From Polaribacter sp. ALD11 (GTDB lineage: Bacteria > Bacteroidota > Bacteroidia > Flavobacteriales > Flavobacteriaceae), in the NCBI RefSeq assembly GCF_002831685.1, contig NZ_CP025119.1:3372501-3436500 (forward strand): DNA of 64,000 nt, in the 5' to 3' direction. Both the position numbers and the translations under genes were made by a program. The notes under the pieces were generated by a model. That model saw nothing but the letters and a program-made list of their open reading frames with translations, made no database searches and had not been told where the DNA came from. Below are positions 1 through 64,000 of this stretch, one piece after another; positions within the stretch are counted from its first letter, which is position 1; every line of letters begins with the position of its first letter.

Positions 1-1
1 T

Positions 2-841
2 GATGATATGGAAGGACGAAAATCTGGAACTGCAGGAATTGAAAAAGCAGCAGCCTACATAGAAAATGAATATAAAAAAATTGGATTATCTACGTTTGGA
101 GATTTAACAGATTACAGACAAACATTCACTTTTAAGAATGGAAGAACCAAAGAAGACATTACTTCTAGTAATATTTTGGGTGTTTTAGAAGGGAAAAGTA
201 AAAAAGACGAATATGTAATTATTTCTGCACATTATGATCATTTAGGAATAAAAAAGAGTGGGGAAGGAGATTTAATTTACAATGGTGCAAATGACGATGC
301 TTCTGGTGTAGCTGGTGTTTTAGCATTGGCGGCATATTTTAAGAAAGTTGGTCATGAAAGAACCATTGTATTTGCAGCTTTTACTGCAGAAGAAATGGGG
401 TTAATTGGGTCTACTCACTTCGGTAAAGGAATTGATGCTAGCAAATTTGTTGCGGGAATTAATTTAGAAATGATTGGTAAAACGCCAAGTTTTGGACCTA
501 ATACGGCTTGGTTAACAGGTTTTGAACGTTCAGACTTTGGAACCATTATTCAGAAGAATTTAGAAGGAACAGGATATCAATTATTTCCAGATCCGTATAA
601 GAAATTCAATTTGTTTTTTAGATCAGACAATGCATCTTTAGCTAGATTAGGCGTGCCTTCTCATACGTTTTCTACTACGCCAATAGATGTTGATAAAGAT
701 TATCATCAAGTTTCAGATGAAGTAGAAACCTTAAATATGACTGTAATTACACAAACAATACAAGCAGTAGCAAAAGGGACGGAAAGTATTATTAACGGAA
801 AAGATACGCCTACAAGAGTTGTAATTAAAGAGAAGAAATAG
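2..841 (+). CDS. M28 family zinc aminopeptidase, 3' part only
   Basis: C-terminal part of a secreted M28 metallopeptidase that releases N-terminal residues from peptides. The reading frame is open to the window edge, and the first Met at base 8 sits inside a typical M28 stretch (DDMEGRKSGT), so it is not the start; the signal peptide lies upstream. Counting from that Met, zinc-site motifs are AHYDH (His75), GANDDASG (Asp96), AEEMG (catalytic Glu128 and ligand Glu129) and DYHQVSDE near the end. The ligand usually given by Asp in an N-x-D-M-I-G motif is Glu154 here (NLEMIG), a conservative change. The DUF4136 lipoprotein gene follows after 5 bases and may be co-transcribed. Family assignment is secure; the substrate is unknown. 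Confidence 0.9.
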   Translation, partial: DDMEGRKSGTAGIEKAAAYIENEYKKIGLSTFGDLTDYRQTFTFKNGRTKEDITSSNILGVLEGKSKKDEYVIISAHYDHLGIKKSGEGDLIYNGANDDASGVAGVLALAAYFKKVGHERTIVFAAFTAEEMGLIGSTHFGKGIDASKFVAGINLEMIGKTPSFGPNTAWLTGFERSDFGTIIQKNLEGTGYQLFPDPYKKFNLFFRSDNASLARLGVPSHTFSTTPIDVDKDYHQVSDEVETLNMTVITQTIQAVAKGTESIINGKDTPTRVVIKEKK

Positions 842-846
842 GTCTT

Positions 847-1353
847 ATGAAAAACATTAAATTTCTTTTCGTATTCATTTTAATTGGATGTTCATCTTCT
901 AAAGTTGTTACAGACTATGATATAAAAGAAGATTTTTCTAAGTTTAAAACCTTTGAATTCTATGAGGATAATGGCGAGAACTTAAATGAATTTGATGTAA
1001 AGAGAATTACCAATAGTATTCTGCAAAACCTTAAAAATACTGGATTTGAACAACATGTAACACCAGATTTTTTTATTTATTTTGATACGAAAACTGTTGA
1101 AAATTTAAATAGGAACACTATTGGTATTGGTGTTGGAAACGGTGGTATTGGAGTTTCTGGAGGGATACCAATCGGCAGTAAAAAAATCAATGAAAAATTG
1201 ATTATTAAGTTTATTGAAGCAAAAACTAATGAGTTGTTTTGGGAAGGTTCTTTAAATACAGCTGTTAAAGAAAATAGAATACCAGAAAAAAGGAAATTAC
1301 ATTTAGAAAAAGTAGTACAGCAAATTTTAGTAGAATTTCCGCCAAAAAAATAA
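847..1353 (+). CDS. DUF4136 family lipoprotein
   Basis: 168-residue lipoprotein. The N-terminus is a lipoprotein signal with lipobox LIGC, so Cys15 would be lipidated. The body (YDIKEDFSKFKTFEFY near the start, a variable middle, then a terminal block around NELFWEGSLN) fits the DUF4136 fold, a family of envelope lipoproteins of unknown role. A Gly-rich stretch (IGIGVGNGGIGVSGG) is typical of the family. The gene follows the M28 peptidase gene by 5 bases and ends at a strong bidirectional terminator. The family name is from recalled pattern, not a search. Confidence 0.75.
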   Translation: MKNIKFLFVFILIGCSSSKVVTDYDIKEDFSKFKTFEFYEDNGENLNEFDVKRITNSILQNLKNTGFEQHVTPDFFIYFDTKTVENLNRNTIGIGVGNGGIGVSGGIPIGSKKINEKLIIKFIEAKTNELFWEGSLNTAVKENRIPEKRKLHLEKVVQQILVEFPPKK

Positions 1354-1360
1354 AAATAAT

Positions 1361-1398
1361 AAAAAATCCTCTAAAAATTAATTTAGAGGATTTTTTTT
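1361..1398. terminator. Bidirectional intrinsic terminator
   Basis: Perfect inverted repeat, bases 1363-1375 pairing with 1382-1394, with A-runs on the left and an 8-T run on the right. It lies between convergent genes (DUF4136 lipoprotein on plus, barrel protein on minus) and can stop transcription from both sides. Confidence 0.85.
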
Positions 1399-1415
1399 AT
1401 TGTAAAATATTCTAT

Positions 1416-1895
1416 TTAGAATTGGTATCTAACACTAAATGCGATATCGCTACCATATTTATTATAATAAGTGTCACCAAAACCAATTTCTGGTCTTAAA
1501 TCTAAAGAAAGTAAAATTGGTGCTTCAGAAAAATTGTACTCAATTCCAATATCACCAGCTGCAAATACAAATGTTTCAGAATCATTATTGTCTTTACCAC
1601 TGTAGTTTCCTAAACCACCACCAACACCAGCATACCAATTGAAGCCTTCTTCAATATTCCAAACCCATTGGTAAATACCCGTAGCTTTAAAACCGTCATA
1701 GTTTTTGTTATCTCTTAAGCCTAAATCAATTTCTAACCTGTTATTATTGCTTAATGCTCTTTGGTACGAAATCTCTGCACCGAAACCATCATTATCTCCC
1801 AAACGCAATCCGATAGCATTTTCAGATATACTCTGAGCATTTGCAGAAAACGCACCAGCTACTATAAGTCCAATAATTAAAAGTGTTTTTTTCAT
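1416..1895 (-). CDS. Small outer-membrane beta-barrel protein
   Basis: 159-residue protein with a clear Sec signal peptide ending in ANAQ. The mature part is made of alternating short strands with aromatic girdles (GLRLGDNDGFGAEISYQ, WYAGVGGGLG) and ends in Phe (FSVRYQF), the usual C-terminal signature of outer-membrane barrels. Length suggests an eight-stranded barrel of the OmpA/OmpX kind. No specific function can be read. It is a single-gene unit: a TAnnTTTG box lies 25 bases upstream of the ATG and a terminator lies downstream. Confidence 0.75.
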   Translation of the reverse strand: MKKTLLIIGLIVAGAFSANAQSISENAIGLRLGDNDGFGAEISYQRALSNNNRLEIDLGLRDNKNYDGFKATGIYQWVWNIEEGFNWYAGVGGGLGNYSGKDNNDSETFVFAAGDIGIEYNFSEAPILLSLDLRPEIGFGDTYYNKYGSDIAFSVRYQF

Positions 1896-1920
1896 AATTT
1901 ATATTAATTTGTTTAAAGAG

Positions 1921-1928
1921 CAAAATTA
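1921..1928 (-). promoter_or_regulatory. Bacteroidota -7 promoter box for the small barrel gene
   Basis: Reads TAATTTTG on the minus strand, matching the Bacteroidota TAnnTTTG consensus. It predicts a leader of roughly 20 bases before the ATG at 1895. No clear -33 TTTG is seen. Confidence 0.5.
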
Positions 1929-2002
1929 GACTTAATCTTCGATATAAATGACCTCAAATAAGTTAAAAGTTGATTCAAATGAAATATTTATTTGTTAAAA
2001 TT

Positions 2003-5000
2003 TTAGTTTCTTATTTTTAAACGAATGCCTTTAGAGTGACTGCTAAATTCTGGAGCGTACATGCTCTGTATTGTAGTAATTCCGTTACTAAAGTCACCAG
2101 CATTATTTACTCTAACGTCATATTCGAAAACATAAACTCCTTTAGGTAAATGATCAAAAAAGAAATTTGTTGCAGCATCTCTTGTGCTTTGATAATAGCC
2201 TAAATTGTCTTGCCATTTGTATTTAGAAAGTACATTAATTGGTTCTACACCAGAAGCTCTCATGTCTTTCATGTGAATAAACTCCATGTCTCTGTCACTT
2301 CGTAATTCTATCCTTACTGTAATCAAATCACCTACTTTTAGTTCCGTTTCATTAGTAATTCCTCGCAGTTCTTTTCCTGTATCTGAATTTACTTTTAAGA
2401 ATAGCTTTTTATTCAATTTTAAAGGTGTTTCTGCAGAAGTAATTTTATCTAAATCTTCAAAATATTGCCAATACAAACTTCCCCAAGCAATTCCGTTTCC
2501 TTTTTTAGAAATAGTAACAGTTGCCATTTCTTTTTTAATATCACTACCATTCCAAGAAGTTTTAAAATAACCAGTTCCAGCTTCCACCTTTACGTTTTCT
2601 AATTTTGCAGGCTCAATTTTCTCATTACCAATTTTAATGTCTACCATTTCTGTGATAGAAACCCAATCACTTCCATTTAGTAACAAAGCATACACTGCTT
2701 CTGTAGTTGCTTTTGTAGTTTTCCAGCTGTTGGTTTGTTTATTTTTTAACAACCAAATTTTAAGATTATCAATTGTTTTTGTATCATTTTCTATCTCAGA
2801 GAAAACTTCAATTAATAAAGCTTGAGTTTCCACAGGAGCTTGATAGTATTTAAACCCAACTGTATTCGTTTTCCAATACATTCCTAATTCATCTGAGGTT
2901 ATAGAATTCTCTTTTAATGATTTTAGAATCTTGTTTGCTATCGTTTTTTTATCATTTCTAAAAAGCGATAAAGCAATTTGTCCTTTTGCGTATAAATTAT
3001 AATCATTCCAATATTTTTCTGATTGATTGCCATAGTATGAAACAGCTTTTTTAGTTTTTTCATTCATAGAGATATCATTATAAAAACTTCGCATGTATAA
3101 ATACTGAATAGCAAAATAACTCAAATGATTTTGTGCTAAAAATTCTTCATATTTCTTATTTCCTTTTTCATTTTTGATTCTTGCAGCACTGTCTAGAAGT
3201 TTTTCATAATGTTCTAAGATTTCATCATCGAGATATTTTACAGCCTTTTCAATCATTACTGTTGTTGATGAATTAAAGGTTGAAACTCCTAATTTTTGTA
3301 AATGTCCGAAGCCAGTAGCAATGTGTTGTGTAATAAAAGTGTTTTCGTAGCGACTGCCTTTAAACCAAGGAAACCCGCCAGAACTCATCTGAACATCTTG
3401 TAACTTGTGCAACGCTTTTTCTTGCTCATTCTTCATTTTATTCAAATTGAATAATAACGCAATTCTTTTCTTTTGTGCTGTTTCAGATTGCGCATCTCTT
3501 AACCAAGGAGTCTCCTGAATAATCAACGATTTTAATTCTTCATTTTTCTCTAAATTACTCAATAAAGCATCTGAAGATTTCCACGCATTAAAAACTTCCT
3601 GAATTCTAGGATTTGAATTCGCCACAAAACTTGCCAAGGTATTTGCATAGTATTTAGAGAAGGTTTGTTCTGCACATTCATAAGGATATTCCATTAAATA
3701 CGGCAACGACTGAATTGCGTACCAAACAGGGTTCGAGGTCATCTCTAACGTTAATTTGTGGTTTTTTAAAGTTGAAGAAGTATTGTTTTTTAATTTATCT
3801 AAGGTAAAGGTTTTGGTTTGGTTAGAACGAAGCCACATTGGTAAGGTTTCTGTAACCAACATTCTGTTAGATAAAACAGGTAAAACGTTTTGTTCTCCGT
3901 CAGAAAAATCACCAGCTTTTGCAACTATTTTGTACTGAACTGCTTGCACTGTTTGTGGTATCGATAAATACCAAGAAACATTTGTGTTTCCATCTGAATC
4001 AACAGTGAAGTTTTTGGTTGAATTTAAGTTTTCTAAATCAGCATTAATCTCTTTTCCTGTAATTGCATCTGTCAAAATTAATTTTGCAACACCAGATAAT
4101 TGATTGCTCGTTAAATTTGTGATTTTTGCACTCAATGTAATTTTATCACCTTCTCGTAAAAAACGTGGTGCGTTTGGCACCACCATTAATTCTTTCTGAG
4201 TAACGGTTTGCAATGTTTTAATAGACGACTTTAAGTCTTTGGTGTGAGCTAATAATTGTAATTTCCATTTGGTAAGTGCTTCTGGCATTGTAAAAGAAAA
4301 ACTTACTTTACCGTTTTTATCTGTTCTTAATTGTGGAAAAAAGAAGGCCGTCTCATTAAAGTTTTTACGTACTTGAATTCCATCAAAAGAAATTTCTTTA
4401 TTTTCTTCTGATACTTCAGTAACAGTTACAATTTCATCTAAATTACTTTCTACAGATTCCATAAGCGTTTCTTCAACCTCCATTGCATTTTCAACTATTT
4501 GAATTCCTGATGCTTTTTTAGAAAGACCTGGATGCCCTCTTAACAGATAAGACTTATTTACCCCAAACCTAAAACCAAACCAATTATAAGTAGCATTGTT
4601 TATAGATGGGTAATTTGTGTAATTTCTATTAGCATTTTTTATTTGAAAATTATTAATTCCAAAACTTTGGTTCGCGTTGCTCGTTTCATAAGAGTAATAG
4701 CTTCTTTTTTCTGAAATAGAATTAAATTCCCAATTATGTGACCTGAACTCATCTAAAGAAGCATCGTACATAGAAGCTAACATTTCTGCGGCAACTTTGT
4801 CATTTTTATCATCTTTAATGGTAAAACTCCAAGTTTCTTCTGCACCAGGTTGTAGTTTGTCCCTAAAAATATTCGTTTCAATTATTATGCTACTTTTTGG
4901 TTCTTCAGAAACATTAATTAGTAAACTTCCGCTTTTAAAATAGTTGTAATTTACAAAGTGATATTTTACAGCAAAACCACCAATGTCGTCTTTATTTACA

Positions 5001-8000
5001 GGTATTTTAATCGTTTTAGTCTTGTTGTTTAATTTTATAAAAGAAGTTTCAATAATTTTATGGTTCTTTTCAATTTGAACAATAACCGTAATGTCTTTTG
5101 AAGCAGAACCAATTTGTATTTCTACAACATCATCAACCTTATATTTATTTTTATTAGTATGAATAACAAACAACTTATTGTCTGCAACTTGTTTTTCTTT
5201 GGTTGAAAAAAGACTAAATTTATGCTCACCCCTAACTGCTTGTCCGAATGTGTCTTCACTTTCTAAAACAGCAATGTATTTACCAGAAAGCCAATTTTTC
5301 ATATTTTCTAATTGAATCTCCTTAGCATCTTCTGTATTAAAATCTTTTGAAAAGACCAACGCTCCTTTTTTCCAGTTTCCTCCATTTTCTTCCTCTTCTG
5401 AATACGGATCATTAGGAAATAATTTTCTGAATTCATTTTTAGAGATATCTTGATAATCGGGTGCAGACCAAGGTCTATCTCTTAAAGGATGTTTAGGTGC
5501 TTGTAATTTGTAAATTTTTACAGTTCCTTTTGCTGCAACAAACTCACCATTTAAGTTTTTAGTATCAATATTTAGAGTTGATTCTTGCTGGTTTTTATCG
5601 ATGTTTGCATTCATATAAATAGTTGCCAACAAAGAATGATACCCAACTCTTACAATAGTTGTAGCACTTCTTGTTTCTCCATTAACATCGGTAACATCTG
5701 CAGTTATTTCATAAGAAAAAATAGGGTTGTTTTCTTTGGAAACACTAGCATCTGGAATTGCTTTAAATTTTATAGAAAAAGCACCATCACTGTTAGATAC
5801 TGTTTCTCCGCTTGTTATTTCTTGCGCTTCAGAATTAAAATTGGGTCTTCTCCAATAATACCAACTAGGGTATTGCACTTTTCTATACACTCTGTAAACC
5901 ACTGTTGCGTCTGTAATATTCGCACCAGAAAAAGCTTTAGCAAAACCATGTATAGTAACAGCATCATTTACCTTTATACTTTCTGTAATTGGTTTAAATT
6001 CAGTTTTAAATTTGGGTCTTTTGTATTCCTCTACAGAGATTGTAGCATTATTATAGCTAAACTCAAAATAATTACGACTATCTTCCTCTAAACTTTCATC
6101 TATATTTATAGAATATTCTCCTGTTAGTCCGTTATTTGGAAGTATAAATTCTCCCGCAATAGTACCAAATTCATTCAGTTTTAAATCAAGCGTTTTCACC
6201 TCCTGATTATTAACATCTCTTAAAGTGATTTTTACAAATTCGTTCGCGAATATTTCAGATTTTTCTCCTTCCTTTTTTAATAAAATCGCTTTAAAATAGA
6301 CAATTTGTCCTGGTCTATAAATGCTTCTATCCGTAAAAATAAAAGGTTTTATAGTGGTTTTTTTATCAATATTATTGTTATTGTTTGAGGTCTGATTGTA
6401 CATATAAGAACTCCCGAAACTAGCTTTATCATTCTTCGTTGTTACTGTAATTTTTACATTAGAATACCGATTTGTACTTTTAAAAGAGGCAAAACCATTT
6501 TTGTCTGTTTTTAGGGTTTTATCTATCGGAGCGCTATATCTATGATTTGTATTATGGTTTTTAATATGGATTTCTGCATTTTTAATTGGCTTTCCATTAT
6601 TTCTATCAACAATCTGATAATTATAACTATCATCAAAAGTATTTGCAACCAAGGTTAAATTAGTCGTTTGAACTATTGTAGTTCCGTAAATTGAATCTTC
6701 TGTAATTTCCTTCTTTTCTGAAGCTAGAATTAAATACATTCCGCCTTCTAGTTTTGGAACAATTACTTCAGTAGTATGATTTAAATAATCGTTCTCATTT
6801 CTTAAAGTAGCATTCCAATTTTTAGTTTTTTCGAGATTTTTTAAGAATGAAATTTTTTCTTCACTTTTATATATTTTATTGAATTTTTCTTGTTGTATTT
6901 CTGATATCTTATAAGCAGTAAAATAAAGGTTATCTATGTTTTTATAAGAAACCAATACTCTAGAATTTGTATTGATAGGAATAAATTCTTCTGCTCTTAT
7001 AGAGAGCGAAGTATCTAAAATTTGAGCTTTTAAAATAGCGCATTTTTTTGCAGCGAAACTCTCTGGGAATTTTTTAATAATTTCATTAGAAAGTGCAAGT
7101 GCTTCTTTATTTTTGAAACGGTCTTTACTTTCTTTTGAATTTTGAGTTTCAGTTGCTTTTTGATGTGCTATTTTAGCAATTTCAAAAGTGTACAAACCAC
7201 CAGATTCATGATTTATATTCTTCTTTCTAGCGTTTTCTAACGTTTTTAGAAGTAAATCTTCTTTATTCTTAAAGGTTGCATTGTTCTTTACAAAATGTAA
7301 TCTTTCGATATCTATTGCTGCTAATGCATTTTTATTATCTTCCTTTATATGAAAAGCGATTAATTTTTGATATGTTCTTAAAGCATTCAATTGTAAAGAA
7401 ATACTGTCTTTTGAAATGATTTTTAATGTTGAAAAATGATCAGCATTATTTATAAAATCTACATTGTCTATTGTAAACTTATAAGAAGGTCTTGTAATAG
7501 CATTTTCTGAAGTTTTGTAGAATTCTAAAGCATTGTTTGCTAAAAAATCATATAAAGTTGGGCTGTAAGTTTTATTGTCTTTTTCTAGTTGAAGAATCTC
7601 TTCAAAATTACCAATATTTATTTTTTGAAGTTTTGTTTCATTAGCTAAAGAGGCATTAAAATAATAATGAATTTCTTTAAAAAGCGTGTTCAAATCCCAA
7701 GTTCTAAAATCACTAGCGCCAACTTTGTTTTCTGTCGATATTCTATTGTAGAACTTGTACCTGTTCTGAGTAAAATATTGCCAATACAAATTTGCCAATA
7801 CATTCTCTAATACATTTTTTGTAGGAAATTCACTTTTAGAAATATGGTGTTTAAATTGATGAATTACTTTTAACTGCGCGTCTTCTTCCAAAATTAAAGA
7901 AAATTTACTTTTAAAAAAAAGCGATTTAATAATTTGAGGAGCGTTTTCTTCTTTATTAGCTTTCACATAAATTTTTTCTACAAATGCTAAAGCAGATTTT

Positions 8001-8119
8001 GGTAAATTATCTACCTCTAACTTTTCTACTTCTGTCCAAAGTTTATCAAAGTTATTTTGTGAACTCATGGTTAAAGAAAATAAGATCATTGTTAAAATAG
8101 TTACTGTTGTCTTTTTCAT
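2003..8119 (-). CDS. Alpha-2-macroglobulin family protein with thioester motif
   Basis: Very large (2038 residues) secreted macroglobulin. Eukaryotic and bacterial relatives trap proteases: a thioester reacts covalently with the attacking protease. I chose the ATG at 8119, which begins a normal signal peptide (MKKTTVTILTMILFSLTMSSQ); the upstream alternative at 8143 is a TTG that would put extra residues before it. The order seen is: an N-terminal helical region of about 350 residues, MG domains with the DRSIYRPGQ motif near residue 600, the alpha-2-macroglobulin core (FFFPQLRTDKNGK) near 1250, thioester motif CAEQ at Cys1482, then the alpha-alpha toroid and a C-terminal MG/receptor-type domain. 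It is longer than the E. coli homologue (about 1650). It stands alone, with no penicillin-binding-protein partner beside it. Confidence 0.9.
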   Translation of the reverse strand: MKKTTVTILTMILFSLTMSSQNNFDKLWTEVEKLEVDNLPKSALAFVEKIYVKANKEENAPQIIKSLFFKSKFSLILEEDAQLKVIHQFKHHISKSEFPTKNVLENVLANLYWQYFTQNRYKFYNRISTENKVGASDFRTWDLNTLFKEIHYYFNASLANETKLQKINIGNFEEILQLEKDNKTYSPTLYDFLANNALEFYKTSENAITRPSYKFTIDNVDFINNADHFSTLKIISKDSISLQLNALRTYQKLIAFHIKEDNKNALAAIDIERLHFVKNNATFKNKEDLLLKTLENARKKNINHESGGLYTFEIAKIAHQKATETQNSKESKDRFKNKEALALSNEIIKKFPESFAAKKCAILKAQILDTSLSIRAEEFIPINTNSRVLVSYKNIDNLYFTAYKISEIQQEKFNKIYKSEEKISFLKNLEKTKNWNATLRNENDYLNHTTEVIVPKLEGGMYLILASEKKEITEDSIYGTTIVQTTNLTLVANTFDDSYNYQIVDRNNGKPIKNAEIHIKNHNTNHRYSAPIDKTLKTDKNGFASFKSTNRYSNVKITVTTKNDKASFGSSYMYNQTSNNNNNIDKKTTIKPFIFTDRSIYRPGQIVYFKAILLKKEGEKSEIFANEFVKITLRDVNNQEVKTLDLKLNEFGTIAGEFILPNNGLTGEYSINIDESLEEDSRNYFEFSYNNATISVEEYKRPKFKTEFKPITESIKVNDAVTIHGFAKAFSGANITDATVVYRVYRKVQYPSWYYWRRPNFNSEAQEITSGETVSNSDGAFSIKFKAIPDASVSKENNPIFSYEITADVTDVNGETRSATTIVRVGYHSLLATIYMNANIDKNQQESTLNIDTKNLNGEFVAAKGTVKIYKLQAPKHPLRDRPWSAPDYQDISKNEFRKLFPNDPYSEEEENGGNWKKGALVFSKDFNTEDAKEIQLENMKNWLSGKYIAVLESEDTFGQAVRGEHKFSLFSTKEKQVADNKLFVIHTNKNKYKVDDVVEIQIGSASKDITVIVQIEKNHKIIETSFIKLNNKTKTIKIPVNKDDIGGFAVKYHFVNYNYFKSGSLLINVSEEPKSSIIIETNIFRDKLQPGAEETWSFTIKDDKNDKVAAEMLASMYDASLDEFRSHNWEFNSISEKRSYYSYETSNANQSFGINNFQIKNANRNYTNYPSINNATYNWFGFRFGVNKSYLLRGHPGLSKKASGIQIVENAMEVEETLMESVESNLDEIVTVTEVSEENKEISFDGIQVRKNFNETAFFFPQLRTDKNGKVSFSFTMPEALTKWKLQLLAHTKDLKSSIKTLQTVTQKELMVVPNAPRFLREGDKITLSAKITNLTSNQLSGVAKLILTDAITGKEINADLENLNSTKNFTVDSDGNTNVSWYLSIPQTVQAVQYKIVAKAGDFSDGEQNVLPVLSNRMLVTETLPMWLRSNQTKTFTLDKLKNNTSSTLKNHKLTLEMTSNPVWYAIQSLPYLMEYPYECAEQTFSKYYANTLASFVANSNPRIQEVFNAWKSSDALLSNLEKNEELKSLIIQETPWLRDAQSETAQKKRIALLFNLNKMKNEQEKALHKLQDVQMSSGGFPWFKGSRYENTFITQHIATGFGHLQKLGVSTFNSSTTVMIEKAVKYLDDEILEHYEKLLDSAARIKNEKGNKKYEEFLAQNHLSYFAIQYLYMRSFYNDISMNEKTKKAVSYYGNQSEKYWNDYNLYAKGQIALSLFRNDKKTIANKILKSLKENSITSDELGMYWKTNTVGFKYYQAPVETQALLIEVFSEIENDTKTIDNLKIWLLKNKQTNSWKTTKATTEAVYALLLNGSDWVSITEMVDIKIGNEKIEPAKLENVKVEAGTGYFKTSWNGSDIKKEMATVTISKKGNGIAWGSLYWQYFEDLDKITSAETPLKLNKKLFLKVNSDTGKELRGITNETELKVGDLITVRIELRSDRDMEFIHMKDMRASGVEPINVLSKYKWQDNLGYYQSTRDAATNFFFDHLPKGVYVFEYDVRVNNAGDFSNGITTIQSMYAPEFSSHSKGIRLKIRN

Positions 8120-8290
8120 AATCAATAGATTTAATGTTTTCAAAGCACGTAAAAATAAAGTTGTAAATCAACTTTAAATTAGTAAACAAATAGATTTTAG
8201 ATGTAAAACCAACATTTAATTGAGTTTGGTTCTAAATATAATCAATATTGTAAAGAGCTTTTGTATTTTTACTTTTTTAAAATTTTTCAA

Positions 8291-9643
8291 ATGAACATTC
8301 ATTTTATTGCCATTGGCGGAAGCGCAATGCACAATCTTGCAATAGCTTTATACCAAAAAGGATACCAAGTTTCTGGAAGTGATGACACAATTCACAATCC
8401 GTCTAAATTTCGTTTAGAAAAATACGGATTATTACCAAAAGAATTTGGATGGTTTCCAGAAAAAATAGTATCAGATTTAGATGCTATTATTTTAGGAATG
8501 CATGCCAAAAAAGACAATCCAGAATTGCTGAAAGCACAAGCATTAGGATTGAAAATTTATTCTTATCCAGAGTTTTTATATGAGCAATCTAAAAATAAAA
8601 CACGGGTTGTTATTGGTGGTTCTCACGGGAAAACAACGATTACTTCTATGATTTTACATGTGTTAAATTACCATGAGAAAGAAGTAGATTACATGGTTGG
8701 CGCACAATTAGAAGGTTTTGAAACTATGGTTCATTTAACAGAAGAAAACGATTTTATTGTTTTAGAAGGAGATGAATATTTGAGTTCGCCAATAGATATG
8801 CGTCCCAAATTTCATTTATACAAACCTAATATCGCATTGTTAAGTGGTATTGCTTGGGATCATATCAATGTTTTTCCAACATTTGAAAACTACACAGATC
8901 AATTTAGAATTTTTACAAATTCTATGGTACATGGTGGTAGTATGATTTACAACGAAGAAGATGTAGTTGTTAAAGACGTTGTAGAATCTTCTGAAAATCA
9001 TATTAAGAAATATACTTATCAAACTCCGAAACATTTTATAGAAAACGGAATTACCTATTTAGAAACAGCTGAAGGAAACTTACCTTTAGAGGTTTTTGGA
9101 AACCATAACCTTCAAAACTTAGCAGGTGCAAAATGGATTTGTCAACATATGGGAATTGATGAAGATGATTTTTACGAAGCAATTGCAAGCTTTAGCGGCG
9201 CAAGCAAACGTTTAGAGAAGATTGCAGAAAACAATTCTACTGTAATCTTTAAAGACTTTGCACACAGCCCAAGTAAAGTTGCGGCAACTACAAGAGCAGT
9301 TAAGAATCAGTATACTAATAGAACTGTTTTAGCGTGTTTAGAACTGCATACGTATTCCAGCTTAAATGCTGAATTTTTAGCAGAATATAAAGGTGCTTTA
9401 GATCCGGCAGATAAGGCTGTGGTGTTTTATTCTCCTGATGCTGTAAAAATTAAACAATTAGATGCGGTGTCTGCAGACCAAATTGCAGCAGCATTTGAAA
9501 GAGATGATTTGATTATTTATACCAATCCAAAGGAGTTTAAAGATTTTTTATACTGTCAGAATTTAGAAAACACAGCGCTTTTATTAATGAGTTCTGGTAA
9601 TTACGGCGGATTGGATTTTGAGGAATTGAAAACTATGATTTAG
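8291..9643 (+). CDS. mpl: Mpl-type UDP-N-acetylmuramate:tripeptide ligase
   Basis: Mur-ligase family enzyme (450 residues) that in relatives joins recycled L-Ala-gamma-D-Glu-meso-DAP to UDP-MurNAc in the cytoplasm, returning cell-wall fragments to peptidoglycan synthesis. Seen: N-terminal Rossmann segment (IAIGGSAMHNLA), ATP P-loop GGSHGKTT at residues 109-116, EGDEYLSS and the HNLQNLAGA motif of Mur ligases, and the C-terminal DFAHSPSK motif. The ATG at 8291 begins the conserved MNIHFIAIGG; a TTG at 8261 only adds a non-conserved prefix. Its last 11 bases overlap the convergent nucleotidyltransferase gene. The murC-like alternative is less likely, since murC normally sits in the division cluster. 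Confidence 0.88.
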   Translation: MNIHFIAIGGSAMHNLAIALYQKGYQVSGSDDTIHNPSKFRLEKYGLLPKEFGWFPEKIVSDLDAIILGMHAKKDNPELLKAQALGLKIYSYPEFLYEQSKNKTRVVIGGSHGKTTITSMILHVLNYHEKEVDYMVGAQLEGFETMVHLTEENDFIVLEGDEYLSSPIDMRPKFHLYKPNIALLSGIAWDHINVFPTFENYTDQFRIFTNSMVHGGSMIYNEEDVVVKDVVESSENHIKKYTYQTPKHFIENGITYLETAEGNLPLEVFGNHNLQNLAGAKWICQHMGIDEDDFYEAIASFSGASKRLEKIAENNSTVIFKDFAHSPSKVAATTRAVKNQYTNRTVLACLELHTYSSLNAEFLAEYKGALDPADKAVVFYSPDAVKIKQLDAVSADQIAAAFERDDLIIYTNPKEFKDFLYCQNLENTALLLMSSGNYGGLDFEELKTMI

Positions 9644-10739
9644 TTTTTTTAATTCCTAATTGAATTAATTTTTCTCTTTGCCAATTCTTGTCTGTAGTTC
9701 GATTGATTAACCATTGTCTGTACTCTTTATTAAAAAGCGATTTCTTAATAATATTCAGTCTGGTTTTTAAAAATAGTTTTCTGCTTATTTTTAAGTATGC
9801 TCTCTTCGCTTTTTCTTGATGCTCTATGTCATTTAAAAATTTAGAGAGATATGCTTCCGTATTTTCAGTTTTCTTGTATTCTAAAGATTGAATGTTTCCA
9901 AAAACAACGTGACATGAAGCGGCAAAACAATTTAAAGGATCTTTTAAAGTTTCAAAGTGATCAAAAGCATTGATGGCAGGTGTTTTTTTAGAAAGTAAAA
10001 AAACATCATAGGCATTTCTTAAAGCTATATTTTTGTAGTGAATTCCGGCATCATTTATTTGTTTCGCGATGATAGATAGCGATAGTTGATTTCTAAAACT
10101 CATCACTTTCATTCCGTTTACTATTTGGGCGTCATTTTTAATGAGATTATAGTTGAATTCCAAAGCATATTTTTCTAATAGAAGTTCTTTATGCACTTCA
10201 ACAGCAGCAATTTTTTCTTTATGAACTAACCTTGGTTGATGTTTAAATTGAGGAAAACTATAACCTTCTTCTGTTACTTTGTTATAATTGTTATTTTGAA
10301 GCAATTGGAACGATTTTTCATAGTCTTTCATAGCAACAATAAAATCGATATCACCAACCATTCTCTCTGCAACATCGTCATACAAACCTTCTAATAAATT
10401 ACCTGTTCCTTTTAAGAAAATTGGGGTAATGTTATTGTCAACTAAAAGTTGATTAACTTCTTTGGCTTGTGCAATAATTTGTTCATTTCTTTCACGATTT
10501 AGACCTGTAATATGAACCATATAATTCACCAATTCTTCCGGTAAAAAATGAAGGAAGTCGGCTCTTTTTAGATTGCAATATAAAGCAGGGAAAACATAAT
10601 GTTCTGTACTTAACTTTACAACAGCATCCCAATCTATTTCTGTAGTTTTTAATTGGTTTTCAATTTCACTTTTGTTTTCTTCTTCTAGAGAAATAGTTAA
10701 ACATTTGGCAACAAAAAATAAGGTTTCTTTATATGTCAT
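9633..10739 (-). CDS. NTP_transf_5-type nucleotidyltransferase of the peptide cassette
   Basis: 368 residues. Resembles the uncharacterised nucleotidyltransferase family PF14907, which has a polymerase-beta-like active site. Seen: FLKGTGNLL at about 108-116, then ERMVGDIDFIV with the metal-binding pair Asp130/Asp132, then VEVHKELL near 170. Members transfer a nucleotide or sugar-nucleotide-derived group to an acceptor and occur as tailoring enzymes in some lasso-peptide clusters. Start: ATG at 10739, which overlaps the kinase gene stop by 11 bases and so points to translational coupling; a TTG at 10766 would only add nine residues. It is the last gene of the minus-strand cassette and converges on mpl. 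I infer it acts on the product of the small gene at 11956-12123; the acceptor is not shown by sequence. Confidence 0.8.
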   Translation of the reverse strand: MTYKETLFFVAKCLTISLEEENKSEIENQLKTTEIDWDAVVKLSTEHYVFPALYCNLKRADFLHFLPEELVNYMVHITGLNRERNEQIIAQAKEVNQLLVDNNITPIFLKGTGNLLEGLYDDVAERMVGDIDFIVAMKDYEKSFQLLQNNNYNKVTEEGYSFPQFKHQPRLVHKEKIAAVEVHKELLLEKYALEFNYNLIKNDAQIVNGMKVMSFRNQLSLSIIAKQINDAGIHYKNIALRNAYDVFLLSKKTPAINAFDHFETLKDPLNCFAASCHVVFGNIQSLEYKKTENTEAYLSKFLNDIEHQEKAKRAYLKISRKLFLKTRLNIIKKSLFNKEYRQWLINRTTDKNWQREKLIQLGIKKTKS

Positions 10740-11868
10740 TATTAAATATTTTAGAGACAGCTGCAATCATTTTTTTATTTTCTGAATACGTTATTTGGTA
10801 ACAATTTAAAGAATGAAACCAATCTAAGAATATTTGAGCATTTTCTTTTATAGGAGATAACCAAGAATCTGGTACTAATTGTTGAAAAGCATCAATTTTA
10901 GATATTTTATCGAATTTTAAATCAGCATCTTTTTCATATTTAATAAATACCAAATCATTGCAAGGTAAATGAGATAAGAAATCTTTATTATTAGGTTTTA
11001 AATATCTTACAATCTTATGTAACCTTTTAAAATGATACTCTGCAGAGCTTTCTAGTTCAGGGTAAAGTGGAAGTAAGGTTTCTAAACTGTTTTTTTTAAT
11101 AGAAATAGCTGCTGGAAAACTATAGACTTCTTTTTTAGTAGCATCTATGGGTACAAAATCATCTGCTAAGCAAGTAAAACCATTTCCTTGTAACAACGCT
11201 AAAGAAGTGCTTTTCCCATTACCAGAATCTCCTAGAAATAAGATTGATTTTTTACCATTTGAGACTGCAGATGCATGAAAAACACCCATCCATTCTTTTT
11301 CTTCTTTTTGATGAATTTTCTGAATCAATTCCATAGAAAATTTTCCTTGAAAAAAATGGATTTCTTTTTTATCCCAAGCACCAATAAAGTTCTTATCAAC
11401 ATAAAAAAAAACAAAATTATTCTTTAAGAAAACGGAGAAGGTAAAGGAGTTTTTGCTTTTATTTTCAACTTCTAAATGAGCAAATTTAGGATGTACCAGA
11501 TACAACTCATATTCTGAAGAGAATTCAAATTTAAAGATAAAATTATTTACTTTATAATATTTTGTAAACTCAAACTTTTTAGGTTTTTTAACATCCCTAT
11601 AATCATTAATAATTTCGTGGTTGTTTATTAATTTAGGAGGATAGAATTTTTTTTCTAGGTCTAGTACAAAATCTACTGTTTTGTCTAATGGAATTAACAG
11701 TTTTTTTGCCAAATCTGAAGCTATTTCTTCTGCCGAAATACCTTTACTTATTTTTTTTAAGATAGCTGCTGTTGTATTCTCTAAAATTAGATATTCATTG
11801 CTGTTTTTAAACCAAACAATAGTTTTGTCTTCTGCTGTTTTATATAAGAAATTTGTTTGTTTTTTCAT
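10729..11868 (-). CDS. PqqD-like domain fused to HPr-kinase-like P-loop kinase
   Basis: 379 residues. The first 75 or so (LILENTTAAILKKI, then a helix pair ending LDLEKKF) look like a PqqD/RiPP-recognition-element winged helix, the module that binds leader peptides. The C-terminal half is an HprK-related kinase: FHASAV at 197-202, Walker A GDSGNGKST at 213-221, and DD at 236-237, in the order and spacing of HprK-type serine kinases. Related HprK-like kinases phosphorylate lasso peptides (the paeninodin family). The middle (about 95-195) is a beta-rich sensor-like segment. A terminator hairpin lies between this gene and the small precursor gene upstream, and a weak -7-like TACTTTTA lies at 11882-11875. 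There is no lasso cyclase or peptidase nearby, so this is not a standard lasso cluster. Confidence 0.82.
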   Translation of the reverse strand: MKKQTNFLYKTAEDKTIVWFKNSNEYLILENTTAAILKKISKGISAEEIASDLAKKLLIPLDKTVDFVLDLEKKFYPPKLINNHEIINDYRDVKKPKKFEFTKYYKVNNFIFKFEFSSEYELYLVHPKFAHLEVENKSKNSFTFSVFLKNNFVFFYVDKNFIGAWDKKEIHFFQGKFSMELIQKIHQKEEKEWMGVFHASAVSNGKKSILFLGDSGNGKSTSLALLQGNGFTCLADDFVPIDATKKEVYSFPAAISIKKNSLETLLPLYPELESSAEYHFKRLHKIVRYLKPNNKDFLSHLPCNDLVFIKYEKDADLKFDKISKIDAFQQLVPDSWLSPIKENAQIFLDWFHSLNCYQITYSENKKMIAAVSKIFNNDI

Positions 11869-11907
11869 AAAGAATAAAAGTAGTTGTTTTATTAATTATA
11901 TAAAATA

Positions 11908-11935
11908 AAAAACGCCTCAAAATTGAGGCGTTTAT
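11908..11935 (-). terminator. Intrinsic terminator between precursor gene and kinase gene
   Basis: Inverted repeat with arms 11910-11920 and 11923-11933 (core GCCTCAA/TTGAGGC), with T-rich sequence following on the minus strand. It lies 20 bases past the small gene and 40 bases before the kinase ATG, so most transcripts would end after the peptide gene. Confidence 0.75.
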
Positions 11936-11955
11936 ATACAATATTAAAAGATTTA

Positions 11956-12123
11956 TTAGAATCCAGTTCCAGGAGCTTCTGGTGAAGAAGCTTGTGCTTT
12001 TTGCGGACTTAATATTAGGTAAGTACCAAGGGCTGTTAAAGCTGCATATTTACCATAGTTTCCTATTTTTTTAATTGCTTCTTTACGAGTAATCTCTTGG
12101 TTTTCCTTTATTTGTTTTTTCAT
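11956..12123 (-). CDS. 55-residue secreted-peptide precursor, Tat-like leader, 10-residue tail
   Basis: Small gene, ATG 12123 to TAA 11956. The charged N-terminus (MKKQIKENQE) leads into ITRKEAIKKIG, which resembles a twin-arginine motif with Arg-Lys in place of Arg-Arg. A hydrophobic core follows (KYAALTALGTYLIL), then SPQKAQA, a good signal-peptidase I site, leaving only SSPEAPGTGF. Thus almost the whole product is leader and the mature peptide would be a decapeptide. It starts 26 bases after the T9SS protein gene and is followed by a terminator, a PqqD-HprK kinase and a nucleotidyltransferase. I infer a ribosomally made, modified peptide or a secreted signal. Alternatives: an orphan signal-peptide-like protein anchored in the membrane, or a remnant. 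Codon use and exact framing support a real gene; the function is unproven. Confidence 0.72.
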   Translation of the reverse strand: MKKQIKENQEITRKEAIKKIGNYGKYAALTALGTYLILSPQKAQASSPEAPGTGF

Positions 12124-12149
12124 AATATCTTGTTTTTTAAAATCTAGTA

Positions 12150-14957
12150 TTATTCTAAAATGATTTTTTTACTAATTACACCTTTTTCTGTTTTCACTTT
12201 TGCTAAATAAATTCCAGAAGATAATTTAGAAAGCGAAATTTCTTTATTTCCATTAGATGTAAACGAAGTACTCATCATTTCTTTTCCTAGAATATTAAAT
12301 AAAGAGATCGAAGTTTTACCTTGTGGTAATCCTGCTATTTTTAAAGTAGAAGCATTCGTTTTATAAATACTTACACTATTCAAAATCACATCTTCTGTAG
12401 ATAATGTTTTTTGAGCTGTGTGTAGATAAAAACGGCCAACACCATTTAAAGCTTCTGTTAGTGTTGTTTTGTATTTACTATTCGTTTCGTCTAAACGTGT
12501 AAAAGTATTTGTTAATCTATCTTCTAAAAATACTTTTAATTCTGTTGGTAAGTTTAAAGCTTCAGCAGAAAAAGTAATTTCTTTTCCAATTGTTGCATTT
12601 ACTCCAATAGGAACTATCATTGATTCTAAATTTGAATTTGGTAAAGATTGACGCATAAAATCTACCCCTTCATTATTAGACACTAATTGAGTGTAAACAC
12701 TAAAAGCAGTATCTTCACCTGTAAATGTACCTACATCAAAACGAGGATCTAACCCTGTTGTTTTATTATCTGAATAATTAACTTTTGTTGTTTTTATACT
12801 AGTACCATCATTCATTGATAATGTAATGGTTGCTGTTGAAGAACCTTTGTATAATGTTACACCTGTTTGATTACTTAGTTTAGAGGCATCAATTGTAAAA
12901 TTATCTGCAGTTGAATTGGCTGCGTTTACAAAGAAACCTTGCCCAGGGTGAATATAGTCAGTTCCAGTTAAAGCTGTATAGGCTGTTCCATTCCATATAT
13001 AAACCATTTCATGTGTATCAGTTAAGTTTGCTGCATTATCCGAAATTAAATCACTAACAAGAATATATGAAGAATAAGGGTTTCCTACTAAATTCCAATT
13101 ATTAGAATCCTGAGTTATAGAGCTTGTTAAATTATCTGTTTTAACAGTACCTGTAAAACTAATATAACCGTTAGTCGTTCCTTCTCTTTTAAAAGAATAA
13201 CCTTTTCCAGCTGTAAATGCCCCAGAGTTCGCAGCATCTGTTGCGTATACCCAATCACCATCTATATCTATAGTGTTTGTATAAGTACCGATAGCAATAT
13301 TTGTACCTGTTCCATTTGTTACATCAATCTCATTATTACTAATCCACGTTCCATCATAAGTTGCCCCAATAACAGGACTAGATAATAAATGCCAATTTGT
13401 GTCATTTGCTAATACTTGATAAGTTACATTTCCAGTAGAAGCACCAGAAACTTTTAATGAACCACCAGAGTTTATTGTTAAACCATCCGTTTCTGTAATT
13501 GTTAAGTTGTTGGTTACTGCACCTGTTGTTGCTCCAATAATTGGAGCTGTAGCTACATCAGGAATAACTACATTATCTGTAGCAGTTGGTATTGTATTTG
13601 TATCCCAATTGGCTGCTGTATTCCAATCTGAACTATCATTTCCATTCCAAGTTACAGTAGATGAAAAAGCTGTCCATGAAATATCATCAACAATTACTTG
13701 TTTAGTTAAAATGTTTCTAATTTCAATAATTATGTCTCCAGTAATATTAATATTATCAACTGTAAATGTATATGCATCTTTATCATCAGCATCATCAAAA
13801 ATAACAGAAGTTCCTTTAGAAATATTATTAATAAATAATTCTACTTGCCTGTTACCGCTTCCAGTAAATCCTTTATATAATTTTACGGAAAAATCACCAA
13901 TACCACCAGAAATAATGCTTGAAGTAACTTTACTACTATTACTTGCATCTCTAAGCATTAGTGCTTTTCCTATAATTCCTGCACTGTTAGCATCACTATC
14001 TTCATTTCTAGATTGTATATAAGACCAAGTAATAGCATTATTACCTAAAAAACTACCATCTGCATAAGAAGCTGTAGCAGCAGAGTTCGTGAAATCTTCA
14101 ACCATAAAAACGGGAGCTTCATCATCTGTAATTGTAACTGTATGTGTACTTTGAGAAATAACTAAACCAGTAACACTACTTGATTCTGTTATTGTAAAAA
14201 TTACTGTTTCAGTATCAGTATCAGCATCATCTTTAATGTCGAAAGTTATATTTTGAGAACCATCAGCAGTAAAAGATAGTGCTGTTGGTGATGTGAAAAT
14301 AAAATCTGCTGCTGCTGCTGTTCCTCCAGTAACATTAACATTTATATCAATTTGAGTTCCAGAATAATTACTAACAGTTATAGGGATATTTGAACTTGTA
14401 AAAGTTACATTAGTTTCTGTTTCAGAGCTAGTTGCTGTATCAAAACCAATGGTTGGTGCTATAGTAGCAGATGTATAAGTAACTGAAAAGCTGTCTACAT
14501 AAATTCTATTACCAGAACTTGAATCTTTTTGAAAGAATTCAACTTTTGATGTCGAGTTTATACCACTTATTGTATATGTGCTACCTGCTGATAGGTTCGT
14601 TTGTGCACCTCCATCTACAGTATAACCTGCAGGCCCCGTTTTGCTAGATGCATTTATAACAACATCTGTAATAGTTACGCCATTACTAGCATAAATTATA
14701 ATTGAGCCACCTTTAGTTGCATTTTGATATAATCTCAATTGCCCCGTATTTAATGCAGGATTTGATGTACCAGTATTTTTAAATGAGCCAAACCCAATAT
14801 TTGTGTCTAACGTAATACCTGGTGAAGCTTCATTTAGTCCAGTTACGGCTCCTCCATCTGAAAAATTATAACTAACAGTTGTTTGTCCAAAGATATTAGT
14901 TGTAATTATTGCAAATACAAATAGCATTGCAATTTTAAAAAAGTTTTTTTGTTTCAT
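12150..14957 (-). CDS. T9SS-exported surface protein with Calx-beta-like and C-terminal sorting domains
   Basis: 935 residues, secreted. Seen: signal peptide (cut near NIFGQ), an N-terminal jelly-roll-like segment rich in Thr/Ser/Gly, a Calx-beta-like repeat at roughly 165-280 ending HTVTITDDE, a second beta-rich segment (FMVEDFTNSAATASYADGSF onward), a WNGNDSSDWNTAANW segment common in flavobacterial surface proteins, and the T9SS type A sorting tail: SIYKTNASTLKIAGL, then ISLFNILGKEM, SLSKLSSGIYLAKV and terminal KKIILE. The tail directs export through the type IX machine and attachment to lipopolysaccharide. No catalytic domain is evident; an adhesin or matrix role is likely. It is the first gene of the minus-strand run that continues into the 55-residue precursor. 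Confidence 0.85.
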   Translation of the reverse strand: MKQKNFFKIAMLFVFAIITTNIFGQTTVSYNFSDGGAVTGLNEASPGITLDTNIGFGSFKNTGTSNPALNTGQLRLYQNATKGGSIIIYASNGVTITDVVINASSKTGPAGYTVDGGAQTNLSAGSTYTISGINSTSKVEFFQKDSSSGNRIYVDSFSVTYTSATIAPTIGFDTATSSETETNVTFTSSNIPITVSNYSGTQIDINVNVTGGTAAAADFIFTSPTALSFTADGSQNITFDIKDDADTDTETVIFTITESSSVTGLVISQSTHTVTITDDEAPVFMVEDFTNSAATASYADGSFLGNNAITWSYIQSRNEDSDANSAGIIGKALMLRDASNSSKVTSSIISGGIGDFSVKLYKGFTGSGNRQVELFINNISKGTSVIFDDADDKDAYTFTVDNINITGDIIIEIRNILTKQVIVDDISWTAFSSTVTWNGNDSSDWNTAANWDTNTIPTATDNVVIPDVATAPIIGATTGAVTNNLTITETDGLTINSGGSLKVSGASTGNVTYQVLANDTNWHLLSSPVIGATYDGTWISNNEIDVTNGTGTNIAIGTYTNTIDIDGDWVYATDAANSGAFTAGKGYSFKREGTTNGYISFTGTVKTDNLTSSITQDSNNWNLVGNPYSSYILVSDLISDNAANLTDTHEMVYIWNGTAYTALTGTDYIHPGQGFFVNAANSTADNFTIDASKLSNQTGVTLYKGSSTATITLSMNDGTSIKTTKVNYSDNKTTGLDPRFDVGTFTGEDTAFSVYTQLVSNNEGVDFMRQSLPNSNLESMIVPIGVNATIGKEITFSAEALNLPTELKVFLEDRLTNTFTRLDETNSKYKTTLTEALNGVGRFYLHTAQKTLSTEDVILNSVSIYKTNASTLKIAGLPQGKTSISLFNILGKEMMSTSFTSNGNKEISLSKLSSGIYLAKVKTEKGVISKKIILE

Positions 14958-15136
14958 GTTTAATGGTTTTTAGGCTAAATTATTAAAAAAATTAGCTTAA
15001 AAAACGATTAAACGTTTCTTTAATGGTTTGGTAACAATAAGTTAAAATACTAGAATTAATATTTGATTTTTCTATGTAAAATCATTGTTAGTTTTAATTA
15101 AATAGTTTTTTAAATATTTGTAAAGTAAGATTATCG

Positions 15137-16636
15137 TTAATTTTTACGCCAAAAGAATGGGGTGAAAAGAATTAAAACAGTAAATAATTCTAATCGACCA
15201 ATTAGCATTAAGAAAGAACAAAACCATTTCGCAGCGTTTGATAAATGTGCAAAATTATCTACAGGACTTACAGAACCAATAGCGGGTCCTATGTTACCTA
15301 AAGAAGATGCTGCAGCACCTATTGCAGACATAAAGTCTAAACCAAATAGTGTTAAGATTACAGAAGAAATAATAAAAATTAACATGTAAATAATAAAGAA
15401 AGATAAGATGTTAAAAACAATAGTTTTATTTACTGTTTTTCCGTCATACCTAACAGGAATAATAGCATTTGGGTGCAATGCTTTTTTAAATTCTAAAAAA
15501 CTGTTTTTTAACATGATAATGTGTCTTACTACTTTTACGCCACCACTTGTAGAACCAGCAGAACCTCCTGTAAAAAACAGGGCAAAGAAGATACCGGTTG
15601 CAAAGAAGTTCCACATTGTAAAATCTGCAGAAACAAAACCAGTTGTGGTTACAACAGAAACAACCATAAAAAGTGCGTGTCTAATAGCACTTTCCGTTTC
15701 CCCAAATACTTTTGGATGCGCTAAGACACTTTCTAAATTAGGATCTTGAAAAAAGATAATAACAATAGCTATAACAGCAGAAACACCTAAAGTTCCGAAT
15801 AAATAATATTTGAACTCTTCACTTTGAAAAACTTTCTGAACTTTTCCTTTTAATGCAAAATAGGTTAAAACAAAGTTTGTACCTGCCACAAACATAAAAA
15901 AGATAATAATGTATTGTATTAAAGGTTTGCCATTGTAAAAAGCAATACTATCCGATTTTGTAGAAAAACCACCTGTACTCATTGTTGCCATTGCATGGTT
16001 TATGGCGTCAAACCATGTCATACCAGCAAATTTCAATAAGAAAAATTCAACTAAAGTTAAAATTACATATATTAAATACAATCTTTTTGCAGTATCGGTA
16101 ATTCTAGGATGTAATTTGTCTGCAGAAGGTCCAGGGGCTTCTGCCATAAACAATTGCATTCCTCCAATTCCTAAAAGCGGTAAAATAGCAATGGTTAGTA
16201 CGATAATTCCCATTCCGCCAATCCAATGTGTTGCACTTCGCCAAAAAAGAATCCCTTTTGGCATGTTATCAATATCTGTTAAAATAGATGAACCTGTAGT
16301 AGAGTAGCCAGAAATAGTTTCAAAAAAAGCATCTGAAATACCAGGAATTGCGCCTGAAAGTAAATAAGGTAACATTCCTGTAAAAGATAGTGTTAACCAA
16401 CCTAAAGTTACAATTAAGTATCCTTCTTTTTTTTGGATATTTGTATTTGTTGGATTGTTTAGAAAATAGAATAGAATACCTATAAAAGTAGTAATGATTC
16501 CTGCATTTAGAATTCCCCATTTTTCAGGTTCATCATAATACATACTAAAAGGAACTGTTAAAAACATAAACAACCCATTTAACATGGCTGTAATTCCTAA
16601 AAAACGATAAATTATTTTTGTGTTTAAAGCTCCCAT
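15137..16636 (-). CDS. trkH: TrkH family potassium uptake channel subunit
   Basis: 499-residue inner-membrane protein that forms the K+ pore of a Trk/Ktr-type system. The sequence is almost entirely hydrophobic segments with four selectivity-filter-like loops: SGYSTTGSSIL, HAMATMSTGGFS, VVSVVTTTGF and ASSLGNIGPAIG. Conserved WRSATHWIGGMGIIV follows the first. The ATG lies directly after the trkA stop (no intervening base), so the two are coupled, pore with regulator. The gene starts at the conserved cytoplasmic N-terminus; nothing is truncated. TrkG cannot be told from TrkH by eye. Confidence 0.93.
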   Translation of the reverse strand: MGALNTKIIYRFLGITAMLNGLFMFLTVPFSMYYDEPEKWGILNAGIITTFIGILFYFLNNPTNTNIQKKEGYLIVTLGWLTLSFTGMLPYLLSGAIPGISDAFFETISGYSTTGSSILTDIDNMPKGILFWRSATHWIGGMGIIVLTIAILPLLGIGGMQLFMAEAPGPSADKLHPRITDTAKRLYLIYVILTLVEFFLLKFAGMTWFDAINHAMATMSTGGFSTKSDSIAFYNGKPLIQYIIIFFMFVAGTNFVLTYFALKGKVQKVFQSEEFKYYLFGTLGVSAVIAIVIIFFQDPNLESVLAHPKVFGETESAIRHALFMVVSVVTTTGFVSADFTMWNFFATGIFFALFFTGGSAGSTSGGVKVVRHIIMLKNSFLEFKKALHPNAIIPVRYDGKTVNKTIVFNILSFFIIYMLIFIISSVILTLFGLDFMSAIGAAASSLGNIGPAIGSVSPVDNFAHLSNAAKWFCSFLMLIGRLELFTVLILFTPFFWRKN

Positions 16637-17983
16637 TTATCTAAATAAACTTTCTACAGTACTTACAGCTTCTGGCAAGCAAAATACAATTACTTTATCT
16701 CCGCTTTGTATTTGCATTTCACCAAAAGACATATATGGTTTTCCGTTTCTAATAACGCCTCCAAAAACGGCTTCTCTAGGAAAGTTTAAATCTTTAATAG
16801 GTTTTTCTGTAACTTTTGCATTTGGCTGTACTTCAAATTCAAAAACTTCAGCATCTATATTATGTAAGTTTGCCAAGGCTAAAATTTCACCTTTTCTAAT
16901 ATGCCTTAAAATATTACTTGCAGCAATTAGTTTTTTATTAATTAAAGACTCAATACCAATTGTTTGAGAAATCTCAATATAATCCATATTTTCAACTAAA
17001 GCGATTGTTTTTTTAACCCCTTTAGATTTTGCAACCAAGCAAGACATTATATTGGTTTCAGAATTACCTGTAACAGCAATAAATGCATCTGTTTCTCTAA
17101 TATTTTCTTGTTCTAATAATTCTAAATCGGTGCCATCACCATGAATTATTAAAACATTTTCTAATGCTTCAGCAAGACTTTCTGCTTTATCTCTATTTTT
17201 TTCTATTAATTTAATATTGAAGCCTTCTTGACATAAATTTCTTGCCGTTTTTTCTCCAATACTACTTCCACCAAGAATAATTACATTTTTTATATCGAAT
17301 TTTGTCTTCCCAATTATTGGGTACAAGTCTTTCATATTGTAACTTGGTACAGAAAAATATACTTGATCGTTTAATTGATAAGTAGTGTCTCCTCTAGGAA
17401 TAATAGTTTGGGAAACATTGGCTCTTTTTATAGCAATTGTAATAAAATCTACATTTGAAAACTTCTGTTTTGCCTCTTTTACCGTTAAGTTTACTAATGG
17501 AGACTTATAACTTAAAGAAGTTCCCATTACATTAAAGAGTCCGCTTTCGAACTCTACAGTATCATTAAAAGAAGACTGATTTAACAGCATTTTTATTTCA
17601 TTTGCGGCTAACTCTTGAGGCGATATCATAAAATCTAAACCAAATTGTTTAAAATCTACTTCGCACTCATTTAAAAACTCTGGGTTGTCTATTCTAGCAA
17701 TCGTTTTTTTAGCACCTAAAGATTTACCAATTACAGAAATTGTAAAATTTGTATTCTGACTTTCTGTAACGGCAATTAACAAATCTGCAGAACCAATACC
17801 AATCTCTTTTAAAAGTTTTATTGAGGTGGCATCTCCTTTTTTGGTAATTACATCTAAATGATTGTTTATGTAATCTAACTTTTCACCATCAAAATCGATA
17901 ATGTAGGTGTCTTGAGACTCGTAAGAAAGTAATTTTGCTAAATGAAAGCCAACATCTCCAGCTCCTGCTATAATAATCTTCAT
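16637..17983 (-). CDS. trkA: TrkA regulatory subunit of K+ uptake
   Basis: 448-residue cytoplasmic NAD(H)-binding regulator that gates TrkH. Two RCK modules are visible: the first begins MKIIIAGAGDVGFHLAKLL (GxGxxG) with Asp-rich IIDFDGEKLD, the second begins NVIILGGSSIGEKTARNL, each followed by an RCK_C-type segment. The ATG at 17983 starts exactly at the first Rossmann strand; the longer reading frame to 18013 adds a hydrophobic prefix from an alternative codon and is unlikely. A TACCTTTG box sits about 28 bases upstream. It is the first gene of a trkA-trkH operon and diverges from radC. Confidence 0.93.
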   Translation of the reverse strand: MKIIIAGAGDVGFHLAKLLSYESQDTYIIDFDGEKLDYINNHLDVITKKGDATSIKLLKEIGIGSADLLIAVTESQNTNFTISVIGKSLGAKKTIARIDNPEFLNECEVDFKQFGLDFMISPQELAANEIKMLLNQSSFNDTVEFESGLFNVMGTSLSYKSPLVNLTVKEAKQKFSNVDFITIAIKRANVSQTIIPRGDTTYQLNDQVYFSVPSYNMKDLYPIIGKTKFDIKNVIILGGSSIGEKTARNLCQEGFNIKLIEKNRDKAESLAEALENVLIIHGDGTDLELLEQENIRETDAFIAVTGNSETNIMSCLVAKSKGVKKTIALVENMDYIEISQTIGIESLINKKLIAASNILRHIRKGEILALANLHNIDAEVFEFEVQPNAKVTEKPIKDLNFPREAVFGGVIRNGKPYMSFGEMQIQSGDKVIVFCLPEAVSTVESLFR

Positions 17984-18010
17984 GTGTAAAAATAGATAGA
18001 ATATAAGAAG

Positions 18011-18018
18011 CAAAGGTA
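18011..18018 (-). promoter_or_regulatory. -7 promoter box for trkA-trkH
   Basis: TACCTTTG on the minus strand, a full match to TAnnTTTG. It predicts a leader of about 20 bases before the ATG at 17983. The -33 element is not obvious. Confidence 0.55.
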
Positions 18019-18135
18019 CGAAAGTCTTGAAACTGATTTTTATAAATTGATTTTTCTTTTTAAACTAGATTTTGTGAAGTAAGTAAGCAACAAACGCTTA
18101 ATTCCTATTTTGTACATTTATAAAAAAAAAGATGT

Positions 18136-18822
18136 ATGGAAAAATTAACGATTAAATCTTGGGCTTTAGATGATAGACCAAGAGAAAAATTATTAGCTAA
18201 AGGTAAATCTGTTTTATCTGATGCTGAGTTAATTGCGATTTTAATAGGTTCTGGTAACAGAGAAGAAAGTGCAGTGGCTTTGTCTAAACGAATTTTACAA
18301 TCTGTAAACGGAAACATTAATGAGCTAGCAAAACTATCTGTAGAAAAACTGATAGAATTTAAGGGGATTGGAGAGGCAAAAGCGATAAGTATTATTACTG
18401 CGTTAGAATTGGGTAAAAGAAGACAATTAGAGGTTGCTTTAGAGAAACCAAAAATTACAAGTAGTAAAGATGTTGCAAATGTAATGCAATCTATTATTGG
18501 AGATTTAGAGCATGAAGAATTTTGGGTGTTGTTTCTAAACAACTCTAATAAAGTAATGGCAAAATCTCAAATTAGTAAAGGAGGTTTAACTGCAACCGTA
18601 GTAGATGTAAGATTGGTGTTTAAAAGAGCTTTAGAGCTGGCCTCAGTTGCAATTATTGTTTGTCACAACCATCCTTCAGGAAAATTAGCGCCCAGTAATG
18701 CAGACAGGCAGTTAACGCAGAAAGTTAAAGAAGCTGGAACTACTTTAGATATTAAACTATTGGATCATTTAATAGTTACCGAAAAAGCGTATTTTAGCTT
18801 TGCAGATGAAGGCATTTTATAA
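18136..18822 (+). CDS. radC: RadC family JAMM-fold protein
   Basis: 228 residues. An N-terminal helix-hairpin-helix region (about 66-90, KLIEFKGIGEAKA) is followed by a JAMM/MPN metalloprotease-like domain with His177, His179 and Asp190 in HNHPSGKLAPSNAD and Glu in LEHEEFW. The family is named for DNA repair but that role is disputed; the JAMM metal site suggests a hydrolase. The length is normal for chromosomal RadC. It stands alone, divergent from trkA; a near-consensus TACATTTA at 18113 may serve as its -7 box. Confidence 0.92.
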   Translation: MEKLTIKSWALDDRPREKLLAKGKSVLSDAELIAILIGSGNREESAVALSKRILQSVNGNINELAKLSVEKLIEFKGIGEAKAISIITALELGKRRQLEVALEKPKITSSKDVANVMQSIIGDLEHEEFWVLFLNNSNKVMAKSQISKGGLTATVVDVRLVFKRALELASVAIIVCHNHPSGKLAPSNADRQLTQKVKEAGTTLDIKLLDHLIVTEKAYFSFADEGIL

Positions 18823-18898
18823 TGAAAGATTGTATTTTAGTTTTTTAGAAAAAGCCGACTAGAAATGACTAACTGAAGACTGCCAACTAAATGAAAAA

Positions 18899-20203
18899 AT
18901 GATATTAGTTTATACACATAAAATTACACCAAGAGTTCGTTATATCTTTAAGCATATTTTAACAAGAACCCTTTTAATTCCTGTTACTTTTACTACTAAA
19001 GTAGAAGAGTTTGTTGCACACAATGGTCCGAAATTAACGTACACGAAATCACCATTAGGAAATGAGTTTTTTATAAAAAGTAACGATTTATTATTTGAAC
19101 AAGGTGTAAACGATTTAGAGATAAACATGCAGAAATGGGAAGAAGTTTCTTGTTTTTTTAGAGCGGGAAGTAAATCTGAAATTCCTTATGATATTTTTGC
19201 AGCAAGTTTCTATTTAATTTCTCGTTATGAAGAGTATTTGCCACACGTAAAAGATATTCATGGGCGTTATACAGCGTCGGAAAGTTTGGCTTATAAAAAC
19301 GACTTTCTAGAAAAACCAGTTGTAGATATTTGGGCTTACAAATTATTAGCAAAATTAAAAGAAAAATTTCCAGACTATGAATATAAAAATAGAACTTATA
19401 ATTATATCTCTACCGTAGACATAGACAATGCTTTTGCATATAAATATAAAAATTTTATTAGAACAGTTGGTGGTTTTATAACGGATTTATTTAAATTTAG
19501 ACTACTAAATATCTGGTATAGACTCACAGTAATTTTAAATATAAAAAGAGATCCTTTCGATAATTTTCAGAAAATATTGAATATTAAAAATACAAAAGAT
19601 ATTAAAACTATTTTTTTCTGTTCTATTGGAGATTACACCACTTTTGACACCAATGTTTCTGCAGCCAAAAATAAATATAGATTGCTTATAAAAGAGTTGG
19701 TAGATTATGCTAGTGTTGGTTTACATCCATCTTACTTTACCATGCAAAATGCAGCCCTTTTAAAGAAAGAAAAAGAACGATTAGAAAGTATTACAAACAC
19801 GCCAATTATTAGGTCTAGACAGCACTATTTACGTTTTAACTTGCCAGAAACCTATCAGCAATTAATAGATTTAGAGATCGAAGAAGATCATTCTATGGGA
19901 TATGCAAGTAAAGTTGGTTTTAGAGCAAGTACATGTACACCTTTTTATTTTTATGATTTAGATTTTGAAATTCAAACACCATTAAAAGTGTTTCCTTTTG
20001 CTTTGATGGATACTACATTAAACGATTATTTAAAAATTACACCAAAACAATCTTTAGGGAAAATTAGAGATTTAAGAAACGAAGTGAAAGCAGTAAACGG
20101 AACCTTTATTACGTTGTTTCATAATGAAAGTTTAAGCAATCATTTGCGTTGGAGAGGTTGGAAGCGCTTGTATGAATCTATGATAAAAATTGCCATTTCT
20201 TAG
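18899..20203 (+). CDS. Polysaccharide-deacetylase-fold protein (DUF7033 type)
   Basis: 434 residues, no signal peptide. The N-terminal 150 residues match the extra domain (recalled as DUF7033) that precedes a degenerate deacetylase barrel in Bacteroidota. The barrel begins YISTVDIDNAFAYK (metal-type Asp174 and Asp176) and continues with VGLHPSYF (His276) and RQHYLRF. These replace the standard TFDDG and HxxxH motifs, so deacetylation is plausible but not assured. The next gene starts two bases after its stop. With the following GNAT, deacetylase, methyltransferase and flippase genes it belongs to a surface-polysaccharide island. Confidence 0.75.
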   Translation: MILVYTHKITPRVRYIFKHILTRTLLIPVTFTTKVEEFVAHNGPKLTYTKSPLGNEFFIKSNDLLFEQGVNDLEINMQKWEEVSCFFRAGSKSEIPYDIFAASFYLISRYEEYLPHVKDIHGRYTASESLAYKNDFLEKPVVDIWAYKLLAKLKEKFPDYEYKNRTYNYISTVDIDNAFAYKYKNFIRTVGGFITDLFKFRLLNIWYRLTVILNIKRDPFDNFQKILNIKNTKDIKTIFFCSIGDYTTFDTNVSAAKNKYRLLIKELVDYASVGLHPSYFTMQNAALLKKEKERLESITNTPIIRSRQHYLRFNLPETYQQLIDLEIEEDHSMGYASKVGFRASTCTPFYFYDLDFEIQTPLKVFPFALMDTTLNDYLKITPKQSLGKIRDLRNEVKAVNGTFITLFHNESLSNHLRWRGWKRLYESMIKIAIS

Positions 20204-20204
20204 C

Positions 20205-21089
20205 ATGATTAGTTACGTTAAAAGACAAGATTTAGACATTGAAAAGTACGATGACTGTATAGAAAAATCTGTTCAATCTAGAATCTATGCATTTTCTTGG
20301 TATTTAGATATTGTTGCTGATAATTGGGATGTTTTGGTTTTGGAGGATTATGAAGCTGTGATGCCAATTCCTTGGAGAAAAAAATATGGAATAAAATATG
20401 TTAGCCAGCCTCATTTTTGCCAGCAATTAGGTGTTTTTTCGAAGGGAATTATTACTGAAGAATTACAAAAGAAAATGTTAAAAAAGATTCCTAAAAAGTT
20501 TGTGAAAATTACTTTGAATCTTAATAGTTATTCTTTTTTTTTATCAAAAATGCTAGAAAGAAAGAATTATATTTTGCTAATTAAAGAATCATACGAAGAA
20601 AATTATAAAGATTTTAATAAAAATAGAAAAAGAGTATTAAGAAAAATAAAGGATTCTTCGATGTATATAGATAATGTAGAATTTAATACACTTCTGGAAA
20701 TCGCAAAAAAAGACTATAATCATTTAATTTATAAAGATTCAGATTACAAAAAGTTAAATAAATTGATTTCTATCTCACAAAATAGTGATACAGGATTTAT
20801 GAAAGGAGTGTACAATGAAAATGATCAAGTAGTTGGTGGAGTTTTTTTTCTTAAGAGTAGAAGTAGGTTGATTTATTTATTTTCAGTAATGACAACAGAA
20901 GGGAAGAAACTTAATGCAGCTACTTTTTTAATTTCGCATGTATTAAAAAAATATCAAAATAAAAACTATATATTAGATTTTGAAGGTTCAATGAATAAAG
21001 GAATCGCTAACTTTTTTAGAAGTTTTGGTGCAAAAGAAGAGGTCTACAAAGAATTAAAAACAAATGCGATTCAAAGAATTATTTTTTAA
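20205..21089 (+). CDS. GNAT/FemAB-like acyltransferase
   Basis: 294 residues. Resembles GNAT-fold proteins found next to deacetylases in Bacteroidota polysaccharide loci. Seen: an N-terminal half with AFSWYLDIVADNWDVLVLEDYEAVMPIPWRKK split over two strands, and a C-terminal acyltransferase-like half with VVGGVFFLKSRSRLIYLFS and a FEGSMNKGIANFFRSFGA segment of the FemAB/GNAT kind. The ATG at 20205 follows the upstream stop after one base; an upstream TTG at 20190 would overlap the previous gene and is less likely. The end overlaps the next start by 26 bases. Acyl donor and acceptor cannot be read. Confidence 0.65.
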   Translation: MISYVKRQDLDIEKYDDCIEKSVQSRIYAFSWYLDIVADNWDVLVLEDYEAVMPIPWRKKYGIKYVSQPHFCQQLGVFSKGIITEELQKKMLKKIPKKFVKITLNLNSYSFFLSKMLERKNYILLIKESYEENYKDFNKNRKRVLRKIKDSSMYIDNVEFNTLLEIAKKDYNHLIYKDSDYKKLNKLISISQNSDTGFMKGVYNENDQVVGGVFFLKSRSRLIYLFSVMTTEGKKLNAATFLISHVLKKYQNKNYILDFEGSMNKGIANFFRSFGAKEEVYKELKTNAIQRIIF

Positions 21090-22059
21090 AATTAGCTTTA
21101 TCTATAATTTTATTCCATTAAAATTATTAATGAAGCTTTCTGGGAAAAAAAATATTTACCCTTTTTATCATATAGTTAATGATACAAATGGATTAACTAA
21201 ACATCTTTATACTGCAAAGAACAAGATAGATTTTATTAAAGATTTAAAATATTTTAAAAAGCACTTTAATTCTATTTCATTACCTGATTTGATTAAAAAA
21301 AATGATAGTAAAAATTACAGATTCCTTTTAACCTTTGATGACGGGTTGAAAAACTTTTTTACAACAGTAGCTCCAATACTTTTAAAAGAAAAAATATTTG
21401 CTATTAATTTCTTAAATTCAAACTTTATTGACAACAAAGAATTATTTTTTCGATTTAAGGCCAATTTACTTATCAATGAAATCTCGAAACAAAAATTAAT
21501 TTTCAATCAGAAAGCTAAATTGAATCAGATAATAGACAAACCAATTTTAAGTTATTTAAAAAATGCGACTTATAATGACGATAAAAAAATTAATAAAATA
21601 GCTGAAATCTTGAATTTTTCATTTAGTGAATTTTTGGAAAAAGAAAAACCTTATTTATCTACTAAACAGATAAATGATCTTATTAATAAGGGGTTTTATT
21701 TTGGAGGTCATAGTAAATCTCATCCTTATTATGCAAATATAGATTTTAAAGACCAATATATTGAAACTTTAGAAAGTGTAAATTATATTCAAAAAAAATT
21801 TAATTTAAAATATAAATTTTTCTCATTTCCCTTTTCTGATAATAACGTTTCTAAAAAGTTTTTTAAAAAAATGAATGAAGAAAATATTATAACATTTGGC
21901 ACAGCAGGATTAAAAGATGATACTAATATTTTAAATCATTATCAAAGAATCCCTATGGAATACAATTCTAAATATTCCGCAGAAACTATCATAAAAGGAG
22001 AGTTGATTTATTACATATTAAAAAAAATATTTAAAAAAAATGAAATAGTAAGATTATAA
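21064..22059 (+). CDS. NodB-type polysaccharide deacetylase
   Basis: 331 residues. A carbohydrate-esterase family 4 fold that removes N- or O-acetyl groups from surface polysaccharide. Seen: LTFDDG with the Asp pair at 92-93, then GGHSKSHP with His216 and His220 (the HxxxH zinc motif), and SFPFSDN. It lacks a cleavable signal; the hydrophobic N-terminus is short. The ATG at 21064 lies inside the previous gene, indicating coupling. The sequence is notably Lys/Asn/Ile rich and more A+T rich than the housekeeping genes, as is common in surface-glycan loci. Confidence 0.82.
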   Translation: MRFKELFFKISFIYNFIPLKLLMKLSGKKNIYPFYHIVNDTNGLTKHLYTAKNKIDFIKDLKYFKKHFNSISLPDLIKKNDSKNYRFLLTFDDGLKNFFTTVAPILLKEKIFAINFLNSNFIDNKELFFRFKANLLINEISKQKLIFNQKAKLNQIIDKPILSYLKNATYNDDKKINKIAEILNFSFSEFLEKEKPYLSTKQINDLINKGFYFGGHSKSHPYYANIDFKDQYIETLESVNYIQKKFNLKYKFFSFPFSDNNVSKKFFKKMNEENIITFGTAGLKDDTNILNHYQRIPMEYNSKYSAETIIKGELIYYILKKIFKKNEIVRL

Positions 22060-22061
22060 AT

Positions 22062-22838
22062 TTACTGTTGTTCTTTTCTGAATAAAAACAAGACTCCGCT
22101 ATTTTGAAGGCCGTATTGTTTTATTTTTTCCTCAGTCAATACTTTTTTTGGGTCGTATACTTCAAAAGTAAATCCTTCTTCTACAAAACGATTAGTAAAA
22201 TCTTTTCCATAGCACCTCATTAAATAATGTTTTCCGTAAGTTTTAAACCTTTCTTTGTCTGTTGTTATTGTAAAATCTTCTAAAGTATTTTCAAAAATTT
22301 CAAAAATATATTCTTGTAGTATTAAAGTTCCTCCAAATTTTAAAACTCGATATAGCTCTTTAATTGCTTGAATGTCATTTTTAACTACAGAAAGTACATG
22401 ACTACATAATACAACATCAAAATAATTACTATTATATTTAATATTAGTAATGTCTACTACTTCCATAGCTAGAGATTTGTCAATATCTCCACTAATATAA
22501 TTTACTAAAGATTTTTTTTTTAGTTTATCTTCTATTACTTTTGATGGAGCAAAATGAAGAATAGAAGTATTTTTAAGATATTTTGAATCTTTTAAAAACC
22601 CCCATAACATTCTTGTTCTTTCTAATGATAAACAATAAGGACATCTTGCATTTTCTCTTTTTTTATAATCACCATAAGCTAAAAATTTAGAAAAATTCTT
22701 ATTACAACAATTACAAGAAACGTTGTTTCCTTTATCAAATATTAGCTTTACCTTCCAAGTTTTCCAATACAAATTATGTATGCTAGCTCTAAAATATTTA
22801 GGTAAGATAAATTGATATATTTTTTTTAAATAAGACAT
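22062..22838 (-). CDS. Class I SAM methyltransferase with N-terminal zinc-binding cysteines
   Basis: 258 residues. The N-terminus has a likely zinc ribbon: Cys42, Cys44, Cys45 and the CPYC pair Cys66/Cys69. The Rossmann methyltransferase core follows (SILHFAPSK, ISGDIDKS, FDVVLCSHVLSVV, LYRVLKFGGTLILQE). The fused Cys motif resembles small SAM enzymes found in O-antigen and glycan clusters. It lies on the opposite strand to its neighbours, converging with the deacetylase (2-base gap) and diverging from the flippase (53 bases). Substrate unknown; membership of the glycan island is inferred from position. Confidence 0.75.
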   Translation of the reverse strand: MSYLKKIYQFILPKYFRASIHNLYWKTWKVKLIFDKGNNVSCNCCNKNFSKFLAYGDYKKRENARCPYCLSLERTRMLWGFLKDSKYLKNTSILHFAPSKVIEDKLKKKSLVNYISGDIDKSLAMEVVDITNIKYNSNYFDVVLCSHVLSVVKNDIQAIKELYRVLKFGGTLILQEYIFEIFENTLEDFTITTDKERFKTYGKHYLMRCYGKDFTNRFVEEGFTFEVYDPKKVLTEEKIKQYGLQNSGVLFLFRKEQQ

Positions 22839-22891
22839 ATTTAATTTTAGATAACAATATTAATAAATATCTTACTTTTATAGCCAGAATT

Positions 22892-24151
22892 ATGAAAATA
22901 AATTTTAAGTCATTTTCTCATTTTTTTACTTTAACCATAGGAAGTGCTTTTTCTTTAGTTATAAATATTTTAGCATTATTAGTTTTTTCTAGAATATATT
23001 CTAAAGAACAATTTGGCGATTATGCAATTTTAATTTCTGTTGTTAGTATTCTATCTATTTTGGGTACATTCAGACTAGAACATTTAATTGTTTTACAAAA
23101 AACAAGTATAGAAGCTGCCTATCTGTCTCGCGTTTGTATAAGAATAATTAAATTCTTTTCTTTAATAACTTTATTTTTATCTCTGTTATTTTTTGTTTTA
23201 TCAATTCCTTTTTTTAACCAACATCCATTTATGTGGTTGCTATTACCAGTATCTATATTTTCCTTATCACATATTATGATTTTTTTGTCATGGAATAATA
23301 AAATAAAAAATTACAAGCTAATTTCTAATTATAAAATACTTCAATCATTAATTGTTACTATTTCAGGTGTTTTGTTAGGTTTTTTTTTCAACGATTTTGG
23401 TCTTGTGTTTTCTTACGTTTTTGGGTTAATAGTATCTTTCTTATTTTTTAATATTAATTATAAAAAAGCTACTCGTAAATTTTATTTTAATTCTATAAAT
23501 AATACTGATGTTAAAAATGTTTTTAAAGAGAATAAAGTGTATGTAAAAAACTCATTTGGTTTAGAATTTTTTAATACTATAAGTAAATATATACCTAATT
23601 TTATTTTAAATGCATATTATGGAAGTGCAATTGTTGGAGTCTATGACATGGCTCTAAAGATATTGCACATTCCAAAAAATATTATTAGTACAAATATTGG
23701 AGAATTATATTATCAAAAAGCATCTGTTTTCTATCATAAATCACCAAAGAAGTTCTCGAACTTATCCATTAAAACTTTTTTCATATTGTTTGCCTTTAGT
23801 GTTGTTTGTTATTTGCCTTTTATTCTTTTTGGTGAAGATTTGTTTGTTTTTGCTCTTGGTGTTAAATGGACAATGTCCGGTAAATTAAGTGAAATTATCG
23901 CTTTTTGGATATTGTTACTTTTTATTACTTCACCAGTGTCTTATATTTTTTACATTAAAAAGAAACTATCAAGATTATTTTTATTTATTTTTATCTCTTT
24001 TTTATGGAAAACTTTAATTCTATATTATTTAGCAATGAATTATCCTCAAGTAAAAGCTATTTTTAATTATACCTATATATGTGTTTGTTTGGAACTAATT
24101 TTGATTTTTTTGATTTTAAAACAAATGAAACTTCACAAAAAATTAACCTAA
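22892..24151 (+). CDS. Wzx-type polysaccharide flippase
   Basis: 419-residue inner-membrane protein with about 12 hydrophobic segments, of the MATE/oligosaccharide-flippase class that moves lipid-linked glycan units across the inner membrane. Seen: an N-terminal SFSHFFTLTIGSAFSLVINILALLV split by short loops and the YSKEQFGDYAILIS motif, common at loop 1 of Wzx proteins. A near-consensus TACTTTTA lies just upstream. No glycosyltransferase or polymerase gene is beside it, so either the glycan pathway is encoded elsewhere or the island is a remainder of one. Confidence 0.85.
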   Translation: MKINFKSFSHFFTLTIGSAFSLVINILALLVFSRIYSKEQFGDYAILISVVSILSILGTFRLEHLIVLQKTSIEAAYLSRVCIRIIKFFSLITLFLSLLFFVLSIPFFNQHPFMWLLLPVSIFSLSHIMIFLSWNNKIKNYKLISNYKILQSLIVTISGVLLGFFFNDFGLVFSYVFGLIVSFLFFNINYKKATRKFYFNSINNTDVKNVFKENKVYVKNSFGLEFFNTISKYIPNFILNAYYGSAIVGVYDMALKILHIPKNIISTNIGELYYQKASVFYHKSPKKFSNLSIKTFFILFAFSVVCYLPFILFGEDLFVFALGVKWTMSGKLSEIIAFWILLLFITSPVSYIFYIKKKLSRLFLFIFISFLWKTLILYYLAMNYPQVKAIFNYTYICVCLELILIFLILKQMKLHKKLT

Positions 24152-24531
24152 AATATATAGTAATCTTTTGATATCTAATAGCATTTATAAATTCTTATTA
24201 AAATTTGCTAAACATTTTAAGAAGTTTGTAATGATTTATGAGGTTTTTTAATTTCTTATACCCCTATTTATAGAACTAACCTTAGCAGATAGAGTTTACA
24301 ATTTTCGTTCCTAAAAAATAGAGTATATTTTTTACTTAAATCAATTATGATTGGCTATAACTCTAAAGCTGATATTAAAAAGAAACTTCAAAGGCACATA
24401 TAAAAGCTATCCATATCAATTTTGATGCTATTGTAATTAATAATAATGGAGTAATTTCAATTACTTCACTTTTAGTAATAAAACAATATATTTGACAACC
24501 TTAACGTTTTAAAATTTATTAAACTTATACT
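24152..24531. other. Intergenic stretch with no convincing gene
   Basis: 380 bases, very A+T rich. Several short frames are broken by stops; none has a recognisable product. The only clear element is a possible promoter near the right end (24487-24494). It may hold the decayed end of a former gene of the glycan island, but I cannot identify one. Confidence 0.5.
24487..24494 (+). promoter_or_regulatory. -7 promoter box for the lipoprotein-DUF5723 operon
   Basis: TATATTTG, a full match to TAnnTTTG, 37 bases before the ATG at 24532. No TTTG is seen 19 bases upstream. Confidence 0.5.
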
Positions 24532-25089
24532 ATGAAATTTTTAAAAAATGTGTTTCCCCTATTATGCACTATTTTATTTTTTTCTTGTTCTCAAACCTTA
24601 GATTTCGATCAATTAGACGGTTATACTATAAAACCTACCATTTCGACATCACTTACGTTTTTTACAATAGATGCAGCTAGTTTTGCCACAGCAGTAGGTG
24701 TCCCAATAATTACAGAGATTTCTGAAAAATCTGATTTTAAACTTTTTGAGAATAGTTTTATCAAACAAAATTTGATACAATTAGATTTTGATATAGAAGT
24801 TAGAAATGAGTTTAATAGAGATTTTACTATTGAAATTTTACTTTTAGATGAAGATGATACTATAATTTACACATTCAATGCATTTCTGGGTCTAAAAGTA
24901 GCGGCAAACAATCTAAATTTCAAGCATAAGGAAGTTATAGACATTGAGGCAAATCAAAATGTTAAGAATTTTACAAGAGTAGAAATTAAGTTAAGTTTAG
25001 ACGATAAGTTTACACCTTTAGATATATTAGATGTAGGTAGAATTAAATTCAAATCGGCAGCAACAATTTATTTAGAAGCTCCTTTGTAA
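24532..25089 (+). CDS. Lipoprotein, unknown family, partner of DUF5723 barrel
   Basis: 185-residue lipoprotein with lipobox FFSC, Cys19 being the predicted lipid site. The mature part is mainly beta (LDFDIEVRNEFNRDFTIEILLLD, LDVGRIKFKSAATIYLE) and resembles a small immunoglobulin-like fold. I do not recognise the family. One base separates it from the DUF5723 gene, and a 262-residue secreted protein follows that, so the three are probably one operon. A surface accessory to the barrel is the simplest reading. Confidence 0.7.
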   Translation: MKFLKNVFPLLCTILFFSCSQTLDFDQLDGYTIKPTISTSLTFFTIDAASFATAVGVPIITEISEKSDFKLFENSFIKQNLIQLDFDIEVRNEFNRDFTIEILLLDEDDTIIYTFNAFLGLKVAANNLNFKHKEVIDIEANQNVKNFTRVEIKLSLDDKFTPLDILDVGRIKFKSAATIYLEAPL

Positions 25090-25090
25090 T

Positions 25091-26458
25091 ATGAGAAAAA
25101 TAGGATTAATTTTATTTTTAGGAAGTATGTTCAATGTTTTTTCTCAGAACAAACAAGTTTTATACGATTTTGCAGGTTTACCACAAACATTGCTCCTAAA
25201 TCCAGGTTTAGAAACCAATTACAAATATCATGTTGGTCTGCCTTTACTATCTGGTTTTTCATTAGAATTTGGTACTACGGGTTTTGCAGTTTCAGATATT
25301 TTCGCAGTAGATAATAGAACCATCACAGATAAAATTAACACCGCTTTACAAAATATAGATTCTAGAGATTATCTAAAAATTTATTCTCAAATAGAAGTTT
25401 TTAGTGTTGGGTATCGGTTTGATGAAAAAACCTATCTAAGTTTAGGGTTTTATCATGAAGTGGATGGTATTAGTTATTTGCCTAAAGATATAATTACCCT
25501 TGCAAATGAAGGAAATACTACATATTTGAATAAAAATTTTAGTCTTTCTCAATTATTGTATAAGGTAGATGTATTAGGGGTAATCCACGCAGGAATCACA
25601 AGGAAAGTAAACGAGAAATTGACAATTGGTGGTCGTTTTAAAATTTATTCATCTGCTTTAAACTTAGAATCTACAAACAATTCAGGAACTTTTACAACGA
25701 ATCTAGGAGATAATAATACCTACATTCATCATTTAGATGATATAAATGTAGATTTTAAAACTTCTGGTCTAATCGAGAATAATGAGTATATAAATGATCC
25801 AAGTATTTTTTTAAAAAATACTTTTTTAGGAGGAAATCTAGGGTTAGGTATAGATTTTGGACTTACTTATAGCATATCACCACAATTACAGTTTTCGGGA
25901 AGTTTGTTAGATATTGGTTTTGTAAATCATAAAAAGAACATTAAAAATACAATAACAGAAGGTAGTTTTACTTTTGAAGGAATAGAGTTTGAGTATGATG
26001 CCAATAATAGTAGTTATTGGGAAGAATTAGATGCAGCTTTTAAAGAACAATTACCAACCATAGAAAATCAAGAATCTTATATTTCTTGGAGGCCTGCAAA
26101 ATTAAATGCAGCAATAAAATATAGCTTTGGTAATAAAAGAAGCAAATACTGTTATGATAGTACTTATAAAGATTTTTATACAGATGCTTTCGGTGCTCAA
26201 TTATATTCTGTATTTAGACCCTTGAGACAGCAATTTGCAATTACTGGGTTTTATGAAAAGTCTTTTTCTAATAAATTACATGCAAAACTTACCTATACGA
26301 TTGATGATTATTCATACTATAATCTTGGAGTAGGAGTTTCTGCTCAAATTTGGAAAATTAATTTTTACGGAATTCTTGATAATATTATGGAAATGTCTGA
26401 TATTTCGTCATCGAATAACGTTTCTTTACAATTCGGTTTTAACCTATTATTTAATTAA
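25091..26458 (+). CDS. DUF5723 family outer-membrane barrel protein
   Basis: 455 residues with a signal peptide (ends FNVFSQ). Features of DUF5723: LPQTLLLNPGLETNYKYHVGLPLLSG near the start (split at the Pro-Gly turn) and many barrel strands with long loops (LTIGGRFKIYSS, LQFSGSLLDIGFVNHK, FAITGFYEKSF, NLGVGVSAQIWKINFYG). It ends in an aromatic/Asn strand (VSLQFGFNLLFN). The family includes PorV/FadL-like barrels but has no known function. It lies between a lipoprotein and a secreted protein in one operon. Confidence 0.8.
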   Translation: MRKIGLILFLGSMFNVFSQNKQVLYDFAGLPQTLLLNPGLETNYKYHVGLPLLSGFSLEFGTTGFAVSDIFAVDNRTITDKINTALQNIDSRDYLKIYSQIEVFSVGYRFDEKTYLSLGFYHEVDGISYLPKDIITLANEGNTTYLNKNFSLSQLLYKVDVLGVIHAGITRKVNEKLTIGGRFKIYSSALNLESTNNSGTFTTNLGDNNTYIHHLDDINVDFKTSGLIENNEYINDPSIFLKNTFLGGNLGLGIDFGLTYSISPQLQFSGSLLDIGFVNHKKNIKNTITEGSFTFEGIEFEYDANNSSYWEELDAAFKEQLPTIENQESYISWRPAKLNAAIKYSFGNKRSKYCYDSTYKDFYTDAFGAQLYSVFRPLRQQFAITGFYEKSFSNKLHAKLTYTIDDYSYYNLGVGVSAQIWKINFYGILDNIMEMSDISSSNNVSLQFGFNLLFN

Positions 26459-26459
26459 A

Positions 26460-27248
26460 ATGAAAAATACACTAATAACGATATTTTTAATAGCCTCTAA
26501 CTTTCTTGCATTCGGACAAGAAAAAAAAGTAAACAATTACAAATATATAATTGTACCAGAGCGATTTAGTTTCCTTAAAAAGAACGACCAATACAAGACA
26601 AGTTCACTCACAAAATTCTTACTTAAAAAGAATGGTTTTACGGTGATTTTAGATTCAGAAGAGTACCCATTAGAGCTTAAAATCGATCCTTGTAAAGCGT
26701 TAAAAGTAAATGTAGTTGATAAGTCATCAATGTTTAAAACAAAGCTGATTATAGAATTAAATAATTGTTTTGATAATGTGGTTTATTCTTCTAAAGAAGG
26801 AGGAAGTAGGCATAAAGAATACAAGAAAAGCTTTCAAGAAGCAATTAGAAATGCGCATGAAAGCATGATTGATCTTAAATACGAAGCACTTACTAATGAA
26901 GCGGTAGTTAAACAAGAAAAGGTTATTAGCTCCCCTATTATGAGTAAGGAAGTAGTCGCAATAAAAAATACAGCAGTTCTAGTACCATCAAAACAAAAGG
27001 AAGTGAAACCTTCTGTAAGTAAGGATTTAAAATCATCGAATACTTTATATGCTCAACCAACTAAAAGTGGTTTTCAATTAATAAACTTAAAACCAGAGGT
27101 TGTTTTTTTAATTTTGAATACAAATCTTCAAGACGTATTTATTATTAGAGACAAAAATGGTTTACTTTATAAAAAAGGTACAAATTGGGTTGCTGAATTT
27201 TATGAAAATGATAAGTTGGTTAAGAAAAAATATCAAATTAAATTTTAA
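26460..27248 (+). CDS. Secreted protein of unknown function
   Basis: 262 residues, signal peptide ending LAFGQ. The ATG at 26460 follows the DUF5723 stop by one base; the longer reading frame back to 26376 lies inside that gene. The N-terminal domain (YIIVPERFSFLKKNDQYKTSS, split, then FLLKKNGFTVILDSEEYP) looks like a small alpha/beta periplasmic module; a Lys/Ser/Val-rich linker follows, then a terminal beta segment with DVFIIRDKNGLLYKKG. I do not recognise a family. It ends convergent with rarA, with a 4-base overlap. Confidence 0.65.
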   Translation: MKNTLITIFLIASNFLAFGQEKKVNNYKYIIVPERFSFLKKNDQYKTSSLTKFLLKKNGFTVILDSEEYPLELKIDPCKALKVNVVDKSSMFKTKLIIELNNCFDNVVYSSKEGGSRHKEYKKSFQEAIRNAHESMIDLKYEALTNEAVVKQEKVISSPIMSKEVVAIKNTAVLVPSKQKEVKPSVSKDLKSSNTLYAQPTKSGFQLINLKPEVVFLILNTNLQDVFIIRDKNGLLYKKGTNWVAEFYENDKLVKKKYQIKF

Positions 27249-28516
27249 TAATCATATCTATTTTTCCATCTATTTTTTAAAATTTCTCTAAATTGATTTT
27301 CTCTTTGGTTTTGTCCAGGTTCATATAGTTTTGTTCCAGAAATCTCTTTAGGCAAAAATTCTTGAGCTATAAAATTGTTTGGGTAGTTATGAGAATATTG
27401 ATATTCTTTACCATAATCTAGATCTTTCATTAACTTTGTTGGTGCATTCCTTAGGTTTAACGGTACAGATAAATCTCCGGTTTGTCTTACTAATTTTTGA
27501 GCTTCTCCGATAGCTAAGTAAGAAGCATTACTTTTTGTTGAGTTTGCTAAATAGACAGCACATTGGCTTAATATTATTCTAGATTCTGGGTATCCTATAA
27601 TAGAAACTGCCTGAAATGTGTTATTTGCTAAAATTAAAGCAGTTGGGTTTGCGTTACCAACATCTTCAGAAGCTAAAATTAACATCCTTCTTGCTATAAA
27701 CTTTACATCCTCACCACCTTCAATCATTCTTGCTAGCCAATAAACAGCAGCATTTGGGTCGCTTCCGCGAATAGATTTTATAAATGCCGAAACAATATCA
27801 TAATGTTGTTCACCGGTCTTATCATATCTAGCGGTATTTTTCTGTATTTTAGATAAGACCAACTCGTTTGTAATTGTAATTTCATCATCAACAGAAACTA
27901 ATAATTCAAATATATTTAATAGTTTCCTTGCATCTCCTCCAGAAACTTGTAATAAAGCATCTGTTTCTTTTAAAATGATTTTTTTTGTAGAAAGAAATTC
28001 ATCTTTTTCCATTGCTCTGTGCAACAGCGCAACTAAGTCTTCTTTGTCAAAAGAATTCAAAATATAAACCTGACAACGAGAAAGTAGGGCAGGAATCACT
28101 TCGAAACTTGGGTTTTCTGTGGTTGCACCAATTAAGGTAACCCAACCTTTTTCTACAGCACCTAATAATGAATCTTGCTGAGATTTACTGAAACGATGAA
28201 TTTCATCAATAAATAAAATAGGATTTTTTGCAGTAAATAATCCACCACTTTTTTTTGCTTTTTCAATAACTTCTCTCACATCTTTTACACCAGAACTTAT
28301 AGCACTTAAGGTGTAAAATGGTCTTTTAGAAACGGTTGCTATAATATTAGCTAGCGTGGTTTTACCAATTCCAGGAGGTCCCCAAAGAATTAAAGACGGT
28401 ATAATTCCTTGTTTTATTAAATTAGTTAGAACACCATTTTTGCCAACCAAATGTTGCTGACTAATATAATCTTCTAGTGTTTTAGGTCTAATTCTTTCTG
28501 CCAAAGGTTCATTCAT
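27245..28516 (-). CDS. rarA: RarA/MgsA replication-associated AAA+ ATPase
   Basis: 423 residues. AAA+ clamp-loader-like ATPase that acts at stalled replication forks. Seen: Walker A GPPGIGKT at 46-53, Walker B FIDEIH at 102-107, sensor GATTEN at 130-135, the QHLVG entry motif and the C-terminal MgsA tetramerisation segment ([19 protein letters not shown]). The ATG at 28516 gives the conserved [12 protein letters not shown] start; the longer frame adds a non-conserved prefix. A TATTTTTG box ends 4 bases before this ATG, so the mRNA may be leaderless. Single gene; divergent from the rhomboid. Confidence 0.93.
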
Positions 28517-28520
28517 TGTG

Positions 28521-28528
28521 CAAAAATA
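28521..28528 (-). promoter_or_regulatory. -7 promoter box directly before rarA
   Basis: TATTTTTG on the minus strand, a full match to TAnnTTTG, ending 4 bases before the ATG at 28516. If used, transcription would start at or very near the start codon. Confidence 0.5.
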
Positions 28529-28592
28529 GCAAAGTTTTATGACAGAAGTAGTCATTTTTTAATTTGGTAGCATATTTGTTATTTTTACAACT

Positions 28593-29267
28593 ATGAAAGA
28601 TGAAAGTCAATTAAAAATATCAAAATCTGTATTTTTCATACCAATACTATATGTCTTTGGTATTTGGTTTATTTATTGGGTTGAAATTTATTTCAACTTC
28701 AATTTTAATAAATATGGTGTTCTTCCAAGAGATTTGATGGGGTTAAGAGGGGTTGTATTAAGTCATTTTATACATAGCGATGCAAACCATCTTTTTAGTA
28801 ATTCTGTTCCGCTATTTGTTTTATTGTTAAGTATCTTTTATTTTTATAAAGACATTGCTTACAAAGTTTTAATCTTTGGTGGAATTTTATCTGGGTTTTT
28901 AACTTGGGTTATTGCCAGAGAATCTTATCATATTGGGGCAAGTGGTATTGTTTACCTACTTTTTAGTTTTGTTTTTTTTAGTGGAATTATAAGGAAACAT
29001 TACAGGTTGGTAGCACTTTCGCTAATTATTATATTTCTTTATGGAAGTATGATTTGGTATGTTTTGCCAATTAAAGATGGCATGTCTTGGGAAGGACATG
29101 CGTCTGGTTTTATGATAGGATTATTATTTGCTATTTTCTACAGAAATAAAGGAATAATCAAAGAAGAGCATCAATTTGAAGAAACAGCATTTGATCTTTT
29201 GTTTGATGAAAATGGAGAATATGCTCCACCAAAAATAGAGGAGGAGCTAGGTGAAGAAATAAAATAG
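28593..29267 (+). CDS. Rhomboid family intramembrane serine protease
   Basis: 224 residues with about six membrane segments. Catalytic Ser117 lies in GASG (115-118) and catalytic His169 in WEGHASG; the first loop has SHFIHSDANHLFSN, the HxxxN oxyanion motif. Rhomboids cut transmembrane segments within the inner membrane. The C-terminal 40 residues are an acidic cytoplasmic tail. It ends 7 bases before the convergent rlmB. Substrates unknown. Confidence 0.92.
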   Translation: MKDESQLKISKSVFFIPILYVFGIWFIYWVEIYFNFNFNKYGVLPRDLMGLRGVVLSHFIHSDANHLFSNSVPLFVLLLSIFYFYKDIAYKVLIFGGILSGFLTWVIARESYHIGASGIVYLLFSFVFFSGIIRKHYRLVALSLIIIFLYGSMIWYVLPIKDGMSWEGHASGFMIGLLFAIFYRNKGIIKEEHQFEETAFDLLFDENGEYAPPKIEEELGEEIK

Positions 29268-29274
29268 AGTGTTG

Positions 29275-30036
29275 CTATTTAGTAACAGGCATTCTTTGTC
29301 TTACAGTTTCATATAAGAAAGCTCCACAGGCAACAGATACGTTTAGGGAAGCTATTTCACCTAATAAAGGTAATTTGGCTTTATAATCTACCATTTTAAG
29401 GATAGAAGGGTTTACACCTCTATGCTCAGAACCCATAACAATAGCAATTGGTTGGTTTAGGTTAATTTCATATATAGAGTCGTCGGTCTTTTCTGTTGCA
29501 GCAACTGTTTTAATTTCTGCGGCTTGAAGTATAAATAAAGCATCTTTAATATGGTCTACTTTACAAATTGGTATTTTAAAAGCTGCACCAGCCGAAGTTT
29601 TTATCGTTTCTGCGTTTACAGGAGCACTTCCGTCTTTCTGAATAATAATACCATTAACTCCAGTACACTCTGCAGTTCTTATAATTGCGCCAAAGTTTCT
29701 AACATCAGAAAGTTGATCTAACAATAGAAAAAGTGGAGTAGTACCACTTTCTAATGTTTTCTCAATTAACACTTCTAAGTCTTGAAACTCTACAGGAGAT
29801 ATTTGTGCAACAGCACCTTGGTGGTTACCGTTTTTAGACAAACGATTTAACTTTTCTACGGGTACCATGCTTGTAGAAAGTTTCTTTTCTTTGATTAAGT
29901 TATTTAATTCAAAAAAAAGATTTCCTCTCAATTCTTTTTGTAAATATACTTTGTTAATTGTTGAACCACTTTCAATTGCTTCAATAATAGCTCTTATTCC
30001 GAAGATGGTTGTTGTCTCTTTTGTTTCTGTTGTCAT
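29275..30036 (-). CDS. rlmB: RlmB-type 23S rRNA 2'-O-methyltransferase (SpoU/TrmH family)
   Basis: 253 residues. An N-terminal L30e-like substrate-binding domain (about 1-90) precedes a SPOUT trefoil-knot domain. Motifs seen: SDVRNFGAIIRTAE, AIVMGSEHRGV and LNVSVACGAFLYE. Relatives methylate the ribose of G2251 in the peptidyl-transferase loop; other TrmH members modify tRNA, so the exact target is inferred. The ATG at 30036 comes 4 bases after a TAAATTTG box, which itself follows the terminator of the lipoprotein gene. Confidence 0.88.
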   Translation of the reverse strand: MTTETKETTTIFGIRAIIEAIESGSTINKVYLQKELRGNLFFELNNLIKEKKLSTSMVPVEKLNRLSKNGNHQGAVAQISPVEFQDLEVLIEKTLESGTTPLFLLLDQLSDVRNFGAIIRTAECTGVNGIIIQKDGSAPVNAETIKTSAGAAFKIPICKVDHIKDALFILQAAEIKTVAATEKTDDSIYEINLNQPIAIVMGSEHRGVNPSILKMVDYKAKLPLLGEIASLNVSVACGAFLYETVRQRMPVTK

Positions 30037-30040
30037 AATG

Positions 30041-30048
30041 CAAATTTA
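30041..30048 (-). promoter_or_regulatory. -7 promoter box directly before rlmB
   Basis: TAAATTTG on the minus strand, a full match to TAnnTTTG, 4 bases before the ATG and 4 bases after the upstream terminator. It implies a leaderless or nearly leaderless rlmB mRNA. Confidence 0.5.
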
Positions 30049-30052
30049 AACG

Positions 30053-30088
30053 AAAAAACCCAAAAGATATTAATCTTTTGGGTTTTTA
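30053..30088 (-). terminator. Intrinsic terminator after the SusCD-lipoprotein operon
   Basis: Perfect stem, 30054-30068 with 30073-30087, four-base loop, with T-runs on both strands. On the minus strand it ends the SusC-SusD-lipoprotein unit just before the rlmB promoter. Confidence 0.85.
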
Positions 30089-30112
30089 AATACTCAATTT
30101 ATTATCTAATAA

Positions 30113-30880
30113 TTAATCTTTAACAAGAGTCATTGTTTGATTTGAAAAGATTGGTGCAACAGTATAGCTTAAGGTAATTGTACCTGTTGTCTCATCTACA
30201 GTTCCTGAACCTCCAGATGTATAACCTGCAAAATTATTTGTTATATATGTACCTGTAACTCCAATTTTACCACAAATATCTGATATGTAAAACTCATAAG
30301 CGGTACCTAAGTAATTATCACGTGAAACAGTGTATACACCAGGACCATCTTCTGTTATTGTTACATTACGTTTACTACCATCTGAAAAAGTGTAGTTACC
30401 CGCCAATGATGAAGGGCATATTGCTTGTAATGTAACAACCGTTTTATTACTATCAGAAACAGTTTGCGTAGAAGAATCTATCTGTATAACAGCTGTTAAT
30501 GGATTTGCTGAATCTAATTCAGCAGAATTTACCATAATCTTAGCCACTGCAGTTTGTGAACCAGCAGGAATCGTAAAAGTAGTTTGTTCTATTGAAAATT
30601 CTTTTCCTTCTGTCGCTGTAGAAGATGCAGTATCTACAGAGATAGTTATTGTTACATCTTCATTTAATGGAGTACCATCTGCCCCCTTATATTCAATAGG
30701 TACTTCGTATTCATAAACAATACCTGTACCGTCTTGTAGAAAATTATTTGTAACTTCTTTCTTTGAAAATTGGGTTACTATTGGTCCTTTACCAAAGTCA
30801 ACCGCTTCTTCATCTAAACATGATGTAACTGTAAAAGCTACTAACATCATTAGAATTAATTTATTTATCGTTTTTTTCAT
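30113..30880 (-). CDS. SusCD-associated surface lipoprotein
   Basis: 255 residues. Lipobox VTSC gives lipidated Cys21. The N-terminal mature domain is Calx-beta-like or DUF1735-like (EYKGADGTPLNEDVTITISVD, GKEFSIEQTTFTIPAGSQTA), the C-terminal domain a beta sandwich with two Cys. It follows SusD by 30 bases, in the place where SusE/SusF-type glycan-binding lipoproteins usually lie; a substrate-binding accessory at the cell surface is the likely role. The ligand is not readable and no enzyme genes are nearby. Confidence 0.75.
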   Translation of the reverse strand: MKKTINKLILMMLVAFTVTSCLDEEAVDFGKGPIVTQFSKKEVTNNFLQDGTGIVYEYEVPIEYKGADGTPLNEDVTITISVDTASSTATEGKEFSIEQTTFTIPAGSQTAVAKIMVNSAELDSANPLTAVIQIDSSTQTVSDSNKTVVTLQAICPSSLAGNYTFSDGSKRNVTITEDGPGVYTVSRDNYLGTAYEFYISDICGKIGVTGTYITNNFAGYTSGGSGTVDETTGTITLSYTVAPIFSNQTMTLVKD

Positions 30881-30910
30881 TTTTGTATATTTTAAAATTA
30901 AGCATTTGAA

Positions 30911-32404
30911 TTATTTCCAAAAAGGATTTGAAGTAAATGCATCTGTTCTCGTTTGAGCAGGAACATTTTCTGAATTTCTACCAACTTCAGAAGAAGGGTA
31001 TAAAAGTCTTACAGGTCTTACGCCGTCAGAATCAGAAGGAATTGGTAAACTTGAAGGGAAACCCGTTCTTGTCAACTCAACCCAAGATTCAATGGCATTT
31101 GTTCCGTTAGAAGCAATCCATTTTTGTGTAATAATAGCTTCAATTTTATCAGGTGAACTAGCCCATCCCATATTTGGTAAAGCTTGACCATAATAAGTTT
31201 GTGCTTCATTAACGGCATCAGGTACACCTAAATATGTAAATGATTCTTCAATTGCAGATTCATACATTGCTTGAGCACCAGCATCACCACCAGAAATATA
31301 ACCTCTTACCATAGCTTCAGCTTGTAACAATAAGCTTTCAGATAACATAAAAATTGGTTGATCTTGAGTAGAGCTTTTTAATAATCCTGGACCTATGTGT
31401 GATAAATCATCAGAAGTAAAGCCAGTACCAGGTAGAATTGTTGTTTGCTCAACACCTTTATAACCTCCATCTTCTGCTTCAGAATACAATCTCAAATATC
31501 TTTTATCATTAGTCCCTATTAAATAATCTATAGCATAATCAGAAGCTACAGTAAAATCATTAGCATCTGTAATCTCACCAGCAACATCTTTACCATAAGC
31601 TGCAAATAAAGGATTCTGCTTATCTTGAACATCAAGATACCCAGGGTTTGTGTTTACATCACTAGCAATATAACCAGCACCATTAGCATTAATTTTAGCA
31701 ACTTCACCAATAATATATGCGTCTTGCCCAGTATTACTTAATCTTACAAGCATTCTAAGTTTAATTGTATTAGCAAATTGTGCCCAATTTGTCATATCAC
31801 CTCCAAAAATGATATCAGCATCCGAAGGGTTTTCATATATAGTTCCTGCTAAACTTAAAGCTTTAATAGACGTTGCTGTTAATTGGTCTATAATAGATTT
31901 GTAAACTGTTTCTGCATCATCATATTTTGGAGTAGTATTTTCTCCTCTTAATCCTGCTTCAGTGTAAGGAACGTCTCCATAAATATCTAATAAATATTGA
32001 TATTGAAAAGACTTCAACGTTTGAGCAATTACCTTGTAAGCACTATAGTCTATAACTCCATCTTCATATTCTGCTATGTAATTCAAATTTTTGAATATTT
32101 GATTAAAAGACGTTTCAAAAATAGTAGTATAAAAACCTGCAGTAACATTGTATCTTAATAAATCTTCTTGTGCAGACCAATTTGAAGGTACAGAGTAATT
32201 ATAAACCATAAAGTTCCCCAAGTAGTTCATCGATGTAGCATTTAATGCTGCATGATAAGTTTGCGCTACAGGTAATGTTAAGCTGGGCTTTGAAATCGTA
32301 GGATTATCAGGACTTTCATTTACGTCTAAAAAGTCATCACAACCTAGTGTTATTATCGAAATAGATAATAATAGAAAAATTTTGATTTTATTTATTGTTT
32401 TCAT
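30911..32404 (-). CDS. SusD/RagB-type surface lipoprotein (SusD-like_2)
   Basis: 497 residues, lipobox TLGC with Cys22 lipidated. Surface lid of a SusCD importer; relatives capture glycans or peptides. Seen: LDVNESPDNPTISKPSL near the N-terminus, helical TPR-like segments, AQFANTIKLRMLVRLSNTG (typical of the SusD-like_2 group, PF12771) and a C-terminal ENVPAQTRTDAFTSNPFWK. It starts 11 bases after the SusC stop. This SusD is unlike the decayed SusD at 36465-37887 in sequence. Confidence 0.9.
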   Translation of the reverse strand: MKTINKIKIFLLLSISIITLGCDDFLDVNESPDNPTISKPSLTLPVAQTYHAALNATSMNYLGNFMVYNYSVPSNWSAQEDLLRYNVTAGFYTTIFETSFNQIFKNLNYIAEYEDGVIDYSAYKVIAQTLKSFQYQYLLDIYGDVPYTEAGLRGENTTPKYDDAETVYKSIIDQLTATSIKALSLAGTIYENPSDADIIFGGDMTNWAQFANTIKLRMLVRLSNTGQDAYIIGEVAKINANGAGYIASDVNTNPGYLDVQDKQNPLFAAYGKDVAGEITDANDFTVASDYAIDYLIGTNDKRYLRLYSEAEDGGYKGVEQTTILPGTGFTSDDLSHIGPGLLKSSTQDQPIFMLSESLLLQAEAMVRGYISGGDAGAQAMYESAIEESFTYLGVPDAVNEAQTYYGQALPNMGWASSPDKIEAIITQKWIASNGTNAIESWVELTRTGFPSSLPIPSDSDGVRPVRLLYPSSEVGRNSENVPAQTRTDAFTSNPFWK

Positions 32405-32415
32405 TATTTTATTTT

Positions 32416-35400
32416 TTAAAATTTAACATTTAATGTTAACCCAAATTGTCTTGTAGGTGGTGTTTGAGCCTGAGTTCCAATACCAATAGCGTTACCTTCG
32501 GTGAAATTAAATTCAGGATCTGTATAAACATTAGAATCTGGACGGAATGTAAATAAATTTCTACCGTAAGCTCCTATAGATAAATCACTAACTCCAATAG
32601 CATCTATTACATCTTTATTAAAACTATATGATAATAACACTTCTCTTATTTTAATAATAGATGCATCAGTTACATAGTTAGATTTAACGTTATTATAAGC
32701 ACTCCAAAATGCATTACCTCCATTTGAAGTTAATCTATTTGTGTTTTCTACAAAACCAGTACCTCCATCAGAGTATACAGAGTTAGGAAATACAAAAGGT
32801 TGTCTTCCAGAAGTTGCACTATGTTGTGTAAGTCCTGTAAATTCTAAAGCATCTACTATACCGTTAAAAAATACTGCCCCAGTTCTATAATCCATTACAG
32901 CATAAAAAGTAAAGTTTTTATATTTTAAAGTAGTATTAAAACCCATTGTTGCAGTAGGACTAGTTTGACCTTGGTCTACATTTCCTGCGGCTTGTATAGG
33001 GTCTCCGTTAGCACCAACAACAACTCTACCTTGAGAATCTCTTTCATAATCAGTTGTGCTAATCATTGGGTATGGTGAACCAACTCTAGCAATAATTTGT
33101 GCATCTGCAAAACCACCTAAATCTACTTTATCTACACCATCTTTTAAAGAAATTACTTCTGATTTATATCCAGAATAGTTAAGACCTAAGTCCCAAGTAA
33201 AGTCTTCACTTCTTATTAAAGTACCACTTAAATCTACCTCTATACCTAAATTTTGAATTTCTCCAATATTAGTATATAGTCTTGTTGCACCGGATGCAGT
33301 AGAAATGTTTACTGGTGCTAATTGATCTGTTGAATTTGTTTTATAACCAGTAATGTTAGCATTTACTCTATTCTTGAATAAACGGAAGTCTAGTCCTGCT
33401 TCAAGAGAGGTTGTAAATTCTGGATTTAACTCAGGATCAGCAACTGTAGACGATTGAGATAAACCAACAGTATTACCGTAAGGGTAATTATCTGGCACAA
33501 AAAAGATATTATTAGCTGCATAAGCTGCAGGGTCATTACCTGTTTTTGTAATATTAAAACTAGCCTTTAAAAAGCTTAAACCATTATCTGAAGTTATTGC
33601 AGGAAAAGCTTCTGAAGCTACAAATGACACACCAGCACCAGGATAGAAATATGAATTATTATCAGTTGGTAGCGTAGAAGTAAAATCGTTACGACCAGTA
33701 AGGTTTAAGAATAAAAAATCTTTAAATCCTAGTGTTACATCAGCATAAACCGCCATCTTTCTTAATTGAGAATAAGATTCATCACCAACTAATTCACCAG
33801 ATCTTGTAGATACATTATAGAAATCTGGAATAAATAAATTTGTACCAGAAACATTTATTTCTTTACCTGAAGTCATTCTCATATTATGCCCCACAGTTGC
33901 ATTAATATTAAAATCTGTACTTACATCTTTTTGATAATTTACAATAAAATCAGTATTTATTCTTGTAGATGTACTTAATCCATCAGCATTACTAGGTCCA
34001 TAAGGATCCATGTTAGCGTATGCGTCACCAAGTTTAAAAGCATAATTAAATCCTCCAAATTCTCTTGTAGTTTCGTTAGTTCCAGAAGTGTAACCTGCTC
34101 TTAAAGTTGCTTTTAAATTATCTGTAAACTTATACTCTGCATCAGCAATAAGAGTAAACTCTGTATAATCAGCATAATTTCTTTGAGTATCAATTATAAA
34201 GTATGGGTTTTCATAAAATCTAAAGTACGAAACTTCATTTCTTGTAAACTCACCATCTCTCCAGTTTTTCATTTCGCTTAATGGAATATGAAGTGGTGTG
34301 TTAAGCACGTTCCAGTATACAGGTCTTCCTTGTCTACCCCCACTACCAACAGTGTTACTGTGAGATCTGTAGAAAGAAAAGTTCCCTCCAACTTTTAAAT
34401 TCCCCATTTGCTTGCTAGATTTTAATCTAAAGTTAGTTCTATTGAACTTGTCTTTAGGTACAATCCCAGAAACGTTAGTTTGATCAAGAGACATTAGAAA
34501 ATCACCAGTTTCATCACCAGCACTTAAACTAACACCATGTCTTGTAGTAACTCCAGTATCAAAGAAGTTTTTGTTTCTATCTTTAATAGGAGAAAATGGA
34601 ACTTGCCAAACCCTACCATCATCATAAGTTTCACTAGCATCAACTAATCTTCCATCAAAACGTGGCCCCCAGTTTACGTTTTCAAGTGGGTAAAGTGTTC
34701 CGTCAGGGAAACCACCAGCACCAAACTCTTGTTGAAATTCTGGTAAGTATGCCACAGACTCCATTTGTAATGTAGAAGTGTATGTTACACTAAGTTTACC
34801 TTTACCTTTTTTTGTAGTGATTACCAAAACACCGTTTCCTGCATCCGAACCATATAGAGCAGAAGCATTTGCACCTTTTAAAACAGTAATATTTTGAATA
34901 TCATCAGGACTAATTCTGTCAATAGCATTTCTTGATGACGGGTAACCATCAATTACAATTAATGCTTGGTTATTTCCCAATAACGATCTATTACCTCTTA
35001 AAACAACTCTAGTAGAAGGGTTAACTCCATTGTTAATTGTGTTAATTTGAAGTCCAGAAACTTTACCTACCATAGCTGTAGCAACATTTACAGCTTTTGT
35101 TTTTGTTAAATCATCTGATTGTACTGTTTGTACAGAATACGATAACTCTTTTGGTTTTCTTTTAATACCTAAAGCAGTAACAACTATCTCGTTTAAAACA
35201 TTCTCTCCTTGTTTCAAAGTTACGTTTACAGTAGAAGAGCTTCCTACAGTTTTTTTAACTGGACTATAGCCTAAATAACTAAAGATGATTACATCACCTT
35301 CTTTTGCTCTAATAGAGTACTTCCCATTAAAATCAGTTTGAGTACCTGTACTGGTTCCTTGTATTAAAATACTAGCACCTGGTAATGGCCCTAATTCTTC

Positions 35401-35496
35401 TGAAACAGTACCCGAAACCGTTTTTTCTTGTGCAAAGGTAATTTGCACGACTAACGCTAGTAATAGCGTTAAAAATCCATTAAACTTTGTTTTCAT
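32416..35496 (-). CDS. SusC/RagA TonB-dependent outer-membrane transporter
   Basis: 1026 residues. Barrel of a SusCD importer powered by TonB. Order: signal peptide ending ITFAQ (1-23), carboxypeptidase-regulatory-like domain (about 24-95; DFNGKYSIRAKEGD, FSYLGYSP), NEIVVTALG at 102-110, plug domain (VIDGYPSSRNAIDRIS, VLKGANASALYGSDAGNGV) and 22-strand barrel ending QFGLTLNVKF. The ATG at 35496 starts the conserved MKTKFNG; the longer frame to 35565 adds a non-signal prefix. The 5' leader and signal sequence are closely similar to those of the decayed SusC at 40660. Confidence 0.93.
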   Translation of the reverse strand: MKTKFNGFLTLLLALVVQITFAQEKTVSGTVSEELGPLPGASILIQGTSTGTQTDFNGKYSIRAKEGDVIIFSYLGYSPVKKTVGSSSTVNVTLKQGENVLNEIVVTALGIKRKPKELSYSVQTVQSDDLTKTKAVNVATAMVGKVSGLQINTINNGVNPSTRVVLRGNRSLLGNNQALIVIDGYPSSRNAIDRISPDDIQNITVLKGANASALYGSDAGNGVLVITTKKGKGKLSVTYTSTLQMESVAYLPEFQQEFGAGGFPDGTLYPLENVNWGPRFDGRLVDASETYDDGRVWQVPFSPIKDRNKNFFDTGVTTRHGVSLSAGDETGDFLMSLDQTNVSGIVPKDKFNRTNFRLKSSKQMGNLKVGGNFSFYRSHSNTVGSGGRQGRPVYWNVLNTPLHIPLSEMKNWRDGEFTRNEVSYFRFYENPYFIIDTQRNYADYTEFTLIADAEYKFTDNLKATLRAGYTSGTNETTREFGGFNYAFKLGDAYANMDPYGPSNADGLSTSTRINTDFIVNYQKDVSTDFNINATVGHNMRMTSGKEINVSGTNLFIPDFYNVSTRSGELVGDESYSQLRKMAVYADVTLGFKDFLFLNLTGRNDFTSTLPTDNNSYFYPGAGVSFVASEAFPAITSDNGLSFLKASFNITKTGNDPAAYAANNIFFVPDNYPYGNTVGLSQSSTVADPELNPEFTTSLEAGLDFRLFKNRVNANITGYKTNSTDQLAPVNISTASGATRLYTNIGEIQNLGIEVDLSGTLIRSEDFTWDLGLNYSGYKSEVISLKDGVDKVDLGGFADAQIIARVGSPYPMISTTDYERDSQGRVVVGANGDPIQAAGNVDQGQTSPTATMGFNTTLKYKNFTFYAVMDYRTGAVFFNGIVDALEFTGLTQHSATSGRQPFVFPNSVYSDGGTGFVENTNRLTSNGGNAFWSAYNNVKSNYVTDASIIKIREVLLSYSFNKDVIDAIGVSDLSIGAYGRNLFTFRPDSNVYTDPEFNFTEGNAIGIGTQAQTPPTRQFGLTLNVKF

Positions 35497-35644
35497 TGTA
35501 TAATTATTTGAATTAATTAGTTCCAAAAGTCTTAAATAAAACTTAAATAAACAATTTTTTAACATTAAATTTTAATATAATCTATATGTATTCTAAGTTA
35601 TCTTAAGATTAAAAGTGTGTTTTCCAGTTAATAAATATTTTAAA

Positions 35645-36035
35645 GTCTTTGAAATCAGTCTTTTTAGTTTTATTTTATCCAATGGATGCCTTAATATTTA
35701 TTTGTGAATCCTTTGTGTTAAATAAATAACCCATACCTAATCCTAAAAGATTCTTTTGTATACTCTCAGTTTTATACTAGCAATATATGTAATGGAGTAT
35801 AAATATGAATTTTCTGATGTAAGGTACCTGTATTCGATGTTTTGCACAATAAATTTCTTAACAAAGATACTTTGTTCATTAAATCCCCTCATGAAGCTCT
35901 TTCCTTCAACTCGAAATAATTCGTTTTTAAAATAGTTTACAGAATTTAATAGGCCTATTTTGTTTTTTAAGTAGATGCTATTTCTTTTATTTAAATTGAC
36001 TAAATAAGAAATTGTTGATTCTAGTTTAATTTACA
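35645..36035 (-). pseudogene. Fragment of a second Omp85-like barrel gene
   Basis: About 390 bases clearly related to the 3' part of the intact gene at 40755-42419 (matching about 40810-41180). Exact shared words include a 20-base match, 35807-35826 with 40954-40973, and a 19-base match, 35978-35996 with 41125-41143. The fragment has no long frame, with stops and indels, and corresponds to the C-terminal barrel strands only. The 5' two thirds of this copy are gone or unrecognisable. It lies upstream of the intact SusC at the same relative place the intact barrel gene holds before the decayed SusC. Confidence 0.8.
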
Positions 36036-36401
36036 AGAATAATTTTAATGTTTATATGAAATTGAATGAAATGTTTATAATCGATGAATGAAATAGTTAG
36101 TAAATCATTAACTCTATATTTAGCTAAATTTTAAGTTTTATTTTTTTATTAATAGTTTTGTTTAAAAAGCTTCTAAGCTATTGCTAAGTCTCTTTTGTCT
36201 ACATTTAGCTATGAGTTTTATACACATATCTTTTTTTGGTTTGTATTTGTAAAACTTTTTTTTTGATAATCTGTAGTAATTCATAAAATAATATTATCTC
36301 TGTTTTTTTTGTAAGTATAATATATTTGCAGTCTTGCTAAGTTTTTTTTCTATGCTAAATCTTATCTCTTTAAAATGTAGTTTTTTTTCATGGTCTATAT
36401 T
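36036..36401. other. A+T-rich intergenic stretch, no gene found
   Basis: About 370 bases with no frame of note. It contains a plus-strand TATATTTG at 36321-36328, with a short T-rich sequence after it and no gene downstream. I regard it as decayed sequence between the barrel fragment and the dead SusD. Confidence 0.5.
36321..36328 (+). promoter_or_regulatory. Orphan -7-like box
   Basis: TATATTTG followed by CAG, like the active rpsL box, but pointing at decayed sequence of opposite orientation. It may be chance in such A+T-rich DNA. Confidence 0.25.
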
Positions 36402-36439
36402 AAAAAAACACCTCAATGAAATTTTTCATTGAGGTGTTT
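36402..36439 (-). terminator. Intrinsic terminator after the decayed SusD
   Basis: Perfect 16-base arms, 36406-36421 and 36424-36439, and a 7-T run on the minus strand. It is still intact although the gene it served is dead. Confidence 0.85.
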
Positions 36440-36464
36440 AAAATGTTATTTAGTTACTCTATTT

Positions 36465-37887
36465 TAGTGAAATGGTAATACTTCGGTAGAGGTTTTGTTT
36501 GCAACTAGAATAGCAGTTAAATCTATTGCTGTTGTGGCAACATTTAAACCTTTAACATAAGTAATAGTATCTAAGTAAGCGCTTACAGCACTAATAAAAG
36601 TAGGTATTGCTGCTACTGTACTGGGGCTCCCTCAGATACATTTTTCATTTTGTAATATTTCATTTTCGTTGATAGCCAACTTAACTCCCATATCTACAAA
36701 TCTAAGACCTTCTGCAATAAATACTTCTTGTCTAGTTCTGTATAAAAGTTCTAATGCAGCTCTCCTAAAGTCATTGCATCAATAGCTGCTTGTGTTAAAG
36801 AGGTGCCGGAAACAGCAGGAACACCAACGTTTTCAGTTTGTCTGTTTAATACGAGTCCGCTTCTTCCATTTACAACAATCGTTTATTTATTTGGTCTTGA
36901 TCCTTCATCACGGTGAGTTCTATCTTATACTTTATCGTCAAAATCTCGAACTTCTCTAGTGGAAATTACTGCGAGCAAACTTTCAAGATTTGTTTGTGCT
37001 CCAGCAGGGTTGTTGCTTGATAAGTTTGCTTCAGCCATTATTAAATATGCTTCTTCTACTTTTAAATAATGCATAGAAGGGTCTTTTTCCACTGTTAAGA
37101 ATGAATATTTAGGACCTAAAAAATCCAATGTAGGCAAAGGTTGAAAATTATCAAAAGTTGCTTTCTGTAACAACGCAGATTCCATTGTGTTAGGGGAGTC
37201 GTTTAATTGATCAAATTGAGCAAATCTTGTAGTAGTAGCGCTTAGGTTTATTGCTTTCTGCGCAAATGATACAGCTTCCGTTTTATTCCCTAATAGATAA
37301 TGTGCTCTAGCTTGCGCTAAATGATATTCTGGTTTTGGAAATTTAGCAATTGCAGCCTGAAAAGAAGTAACCGCACTTTGTAAATTATTAGCAGAACTTA
37401 CAGGAACCCCTATAGTTTCTTGTGGTAATACAGAATAGTACATTCCAGATAACAATCTAGAGAAACCTAAGTAAAAATTAAATTCAGCTTCTAATTCAGC
37501 TGTATACTCAGTGTCTCCTGGACCTACTTGTTCTAATCAAAATATTGCCATTTTAGCAACTCTTGCAATCTCATTATGAGCATCTCTAATGTTAGGATCT
37601 GTAGTTCTAATGTCTAAACTATCTAAAAATTGACTATAGAAAGTCTGATCATTCATATAATTATCAGAACCTAATTCTGCTAATATTAATATATCGTTAA
37701 AAGTTCGTGAAATTTCGCGTTCAATACCCAAAGCCCAAATAGTAGCTGAATTAGGTTGACCGACAACAGAAGTTTCAGAAAGGGTCGGATTCTCTACATT
37801 TGTAAAGTCCACAACATCTTTAAAATCATCAGTACATGAACTCAAAAGTAATAATGCAGATGATATAGTTAAAATTATTTTTTTCAT
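36465..37887 (-). pseudogene. Decayed SusD/RagB-type lipoprotein gene
   Basis: The N-terminal 116 codons are intact with signal and lipobox (LLSSC) and SusD-like text (ELGSDNYMNDQTFYSQF). A TGA at 37539-37537 then interrupts, and the same frame continues to 36925 with TPR-like SusD text (AQARAHYLLGNKTEAVSFAQ, MHYLKVEEAYLIMAEANLSS). After that several stops and frame changes break the last third (RSGLVLNRQTENVGVPAVSG, then IDLTAILVANKTSTEVLPFH). It had the RagB-type organisation and differs from the intact SusD at 30911. Its start overlaps the end of the decayed SusC by 4 bases. Confidence 0.88.
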
Positions 37888-40660
37888 TTTTGTGTAAATT
37901 TAAATTTAAGTGAGGTCATAAAGATTCTTGGTGCCGACTCGGTACCATATGTGAAACCACCACTGTTAAAACCATTTTGAGCACTAATACCTGAACCTGT
38001 TGTTTCAGGGTCAAAAGTACCAGCTGTCCAGTTAAGAAGGTTTGTTACTGTAACACCAAGATGAACATTTTCAAAAACTCTTAAAGCTTTACCAAAATTA
38101 TAAGTCAAACCAATGTTTCTTATTTTAACATAATCATTGTCAAATGTAAAGTAATTTACATAGTTAAAAGGAGATGTTGCACCTACTAAATCATTTGGGA
38201 CGCCTGTATCATCAACACCTCTTAAGTGTCTTAATAAGAAGTTTAAGTCAACTATTTTGCCACCAAATTGATAATCACCAGTTACAAAAAAGTCAAGTTT
38301 ATCCCATGTATAGTTCAAACCAAAAGATCCAAAAATAGGTGCAAAAGTATCTCCTAATGCAGCATTAGGTGTAAATTTGTAAGTACCTCTCAAATACCCT
38401 AAGCTTTGTCCTTCTTCAATCCATGAACCAATCACACTAAAACCACCTACATTAAATGCAGGTGCTCCATCACTACTTTTCCAAAAGTTATCATTTGTAT
38501 TGTAAGAAAAATTAAACTTTAAATTGTGTTTTTCTGTTTGTACAATTGTTGTGTTTATAGCAAATTCCCAACCTGTATTTTGTATTTCACCAATGTTTTG
38601 TACCTGTGCTAAAAGACCAGAAGAAGGTGGTTGACTAGGTGTAATAAGTGTATCATTAGTAACTGCCTTATAGTAGGTTCCACTTAGGTTAATTCTATTA
38701 TTTAAAAAACCTAAATCTAACCTAAATTCATTAGTTACCACTATTTCTGAAACTAACTCATTGTTACCTGGTTGGTCAAAACGAAATGCTGGAGCTCCTA
38801 AAAAAGATTCTAAAGCAAAGGTTTTATCTTGTGAAAATGGTTGAGCAAAATTTGATGACTCTCCGTAATTCGCTCTAACTTTAATATTAGAAATAATATT
38901 ATTTATTTCACTGTCTTTATAGAAGTCATGATCAGAGATATTGTATGTAATACCTTTTTTAGGTAAAAATAATGCATCTGTATTTGATCCTGCAGAAGTA
39001 TTATAGTCTAATCTTCCTCCAAATTTCACAAAAGTAACATCATAAATACCTATGTTTTTCAAAAGGTATAAACCATAATTAGCATTCTCTAGTGTAAAAT
39101 CACTTCCGTTATTGTAGGGAAAAAATTGATAGAAGTTGTTCCATCTACATCACTAGAACCATCTAGTCTATTTTGTCTATCTGCAGTTCTAAAGAAATTT
39201 CCACCAAGCATCGTTACAAATGAAAAATCTTGAAGACTAGCTCTATGTTTAAAGTTTAGGTTTGAAGTAAGAGTAAAAGAATTTCTTAAAACCCTGTTTA
39301 ATGACGCTTGATCTGTTGTACCTTCTGGCTAAGAATCTAAAGCAACAAGCAATGCATTTGTGTCATTTTCTTCTTGTTTTGATGATTTTTGATCGATACC
39401 AATTGTAAAATTAGATTGAAATGAATCGTTAAATTCATATTTAAAATTATTGGATGCTGTAAAACGGATTGTAACTCCAGTAATATCAACTAAACCTCCT
39501 ATTTTTCTAGCTCTATCACGTTCAACTAGCCAATCAGCCTCAGATAAAGCATCTAAATCTCCTCTAGCTTCTCCTTCAAAACCAGAAAATCTTGAAAAAC
39601 TTGTATTTGCACTAAAATCTAAATTAGATTGAAAACCTGTGTAAGAAGATGAACCTTGATATTTCAATTTATCAGTTACTTTAGCACTTAGTCCAAAGGT
39701 AAGACTTCTTTTTATTTGCTCATTTAAGTCATTAAAAGAATCATCTTTGTACAAACTTCCACCAAAGTTATAGGTTACTTTGTCATTTCCTTCATTTATA
39801 CCAACTCTATATTCTTGTGCAATTCCTGCCTCAAAAATAGCTTCTGCGGTTCTGTTATATTTTAAATAATCATCAGTAGCTTTTATAACTCCTAATCTGC
39901 TTTCTACAAAAATAGAAGTTTTTCCATTTTTCCATTTTTTAGTGATTATTTGTATTACGCCGTTTGCTGCATCTGCACCATATAATGTAGTAGAGGCACC
40001 ACCTTTAATGACTCAATTCTTTTAATAGATTCTGTTGGAATATCAGCTAAAGCAGAGACACTAGCCCTACCTGTATCAAGACCTGTACTTGGATTCGAGT
40101 TTAGATTATCAACACGAATACCATCTACAATCATAACTGGAGTAAATGAAGAAGCTGCTGAAATTGCACCCCTTGTTCTTATTATTGATGCTGTACTTGG
40201 CTGACCAGAGCTTAACCTTATGTGTGCACTTGGTGTTGTTGACTGTAATAAGGCATCAATTTGAGTAGATGGCAATTTATCGATTTAATCAGAATTCAAT
40301 ACATCTACAGTGGTTGATAGCTTTCTTTTTTGAATACCTGAACCTTGACCTGTAATAATAATTTCATCTAAAATATTTACATCTTCCTGTAATTTGATGT
40401 TAATGACATTAGAATTACCTATTGTCTTATTGACAACTTTATACCCTAAATATCTAAAAACAAGAACATCTCTAGTTTTAGCTTTTACAGAATAATTTCC
40501 GTCGAAATCTGTATCAGTACCCTTGATTAAAATACTAACTCCTGAGTAAGGGACCTGATGCATCAGATACTTTTCCAGAAACCGTTTTTTCTTGTGCAAA
40601 GGGTATTTGCATTGCCAACGCTAAGAACAGCGTTAAAATTCTATTAAACTTTGTTTTTAT
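37884..40660 (-). pseudogene. Decayed SusC/RagA TonB-dependent transporter gene
   Basis: SusC text can be followed from signal peptide to the last strand (TSLKFKFTQK), but it is broken at many places: the start codon aligned to the ATG of the intact SusC is ATA (40660-40658); a frameshift near 40555; TAA at 40287-40285; a frameshift near 40010 inside the plug; TAG at 39331-39329; and another shift near 39110. Pieces seen include DGNYSVKAK, EIIITGQGSG, VMIVDGIRVDNLN and GINEGNDKVTYNFGGS. The C-terminal 392 codons remain open. It belongs to a different SusC subgroup from the intact one. Confidence 0.92.
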
Positions 40661-40754
40661 TTTATAATCACTTGAATTAATTACTTCAAATATCTTAATA
40701 TTTTGTTAAATAAACAATGTAAATGTTAAAGTTTGTGTTAGGGCCGGAAATAAG

Positions 40755-42419
40755 TTAAAAAAAGTTTGTCCATTTAATTAAGAGTTGAGTGTTCTTTGTA
40801 TTTAATGAGTTTTTGGTATTAGTTCCAATTATGGTTGATATGTTAATTTGAGAATTCTTAGAGTTAAATAAATAGCCGAGTCCTAAACCTATTAATTTTT
40901 CATTGTTATTAGTTGTTGATATTAATGCTAAATCAGTAACAGAGTATATAAATGAATTTTCTGATGTAAGGTATCTGTATTCAATGTTTTGAAGAATATA
41001 GCTTTTAACAAATATGCTTTGTTTGTCAAATCCCCTGATTGTGTTCCATCCTCCAATTCTAAATAATTCATTTTCAAGATAGCTTTCAGAATTCAATAAA
41101 CCTGTTTTGTTTTTTAGATACATACTATTTCTTTTATTTAAATCTAGTAAATAAGAAATTGTAGACTCTAGCTTAACTTGGTTAATTGAGGTGTTGTCAC
41201 TTTTCCTTTTCCCAAATGATGGAGTAATATTTAGATAGAAGGCGTCGTTTCTGAAAATATCGTTTTTTGGTATACTGTATTGAAATCCCAAACCGAAAAA
41301 AGAACTTTTGTAAGTTTCAATTTTATTTGATGTTGTTTTTATTAATTTTTCTGAGTTTTCAGATGAAAAAGATAAGAATAGAGTCGTGTTATTTCTTATC
41401 TGATATTGAAGATGAGAACTGAATTTTGTATTTAAAAAAGTTGAATCTTGTTTATAGATAGAGAAATTTAATTCAGTAGATAGTTTTGTGTTAAAAATAT
41501 ATGGTTTTTTTGAAGTTATTGACAACTCCTGTCTTTTTTCTTCATAACTGTTCCATAATAGGTTTAAACTTTCGCCTGTATTTAATATGTTCTTCAATTT
41601 TAAATCTAAGTACCCGTTAAATTGTAATTTTCCGTTTTCTTGAGATGAAAAATTTATAAGTCCATCAAAACTATTTACTTTGTTTTTTCTTAAATAGACA
41701 TATATATAAGTAGAATCTTTTGTAAATAAAGCTTCTGGAGATTTAATTTCTGATGCAAAGTCTAAGTTTTGTGATAATTTAGAAATTTCAGTTAATTTAT
41801 TTTTAGTAAACGTTGTGTTGTTATTTATGTCGAAGTAGTTTTTAATAAAAGAATTCGGAAAATTATTATAGCCTTTAAATAATAATTTATTCACTTTTCT
41901 TTCTTTAGTTTTTTTATAATTAATTTCAGCGAATAGTGTTCGATTTTTAATTGTGATGTTTTGTAATTTAATTTTAGAGAATGAGTCGCCTTTGTCTTCA
42001 AGTTCTTTGGAGATTTTATTTATAACGCCTTCTAGTTTCTCGATGGGGATTTTAAGATTATTGTTTAAGAAATTAAAATTTCTAGAAATTATTGGAGGTA
42101 GGTTTTTATGTTTTAGACTTACTGAATCTATTTTTTCATTTAAATTAAAATGAGCTGAGTATTTTTTTCTTTTTAAAGTTATGCTGTCTAAAGAACTTAA
42201 AAAATAGCCATTTAATTTAATAAGTTTATGAATTTTGGTTAACTCATTATATATCGAGGTTGAATCTCCATGTTTTTTTTTGAAGCTAATTTGAGATAAA
42301 AATTTTTTTTCAAGTTTCTTTTCTGATGATAGTTCTAAATTGAAGGTTTGAGATAAAAACCCAGGAATAAAACTAAAAACAATTATTAATGTAAGAATAT
42401 GTGCTTTTTTCTTATTCAA
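40755..42419 (-). CDS. Omp85-like (BamA/ShlB-type) outer-membrane protein
   Basis: 554 residues. Signal peptide, then about 230 residues with two or three POTRA-like units (VNKLLFKGYNNFPNSFIKNYF), then a barrel to the C-terminal aromatic (LLIKWTNFF). The Omp85 signature GGWNTIRGF is present, with RGF at 462-464. The only possible start is TTG at 42419: a TAG lies two codons upstream, and no in-frame ATG occurs near the signal peptide. A TACATTTG box 20 bases upstream supports this start. Its 3' part has a degraded copy at 35645-36035. It precedes the dead SusC by about 95 bases. Role uncertain: membrane insertion or secretion of a surface partner. Confidence 0.82.
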   Translation of the reverse strand: MNKKKAHILTLIIVFSFIPGFLSQTFNLELSSEKKLEKKFLSQISFKKKHGDSTSIYNELTKIHKLIKLNGYFLSSLDSITLKRKKYSAHFNLNEKIDSVSLKHKNLPPIISRNFNFLNNNLKIPIEKLEGVINKISKELEDKGDSFSKIKLQNITIKNRTLFAEINYKKTKERKVNKLLFKGYNNFPNSFIKNYFDINNNTTFTKNKLTEISKLSQNLDFASEIKSPEALFTKDSTYIYVYLRKNKVNSFDGLINFSSQENGKLQFNGYLDLKLKNILNTGESLNLLWNSYEEKRQELSITSKKPYIFNTKLSTELNFSIYKQDSTFLNTKFSSHLQYQIRNNTTLFLSFSSENSEKLIKTTSNKIETYKSSFFGLGFQYSIPKNDIFRNDAFYLNITPSFGKRKSDNTSINQVKLESTISYLLDLNKRNSMYLKNKTGLLNSESYLENELFRIGGWNTIRGFDKQSIFVKSYILQNIEYRYLTSENSFIYSVTDLALISTTNNNEKLIGLGLGYLFNSKNSQINISTIIGTNTKNSLNTKNTQLLIKWTNFF

Positions 42420-42439
42420 TTGCTAGGTGTTTTGGTGTT

Positions 42440-42447
42440 CAAATGTA
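42440..42447 (-). promoter_or_regulatory. -7 promoter box for the Omp85-like gene
   Basis: TACATTTG on the minus strand, a full match to TAnnTTTG, about 20 bases before the TTG start at 42419. It decides in favour of that start codon. Confidence 0.55.
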
Positions 42448-42507
42448 TTTAAAAATACGGTTAATCATAAAAATATTAATACTTTTTTAAAAAATAACTT
42501 CCTGATA

Positions 42508-42538
42508 TTTGAATAATTAGAAATTAATTGTACATTTG
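42508..42538 (+). promoter_or_regulatory. Promoter of the str operon (rpsL)
   Basis: TTTG at 42508-42511, 19-base spacer, TACATTTG at 42531-42538. Both elements match the Bacteroidota sigma-A consensus (TTTG-N19-TAnnTTTG) exactly. It gives a leader of about 50 bases before rpsL. Confidence 0.8.
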
Positions 42539-42594
42539 CAGACTCTTAAAAAAGAGACAAGTTTAATATAAACGAAAAACAGCAATTATTTAGT

Positions 42595-42969
42595 ATGCCT
42601 ACTATTCAACAATTAGTTCGTAAAGGAAGAACCAAAATAACTAAGAAGAGTAAATCGGCTGCTTTGTCGTCTTGTCCTCAAAGACGTGGAGTTTGTACTC
42701 GTGTTTATACTACAACGCCAAAGAAACCTAATTCAGCAATGCGTAAAGTTGCCAGAGTTAGATTGACAAATGGTAATGAGATAAACGCATACATTCCAGG
42801 TGAAGGACATAACTTACAGGAGCATTCGATAGTATTAGTTAGAGGTGGAAGGGTAAAGGATTTGCCAGGAGTTAAATACCACGTAGTACGTGGTGCATTA
42901 GATACTGCAGGAGTTGAGGGTAGAACCCAACGTAGATCTAAGTACGGAGCAAAACGCCCAAAAAAGTAA
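42595..42969 (+). CDS. rpsL: 30S ribosomal protein S12
   Basis: 124 residues, full length. Decoding-centre protein. Conserved [18 protein letters not shown] and [12 protein letters not shown] are present with the Lys residues that, when changed, give streptomycin resistance, so the allele appears streptomycin-sensitive. First gene of the str operon (rpsL-rpsG-fusA-rpsJ). Confidence 0.98.
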
Positions 42970-42995
42970 ATTAGTAACTTTTTTAATGTAAAGAC

Positions 42996-43472
42996 ATGAG
43001 AAAAAGAGCAGCAAAAAAAAGAGTCTTATTGCCAGACCCTAAATTTAACGATCAGTTAGTAACACGATTCGTAAATAATTTAATGTGGGCGGGTAAGAAG
43101 TCAGTAGCTTTTAAAGTATTTTATGATGCGTTAGACATTGTAGAGGAAAGAAAAGGTGAAGAAGAAAAATCAGCTTTAGAAATTTGGAAAGATGGTTTGT
43201 CAAATGTAATGCCGCATGTAGAGGTAAGATCTCGTCGTGTTGGTGGTGCAACTTTTCAAATCCCTATGCAAATTAGACCAGACCGTAAGGTTTCTATGGC
43301 TATTAAATGGATGATTCTGTATACTCGTAAAAGAAACGAGAAAACAATGGCACAGCGTTTAGCTGCTGAGATTTTAGCTGCGGCTAAAGAAGAAGGTGCT
43401 GCTGTTAAAAAACGTACAGATACTCACAAAATGGCAGAAGCTAATAAAGCATTCTCTCACTTTAGATTTTAA
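42996..43472 (+). CDS. rpsG: 30S ribosomal protein S7
   Basis: 158 residues. Nucleates assembly of the 30S head and contacts tRNA at the exit site. Seen: MRKRAAKKR start, [35 protein letters not shown] and terminal [13 protein letters not shown]. 26 bases after rpsL and 5 before fusA. Confidence 0.98.
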
Positions 43473-43477
43473 TAGAA

Positions 43478-45595
43478 ATGGCTAGAGATTTAAGATTAAC
43501 AAGAAATATTGGAATTGCAGCACATATTGATGCTGGTAAAACCACAACAACAGAACGTATCTTGTTTTATACAGGTGTTTCTCATAAGATAGGAGAGGTG
43601 CATGATGGAGCGGCTACGATGGACTGGATGGAGCAAGAGCAAGAAAGAGGTATTACAATTACCTCTGCTGCGACTACTTGTGAATGGGATTTTCCAAAAG
43701 AAAATGCAGAACCTACTCCAGATACACAAGCATACCATTTTAATATTATTGACACTCCAGGTCACGTAGATTTTACTGTAGAAGTGAATAGGTCTTTACG
43801 TGTTTTAGATGGGTTAGTGTTCTTGTTTTCAGCAGTTGATGGTGTAGAGCCACAATCTGAAACTAACTGGAGATTAGCTGATAACTATAAGGTGCCTAGA
43901 ATTGGATTCGTTAATAAGATGGATCGTCAAGGGTCTGACTTTTTAAAGGTTTGTCAACAGGTTAAAGATATGTTAAAGTCTAACGCAGTGCCAATTGTTT
44001 TAAATATTGGTGATGAGGATGAGTTTAAAGGTATTGTAGATTTAGTGAAAAACAGAGCTATTGTATGGCATGAGGATAACTTCGGAGCTACATTCGATGT
44101 TGTTGCTATCCCAGACGACATGAAAGATGAAGTACGTAAATATCGTGCTTTATTAATCGAAGAAGTAGCTAGTTATGATGAGAACTTATTAGAAAAATTC
44201 ATGGAAGATGAAGATTCTATTACAGAAGACGAAGTGCACAATGCATTAAGAGCTGCTGTTATGGATATGGCTATCATTCCAATGGTTTGTGGTTCTTCAT
44301 TTAAAAATAAAGGTGTTCAGTTTCTTTTAGATGCTGTATGTCGTTACTTACCTTCTCCAATGGATAAAGAAGGTATCATAGGTGTAAACCCAGATACAGA
44401 AGAAAAAGAATTACGTAAGCCAAGTGTAGATGAGCCGTTTGCTGCTTTAGCATTTAAAATTGCTACAGACCCGTTTGTTGGTCGTTTAGCTTTCTTTAGA
44501 GCTTACTCTGGTCGTTTGGATGCAGGTTCTTATGTTCTAAATAACCGTTCAGGTAAAAAAGAACGTATTTCTCGTATCTATCAAATGCATGCGAATAAGC
44601 AAAACGCAATTGATTATATCGAAGCTGGAGATATTGGTGCTGCTGTAGGTTTTAAATCTATTAAAACAGGAGATACTTTAACTGCTGAAAAATTCCCTCT
44701 TGTATTGGAGTCTATGGATTTTCCAGATCCAGTTATTGGTATTGCAGTTGAGCCTAAAACAAAAGCGGATGTAGATAAATTAGGAATTGGACTTGCTAAG
44801 TTAGCAGAAGAAGATCCTACTTTTACAGTTCGTTCAGACGAAGCTTCAGGACAGACTATTATTTCTGGAATGGGTGAGTTACATTTAGATGTACTTGTAG
44901 ATCGTCTAAAACGTGAGTTTAAGGTTGAAGTTAACCAAGGTCAGCCACAGGTGGAATATAAAGAGGCTATTACTGCAGAAGCAGAACATAGAGAGATTTA
45001 TAAGAAACAATCTGGTGGACGTGGTAAATTTGCTGATATTGTATTTACTATTGGACCTGCAGATGAAGGTGTTCAAGGTTTACAGTTTGAATCTGTTATT
45101 AAAGGTGGAAACGTACCTAGAGAATTTGTTCCTTCTGTAGAGAAAGGATTTAAAGAAGCTATGAAAAACGGTCCTTTAGCAGGATACGAAATGGATTCAA
45201 TGAAAGTTACTCTAAGAGATGGGTCTTTCCACGCTGTGGATTCTGATGCATTATCTTTTGAACTAGCTGCAAGAATGGGATATAAAGCTTCTGCAAAATC
45301 TGCAAAAGCAAAAATAATGGAACCATTAATGAAATTAGAAGTGTTAACTCCAGAGGAGAACATGGGAGATATCGTTGGTGATTTAAATAGAAGAAGAGGT
45401 CAAGTAAACGACATGAGTGATCGTAATGGGTCTAAAGTTGTTAAAGCTTTAGTGCCGTTATCTGAAATGTTTGGTTACGTTACTGCTTTAAGAACAATGT
45501 CTTCTGGTAGAGCAACTTCTACTATGGAATTTTCGCATTATTCAGAAACTCCTTCAAATGTATCAGAAGAAGTTATCGCTAAATCTAAAGGTTAA
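43478..45595 (+). CDS. fusA: Elongation factor G
   Basis: 705-residue translocation GTPase of the ribosome. G-motifs: AHIDAGKTT (P-loop), [11 protein letters not shown] (switch I), DTPGHVDFT (switch II), NKMDRQG. Domains II to V follow, with the [11 protein letters not shown] motif and a normal C-terminus ([10 protein letters not shown]). Standard length and position in the str operon, so this is the housekeeping copy rather than an EF-G paralogue. Confidence 0.98.
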
Positions 45596-45612
45596 TCTCT
45601 AAATAATATAAG

Positions 45613-45918
45613 ATGAGTCAAAAAATTAGAATTAAATTAAAGTCTTACGATTACAATTTAGTAGATAAATCTGCTGAAAAAATCGTAAAGACGGTAAAAA
45701 GTACTGGAGCTGTTGTAAACGGACCAATACCATTACCAACGCATAAAAAGATTTTTACTGTATTACGTTCTCCACACGTAAACAAGAAATCTAGAGAGCA
45801 ATTTCAATTATCTGCTTACAAAAGATTATTAGACATCTATAGTTCTTCTTCGAAAACTATTGATGCTTTAATGAAACTTGAGTTACCAAGTGGTGTTGAA
45901 GTTGAGATTAAAGTTTAA
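45613..45918 (+). CDS. rpsJ: 30S ribosomal protein S10
   Basis: 101 residues. Part of the 30S head and of the NusB antitermination complex. [20 protein letters not shown] and [24 protein letters not shown] are canonical. Unlike in E. coli, it ends the str operon: a strong terminator follows and rplC has its own promoter. Confidence 0.98.
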
Positions 45919-45928
45919 GTAAAATATT

Positions 45929-45965
45929 AACTTTCGGTTTAATTTTGTTAAACCGAAAGTTTTTT
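45929..45965 (+). terminator. Intrinsic terminator after rpsJ, overlapping the rplC promoter
   Basis: Perfect 13-base arms, 45929-45941 and 45949-45961, loop 45942-45948, T-run to 45965. The loop contains the TTTG that serves as -33 of the next promoter. Confidence 0.88.
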
Positions 45966-45974
45966 ATACTTTTG
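45944..45974 (+). promoter_or_regulatory. Promoter of the S10-operon remainder (rplC)
   Basis: TTTG at 45944-45947 (inside the terminator loop), 19-base spacer, TACTTTTG at 45967-45974. Same spacing as the rpsL promoter. The start site would be near 45980, leaving a leader of about 230 bases. Confidence 0.75.
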
Positions 45975-46075
45975 CAACCCGAATTAGAGTAGGGTGATAC
46001 TGTTTTTGATGTTTAATTCATAAATAGTGACATGTCCAGAGCGTTTCGCAAAGGAAAAACGGAAAAAAACAAAAT

Positions 46076-46106
46076 CAGCGTTGAATTTGTTTGCGCTGTT
46101 TTTTTT
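46076..46106 (+). promoter_or_regulatory. Possible attenuator hairpin in the rplC leader
   Basis: Arms CAGCG at 46076-46080 and CGCTG at 46094-46098, directly followed by eight T (46099-46106). It looks like a weak intrinsic terminator within the leader and could let a ribosomal protein control the operon. Confidence 0.4.
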
Positions 46107-46208
46107 GGTCGAAATTTAAAGGGCTAAAATGAAACAATTGTTTCGAAAAATAAATTATTAATATAGACGCGCTGGATAATTAAATCTATCGTCTAAAATT
46201 TTAACTAA

Positions 46209-46826
46209 ATGTCTGGGTTAATAGGAAGAAAGATTGGGATGACCAGCTTATTTGATGAAAACGGGAAGAATATTCCTTGTACAGTAATCGAAGCAGGTCC
46301 TTGTGTTGTTACCCAAGTCAGAACCGAAGAGGTTGACGGCTACAATGCGTTACAGCTTGGTTTCGATGACAAAAAAGCAAAGAGTTCTAACAAAGCGTTA
46401 GATGGGCACTTTAAAAAGGCTGGCTCTACTGCTAAGAAGAAAGTCGTTGAATTTCAAGGGTTTGAAGGAGAGTATAAATTAGGAGATTCTATATCTGTAA
46501 GTCACTTTGAAGAAGGTGAGTTTGTAGATGTTTCTGGTGTTTCTAAAGGTAAAGGTTTTCAGGGTGTTGTAAAACGTCATGGATTTGCTGGTGTTGGTCA
46601 AGCAACCCACGGTCAACACAACCGTTTAAGAGCTCCAGGTTCAATTGGTGCTGCATCTTATCCTGCAAGAGTATTCAAAGGAATGCGTATGGCAGGTAGA
46701 ATGGGTGGAGATAAAGTGAAAGTACAAAACTTAAGAGTATTAAAAGTAGTTGCTGAAAAGAACTTACTTGTTGTTAAAGGAGCAGTTCCTGGACACAAAA
46801 ATGCTTTTGTAACTATTCAGAAATAA
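46209..46826 (+). CDS. rplC: 50S ribosomal protein L3
   Basis: 205 residues. Early assembly protein near the peptidyl-transferase centre. [32 protein letters not shown] with [16 protein letters not shown], and [13 protein letters not shown] are conserved. It is first in a unit that runs on to rpsN; its stop shares one base with the rplD start. Confidence 0.98.
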
Positions 46827-47455
46827 TGAAAGTAGCAGTTTTAGATATTACAGGAAAAGATACAGGTAGAAAGGTTGAGCTTTCTAAGGATGTATTCGGT
46901 ATAGAGCCTAATGATCACGCTATTTATTTAGATGTTAAGCAGTATTTGGCAAATCAACGTCAAGGAACGCATAAAGCTAAAGAGAGAGCTGAAATTACAG
47001 GTTCAACTAGAAAAATAAAAAAGCAAAAAGGAACTGGTACTGCAAGAGCAGGTTCTATCAAGTCTGGTGTTTTTAGAGGTGGAGGACGTATGTTCGGACC
47101 AAGACCAAGAGATTATTCTTTTAAATTGAATAAAAACTTAAAGCGTTTAGCACGTAAGTCAGCTTTAAGTATTCAGGCAAATGATAAAAATGTAATAGTA
47201 ATTGAAGATTTCAGTTTTGAAACTCCAAAAACTAAAAATTTCTTAGACGTTTTAAAGGCGTTAGAGTTAGATACAAAAAAATCATTGTTTGTGTTAGGTA
47301 GTGAAAATGCAAATGTGTATTTATCATCACGTAACTTAAAAAAATCTAAAGTAATTAAAGCTTCTGAATTATATACTTATGGTGTTTTAAACACGAATAA
47401 GCTTGTGATTACTGAAGGTTCTTTAGAAGATATAAACACAAATTTAAGCAAATAG
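46826..47455 (+). CDS. rplD: 50S ribosomal protein L4
   Basis: 209 residues. Lines the nascent-peptide tunnel. The long loop has [17 protein letters not shown] and [15 protein letters not shown]. In many bacteria L4 represses the S10 operon; here any such control would act through the rplC leader, which is an inference. One-base overlap with rplC. Confidence 0.97.
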
Positions 47456-47464
47456 GGAATCAAA

Positions 47465-47755
47465 ATGAGTATTTTAATAAAACCTATTATTACGGAAAAA
47501 GCTACAAACGATAGTGAATTATTTAATCGTTATGCATTTGTAGTAGATAAGAAAGCTAATAAATTAGAAATTAAAGGTGCTGTTGAGGCAGCTTACGGAG
47601 TTTCTATTTTAAGTGTAAAAACTTTAAACTACCCAATTCAAAGAAATACTAAGTTTACTAAAAAAGGTTTAGTAACTGGTATTAAGAGTGGGTACAAAAA
47701 AGCAATTGTACAGATAGCAGAGGGAGAAAGTATTGATTTTTATAACAATCTTTAA
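47465..47755 (+). CDS. rplW: 50S ribosomal protein L23
   Basis: 96 residues. Docking site for trigger factor and SRP at the tunnel exit. ILIKPIITEKATNDSE, KLEIKGAVEAAYGV and the TKKGLVTGIKSGYKKAIV segment are typical. 9 bases after rplD. Confidence 0.97.
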   Translation: MSILIKPIITEKATNDSELFNRYAFVVDKKANKLEIKGAVEAAYGVSILSVKTLNYPIQRNTKFTKKGLVTGIKSGYKKAIVQIAEGESIDFYNNL

Positions 47756-47767
47756 GAAAAGACAAAA

Positions 47768-48592
47768 ATGTCAGTTAGAAAATTAAAGCCAATAACACCA
47801 GGTCAGCGTTTTAGAGTTGTAAATGGGTTCGACACCATAACAACTGATAAGCCGGAGAAAAGTTTACTTGCTCCGAAAAAACGATCTGGAGGTCGAAACA
47901 ATCAGGGAAGAATGACTACACGTAATATCGGTGGAGGTCATAAACAAAAATATCGTATTATCGATTTTAAAAGAGATAAACAAGGTATCCCTGCAACAGT
48001 AAAAACTATAGAGTACGATCCAAATCGTACTGCGTTTATCGCTTTACTTAGTTATGCTGATGGTGAAAAACGTTATGTAATAGCACAGAACGGTTTAAAA
48101 GTAGGTCAAGTAATCGTTTCAGGAGAAGGTATTAAACCAGAAATTGGAAATGGAATGCTTTTAAGTGAAATTCCTTTAGGAACTACAATTTCTTGTATTG
48201 AGTTGCGTCCAGGTCAAGGTGCTGTAATGGCTCGTTCAGCTGGTTCTTTTGCTCAATTATTAGCTAAAGAAAGTAAGTATGCTACTGTGAAACTACCTTC
48301 TGGTGAAACAAGATATATCTTGTTAACTTGTATGGCTACAATTGGAGTTGTATCTAATTCAGATCATCAATTACTTGTTTCAGGTAAAGCTGGTAGATCT
48401 AGATGGTTAGGTAGAAGACCAAGAGTTAATGCAGTAAGAATGAATCCTGTAGATCACCCAATGGGTGGTGGTGAAGGACGTGCTTCTGGAGGTCATCCAA
48501 GATCTAGAAATGGTATTCCTGCAAAAGGATTTAAGACTAGGTCTAAAACCAAAGCTAGTAATAAGTATATTTTAGAACGTAGAAAGAAATAA
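47768..48592 (+). CDS. rplB: 50S ribosomal protein L2
   Basis: 274 residues. Essential for subunit joining and peptidyl transfer. [35 protein letters not shown] and the terminal [19 protein letters not shown] with the conserved His are present. 12 bases after rplW. Confidence 0.98.
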
Positions 48593-48598
48593 TAAGTT

Positions 48599-48877
48599 AT
48601 GGCAAGATCATTAAAAAAAGGACCTTACGTTCACTATAAATTAGAGAAAAAAGTGTTAGCTAATGTAGAAGCTGGTAATAAAACAGTAATTAAAACTTGG
48701 TCTAGAGCAAGTATGATTACTCCAGATTTCGTTGGTCAAACAATTGCTGTTCATAATGGACGTCAGTTTGTACCAGTATATGTTACAGAAAACATGGTAG
48801 GGCATAAATTAGGCGAATTTTCACCAACACGTTCTTTTAGAGGACATGCAGGTGCAAAAAATAAAGGTAAAAAATAG
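48599..48877 (+). CDS. rpsS: 30S ribosomal protein S19
   Basis: 92 residues. 30S head protein. [33 protein letters not shown] and [18 protein letters not shown] are canonical. 6 bases after rplB. Confidence 0.98.
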
Positions 48878-48883
48878 TAGGCT

Positions 48884-49297
48884 ATGGGAGTTCGTAAAAA
48901 AAATATGGCAGATCAGTTAAAGGAAGCTAGAAAGCATCGTGCTTTTGCTAAGCTTACTAACTGTCCTACGTCACCAAGGAAAATGCGTTTAGTAGCAGAT
49001 CAAGTAAGAGGAGTTGAAGTTGAAAAAGCTTTACAAATCTTAAAGTTCAGTCCAAAAGAAGCATCTATAAACTTAGAAAAATTGTTATTGTCTGCAATTG
49101 CAAATTGGCAAGCTAAGAATGAAGATGCAGCAATTGAAGAAGCTGGGTTATTTGTAAAAACTATATGTGTAGATAGCGCAGGAATGTTAAAAAGATTAAG
49201 ACCAGCTCCTCAAGGGCGTGCTCATAGAATTCGTAAGCGTTCTAATCACGTTACTTTAGAGTTAGGTGCTAAAAATTTAAGTAATCAAGCAAAGTAG
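48884..49297 (+). CDS. rplV: 50S ribosomal protein L22
   Basis: 137 residues. Its loop reaches the peptide tunnel. [18 protein letters not shown] and [19 protein letters not shown] are conserved. The first 20 residues ([16 protein letters not shown]) are the Bacteroidota-type N-terminal extension; an internal ATG at 48905 is a possible but less likely start. 6 bases after rpsS. Confidence 0.96.
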
Positions 49298-49299
49298 AA

Positions 49300-50028
49300 A
49301 TGGGACAAAAAACAAATCCAATTGGAAATCGTTTAGGAATCATCAGAGGTTGGGAATCTAACTGGTACGGTGGAAATGACTACGGAGATAAAATTGCTGA
49401 AGATTATAAGATAAGAGAGTATATTCATGCTAGATTATCTAAAGCAAGTGTTTCTCGTGTAATTATAGAGCGTACTTTAAAACTTGTAACCGTTACTATT
49501 ACTACTGCAAGACCTGGTATTATTATTGGGAAAGGTGGTCAGGAAGTAGACAAGTTAAAAGAAGAGCTTAAAAAAATTACAGGTAAAGAGGTTCAAATTA
49601 ATATTTTTGAAATCAAACGTCCAGAGTTGGATTCTAGATTAGTAGCAACTAGTGTTGCTCGTCAAATTGAAAATAGAATTTCTTACAAGAGAGCTATCAA
49701 AATGGCTATACAAGCTACAATGAGAATGAATGCTGAAGGAATTAAAATTCAAATTTCAGGTCGTTTAAATGGAGCAGAAATGGCACGTTCAGAGCATTTT
49801 AAAGAAGGAAGAATACCTCTTTCTACGTTTAGAGCAGATATTGATTATTCACTTGTTGAAGCTCATACTACCTATGGAAGATTAGGTATTAAAGTATGGA
49901 TTATGAAAGGTGAGGTATATGGTAAAAGAGAGTTATCACCATTAGTTGGTTTGTCTAAAAAACAATCTGGTGGTAATAAAGGTGGTGGAGATAGAGGAAA
50001 AAGACCGCAACCTCGTAGAAGAAAATAA
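49300..50028 (+). CDS. rpsC: 30S ribosomal protein S3
   Basis: 242 residues. mRNA-entry protein with a KH domain ([20 protein letters not shown]). [20 protein letters not shown] is the conserved start. The C-terminal basic tail ([19 protein letters not shown]) is longer than in E. coli and normal for the phylum. 2 bases after rplV. Confidence 0.98.
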
Positions 50029-50050
50029 TTTTTAAAATTAGAAATTAAAA

Positions 50051-50482
50051 ATGTTACAGCCAAAAAGAGTAAAATACCGTAAGGTACAGAAGGCGAAAGG
50101 AAATATGACTGGTATTTCAGGTAGAGGAAATCAACTTTCTAATGGAATGTTTGGTATAAAATCTATAGACCAGAACTTATTAACTTCACGTCAAATTGAA
50201 GCAGCTCGTATCGCGGCAACTCGTCATATGAAAAGAGAAGGTCAGTTATGGATTAAAATATTTCCAGACAAACCTATCACTAAGAAACCTTTAGAGGTAC
50301 GTATGGGTAAGGGTAAAGGGGCACCAGATCATTTTGTTGCAGTTATTAAACCAGGTAGAATTTTGTTTGAAATTGGTGGTGTACCAATGGATGTTGCAAA
50401 AGAAGCTTTACGTTTAGCAGCTCAAAAACTTCCTGTAAGAACGAAGTTTGTAGTAGCAAGAGATTTTGATATTAACGCTTAA
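50051..50482 (+). CDS. rplP: 50S ribosomal protein L16
   Basis: 143 residues. Binds the A-site region of the 50[40 protein letters not shown] and [19 protein letters not shown] are conserved. 22 bases after rpsC. Confidence 0.98.
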
Positions 50483-50493
50483 TTCGGAATAGA

Positions 50494-50685
50494 ATGAAAC
50501 AATCAGAAGTAAAAGAATTATCTATAGCAGATCTTAATGAGAAGCTTGGAGCGTTGCAAAAGAATTATACTGATCTTAAAATGGCTCACGCAATAACTCC
50601 TTTGGAGAATCCATTGCAATTGAGAGGTTTAAGAAGAACTGTAGCAAGAATTGCAACAGAATTAACAAAAAGAGAATTACAATAA
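50494..50685 (+). CDS. rpmC: 50S ribosomal protein L29
   Basis: 63 residues. Small tunnel-exit protein. MKQSEVKELSIADLNEKL and NPLQLRGLRRTVARIATEL fit the family. 11 bases after rplP. Confidence 0.96.
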   Translation: MKQSEVKELSIADLNEKLGALQKNYTDLKMAHAITPLENPLQLRGLRRTVARIATELTKRELQ

Positions 50686-50705
50686 TTCTATAGTCAGTTT
50701 TAAAG

Positions 50706-50963
50706 ATGGAAAAAAGAAATCTTAGAAAAGAGAGAATTGGTGTTGTTTCTAGTAACAAAATGGAAAAATCTATTGTTGTCGCTGAAACTAAAAGAGTAAA
50801 GCACCCAATGTACGGAAAGTTCGTATTAAAGACTAAGAAGTACGTTGCACACGACGAAAAGAATGATTGCAACGAAGGAGATACTGTTAGAATCATGGAA
50901 ACAAGACCTATGAGTAAATCTAAACGTTGGAGATTAGTAGAAATCCTAGAAAGAGCTAAATAA
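50706..50963 (+). CDS. rpsQ: 30S ribosomal protein S17
   Basis: 85 residues. OB-fold 16S rRNA binder. [31 protein letters not shown] and [16 protein letters not shown] are conserved. 20 bases after rpmC. Confidence 0.97.
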
Positions 50964-50964
50964 T

Positions 50965-51333
50965 ATGTTACAGACAGAATCAAGATTAAAAGTAGCAGAT
51001 AATACTGGGGCCAAAGAGGTTTTAGTGATTAGAGTTTTAGGAGGAACAAGAAAACGTTACGCAAGTATTGGAGACAAGATTGTTGTATCTGTTAAATCTG
51101 CAACTCCTAACGGAACTGTAAAAAAAGGTCAAGTATCTAGAGCAGTTGTTGTAAGAACAAAGAAAGAAGTGAGACGTAAAGACGGATCTTATATTAGATT
51201 TGATGATAATGCTTGTGTGCTTTTAAATCCTACAGAGGAAATGAGAGGAACACGTGTATTTGGACCTGTTGCGCGTGAACTTCGTGAGAAACAATTCATG
51301 AAAATAGTATCATTAGCACCTGAAGTGCTTTAA
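50965..51333 (+). CDS. rplN: 50S ribosomal protein L14
   Basis: 122 residues. Forms a bridge to the 30S subunit. [39 protein letters not shown] and [14 protein letters not shown] are canonical. One base after rpsQ. Confidence 0.98.
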
Positions 51334-51345
51334 CATTATAATAAA

Positions 51346-51648
51346 ATGAAGAAGTTTAAAATAAAATCAGGAGATACTGTAAAAGTAATTGCAGGAGATC
51401 ATAAAGGATCTGAAGGAAAGGTTTTACAAATCATTAAAGACAAAGATAGAGTATTAGTAGAAGGTGTAAACTTAGTTTCTAAGCACACCAAACCTAGTGC
51501 ACAAAGTCCTCAAGGTGGTATTGTAAAGAAAGAAGCTTCGCTTCACATATCTAATGTAATGTTAGTAGATGAAGGTGTAGCTGTAAGAGTAGGTTATCAG
51601 GTTGATGGAGATACTAAAACTAGAGTCTCTAAAAAAACTAAAAAATAA
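51346..51648 (+). CDS. rplX: 50S ribosomal protein L24
   Basis: 100 residues. Assembly initiator with a KOW motif ([20 protein letters not shown]). [19 protein letters not shown] is typical. 12 bases after rplN. Confidence 0.97.
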
Positions 51649-51656
51649 GAATAATC

Positions 51657-52208
51657 ATGAGTTACGTACCAAGATTAAAATCAGAATACAAAGAAAGAGT
51701 TGTTAAAGCTCTTACTGAAGAATTCAGTTACAAGAATGTAATGCAAGTGCCTAAATTAGAAAAAATTGTTGTTTCTAAAGGTGTTGGTGCTGCAATTGCA
51801 GATAAGAAATTAATAGATTACGCTTTAGAAGAGTTGACTAAAATTACAGGTCAGAAGGCTATATCTACAATGTCTAAAAAGGATGTTGCGTCATTTAAAT
51901 TACGTAAAGGTATGCCAATTGGTGTAAAAGTTACGTTAAGAGGTGATAAGATGTATGAGTTTTTAGATAGATTAGTTACAGCTTCTTTACCACGTGTAAG
52001 AGACTTTAACGGTATAAAAGCAAACGGATTTGATGGAAGAGGTAATTACAATTTAGGAATTACTGAACAAATCATTTACCCAGAGATTAACATTGACCAA
52101 GTTAAAAAAATTAACGGTATGGATATTACATTTGTAACATCTGCAAATACTGATAAGGAAGCGAAGTCATTGTTAGGCGAATTAGGTTTACCATTCAAAA
52201 AAAATTAA
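51657..52208 (+). CDS. rplE: 50S ribosomal protein L5
   Basis: 183 residues. Binds 5S r[41 protein letters not shown] and [19 protein letters not shown] are conserved. 8 bases after rplX. Confidence 0.98.
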
Positions 52209-52211
52209 GAA

Positions 52212-52481
52212 ATGGCTAAAGAATCAATGAAAGCGCGTGAGCGCAAGAGAGAACGTACTGTAGCAAAGTATGCTGAAAAAAGAAAAGCTTTAAAAGAAGC
52301 TGGAGATTATGAAGCATTACAGAAATTACCAAAAAATGCATCACCAGTAAGATTACATAACAGATGTAAATTAACTGGACGTCCAAAAGGATATATGAGA
52401 CAATTTGGTTTATCTCGTGTTACGTTTAGAGAAATGGCAAATCAAGGATTAATACCAGGAGTAAAAAAAGCTTCTTGGTAG
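52212..52481 (+). CDS. rpsN: 30S ribosomal protein S14, zinc-independent long form
   Basis: 89 residues. The long form without the CxxC...CxxC zinc knuckle; only one Cys ([20 protein letters not shown]). Ends GVKKASW. It is the last gene before a terminator-promoter junction that separates the unit from rpsH. Confidence 0.97.
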
Positions 52482-52506
52482 AAATTTAAAATAAAGCTAA
52501 TAATTA

Positions 52507-52544
52507 AAAATAGAATGTGTACATTTGCACGCTCTATTTTTTTT
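52507..52544 (+). terminator. Terminator after rpsN, with the rpsH -7 box in its loop
   Basis: Outer arms 52507-52514 and 52533-52540 pair perfectly, with an imperfect inner stem and a T-run to 52544. The TACATTTG box at 52520-52527 lies between the arms. Confidence 0.65.
52520..52527 (+). promoter_or_regulatory. -7 promoter box of the spc unit (rpsH)
   Basis: TACATTTG followed by CAC, as at rpsL. No TTTG at the 19-base position. The leader to rpsH would be about 110 bases. Confidence 0.6.
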
Positions 52545-52643
52545 GAGTATAAGAATTTTAACTGATTATAGGTTCAATTATCACAGAGAAATCTGTAGCA
52601 TAAATAGAGATAATTGAAAACCGTAATCGCAATATAAATAAGT

Positions 52644-53042
52644 ATGTATACAGATCCAATCGCGGATTTTCTTACTAGAGTAAGAAATGCAATCGCTGCA
52701 GGACACAGAGTAGTGGAAATTCCAGCTTCAAACTTGAAGAAGGAAATGACTAAAATTTTGTTTGATCAAGGATTTATTTTAAGTTACCAGTTCAATGACG
52801 ATAAAGTTCAAGGGACTATTAAGATAGCTTTAAAGTATGAAAGAGAAACAAAAGAGTCAGTAATTAGAAAAATTCAACGAATTAGTACACCTGGTTTACG
52901 TAAATATGTTGGCTCTACAGAGATGCCAAGAGTATTAAACGGATTAGGAATTGCTATTGTTTCAACATCGAAAGGTGTGATGACAAACAAAAAAGCACGT
53001 CTTGAAAATGTTGGAGGAGAAGTTTTATGTTATGTTTATTAA
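52644..53042 (+). CDS. rpsH: 30S ribosomal protein S8
   Basis: 132 residues. 16S rRNA organiser and, in E. coli, the spc-operon repressor. [20 protein letters not shown] and [20 protein letters not shown] are canonical. It heads the second part of the cluster, with a leader of about 110 bases where feedback control could act (inference). Confidence 0.98.
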
Positions 53043-53052
53043 TTTTTAGGAA

Positions 53053-53598
53053 ATGAGTAGAATAGGAAAAAATCCCGTTAGCATTTCACAAGGTGTAGAT
53101 GTAAACATAAAAGACAATGTTGTAACCGTTAAAGGAAAATTAGGAGAGTTAACTCAAACAATTTCTGATGGTATTACAGTAAAAATAGAGGATGGTATTA
53201 TCACTTTAGATAGAGCTTCCGAAAGTAAAAACCATAAAGCACAACATGGTTTAATGAGAGCTTTGATCAATAATATGATTGAAGGTGTAAGTAAAGGCTG
53301 GACTAAAGATTTAGAGTTGGTTGGTGTTGGTTATAGAGCATCAAATCAAGGACAAAAATTAGATTTAGCTTTAGGTTTCTCTCATAATATTGTTTTAGAA
53401 ATAGCTCCAGAAGTAAAAGTTGAAACAGTATCTGAGAAAGGGAAAAACCCGATCATTAAATTATCTTCATTTGACAAACAGTTAGTTGGTCAAATAGCTG
53501 CAAAGATTCGTTCTTTCAGAGCACCAGAGCCTTATAAAGGGAAAGGTGTGAAGTTTGTTGGTGAATTATTAAGAAGAAAAGCAGGTAAATCTGCATAA
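53053..53598 (+). CDS. rplF: 50S ribosomal protein L6
   Basis: 181 residues, two repeated alpha/beta domains. MSRIGKNPVSISQGVDVNI, ELVGVGYRASNQGQKLDLAL and PEPYKGKGVKFVGELLRRK are conserved. 10 bases after rpsH. Confidence 0.98.
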   Translation: MSRIGKNPVSISQGVDVNIKDNVVTVKGKLGELTQTISDGITVKIEDGIITLDRASESKNHKAQHGLMRALINNMIEGVSKGWTKDLELVGVGYRASNQGQKLDLALGFSHNIVLEIAPEVKVETVSEKGKNPIIKLSSFDKQLVGQIAAKIRSFRAPEPYKGKGVKFVGELLRRKAGKSA

Positions 53599-53610
53599 TA
53601 ATATAGCAAT

Positions 53611-53961
53611 ATGGCATTATCAAAGCTACAAAGAAGAGCTAGAATTAAACGTAGAATCAGAAAAATTATTTCTGGTACTGCTACTAAACCAAGGTTATCG
53701 GTTTATAGAAGTAATAAAGAAATTTACGCTCAAATAGTTGACGACGTTAATGGAGTAACATTAGCTTCAGCTTCATCTAGAGATAAAGATATAAAAGCAA
53801 GTTCTAAAATCGAAGCAGCTACAGCAGTAGGTAAAGCGATTGCAGAAAAAGCTACAAAAGCAGGGTTAGAGAAAGTTGCTTTCGATAGAAATGGTTATTT
53901 ATACCATGGTAGAGTTAAAGTATTAGCAGAAGCTGCAAGAGAATCTGGTTTAAAATTTTAA
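53611..53961 (+). CDS. rplR: 50S ribosomal protein L18
   Basis: 116 residues. Carries 5S rRNA into the 50[39 protein letters not shown] and [19 protein letters not shown] are conserved. 12 bases after rplF. Confidence 0.98.
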
Positions 53962-53967
53962 GAAATT

Positions 53968-54489
53968 ATGCAAGGTTATAAAAACGTAGAAAGAGTTAAG
54001 CCAAGTGGGTTAGAGCTTGTAGATAAATTAGTAGGTGTACAACGTGTTACCAAAGTTACAAAAGGTGGTAGAGCATTTGGTTTCTCTGCAATTGTTGTTG
54101 TAGGAGATGGTAACGGTGTTGTTGGTCATGGATTAGGTAAATCTAAAGATGTTGCTTCAGCAATTGCAAAAGCAATTGAAGACGCAAAGAAAAATTTAGT
54201 AAGAATACCTATTTTAGAAGGAACATTACCTCATGAGCAAAAAGGTAAGTTTGGTGGAGCAAAAATATTCATTAAACCTGCCTCTCCTGGTACAGGAGTT
54301 ATTGCCGGTGGTGCTGTTCGTATAGTATTAGAATCTGTTGGAATTCATGATGTATTATCTAAATCTCAAGGTTCTTCTAATCCTCACAATGCAGTGAAAG
54401 CTACTTTTAATGCATTATTACAATTGCGTAGTGCAACTGCAATAGCAAAACAAAGAGGTATTTCTTTAGAAAAAGTATTTAACGGATAA
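53968..54489 (+). CDS. rpsE: 30S ribosomal protein S5
   Basis: 173 residues. Accuracy protein at the mRNA entry. [20 protein letters not shown] and [20 protein letters not shown] are conserved. 6 bases after rplR. Confidence 0.98.
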
Positions 54490-54500
54490 ATCTAAGAACG

Positions 54501-54683
54501 ATGACAAGAATCAAAGTTACACAAGTAAAAAGTCAAATCGGGCGTCTACAGAGTCAAAAAAGAACTTTAGAAGCATTAGGTTTACGTAAAATGAACCAGA
54601 CTGTAGAACATGAGGCAACTCCTTCTATAGTAGGTATGGTAAATACAATTAAACACTTAGTTTCTTTCGAAGAAATTAAATAA
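54501..54683 (+). CDS. rpmD: 50S ribosomal protein L30
   Basis: 60 residues. RIKVTQVKSQIGRLQSQKRT and LEALGLRKMNQTVEHEATPS fit the family. 11 bases after rpsE. Confidence 0.97.
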   Translation: MTRIKVTQVKSQIGRLQSQKRTLEALGLRKMNQTVEHEATPSIVGMVNTIKHLVSFEEIK

Positions 54684-54696
54684 GATTTATAAAAAA

Positions 54697-55146
54697 ATGA
54701 GTTTACACAATTTAACACCAGCAGAAGGTTCCATTAAAAAAGGAAAAAGAATTGCAAGAGGTGAAGGATCTGGAAAAGGTGGTACCGCTACAAGAGGTCA
54801 CAATGGACAGAAATCTCGTTCTGGTTATTCTAAAAAGATTGGATTTGAAGGAGGACAAATGCCGCTTCAAAGACGTGTACCTAAATTTGGTTTCACAAAC
54901 ATAAACCGTAAGGAATATCAAGGAATCAACTTAGATAAATTACAATCTTTAGTAGACAGTGGAAAAATAACAGATACAGTAAGTTTAGATATTTTAATAG
55001 CTAATAGATTAGCAGGCAAGAATGACCTAGTTAAAATATTAGGTAACGGAGAGTTAAAAGCTAAATTAAATATAACTGTACATAAATTTACAGCAACAGC
55101 AAAAGCAGCTATCGAAGCAGCTGGAGGTGAGGTTGTTACTTTATAA
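54697..55146 (+). CDS. rplO: 50S ribosomal protein L15
   Basis: 149 residues. Late assembly protein. MSLHNLTPAEGSIKKGKRIA, GGTATRGHNGQKSRSGY and FEGGQMPLQRRVPKFGF are conserved. 13 bases after rpmD, 10 before secY. Confidence 0.98.
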   Translation: MSLHNLTPAEGSIKKGKRIARGEGSGKGGTATRGHNGQKSRSGYSKKIGFEGGQMPLQRRVPKFGFTNINRKEYQGINLDKLQSLVDSGKITDTVSLDILIANRLAGKNDLVKILGNGELKAKLNITVHKFTATAKAAIEAAGGEVVTL

Positions 55147-55156
55147 GAACACGTAA

Positions 55157-56482
55157 ATGATGAAATTTATTAATACGCTAAAAGATATTTTCAAAATTGA
55201 AGAATTAAAGAACAAAATTCTTCTTACTATCGGTTTAATTGCGGTATACCGTTTTATGGCTTCTGTTCCATTACCTGGAATAGATCCATTACAGTTATCT
55301 GCTTTAAAAGAGAGTACATCTGGAGGTCTTTTAGGATTATTGAATGCATTTACAGGTGGGGCATTTGCTAGGGCGTCAGTAATGGCACTTGGTATAATGC
55401 CATACATTTCTGCATCTATTGTGGTTCAGTTAATGGGAATTGCGGTTCCTTATTTACAAAAGCTACAGAAAGATGGAGAAAGTGGTAGAAAGAAAATTAC
55501 ACAAATTACAAGATGGTTAACAATAGTTATTACTTTGGTGCAAGCACCAACTTATATTACAGCTATTAAAACCCAATTTAACTTACCACCAGAAGCTTTC
55601 TTAGTAAGTGGTATCACTTTTTGGATTTCTTCAATCATTATCTTAACTGCAGGAACAATTTTTGCAATGTGGTTAGGTGAGCGTATTACAGATAAAGGAG
55701 TTGGTAATGGTATATCCTTACTAATTACTGTAGGTATTATCGCTAATTTTCCAGCAGCATTTTTGCAAGAATTTGTTTCTAAAACAACAAATGCTGGTGC
55801 GGGAGGTATTATGATGGTTTTAATTGAAATTATCGTTTGGTTTGTAGTAATTTTATTAACTGTCTTATTGGTAACTGCTGTTCGTAAAATTGCAGTACAA
55901 TATGCAAGAAGAACAGTTGCAGGTAATACACAAAATGTGGCAGGTTCAAGAGATTACATTCCTTTGAAGTTGAATGCAGCAGGTGTTATGCCAATTATAT
56001 TTGCACAAGCAATAATGTTTTTACCTTTAGCTTTAGGGCAAAAGTTTCCTGCATTAGTTGGTTTAACAGACCCTAATGGTTGGCAGTATAATGTTATTTT
56101 TGCATTGTTAATTATCATTTTTAGTTATTTCTATACAGCAATTACAATTCCAACGAATAAGATGGCTGAAGATTTAAAAAGAAGTGGTGGTTTTATACCT
56201 GGAATTAGACCCGGTAAGGATACTGCAGATAGATTAGATAGTGTATTATCTAGAATAACGTTCCCAGGATCATTATTCTTAGCTGCATTGTCAATTTTAC
56301 CAGCAATTGTAGTTCAGTTTGGAGTGCAACAAGGTTGGGCAATGTTTTACGGAGGTACATCATTAATCATTATGGTAGGTGTAGCAATTGATACAATGCA
56401 ACAAATAAATTCGTATTTACTAAACAATCATTATGATGGTTTAATGAAAGCGGGAAACAGCAATAGAAAATCGAATAAATAA
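55157..56482 (+). CDS. secY: Sec translocon channel protein SecY
   Basis: 441 residues, ten membrane segments. Central pore of the inner-membrane translocon used by the many signal-peptide proteins in this window. Seen: [32 protein letters not shown] and the cytoplasmic [19 protein letters not shown] loop. Full length. It lies between rplO and infA; the map gene that often follows secY is not here. Confidence 0.98.
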
Positions 56483-56483
56483 T

Positions 56484-56699
56484 ATGGCTAAGCAATCAGC
56501 AATTCAACAAGACGGAACAATTACAGAAGCATTATCAAATGCCATGTTTCGTGTGGAATTAGAAAATGGACATATTGTAACGGCACACATTTCAGGTAAA
56601 ATGCGTATGCATTATATCAAATTATTACCAGGAGATAAGGTGAAACTAGAAATGAGTCCATACGATTTATCAAAAGCAAGAATTACTTACAGATACTAA
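56484..56699 (+). CDS. infA: Translation initiation factor IF-1
   Basis: 71 residues. OB-fold factor that blocks the A site during initiation. [40 protein letters not shown] and [12 protein letters not shown] are canonical. One base after secY. Confidence 0.98.
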
Positions 56700-56715
56700 A
56701 AACAAAACGAAACAG

Positions 56716-56832
56716 ATGAAAGTTAGAGCATCAGTTAAAAAGAGAAGTGCCGACTGCAAAATAGTTCGCAGAAAAGGTAGATTATACGTAATTAATAAAC
56801 AAAATCCTAGATTTAAACAAAGACAAGGGTAA
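56716..56832 (+). CDS. rpmJ: 50S ribosomal protein L36, zinc-independent
   Basis: 38 residues: [20 protein letters not shown] and a tail ending NPRFKQRQG. Only one of the zinc-binding Cys residues is kept and the His is missing, so this is the zinc-free form usual in Bacteroidota. 16 bases after infA; its TAA shares one base with the rpsM ATG. Confidence 0.95.
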
Positions 56833-57197
56833 TGGCAAGAATAGCAGGTATTGATATTCCAAAGAATAAAAGAGGGGTTATTGCTTTAACTTACATCTTT
56901 GGTATTGGAAGCAGCAGAGCTAAAAAAGTTTTAGCAGAAGCAAAAGTAGACGAGAGTATTAAAGTTCAAGATTGGACGGATGATCAGATCGCTGCAATTA
57001 GAGAACAAGTTGGATCTTTTACAATCGAAGGAGAATTACGTTCTGAAGTTCAGGTAAACATCAAACGTTTGATGGATATCGGTTGTCAAAGAGGAATTCG
57101 TCATAGACTTGGCCTTCCTTTAAGAGGACAAAGAACTAAGAACAATTCTCGTACAAGAAAAGGTAAGAGAAAAACTGTAGCTAACAAGAAAAAATAA
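56832..57197 (+). CDS. rpsM: 30S ribosomal protein S13
   Basis: 121 residues. Contacts the P-site tRNA and bridges to the 50[40 protein letters not shown] and [18 protein letters not shown] are conserved. One-base overlap with rpmJ. Confidence 0.98.
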
Positions 57198-57275
57198 GTT
57201 AGACAAGTAATAAAGATCTAATAATAGTCTAAATACTATGTAATTAGAAAACTAAATTACTAAAACTGAATAATT

Positions 57276-57659
57276 ATGGCAAAAGCAAGTTCAAAAAAAC
57301 GTAAAGTAATAATTGAAGCTGTTGGAGAAGCGCATGTAACTGCATCTTTTAACAACATTATTATTTCTTTAACAAATAAAAAAGGTGATGTAATTTCATG
57401 GTCATCTGCAGGTAAAATGGGTTTTAGAGGTTCTAAAAAGAATACTCCATATGCAGCTCAATTAGCAGCAGAAGATTGTGCAAACGTTGCTAAAGAAGCA
57501 GGTTTACGTAAAGTAAAAGTTTATGTAAAAGGACCAGGAAATGGTAGAGAATCTGCTATAAGGTCTATCCATAATGCAGGTATTGAAGTAACAGAAATTA
57601 TTGATGTTACGCCAATTCCTCACAATGGATGTCGTCCTCCGAAAAGAAGAAGAGTATAA
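57276..57659 (+). CDS. rpsK: 30S ribosomal protein S11
   Basis: 127 residues. Platform protein of the 30[27 protein letters not shown]-like [11 protein letters not shown] and [17 protein letters not shown] are conserved. 78 bases after rpsM, a wider gap than most here, without a clear signal. Confidence 0.98.
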
Positions 57660-57675
57660 TTAAATATTTTAACTT

Positions 57676-57725
57676 GATGGGAATCAGATTATCGAAGGAG
57701 AAAGCCTTAATTCATAATCCCCATC
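57676..57725 (+). promoter_or_regulatory. Possible RNA structure in the rpsK-rpsD gap
   Basis: GATGGG at 57676-57681 can pair with CCCATC at 57720-57725 across about 38 bases, enclosing an A/G-rich loop just before rpsD. It could be a site for S4 autoregulation or chance; no U-run follows. Confidence 0.3.
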
Positions 57726-57740
57726 TATAACACAAAAGAA

Positions 57741-58346
57741 ATGGCAAGATATACAGGACCAAAAACTAAAATTGCTCGTAAGTTTGGTGAAGCGATTTTT
57801 GGAGAAGACAAGAACTTCGAAAAAAGAAATTACCCTCCAGGACAGCATGGAAATGCAAGAAGAAGAGGAAAAAAATCTGAATATGCTACTCAGTTAATGG
57901 AGAAGCAAAAAGCTAAATATACTTATGGTATTTTAGAACGTCAGTTTAGAAACTTATTTAAAGATGCATCATCTTCTCAAGGGATTACTGGTGAAATCTT
58001 ATTACAATTATGTGAATCTCGTTTAGATAACGTTGTTTACAGAATGGGAGTTTCTAAATCTAGAAGTGGAGCACGTCAATTAGTTTCTCACAGACATATT
58101 ACTGTTAACGGAGAATTAGTGAATGTACCATCTTTCAGATTAAAAGAAGGGGACGTTGTTGCTGTAAGAGAGAAATCTAAATCTTTACAGGCTATTGATG
58201 ATGCATTAGCATCTACAAACAATGTCTTTGAATGGTTAACTTGGAACACAGATAAAAAAGAAGGAACTTTTGTAAAAGTACCTGCTAGATTACAAATTCC
58301 AGAAAACATCAAAGAACAATTAATCGTAGAATTATATTCTAAGTAA
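57741..58346 (+). CDS. rpsD: 30S ribosomal protein S4
   Basis: 201 residues. Assembly initiator of the 30S, and in E. coli the alpha-operon repressor. [39 protein letters not shown] and the S4 RNA-binding domain with [18 protein letters not shown] are present. No Cys zinc site at the N-terminus. Confidence 0.98.
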
Positions 58347-58364
58347 TAAATTAATCATATTGAG

Positions 58365-58419
58365 ATTCAGCCAAAGGGTTTATAAGTGTTTCTTCACACT
58401 TATAAACCGCGCAACTGAA
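58365..58419 (+). promoter_or_regulatory. Strong RNA hairpin between rpsD and rpoA
   Basis: Perfect 13-base stem, 58377-58389 with 58396-58408, loop TTCTTC. Outer arms TTCAG (58366-58370) and CTGAA (58415-58419) can extend it. No T-run follows, so it is not a terminator. A processing or stability element for the rpoA message is likely (inference). Confidence 0.6.
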
Positions 58420-58439
58420 ACACAATTAAAACGAAGAAA

Positions 58440-59432
58440 ATGGCAATTTTAAATTTTCAAAAGCCCGATAAAGTAATAATGATTGAATCTACTGATTTTT
58501 CAGGTAGATTCGAATTCAGACCTCTAGAACCAGGTTTTGGTTTAACTGTAGGAAATGCTTTAAGAAGAGTACTTTTATCTTCTTTAGAGGGATTTGCAAT
58601 TACATCGTTAAGAGTTGATGGTGTAGAGCATGAATTTTCTACTGTTTCTGGTGTTGTTGAAGACGTTACAGAAATTATCTTAAACTTAAAACAAGTTCGT
58701 TTTAAGAAACAAATAGAAGAAACTGATAGAGAGACTGTTTCTATCTCTGTTTCTGGTCAAGAGCAGTTTACTGCTGGAGATTTACAGAAATTTATTTCTG
58801 GTTTTCAAGTATTGAATCCAGATTTAGTAATCTGTAATATGGATAAGTCTGTAAAGTTAAATGCAGAAATTACTATAGAAAAGGGTAGAGGATTTGTACC
58901 TGCAGAGGAAAATAAAAAAGCTTCTGCTCCAATAGGAACAATCTTTACAGATTCTATTTACACGCCAATTAAGAATGTAAAGTATACAATCGAAAATTTT
59001 CGTGTAGAACAAAAAACGGATTATGAAAAATTAGTTTTCGATATCGATACTGATGGATCAATCAATCCTAAAGATGCATTAACTGAAGCTGCAAAAATTT
59101 TAATCCACCACTTTATGTTATTCTCTGATGAGCGTATCACTTTAGAGGCAGATGAAATTGCACAGACAGAAACATATGATGAAGAATCATTACATATGCG
59201 TCAATTATTAAAAACTAGATTAATCGATATGGATTTATCTGTAAGAGCTTTAAATTGTTTAAAGGCTGCAGAAGTAGATACATTAGGAGATTTAGTTTCT
59301 TTTAATAAAAGTGATTTAATGAAATTTAGAAACTTTGGTAAAAAATCATTAACAGAACTAGAAGAGTTAGTTATTGTTAAAGGGTTAAGTTTTGGAATGG
59401 ATTTAAGTAAATACAAATTAGATAGAGATTAA
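58440..59432 (+). CDS. rpoA: RNA polymerase alpha subunit
   Basis: 330 residues. N-terminal dimerisation and assembly domain ([40 protein letters not shown]) and C-terminal DNA- and activator-binding domain after a linker near 235-250 ([29 protein letters not shown]). Full length. In the alpha operon between rpsD and rplQ. Confidence 0.98.
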
Positions 59433-59491
59433 TTTTTCATATTTTGCTCCTCATAATGAGTAGATGCAAGATGAAATTATAAACAAAGGTC

Positions 59492-59965
59492 ATGAGACAC
59501 GGAAAAAAACACAATCACTTAGGAAGAACAACTTCGCACAGAAAAGCGATGTTAGCTAATATGACTTGTTCTTTAATAGAGCACAAGCGTATTAACACAA
59601 CAGTGGCAAAAGCAAAAGCTTTAAGAGTATTTGCAGAACCATTAATTACAAAGTCTAAAGCTGATACAACTCACAATAGACGTATCGTATTTTCTTATTT
59701 ACGTGATAAATTTGCTGTTACAGAATTATTCAAAGAAATTTCTGTAAAAGTAGCAGACAGACCAGGAGGTTATCTTCGTATTATTAAATTAGGAAACCGT
59801 CAAGGGGATAATGCTCCTATGGCAATGGTAGAATTAGTTGATTACAACGAAATCTATAATCCTAATGGTAAAAAAGCAAAGAAAACTACAAGAAGAGGAA
59901 GAAGCAAAAAAGCTGATTCTGCTCAGGTAGAAGAAACTGCAACAGAAGAAAAATCTGAAGAATAA
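59492..59965 (+). CDS. rplQ: 50S ribosomal protein L17 with acidic C-terminal tail
   Basis: 157 residues. [20 protein letters not shown] and the [20 protein letters not shown] motif are conserved. After about residue 125 a basic stretch ([15 protein letters not shown]) is followed by an acidic tail ([11 protein letters not shown]), an extension seen in Bacteroidota L17. Last gene of the ribosomal cluster; a terminator follows. Confidence 0.97.
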
Positions 59966-59987
59966 AAAATGAAAATTTTTTAATTTA

Positions 59988-60025
59988 TAAAAAAGGGATA
60001 AACGTTTACGTTTATCCCTTTTTTT
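59988..60025 (+). terminator. Intrinsic terminator after rplQ, abutting the carA promoter
   Basis: Perfect 15-base arms, 59990-60004 and 60009-60023, loop TTTA, T-run to 60025. The -7 box of carA begins two bases later. Confidence 0.88.
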
Positions 60026-60026
60026 A

Positions 60027-60034
60027 TATTTTTG
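60027..60034 (+). promoter_or_regulatory. -7 promoter box of carA
   Basis: TATTTTTG, a full TAnnTTTG match, 25 bases before the carA ATG. A near-consensus TTTA (60005-60008) sits in the terminator loop 18 bases upstream and could act as -33. Confidence 0.6.
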
Positions 60035-60059
60035 CATTAACAAACACAATTATATAGCA

Positions 60060-61178
60060 ATGAAATATCAAACTAGAAAAAAAGCATTAGTTTTATTAGC
60101 TGACGGAACTATTTTTTACGGTAAATCTGTAGGTATTGAAGGAACTTCTACAGGAGAAATTTGTTTTAATACTGGTATGACAGGTTATCAAGAAATATTT
60201 ACGGACCCTTCTTATTTCGGACAAATTATGGTTACAGCAAATGCCCATATAGGAAATTACGGAGTAAATAATGATGAAGTTGAATCTGATGGAATTAAAA
60301 TTTCTGGTTTAATTTGTAGAAATTTTAGTTTTACACATTCTAGAGTTGATTCAGATGGAAATCTGAAGGATTGGTTTGAAGAGCATAATATTGTTGCTAT
60401 TTCAGATGTAGATACAAGAGCATTAGTGGCATATATAAGAGATAATGGTGCAATGAACGCTATTATTTCTACAGAAATAGACAATATTGAAGAGTTGAAA
60501 AAACAATTATCTAAAGTTCCATCTATGGAGGGGTTAGAGTTAGCTTCTAAAGTATCTACTAAAAAACCTTATTTTATTGGAGATGAAAATGCATCTATAA
60601 GAATAGCAGCTTTAGACATTGGAATAAAAAAGAACATATTAAGAAACTTGGTTAAACGCGGTGCATATGTTAAAGTATTTCCTTACAATTCGAAATTTGA
60701 AGAATTAGAAGCTTTTAATCCTGACGGTTATTTTATTTCAAACGGACCTGGTGATCCTGAACCTTTATTGGAGGCTCAAGAACTTGCAAAAGAAATTATA
60801 AAAAGAGATTTGCCTTTATTTGGTATTTGCTTAGGACACCAAGTAATTGCATTAGCGAATGGAATTTCTACGTATAAAATGCACAATGGTCATAGAGGAA
60901 TAAATCATCCTGTAAAAAATTTATTAACAGGTAAAGGTGAAATAACCTCTCAAAATCATGGTTTTGCTATTAATAAAGATGAAACAGAAAGTAATGAAAA
61001 TATAGAGATTACTCATGTTCACTTAAATGATCATACGGTTGCTGGAATTCGTCTAAAAGATAAGAATACTTTTTCTGTACAATATCATCCAGAAGCTAGT
61101 CCTGGACCACATGATTCTGAATATTTATTTGATCAATTTATAGAAAATATTATGAAAGTTAAAAAAGTTATGTCGTAA
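60060..61178 (+). CDS. carA: Carbamoyl-phosphate synthase small (glutaminase) subunit
   Basis: 372 residues. Splits glutamine and feeds ammonia to CarB for arginine and pyrimidine synthesis. An N-terminal small-subunit domain (STGEICFNTGMTGYQEIFTD) precedes a class I glutaminase: Cys257 in GICLGHQ, His343 and Glu345 in YHPEASPGP. carB is not adjacent on the plus side; it must lie elsewhere. Confidence 0.96.
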   Translation: MKYQTRKKALVLLADGTIFYGKSVGIEGTSTGEICFNTGMTGYQEIFTDPSYFGQIMVTANAHIGNYGVNNDEVESDGIKISGLICRNFSFTHSRVDSDGNLKDWFEEHNIVAISDVDTRALVAYIRDNGAMNAIISTEIDNIEELKKQLSKVPSMEGLELASKVSTKKPYFIGDENASIRIAALDIGIKKNILRNLVKRGAYVKVFPYNSKFEELEAFNPDGYFISNGPGDPEPLLEAQELAKEIIKRDLPLFGICLGHQVIALANGISTYKMHNGHRGINHPVKNLLTGKGEITSQNHGFAINKDETESNENIEITHVHLNDHTVAGIRLKDKNTFSVQYHPEASPGPHDSEYLFDQFIENIMKVKKVMS

Positions 61179-61247
61179 CTTAATAGTTATTCACCGAAAC
61201 TCTATAGCCCTTAAACTAAATGTTTTTTTTTACAAATTTTTAAATAT

Positions 61248-61325
61248 TATCTTTGAAGTGTGATGTAAAAATCACATTCTTTTTCATAGCAATTTTTTCC
61301 CACTCATTTTATGAGTGGGTTTTTT
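61248..61325 (+). ncRNA. Candidate small RNA or eno leader attenuator
   Basis: A TATCTTTG -7 box at 61248-61255 is followed by a 6-base stem-loop (61259-61264 with 61271-61276) and an intrinsic terminator at 61299-61325. Transcription from this box would give an RNA of about 65 bases with no coding frame. Alternatively it is an attenuator before eno, 125 bases downstream. Confidence 0.35.
61299..61325 (+). terminator. Intrinsic terminator between carA and eno
   Basis: Stem CCCACTCAT/ATGAGTGGG (61299-61307 with 61311-61319), three-base loop, six T following. It can end carA or the short RNA above. Confidence 0.85.
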
Positions 61326-61435
61326 ATTTTCTCTAATAATTTCAGCAAACGTTTTCGTAATTAATTAAAGACAAATTATCAAATGCTTTAGACATTTTGT
61401 AATTTAGCCGTAGAAAGTAGAAGATTTAAATTTAA

Positions 61436-62737
<1,302 letters not shown>

Positions 62738-62759
62738 TTTATAGTGTATTATAATAAAG

Positions 62760-62793
62760 AAGCCTCGCAATTAAAATTGTGAGGCTTTTTTTG
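62760..62793 (+). terminator. Intrinsic terminator after eno
   Basis: Arms 62761-62772 and 62775-62786 with one G-U pair, then a run of seven T. Also usable from the other strand. Confidence 0.85.
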
Positions 62794-62873
62794 TACTATT
62801 ATGTAATAAATTAATATTATTTAAAAATATCAAAAATCTATAAGAAGTCATTTAAAATTTCTTCAAAAATTGG

Positions 62874-62881
62874 TATCTTCG
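62874..62881 (+). promoter_or_regulatory. Possible -7 box of the citrate synthase gene
   Basis: TATCTTCG, one mismatch from TAnnTTTG, with TTTA 19 bases upstream at 62851-62854 in the -33 place. Leader about 27 bases. Confidence 0.35.
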
Positions 62882-62914
62882 TAGGAATAAGAAAACACAA
62901 TAAAAACATTATAA

Positions 62915-64000
62915 ATGTCAGATATAGCAAAATTACAAATTGGAGAAGATTCGTATGAATTTCCTCTTGTAAAAGGAACAGAAAATGAAGTTGCAATAGA
63001 TATTAAATCTTTGCGTGGAGCTACTAAAGGTATTATTACAATAGATCCTGGTTTTAAAAATACGGGCTCTTGTGAAAGTGCTATTACATTTTTAGATGGT
63101 GAAAAAGGAATTTTAAGATATAGAGGGTATTCTATTGAAGAATTAGCAGAAAAAGCAGATTTTTTAGAAGTTGCTTATGCATTAATTTTTGGAGATTTAC
63201 CAACCAATGAGCAGTTAGAAAAGTTTAAAAAAGATATTTGTGCACAATCTATAGTAGATGAAGATATTAGAAAGATTGTAGATGCTTTTCCTAAATCGGC
63301 ACATCCGATGGGTGTAATTTCATCACTAACATCAGCATTAACAGCATTTAATCCCTCTACTGTAAATGTAGAATCGGAAGAAGAGATGTATAATGCAATT
63401 GTTAAAATTATGGGGAAATTTCCTGTGTTAGTGGCATGGACAATGCGTAAAAAGCAAGGGCTTCCGTTAGACTATGGAGACTGTAGCTTAGGTTATGTAG
63501 AAAACACCTATAAAATGATGTTTAAACAACCTAATCAAGAGTACGTTACAAATAAAATAGTTGTAGATGCTTTAGATAAATTATTGATCTTACATGCTGA
63601 TCATGAACAAAACTGTTCTACATCAACTGTAAGAATCGCAGGTTCTTCTCACGCAGGTTTGTTTGCTTCATTGTCAGCAGGAATTTCTGCACTTTGGGGT
63701 CCACTTCATGGTGGTGCAAATCAAGCAGTTTTAGAAATGCTTGAAGCTATTAAAGCAGATGGTGGAGATACTAAAAAATATATGGCAAAGGCCAAAGACA
63801 AAAATGATCCTTTTAGATTAATGGGTTTTGGGCATAGAGTTTACAAAAACTTTGACCCGAGAGCAAAAATTATTAAAAAGGCTGCAGATGAAGTTTTAAA
63901 TAATTTAGGAGTTGACGATCCTATTTTAGAAATAGCAAAAGGTTTAGAACAAGAAGCTCTTAACGATCCTTATTTTGTAGATAGAAAACTATATCCAAAC
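62915..64000 (+). CDS. gltA: Citrate synthase, cut by the window end
   Basis: 362 codons are present (usual length about 428) and the frame is open to base 64000. It condenses acetyl-CoA with oxaloacetate to begin the citric acid cycle. Type II hexameric-like N-terminal region (FKNTGSCESAITFLDGEKG, ILRYRGYSIEELA), HADHEQNCSTSTVR near 227-240, catalytic His265 in WGPLHGGAN and His307 in GFGHRVYKNFDPRA. The third catalytic residue (Asp after LYPN) lies just beyond the edge. Its ATG is 178 bases after eno. Confidence 0.96.
   Translation, partial: MSDIAKLQIGEDSYEFPLVKGTENEVAIDIKSLRGATKGIITIDPGFKNTGSCESAITFLDGEKGILRYRGYSIEELAEKADFLEVAYALIFGDLPTNEQLEKFKKDICAQSIVDEDIRKIVDAFPKSAHPMGVISSLTSALTAFNPSTVNVESEEEMYNAIVKIMGKFPVLVAWTMRKKQGLPLDYGDCSLGYVENTYKMMFKQPNQEYVTNKIVVDALDKLLILHADHEQNCSTSTVRIAGSSHAGLFASLSAGISALWGPLHGGANQAVLEMLEAIKADGGDTKKYMAKAKDKNDPFRLMGFGHRVYKNFDPRAKIIKKAADEVLNNLGVDDPILEIAKGLEQEALNDPYFVDRKLYPN

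What the first reader, a model, noticed from the sequence alone, without database searches (positions are those of the whole stretch)
9633..14957. Candidate undescribed peptide-modification cassette: precursor, PqqD-HprK kinase, nucleotidyltransferase
Seen: a 55-codon gene followed on the same strand by a PqqD-like domain fused to an HprK-like kinase and then an NTP_transf_5 enzyme with coupled stop and start. Known: RRE/PqqD domains bind leaders of ribosomal peptides, and HprK-like kinases and nucleotidyltransferases tailor some lasso peptides. Here no lasso cyclase, peptidase, radical SAM enzyme or ABC exporter is present. Inference: a minimal system that phosphorylates and/or nucleotidylates a short peptide in the cytoplasm, then exports it by the Tat or Sec route.
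Basis: partly seen in the sequence, partly recalled or inferred. Interest (0 to 1): 0.82.

Follow-up and report, generated by a model that had tools for sequence, protein, structure and literature searches.

The report
Phosphopeptide cassette paired with surface adhesins
Some flavobacteria encode a tiny, probably exported peptide beside large adhesin-like surface proteins, and keep a kinase and a nucleotidyltransferase that probably tag one unchanging serine in these peptides, which hints at a peptide-modification system that serves the cell surface rather than making an antibiotic.

Summary
In detail: on the minus strand lie a 935-aa type IX secretion (T9SS) protein, a 55-aa peptide, an RRE(PqqD)-HprK-like kinase and an NTP_transf_5 protein overlapping the kinase by 11 nt. 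The precursor reading is well supported. In 120 family genomes kinase and peptide occur in the same 12. One core serine (Ser47) is Ser in 76 of 76 and 241 of 241 aligned peptides. The kinase keeps the His-Lys-Asp-Asp set of lasso-peptide kinases, and its model matches lasso RREs and HPr kinases.

The genome holds five peptide genes, each 18-28 bp after a T9SS protein with a RemA/RemZ-like C-terminal module; only one adjoins the enzymes. Same-genus genomes carry up to 17 peptides but usually one kinase. Module, peptide and kinase are absent together in four genomes. Best reading: leader-guided serine (poly)phosphorylation, then NTase tailoring, of a peptide acting with surface adhesins. Closest known: linear polyphosphorylated peptides of Bacillota. 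Modification, export route and adhesin contact are inferred.

The parts
12150..14957 (-). T9SS-secreted adhesin-like protein (935 aa), first gene of the unit
   Evidence: TIGR04183 T9SS type A sorting domain E=7.4e-12; Pfam Por_Secre_tail E=8.3e-9. 'Adhesin-like' is inferred from RemA/RemZ similarity
12393..13412 (-). 340-aa C-terminal module before the T9SS sorting domain; tracks with the peptide
   Evidence: E<1e-18 in 13 of 120 family genomes: the 12 with kinase and peptide, plus G105; a further 20 genomes match only weakly, E 6e-8 to 8e-4. A profile of 69 such C-termini (module plus sorting domain) matches F. johnsoniae RemA (5e-41) and RemZ (5e-38)
12153..12392 (-). T9SS C-terminal sorting domain region
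11956..12123 (-). 55-aa precursor peptide gene, 26 bp after the T9SS gene
   Evidence: relatives; pN/pS
11989..12123 (-). Leader/signal segment, residues 1-45, containing ITRKEAIKKIG and ending SPQKAQA
   Evidence: R13, A16, L38, P40 invariant in 76 of 76; 240, 241, 241 and 240 of 241. Cleavage after AQA is my inference
11959..11988 (-). Predicted core decapeptide SSPEAPGTGF
   Evidence: sequence and length vary in relatives except Ser47
11983..11985 (-). Ser47, predicted modification site (+2 after AQA)
   Evidence: Ser in 76 of 76 and 241 of 241; modification not shown
11910..11933 (-). Intrinsic-terminator-like hairpin between peptide and kinase
   Evidence: 10-bp stem plus T-run; but the scan found 2 such sites in 5.8 kb against 2.0 in shuffles. 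Folding z=-4.45. Terminator-like within 110 nt after 22 of 36 fetched peptides, 0 of 38 mononucleotide shuffles
10729..11868 (-). RRE(PqqD)-HprK-like kinase, 379 aa
   Evidence: AlphaFold2 mean pLDDT 91; fold matches; H198, K219, D236, D237 invariant in 50 sequences
11641..11868 (-). N-terminal RRE/PqqD-like domain, residues 1-76
   Evidence: 5v1u and 6jx3 matched over 71-74 columns (query range not printed). Placed here from three strands and three helices in residues 7-75 and the WgkC match at 5-76
10732..11298 (-). HprK-like catalytic domain, residues 191-379
9633..10739 (-). NTP_transf_5 nucleotidyltransferase-like protein, 368 aa
   Evidence: PF14907 E=4.4e-35; K110-G111, G129-D130-x-D132, E181, H183 invariant in 12 sequences

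Best explanation
A leader-guided peptide-phosphorylation system that serves T9SS adhesins. The fused RRE domain of the kinase binds the conserved ITRKEAIKK leader. The HprK-like domain puts one or more phosphates on the single invariant Ser (Ser47), and the NTP_transf_5 enzyme then adds a nucleotide or sugar to that phosphate. The leader is also a signal peptide (RK-type Tat-like, or Sec), so the modified ~10-residue core is released in the periplasm after AQA. There, or at the surface, it acts together with the RemA/RemZ-like protein encoded directly upstream. One kinase-NTase pair modifies all the dispersed peptides of a genome. Shown here: gene order, co-occurrence, invariant Ser, catalytic residues, predicted folds, pairing with T9SS proteins. 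Inferred: leader binding, phosphorylation, NTase chemistry, export route, cleavage, adhesin contact.
For: Co-occurrence: kinase and peptide in the same 12 of 120 family genomes and neither in 108 (Fisher p about 1e-16 ignoring phylogeny). In 96 same-genus genomes 89 have both, 4 neither, 1 peptide only, 2 kinase only. The module at E<1e-18 (cut set after seeing the gap) is in 13 of 120, those 12 plus G105, and was not found in the 4 genomes lacking both. Architecture: of 28 named-genome kinase loci 27 have the peptide upstream, 28 the NTase downstream, 25 a match to module plus sorting domain upstream. Kinase and NTase share one 737-aa frame in G143 (L059). Pairing: 5 of 5 peptides in the own genome lie 18-28 bp after a module protein. 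In G121 and G131, of 30 fetched peptide loci (of 33 matches) 28 have a module/sorting-domain match upstream, 25 within 35 bp; 26 of the 30 have it near full length. Up to 17 peptides per genome against usually one kinase. Ser47 invariant. His-Lys-Asp-Asp, essential in lasso-peptide kinases (PMC9266682, passages), is invariant here. The LPP kinase of Bacillota modifies Ser3 of a core beginning AQS; S3A, S3T and S3Y are not phosphorylated (PMC13381572 section 7).
Against: No modified product has been seen, and leader binding was not modelled. The RRE match has a modest Foldseek E-value, 0.005-0.01. One G131 peptide has no T9SS gene nearby (L092), one module in the own genome has no peptide next to it (L051), and G042 has six modules to one peptide, so pairing is not strictly one to one. 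G135 and G168 keep the kinase without detectable peptide or module, and G128 keeps peptide and module without the kinase; all three are 90-93% complete. The kinase scores far under the HprK_rel_A cut-off. 0 of 311 peptides have the Tat RR pair. In the LPP study deleting the NTase had no visible effect. The 241 relatives are the best-listed of two searches, and relatedness inflates the conservation counts.
Confidence: 0.62

Rival explanations
1. An ordinary RiPP: the modified peptide is a diffusible signal or antimicrobial, and the T9SS protein is only a genomic neighbour with which it is co-transcribed.
For: RRE-like domain, kinase, NTase and a precursor with conserved leader and variable tail are RiPP hallmarks; one peptide copy stands alone.
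Against: Peptide and module sit side by side at several separate places per genome and both are missing with the kinase in four genomes. Of nine neighbouring window genes scanned by Pfam, seven have a family and none is a leader peptidase or ABC exporter; two have none.
Confidence: 0.18
2. The peptide is a small assembly factor or stalk subunit of the T9SS protein, and the kinase acts on that protein or something else; the peptide is not its substrate.
For: Module and peptide pair mostly away from the kinase in the genomes read.
Against: Peptide and kinase occur in exactly the same 12 of 120 genomes; the kinase carries a leader-binding type domain; the peptide holds one invariant Ser in an otherwise variable core.
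Confidence: 0.12
3. The small ORF is just a Tat-type signal remnant or truncated secreted protein, and its adjacency is chance.
For: Sources label a few relatives as twin-arginine signal proteins.
Against: Conservation through to the C-terminus in 241 aligned relatives, low pN/pS, same-genome co-occurrence with the kinase.
Confidence: 0.03

Closest known systems
Linear polyphosphorylated peptides (LPP) of Bacillota (PMC13381572, 2026; passages and sections 6 and 7 read)
   Same: Linear precursor with conserved N-terminus and variable C-terminus; RRE; HprK-like kinase; NTP transferase; Ser close to the core N-terminus (AQS...); the studied cluster lies among polysaccharide genes.
   Different: Here the RRE is fused to the kinase, the leader is itself a hydrophobic signal-like segment with an R-K motif, no SpI peptidase or MsbA exporter was seen beside the cassette, and the partner is a T9SS protein with several dispersed peptide copies.
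Paeninodin/pseudomycoidin lasso-peptide tailoring (PadeK/ThcoK, PsmK/PsmN; PMC9266682, passages read)
   Same: HprK-like kinase with His-Lys-Asp-Asp; NTase partner linked to hexose on phospho-Ser (PsmN).
   Different: No lasso cyclase or leader peptidase seen beside it; those kinases modify a C-terminal Ser, here the Ser is two residues after the predicted cleavage site.
RemA/RemZ gliding adhesins of Flavobacterium johnsoniae (PMC10994853, passages read)
   Same: A profile of 69 C-termini like this one (module plus sorting domain, 423 positions) aligns at positions 67-423 with RemA and 62-422 with RemZ; T9SS type A sorting.
   Different: No peptide or kinase partner is mentioned in the passages I read; the module here belongs to a closer subfamily that tracks with the peptide.
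HPr-rel-A system (TIGR04352 HprK_rel_A; system name recalled)
   Same: HprK-like kinase with PqqD-like and nucleotidyltransferase partners (partners recalled).
   Different: 53 bits against a cut-off of 200; PqqD-like domain fused here.

Membership tests
RiPP (general) | Genetically encoded precursor with conserved leader and variable core, conserved beside its enzymes | tested here: met
RiPP (general) | Leader-binding RRE domain | tested here: met
   fold match to lasso B1 RREs 5v1u and 6jx3, TM by target 0.69-0.71, Foldseek E 0.005-0.01; binding itself not tested
RiPP (general) | Demonstrated post-translational modification of the core | not testable with these tools
   needs mass spectrometry
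LPP (Bacillota) | HprK-like kinase and NTP transferase beside the precursor | tested here: met
LPP (Bacillota) | Discrete RRE gene | tested here: not met
   the RRE-like domain is the N-terminus of the kinase
LPP (Bacillota) | Leader motif YxxPxVLxHQxIxFETxxS, or the lasso-type [YW]xxPx core of it | tested here: not met
   0 of 311 distinct peptides for either pattern
LPP (Bacillota) | Archaeal-type SpI peptidase and MsbA-like transporter in the cluster | tested here: not met
   not among Pfam hits of nine neighbouring window genes, two of which have no family; not among the 25 of 49 families shown for 100 flanking ORFs of relatives. The rest of the genome was not searched
LPP (Bacillota) | Polyphosphorylated Ser near the core N-terminus | tested here: inconclusive
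   Ser invariant at a similar place; phosphate not shown
Lasso-peptide kinase | His-Lys-Asp-Asp catalytic set | tested here: met
   H198, K219, D236, D237 invariant in A5; motif from PMC9266682; position-by-position match is my reading
Lasso peptide cluster | Macrolactam cyclase (C) and leader peptidase (B2) | tested here: not met
   none among Pfam hits of nine neighbouring window genes, two of which have no family
Tat substrate | Twin-arginine motif | tested here: not met
   0 of 311 have [ST]RR; 307 of 311 have the R-K/N form; TatC is in 96 of 96 genus genomes, so the route is not excluded
T9SS type A substrate (upstream gene) | C-terminal sorting domain | tested here: met
   TIGR04183 45.1 bits, cut-off 23; fold match
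TIGR04352 HprK_rel_A | Score over the curated cut-off | tested here: not met
   53.1 against 200 bits

The most novel reading that the evidence does not exclude
A RiPP-type peptide used as a structural cofactor: RemA-like surface adhesins are issued with their own short peptide whose phospho-, nucleotidyl- or glycosyl-phospho-serine is needed to anchor, cap or display the adhesin (for example by linking it to surface polysaccharide), with one cytoplasmic enzyme pair serving up to 17 peptide genes.
Probability: 0.3. Interest if true: 0.88.

Novelty: new variant of a known kind. Interest (0 to 1): 0.76.

Why it matters
RiPPs are mostly studied as diffusible products. Here a RiPP-like modification module is wired to genes for T9SS surface proteins in flavobacteria, with thousands of homologous peptides in databases (7809 of 7997 scored at E<=0.01). 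If the link holds, it gives a new covalent chemistry on T9SS-related surface components, a candidate function for the HprK-NTase pairs of lasso and LPP clusters, and a directly testable invariant serine.

Tried and rejected
Chance or artefactual ORF: rejected. Peptide fused to the T9SS protein in G121 (L024, open frame 2260 aa): rejected, the upstream stretch is masked and reads as X. TatC presence as a test of Tat export: uninformative, 96 of 96. Kinase outside the family: of 345 phylum genomes 11 matched at 1e-10; 5 full-length, all in this family, 6 weak HprK-region matches outside it (five first-look candidates scored in each listed genome, so more distant ones could be missed). The outer-membrane barrel downstream of the NTase as a core part: rejected for this window; it follows the cassette in 25 of 28 named loci plus L018 but in none of the ten same-genus loci tested (L008, L054-L062), nor in L009, L010, L013, L019, L020; its broad profile hits 109 of 120 genomes, mostly in larger proteins. 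Polysaccharide-locus association: 17 of 44 loci by a loose test, 10 of 44 with a NusG-like gene, 8 of those 10 Gelidibacter, so possibly one lineage. Module fold: the listed PDB matches cover the sorting domain, which does not show that the rest is a new fold. Terminators: the region has no more such sites than shuffles. Paper searches for this system listed no description of it; this covers only the open-licence library and those terms.

Rows dropped: L011, L012, L016, L017 as duplicates of L064, L080, L076, L090; 7 duplicate sequences and 7 of 83 distinct peptides left out of the 76 as fragments, broken, or without an ATG start in my parse (listed). In one search, 100 of 192 flanking ORFs were used.
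Full report
What is there. On the minus strand, in transcription order, lie a 935-aa protein with a T9SS type A sorting domain (12150-14957), a 55-aa peptide gene 26 bp later (11956-12123), a terminator-like hairpin (11910-11933), a 379-aa kinase (10729-11868) and a 368-aa NTP_transf_5 protein (9633-10739; PF14907 E=4.4e-35), whose start overlaps the kinase end by 11 nt. The window is part of a 3.57-Mb single-contig genome; named nearest relatives in the protein searches are mostly Polaribacter.

The peptide is the likely substrate. In 120 genomes of the family, drawn about one per genus, the kinase is in 12 and the peptide in 12, the same 12. In 96 genomes of the genus, 89 have both, 4 neither (G133, G172, G188, G196), 1 only the peptide (G128) and 2 only the kinase (G135, G168). 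In 28 kinase loci from named genomes (Psychroserpens, Gelidibacter, Lutibacter, Winogradskyella, Bizionia and others), the peptide is upstream in 27 (two of them broken by frameshift; the 28th is cut by the contig end), the NTase is downstream in 28 (in L073 with further cassette genes between), and a match to module plus sorting domain is upstream in 25. Order is not fixed everywhere: in G003 (L020) the NTase precedes the kinase, and in G107 kinase and NTase lie together while both peptide genes lie elsewhere. In G143 kinase and NTase share one 737-aa frame (L059). Of 76 full-length distinct peptides, R13, A16, L38, P40 and Ser47 never vary. In an alignment of the window peptide with the 120 best-listed relatives of each of two searches, Ser47 is Ser in 241 of 241, A16 in 241 and R13 in 240. 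The rest of the core varies in sequence and in length, from 9 to roughly 55 residues. pN/pS is 0.17-0.20, measured on a 36-codon stretch picked by a conserved pattern and so biased low.

The genome has five peptide genes. Each lies 18-28 bp after a large protein that ends in the same kind of module plus T9SS sorting domain; only the one in the window is followed by the enzymes. In two relatives with 16 and 17 peptide matches I examined 30 of 33: 28 have a module/sorting-domain match upstream, 25 within 35 bp, 26 near full length. The exceptions are L023, a lone peptide between a folE-like and a sigma-factor-like gene (my reading of the ORFs), and L024, where the upstream DNA is masked. With the 340-aa module as query, 33 of 120 family genomes match at E<=0.001; there is a gap between 1e-18 and 6e-8, and the 13 genomes above it are the 12 with kinase and peptide plus G105. 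The module is not found in the four genus genomes lacking both, nor in G135 and G168; it is present in G128, in the own genome and in 8 of 8 other peptide-positive genomes tested. A profile of 69 C-termini (module plus sorting domain) matches Flavobacterium johnsoniae RemA (5e-41, positions 67-423 of 423) and RemZ (5e-38, 62-422). [quoted passage not shown] Pairing is not strictly one to one: G042 has six modules and one peptide, and the own genome has one module without a peptide beside it (L051).

Mechanism. Shown: anatomy, co-occurrence, catalytic residues, predicted folds, invariant Ser. Inferred: the RRE binds the leader, and the kinase phosphorylates Ser47. In the Bacillota LPP family a kinase of this type adds up to four phosphates to Ser3 of a core starting AQS, and Thr or Tyr there is not phosphorylated (PMC13381572 section 7); many peptides here also read AQS at the similar place. 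The NTase step follows the PsmN precedent, where hexoses appear on the phosphorylated Ser (PMC9266682), but deleting the LPP NTase changed nothing visible. Cleavage after AQA is predicted from the A-x-A pattern. Export: 307 of 311 peptides have an R-K/N pair where Tat signals have R-R, and none has [ST]RR. Some source names call relatives Tat-signal proteins. The c-region lysine (K42 in 208 of 241) is, from my own knowledge, more typical of Tat than of Sec signals. I leave the route open. A terminator-like hairpin follows 22 of 36 fetched peptide genes (0 of 38 mononucleotide shuffles), although the window region as a whole has no more such sites than shuffles. If real, it would make T9SS-gene and peptide mRNA more abundant than kinase mRNA where the enzymes follow.

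Relation to known systems. It works like LPP and lasso-kinase tailoring. It is not an LPP member by the tests run: no discrete RRE, no LPP leader motif (0 of 311), no such peptidase or transporter seen beside it. I file it as a new variant of phosphorylated-peptide RiPP systems, coupled to T9SS surface proteins. I found no account of it in the library with the searches listed in Tried and rejected. What the modified peptide does for the adhesin is unknown; anchoring, capping or ligand roles are guesses.

Noticed in passing
L064:9434-10015 and equivalents in 25 of 28 loci L064-L091, plus L018: A conserved ~190-aa stand-alone outer-membrane-barrel-like gene follows the NTase in Psychroserpens, Gelidibacter and Winogradskyella relatives but in none of the ten same-genus loci tested; possible surface receptor or partner.
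   Followed up: partly
L013, L067-L071, L075, L078-L080: A NusG-like gene, often with nucleotide-sugar genes, lies within 7 kb of the cassette in 10 of 44 loci, 8 of them Gelidibacter, echoing the polysaccharide setting of an LPP cluster.
   Followed up: partly
L092:8146-8334: A lone peptide copy without a T9SS gene beside it, between a folE-like and a sigma-factor-like gene.
   Followed up: no
L051:5914-7767 (own genome) and L063:6171-8036 (G105): Module-bearing T9SS-type proteins without a recognisable peptide gene next to them.
   Followed up: no
window 11910-11933: Terminator-like hairpin between peptide and kinase, a possible attenuator setting the precursor-to-enzyme ratio.
   Followed up: partly
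window 2003-8143: 2046-aa bacterial alpha-2-macroglobulin family protein near the cassette; apparently ordinary.
   Followed up: no
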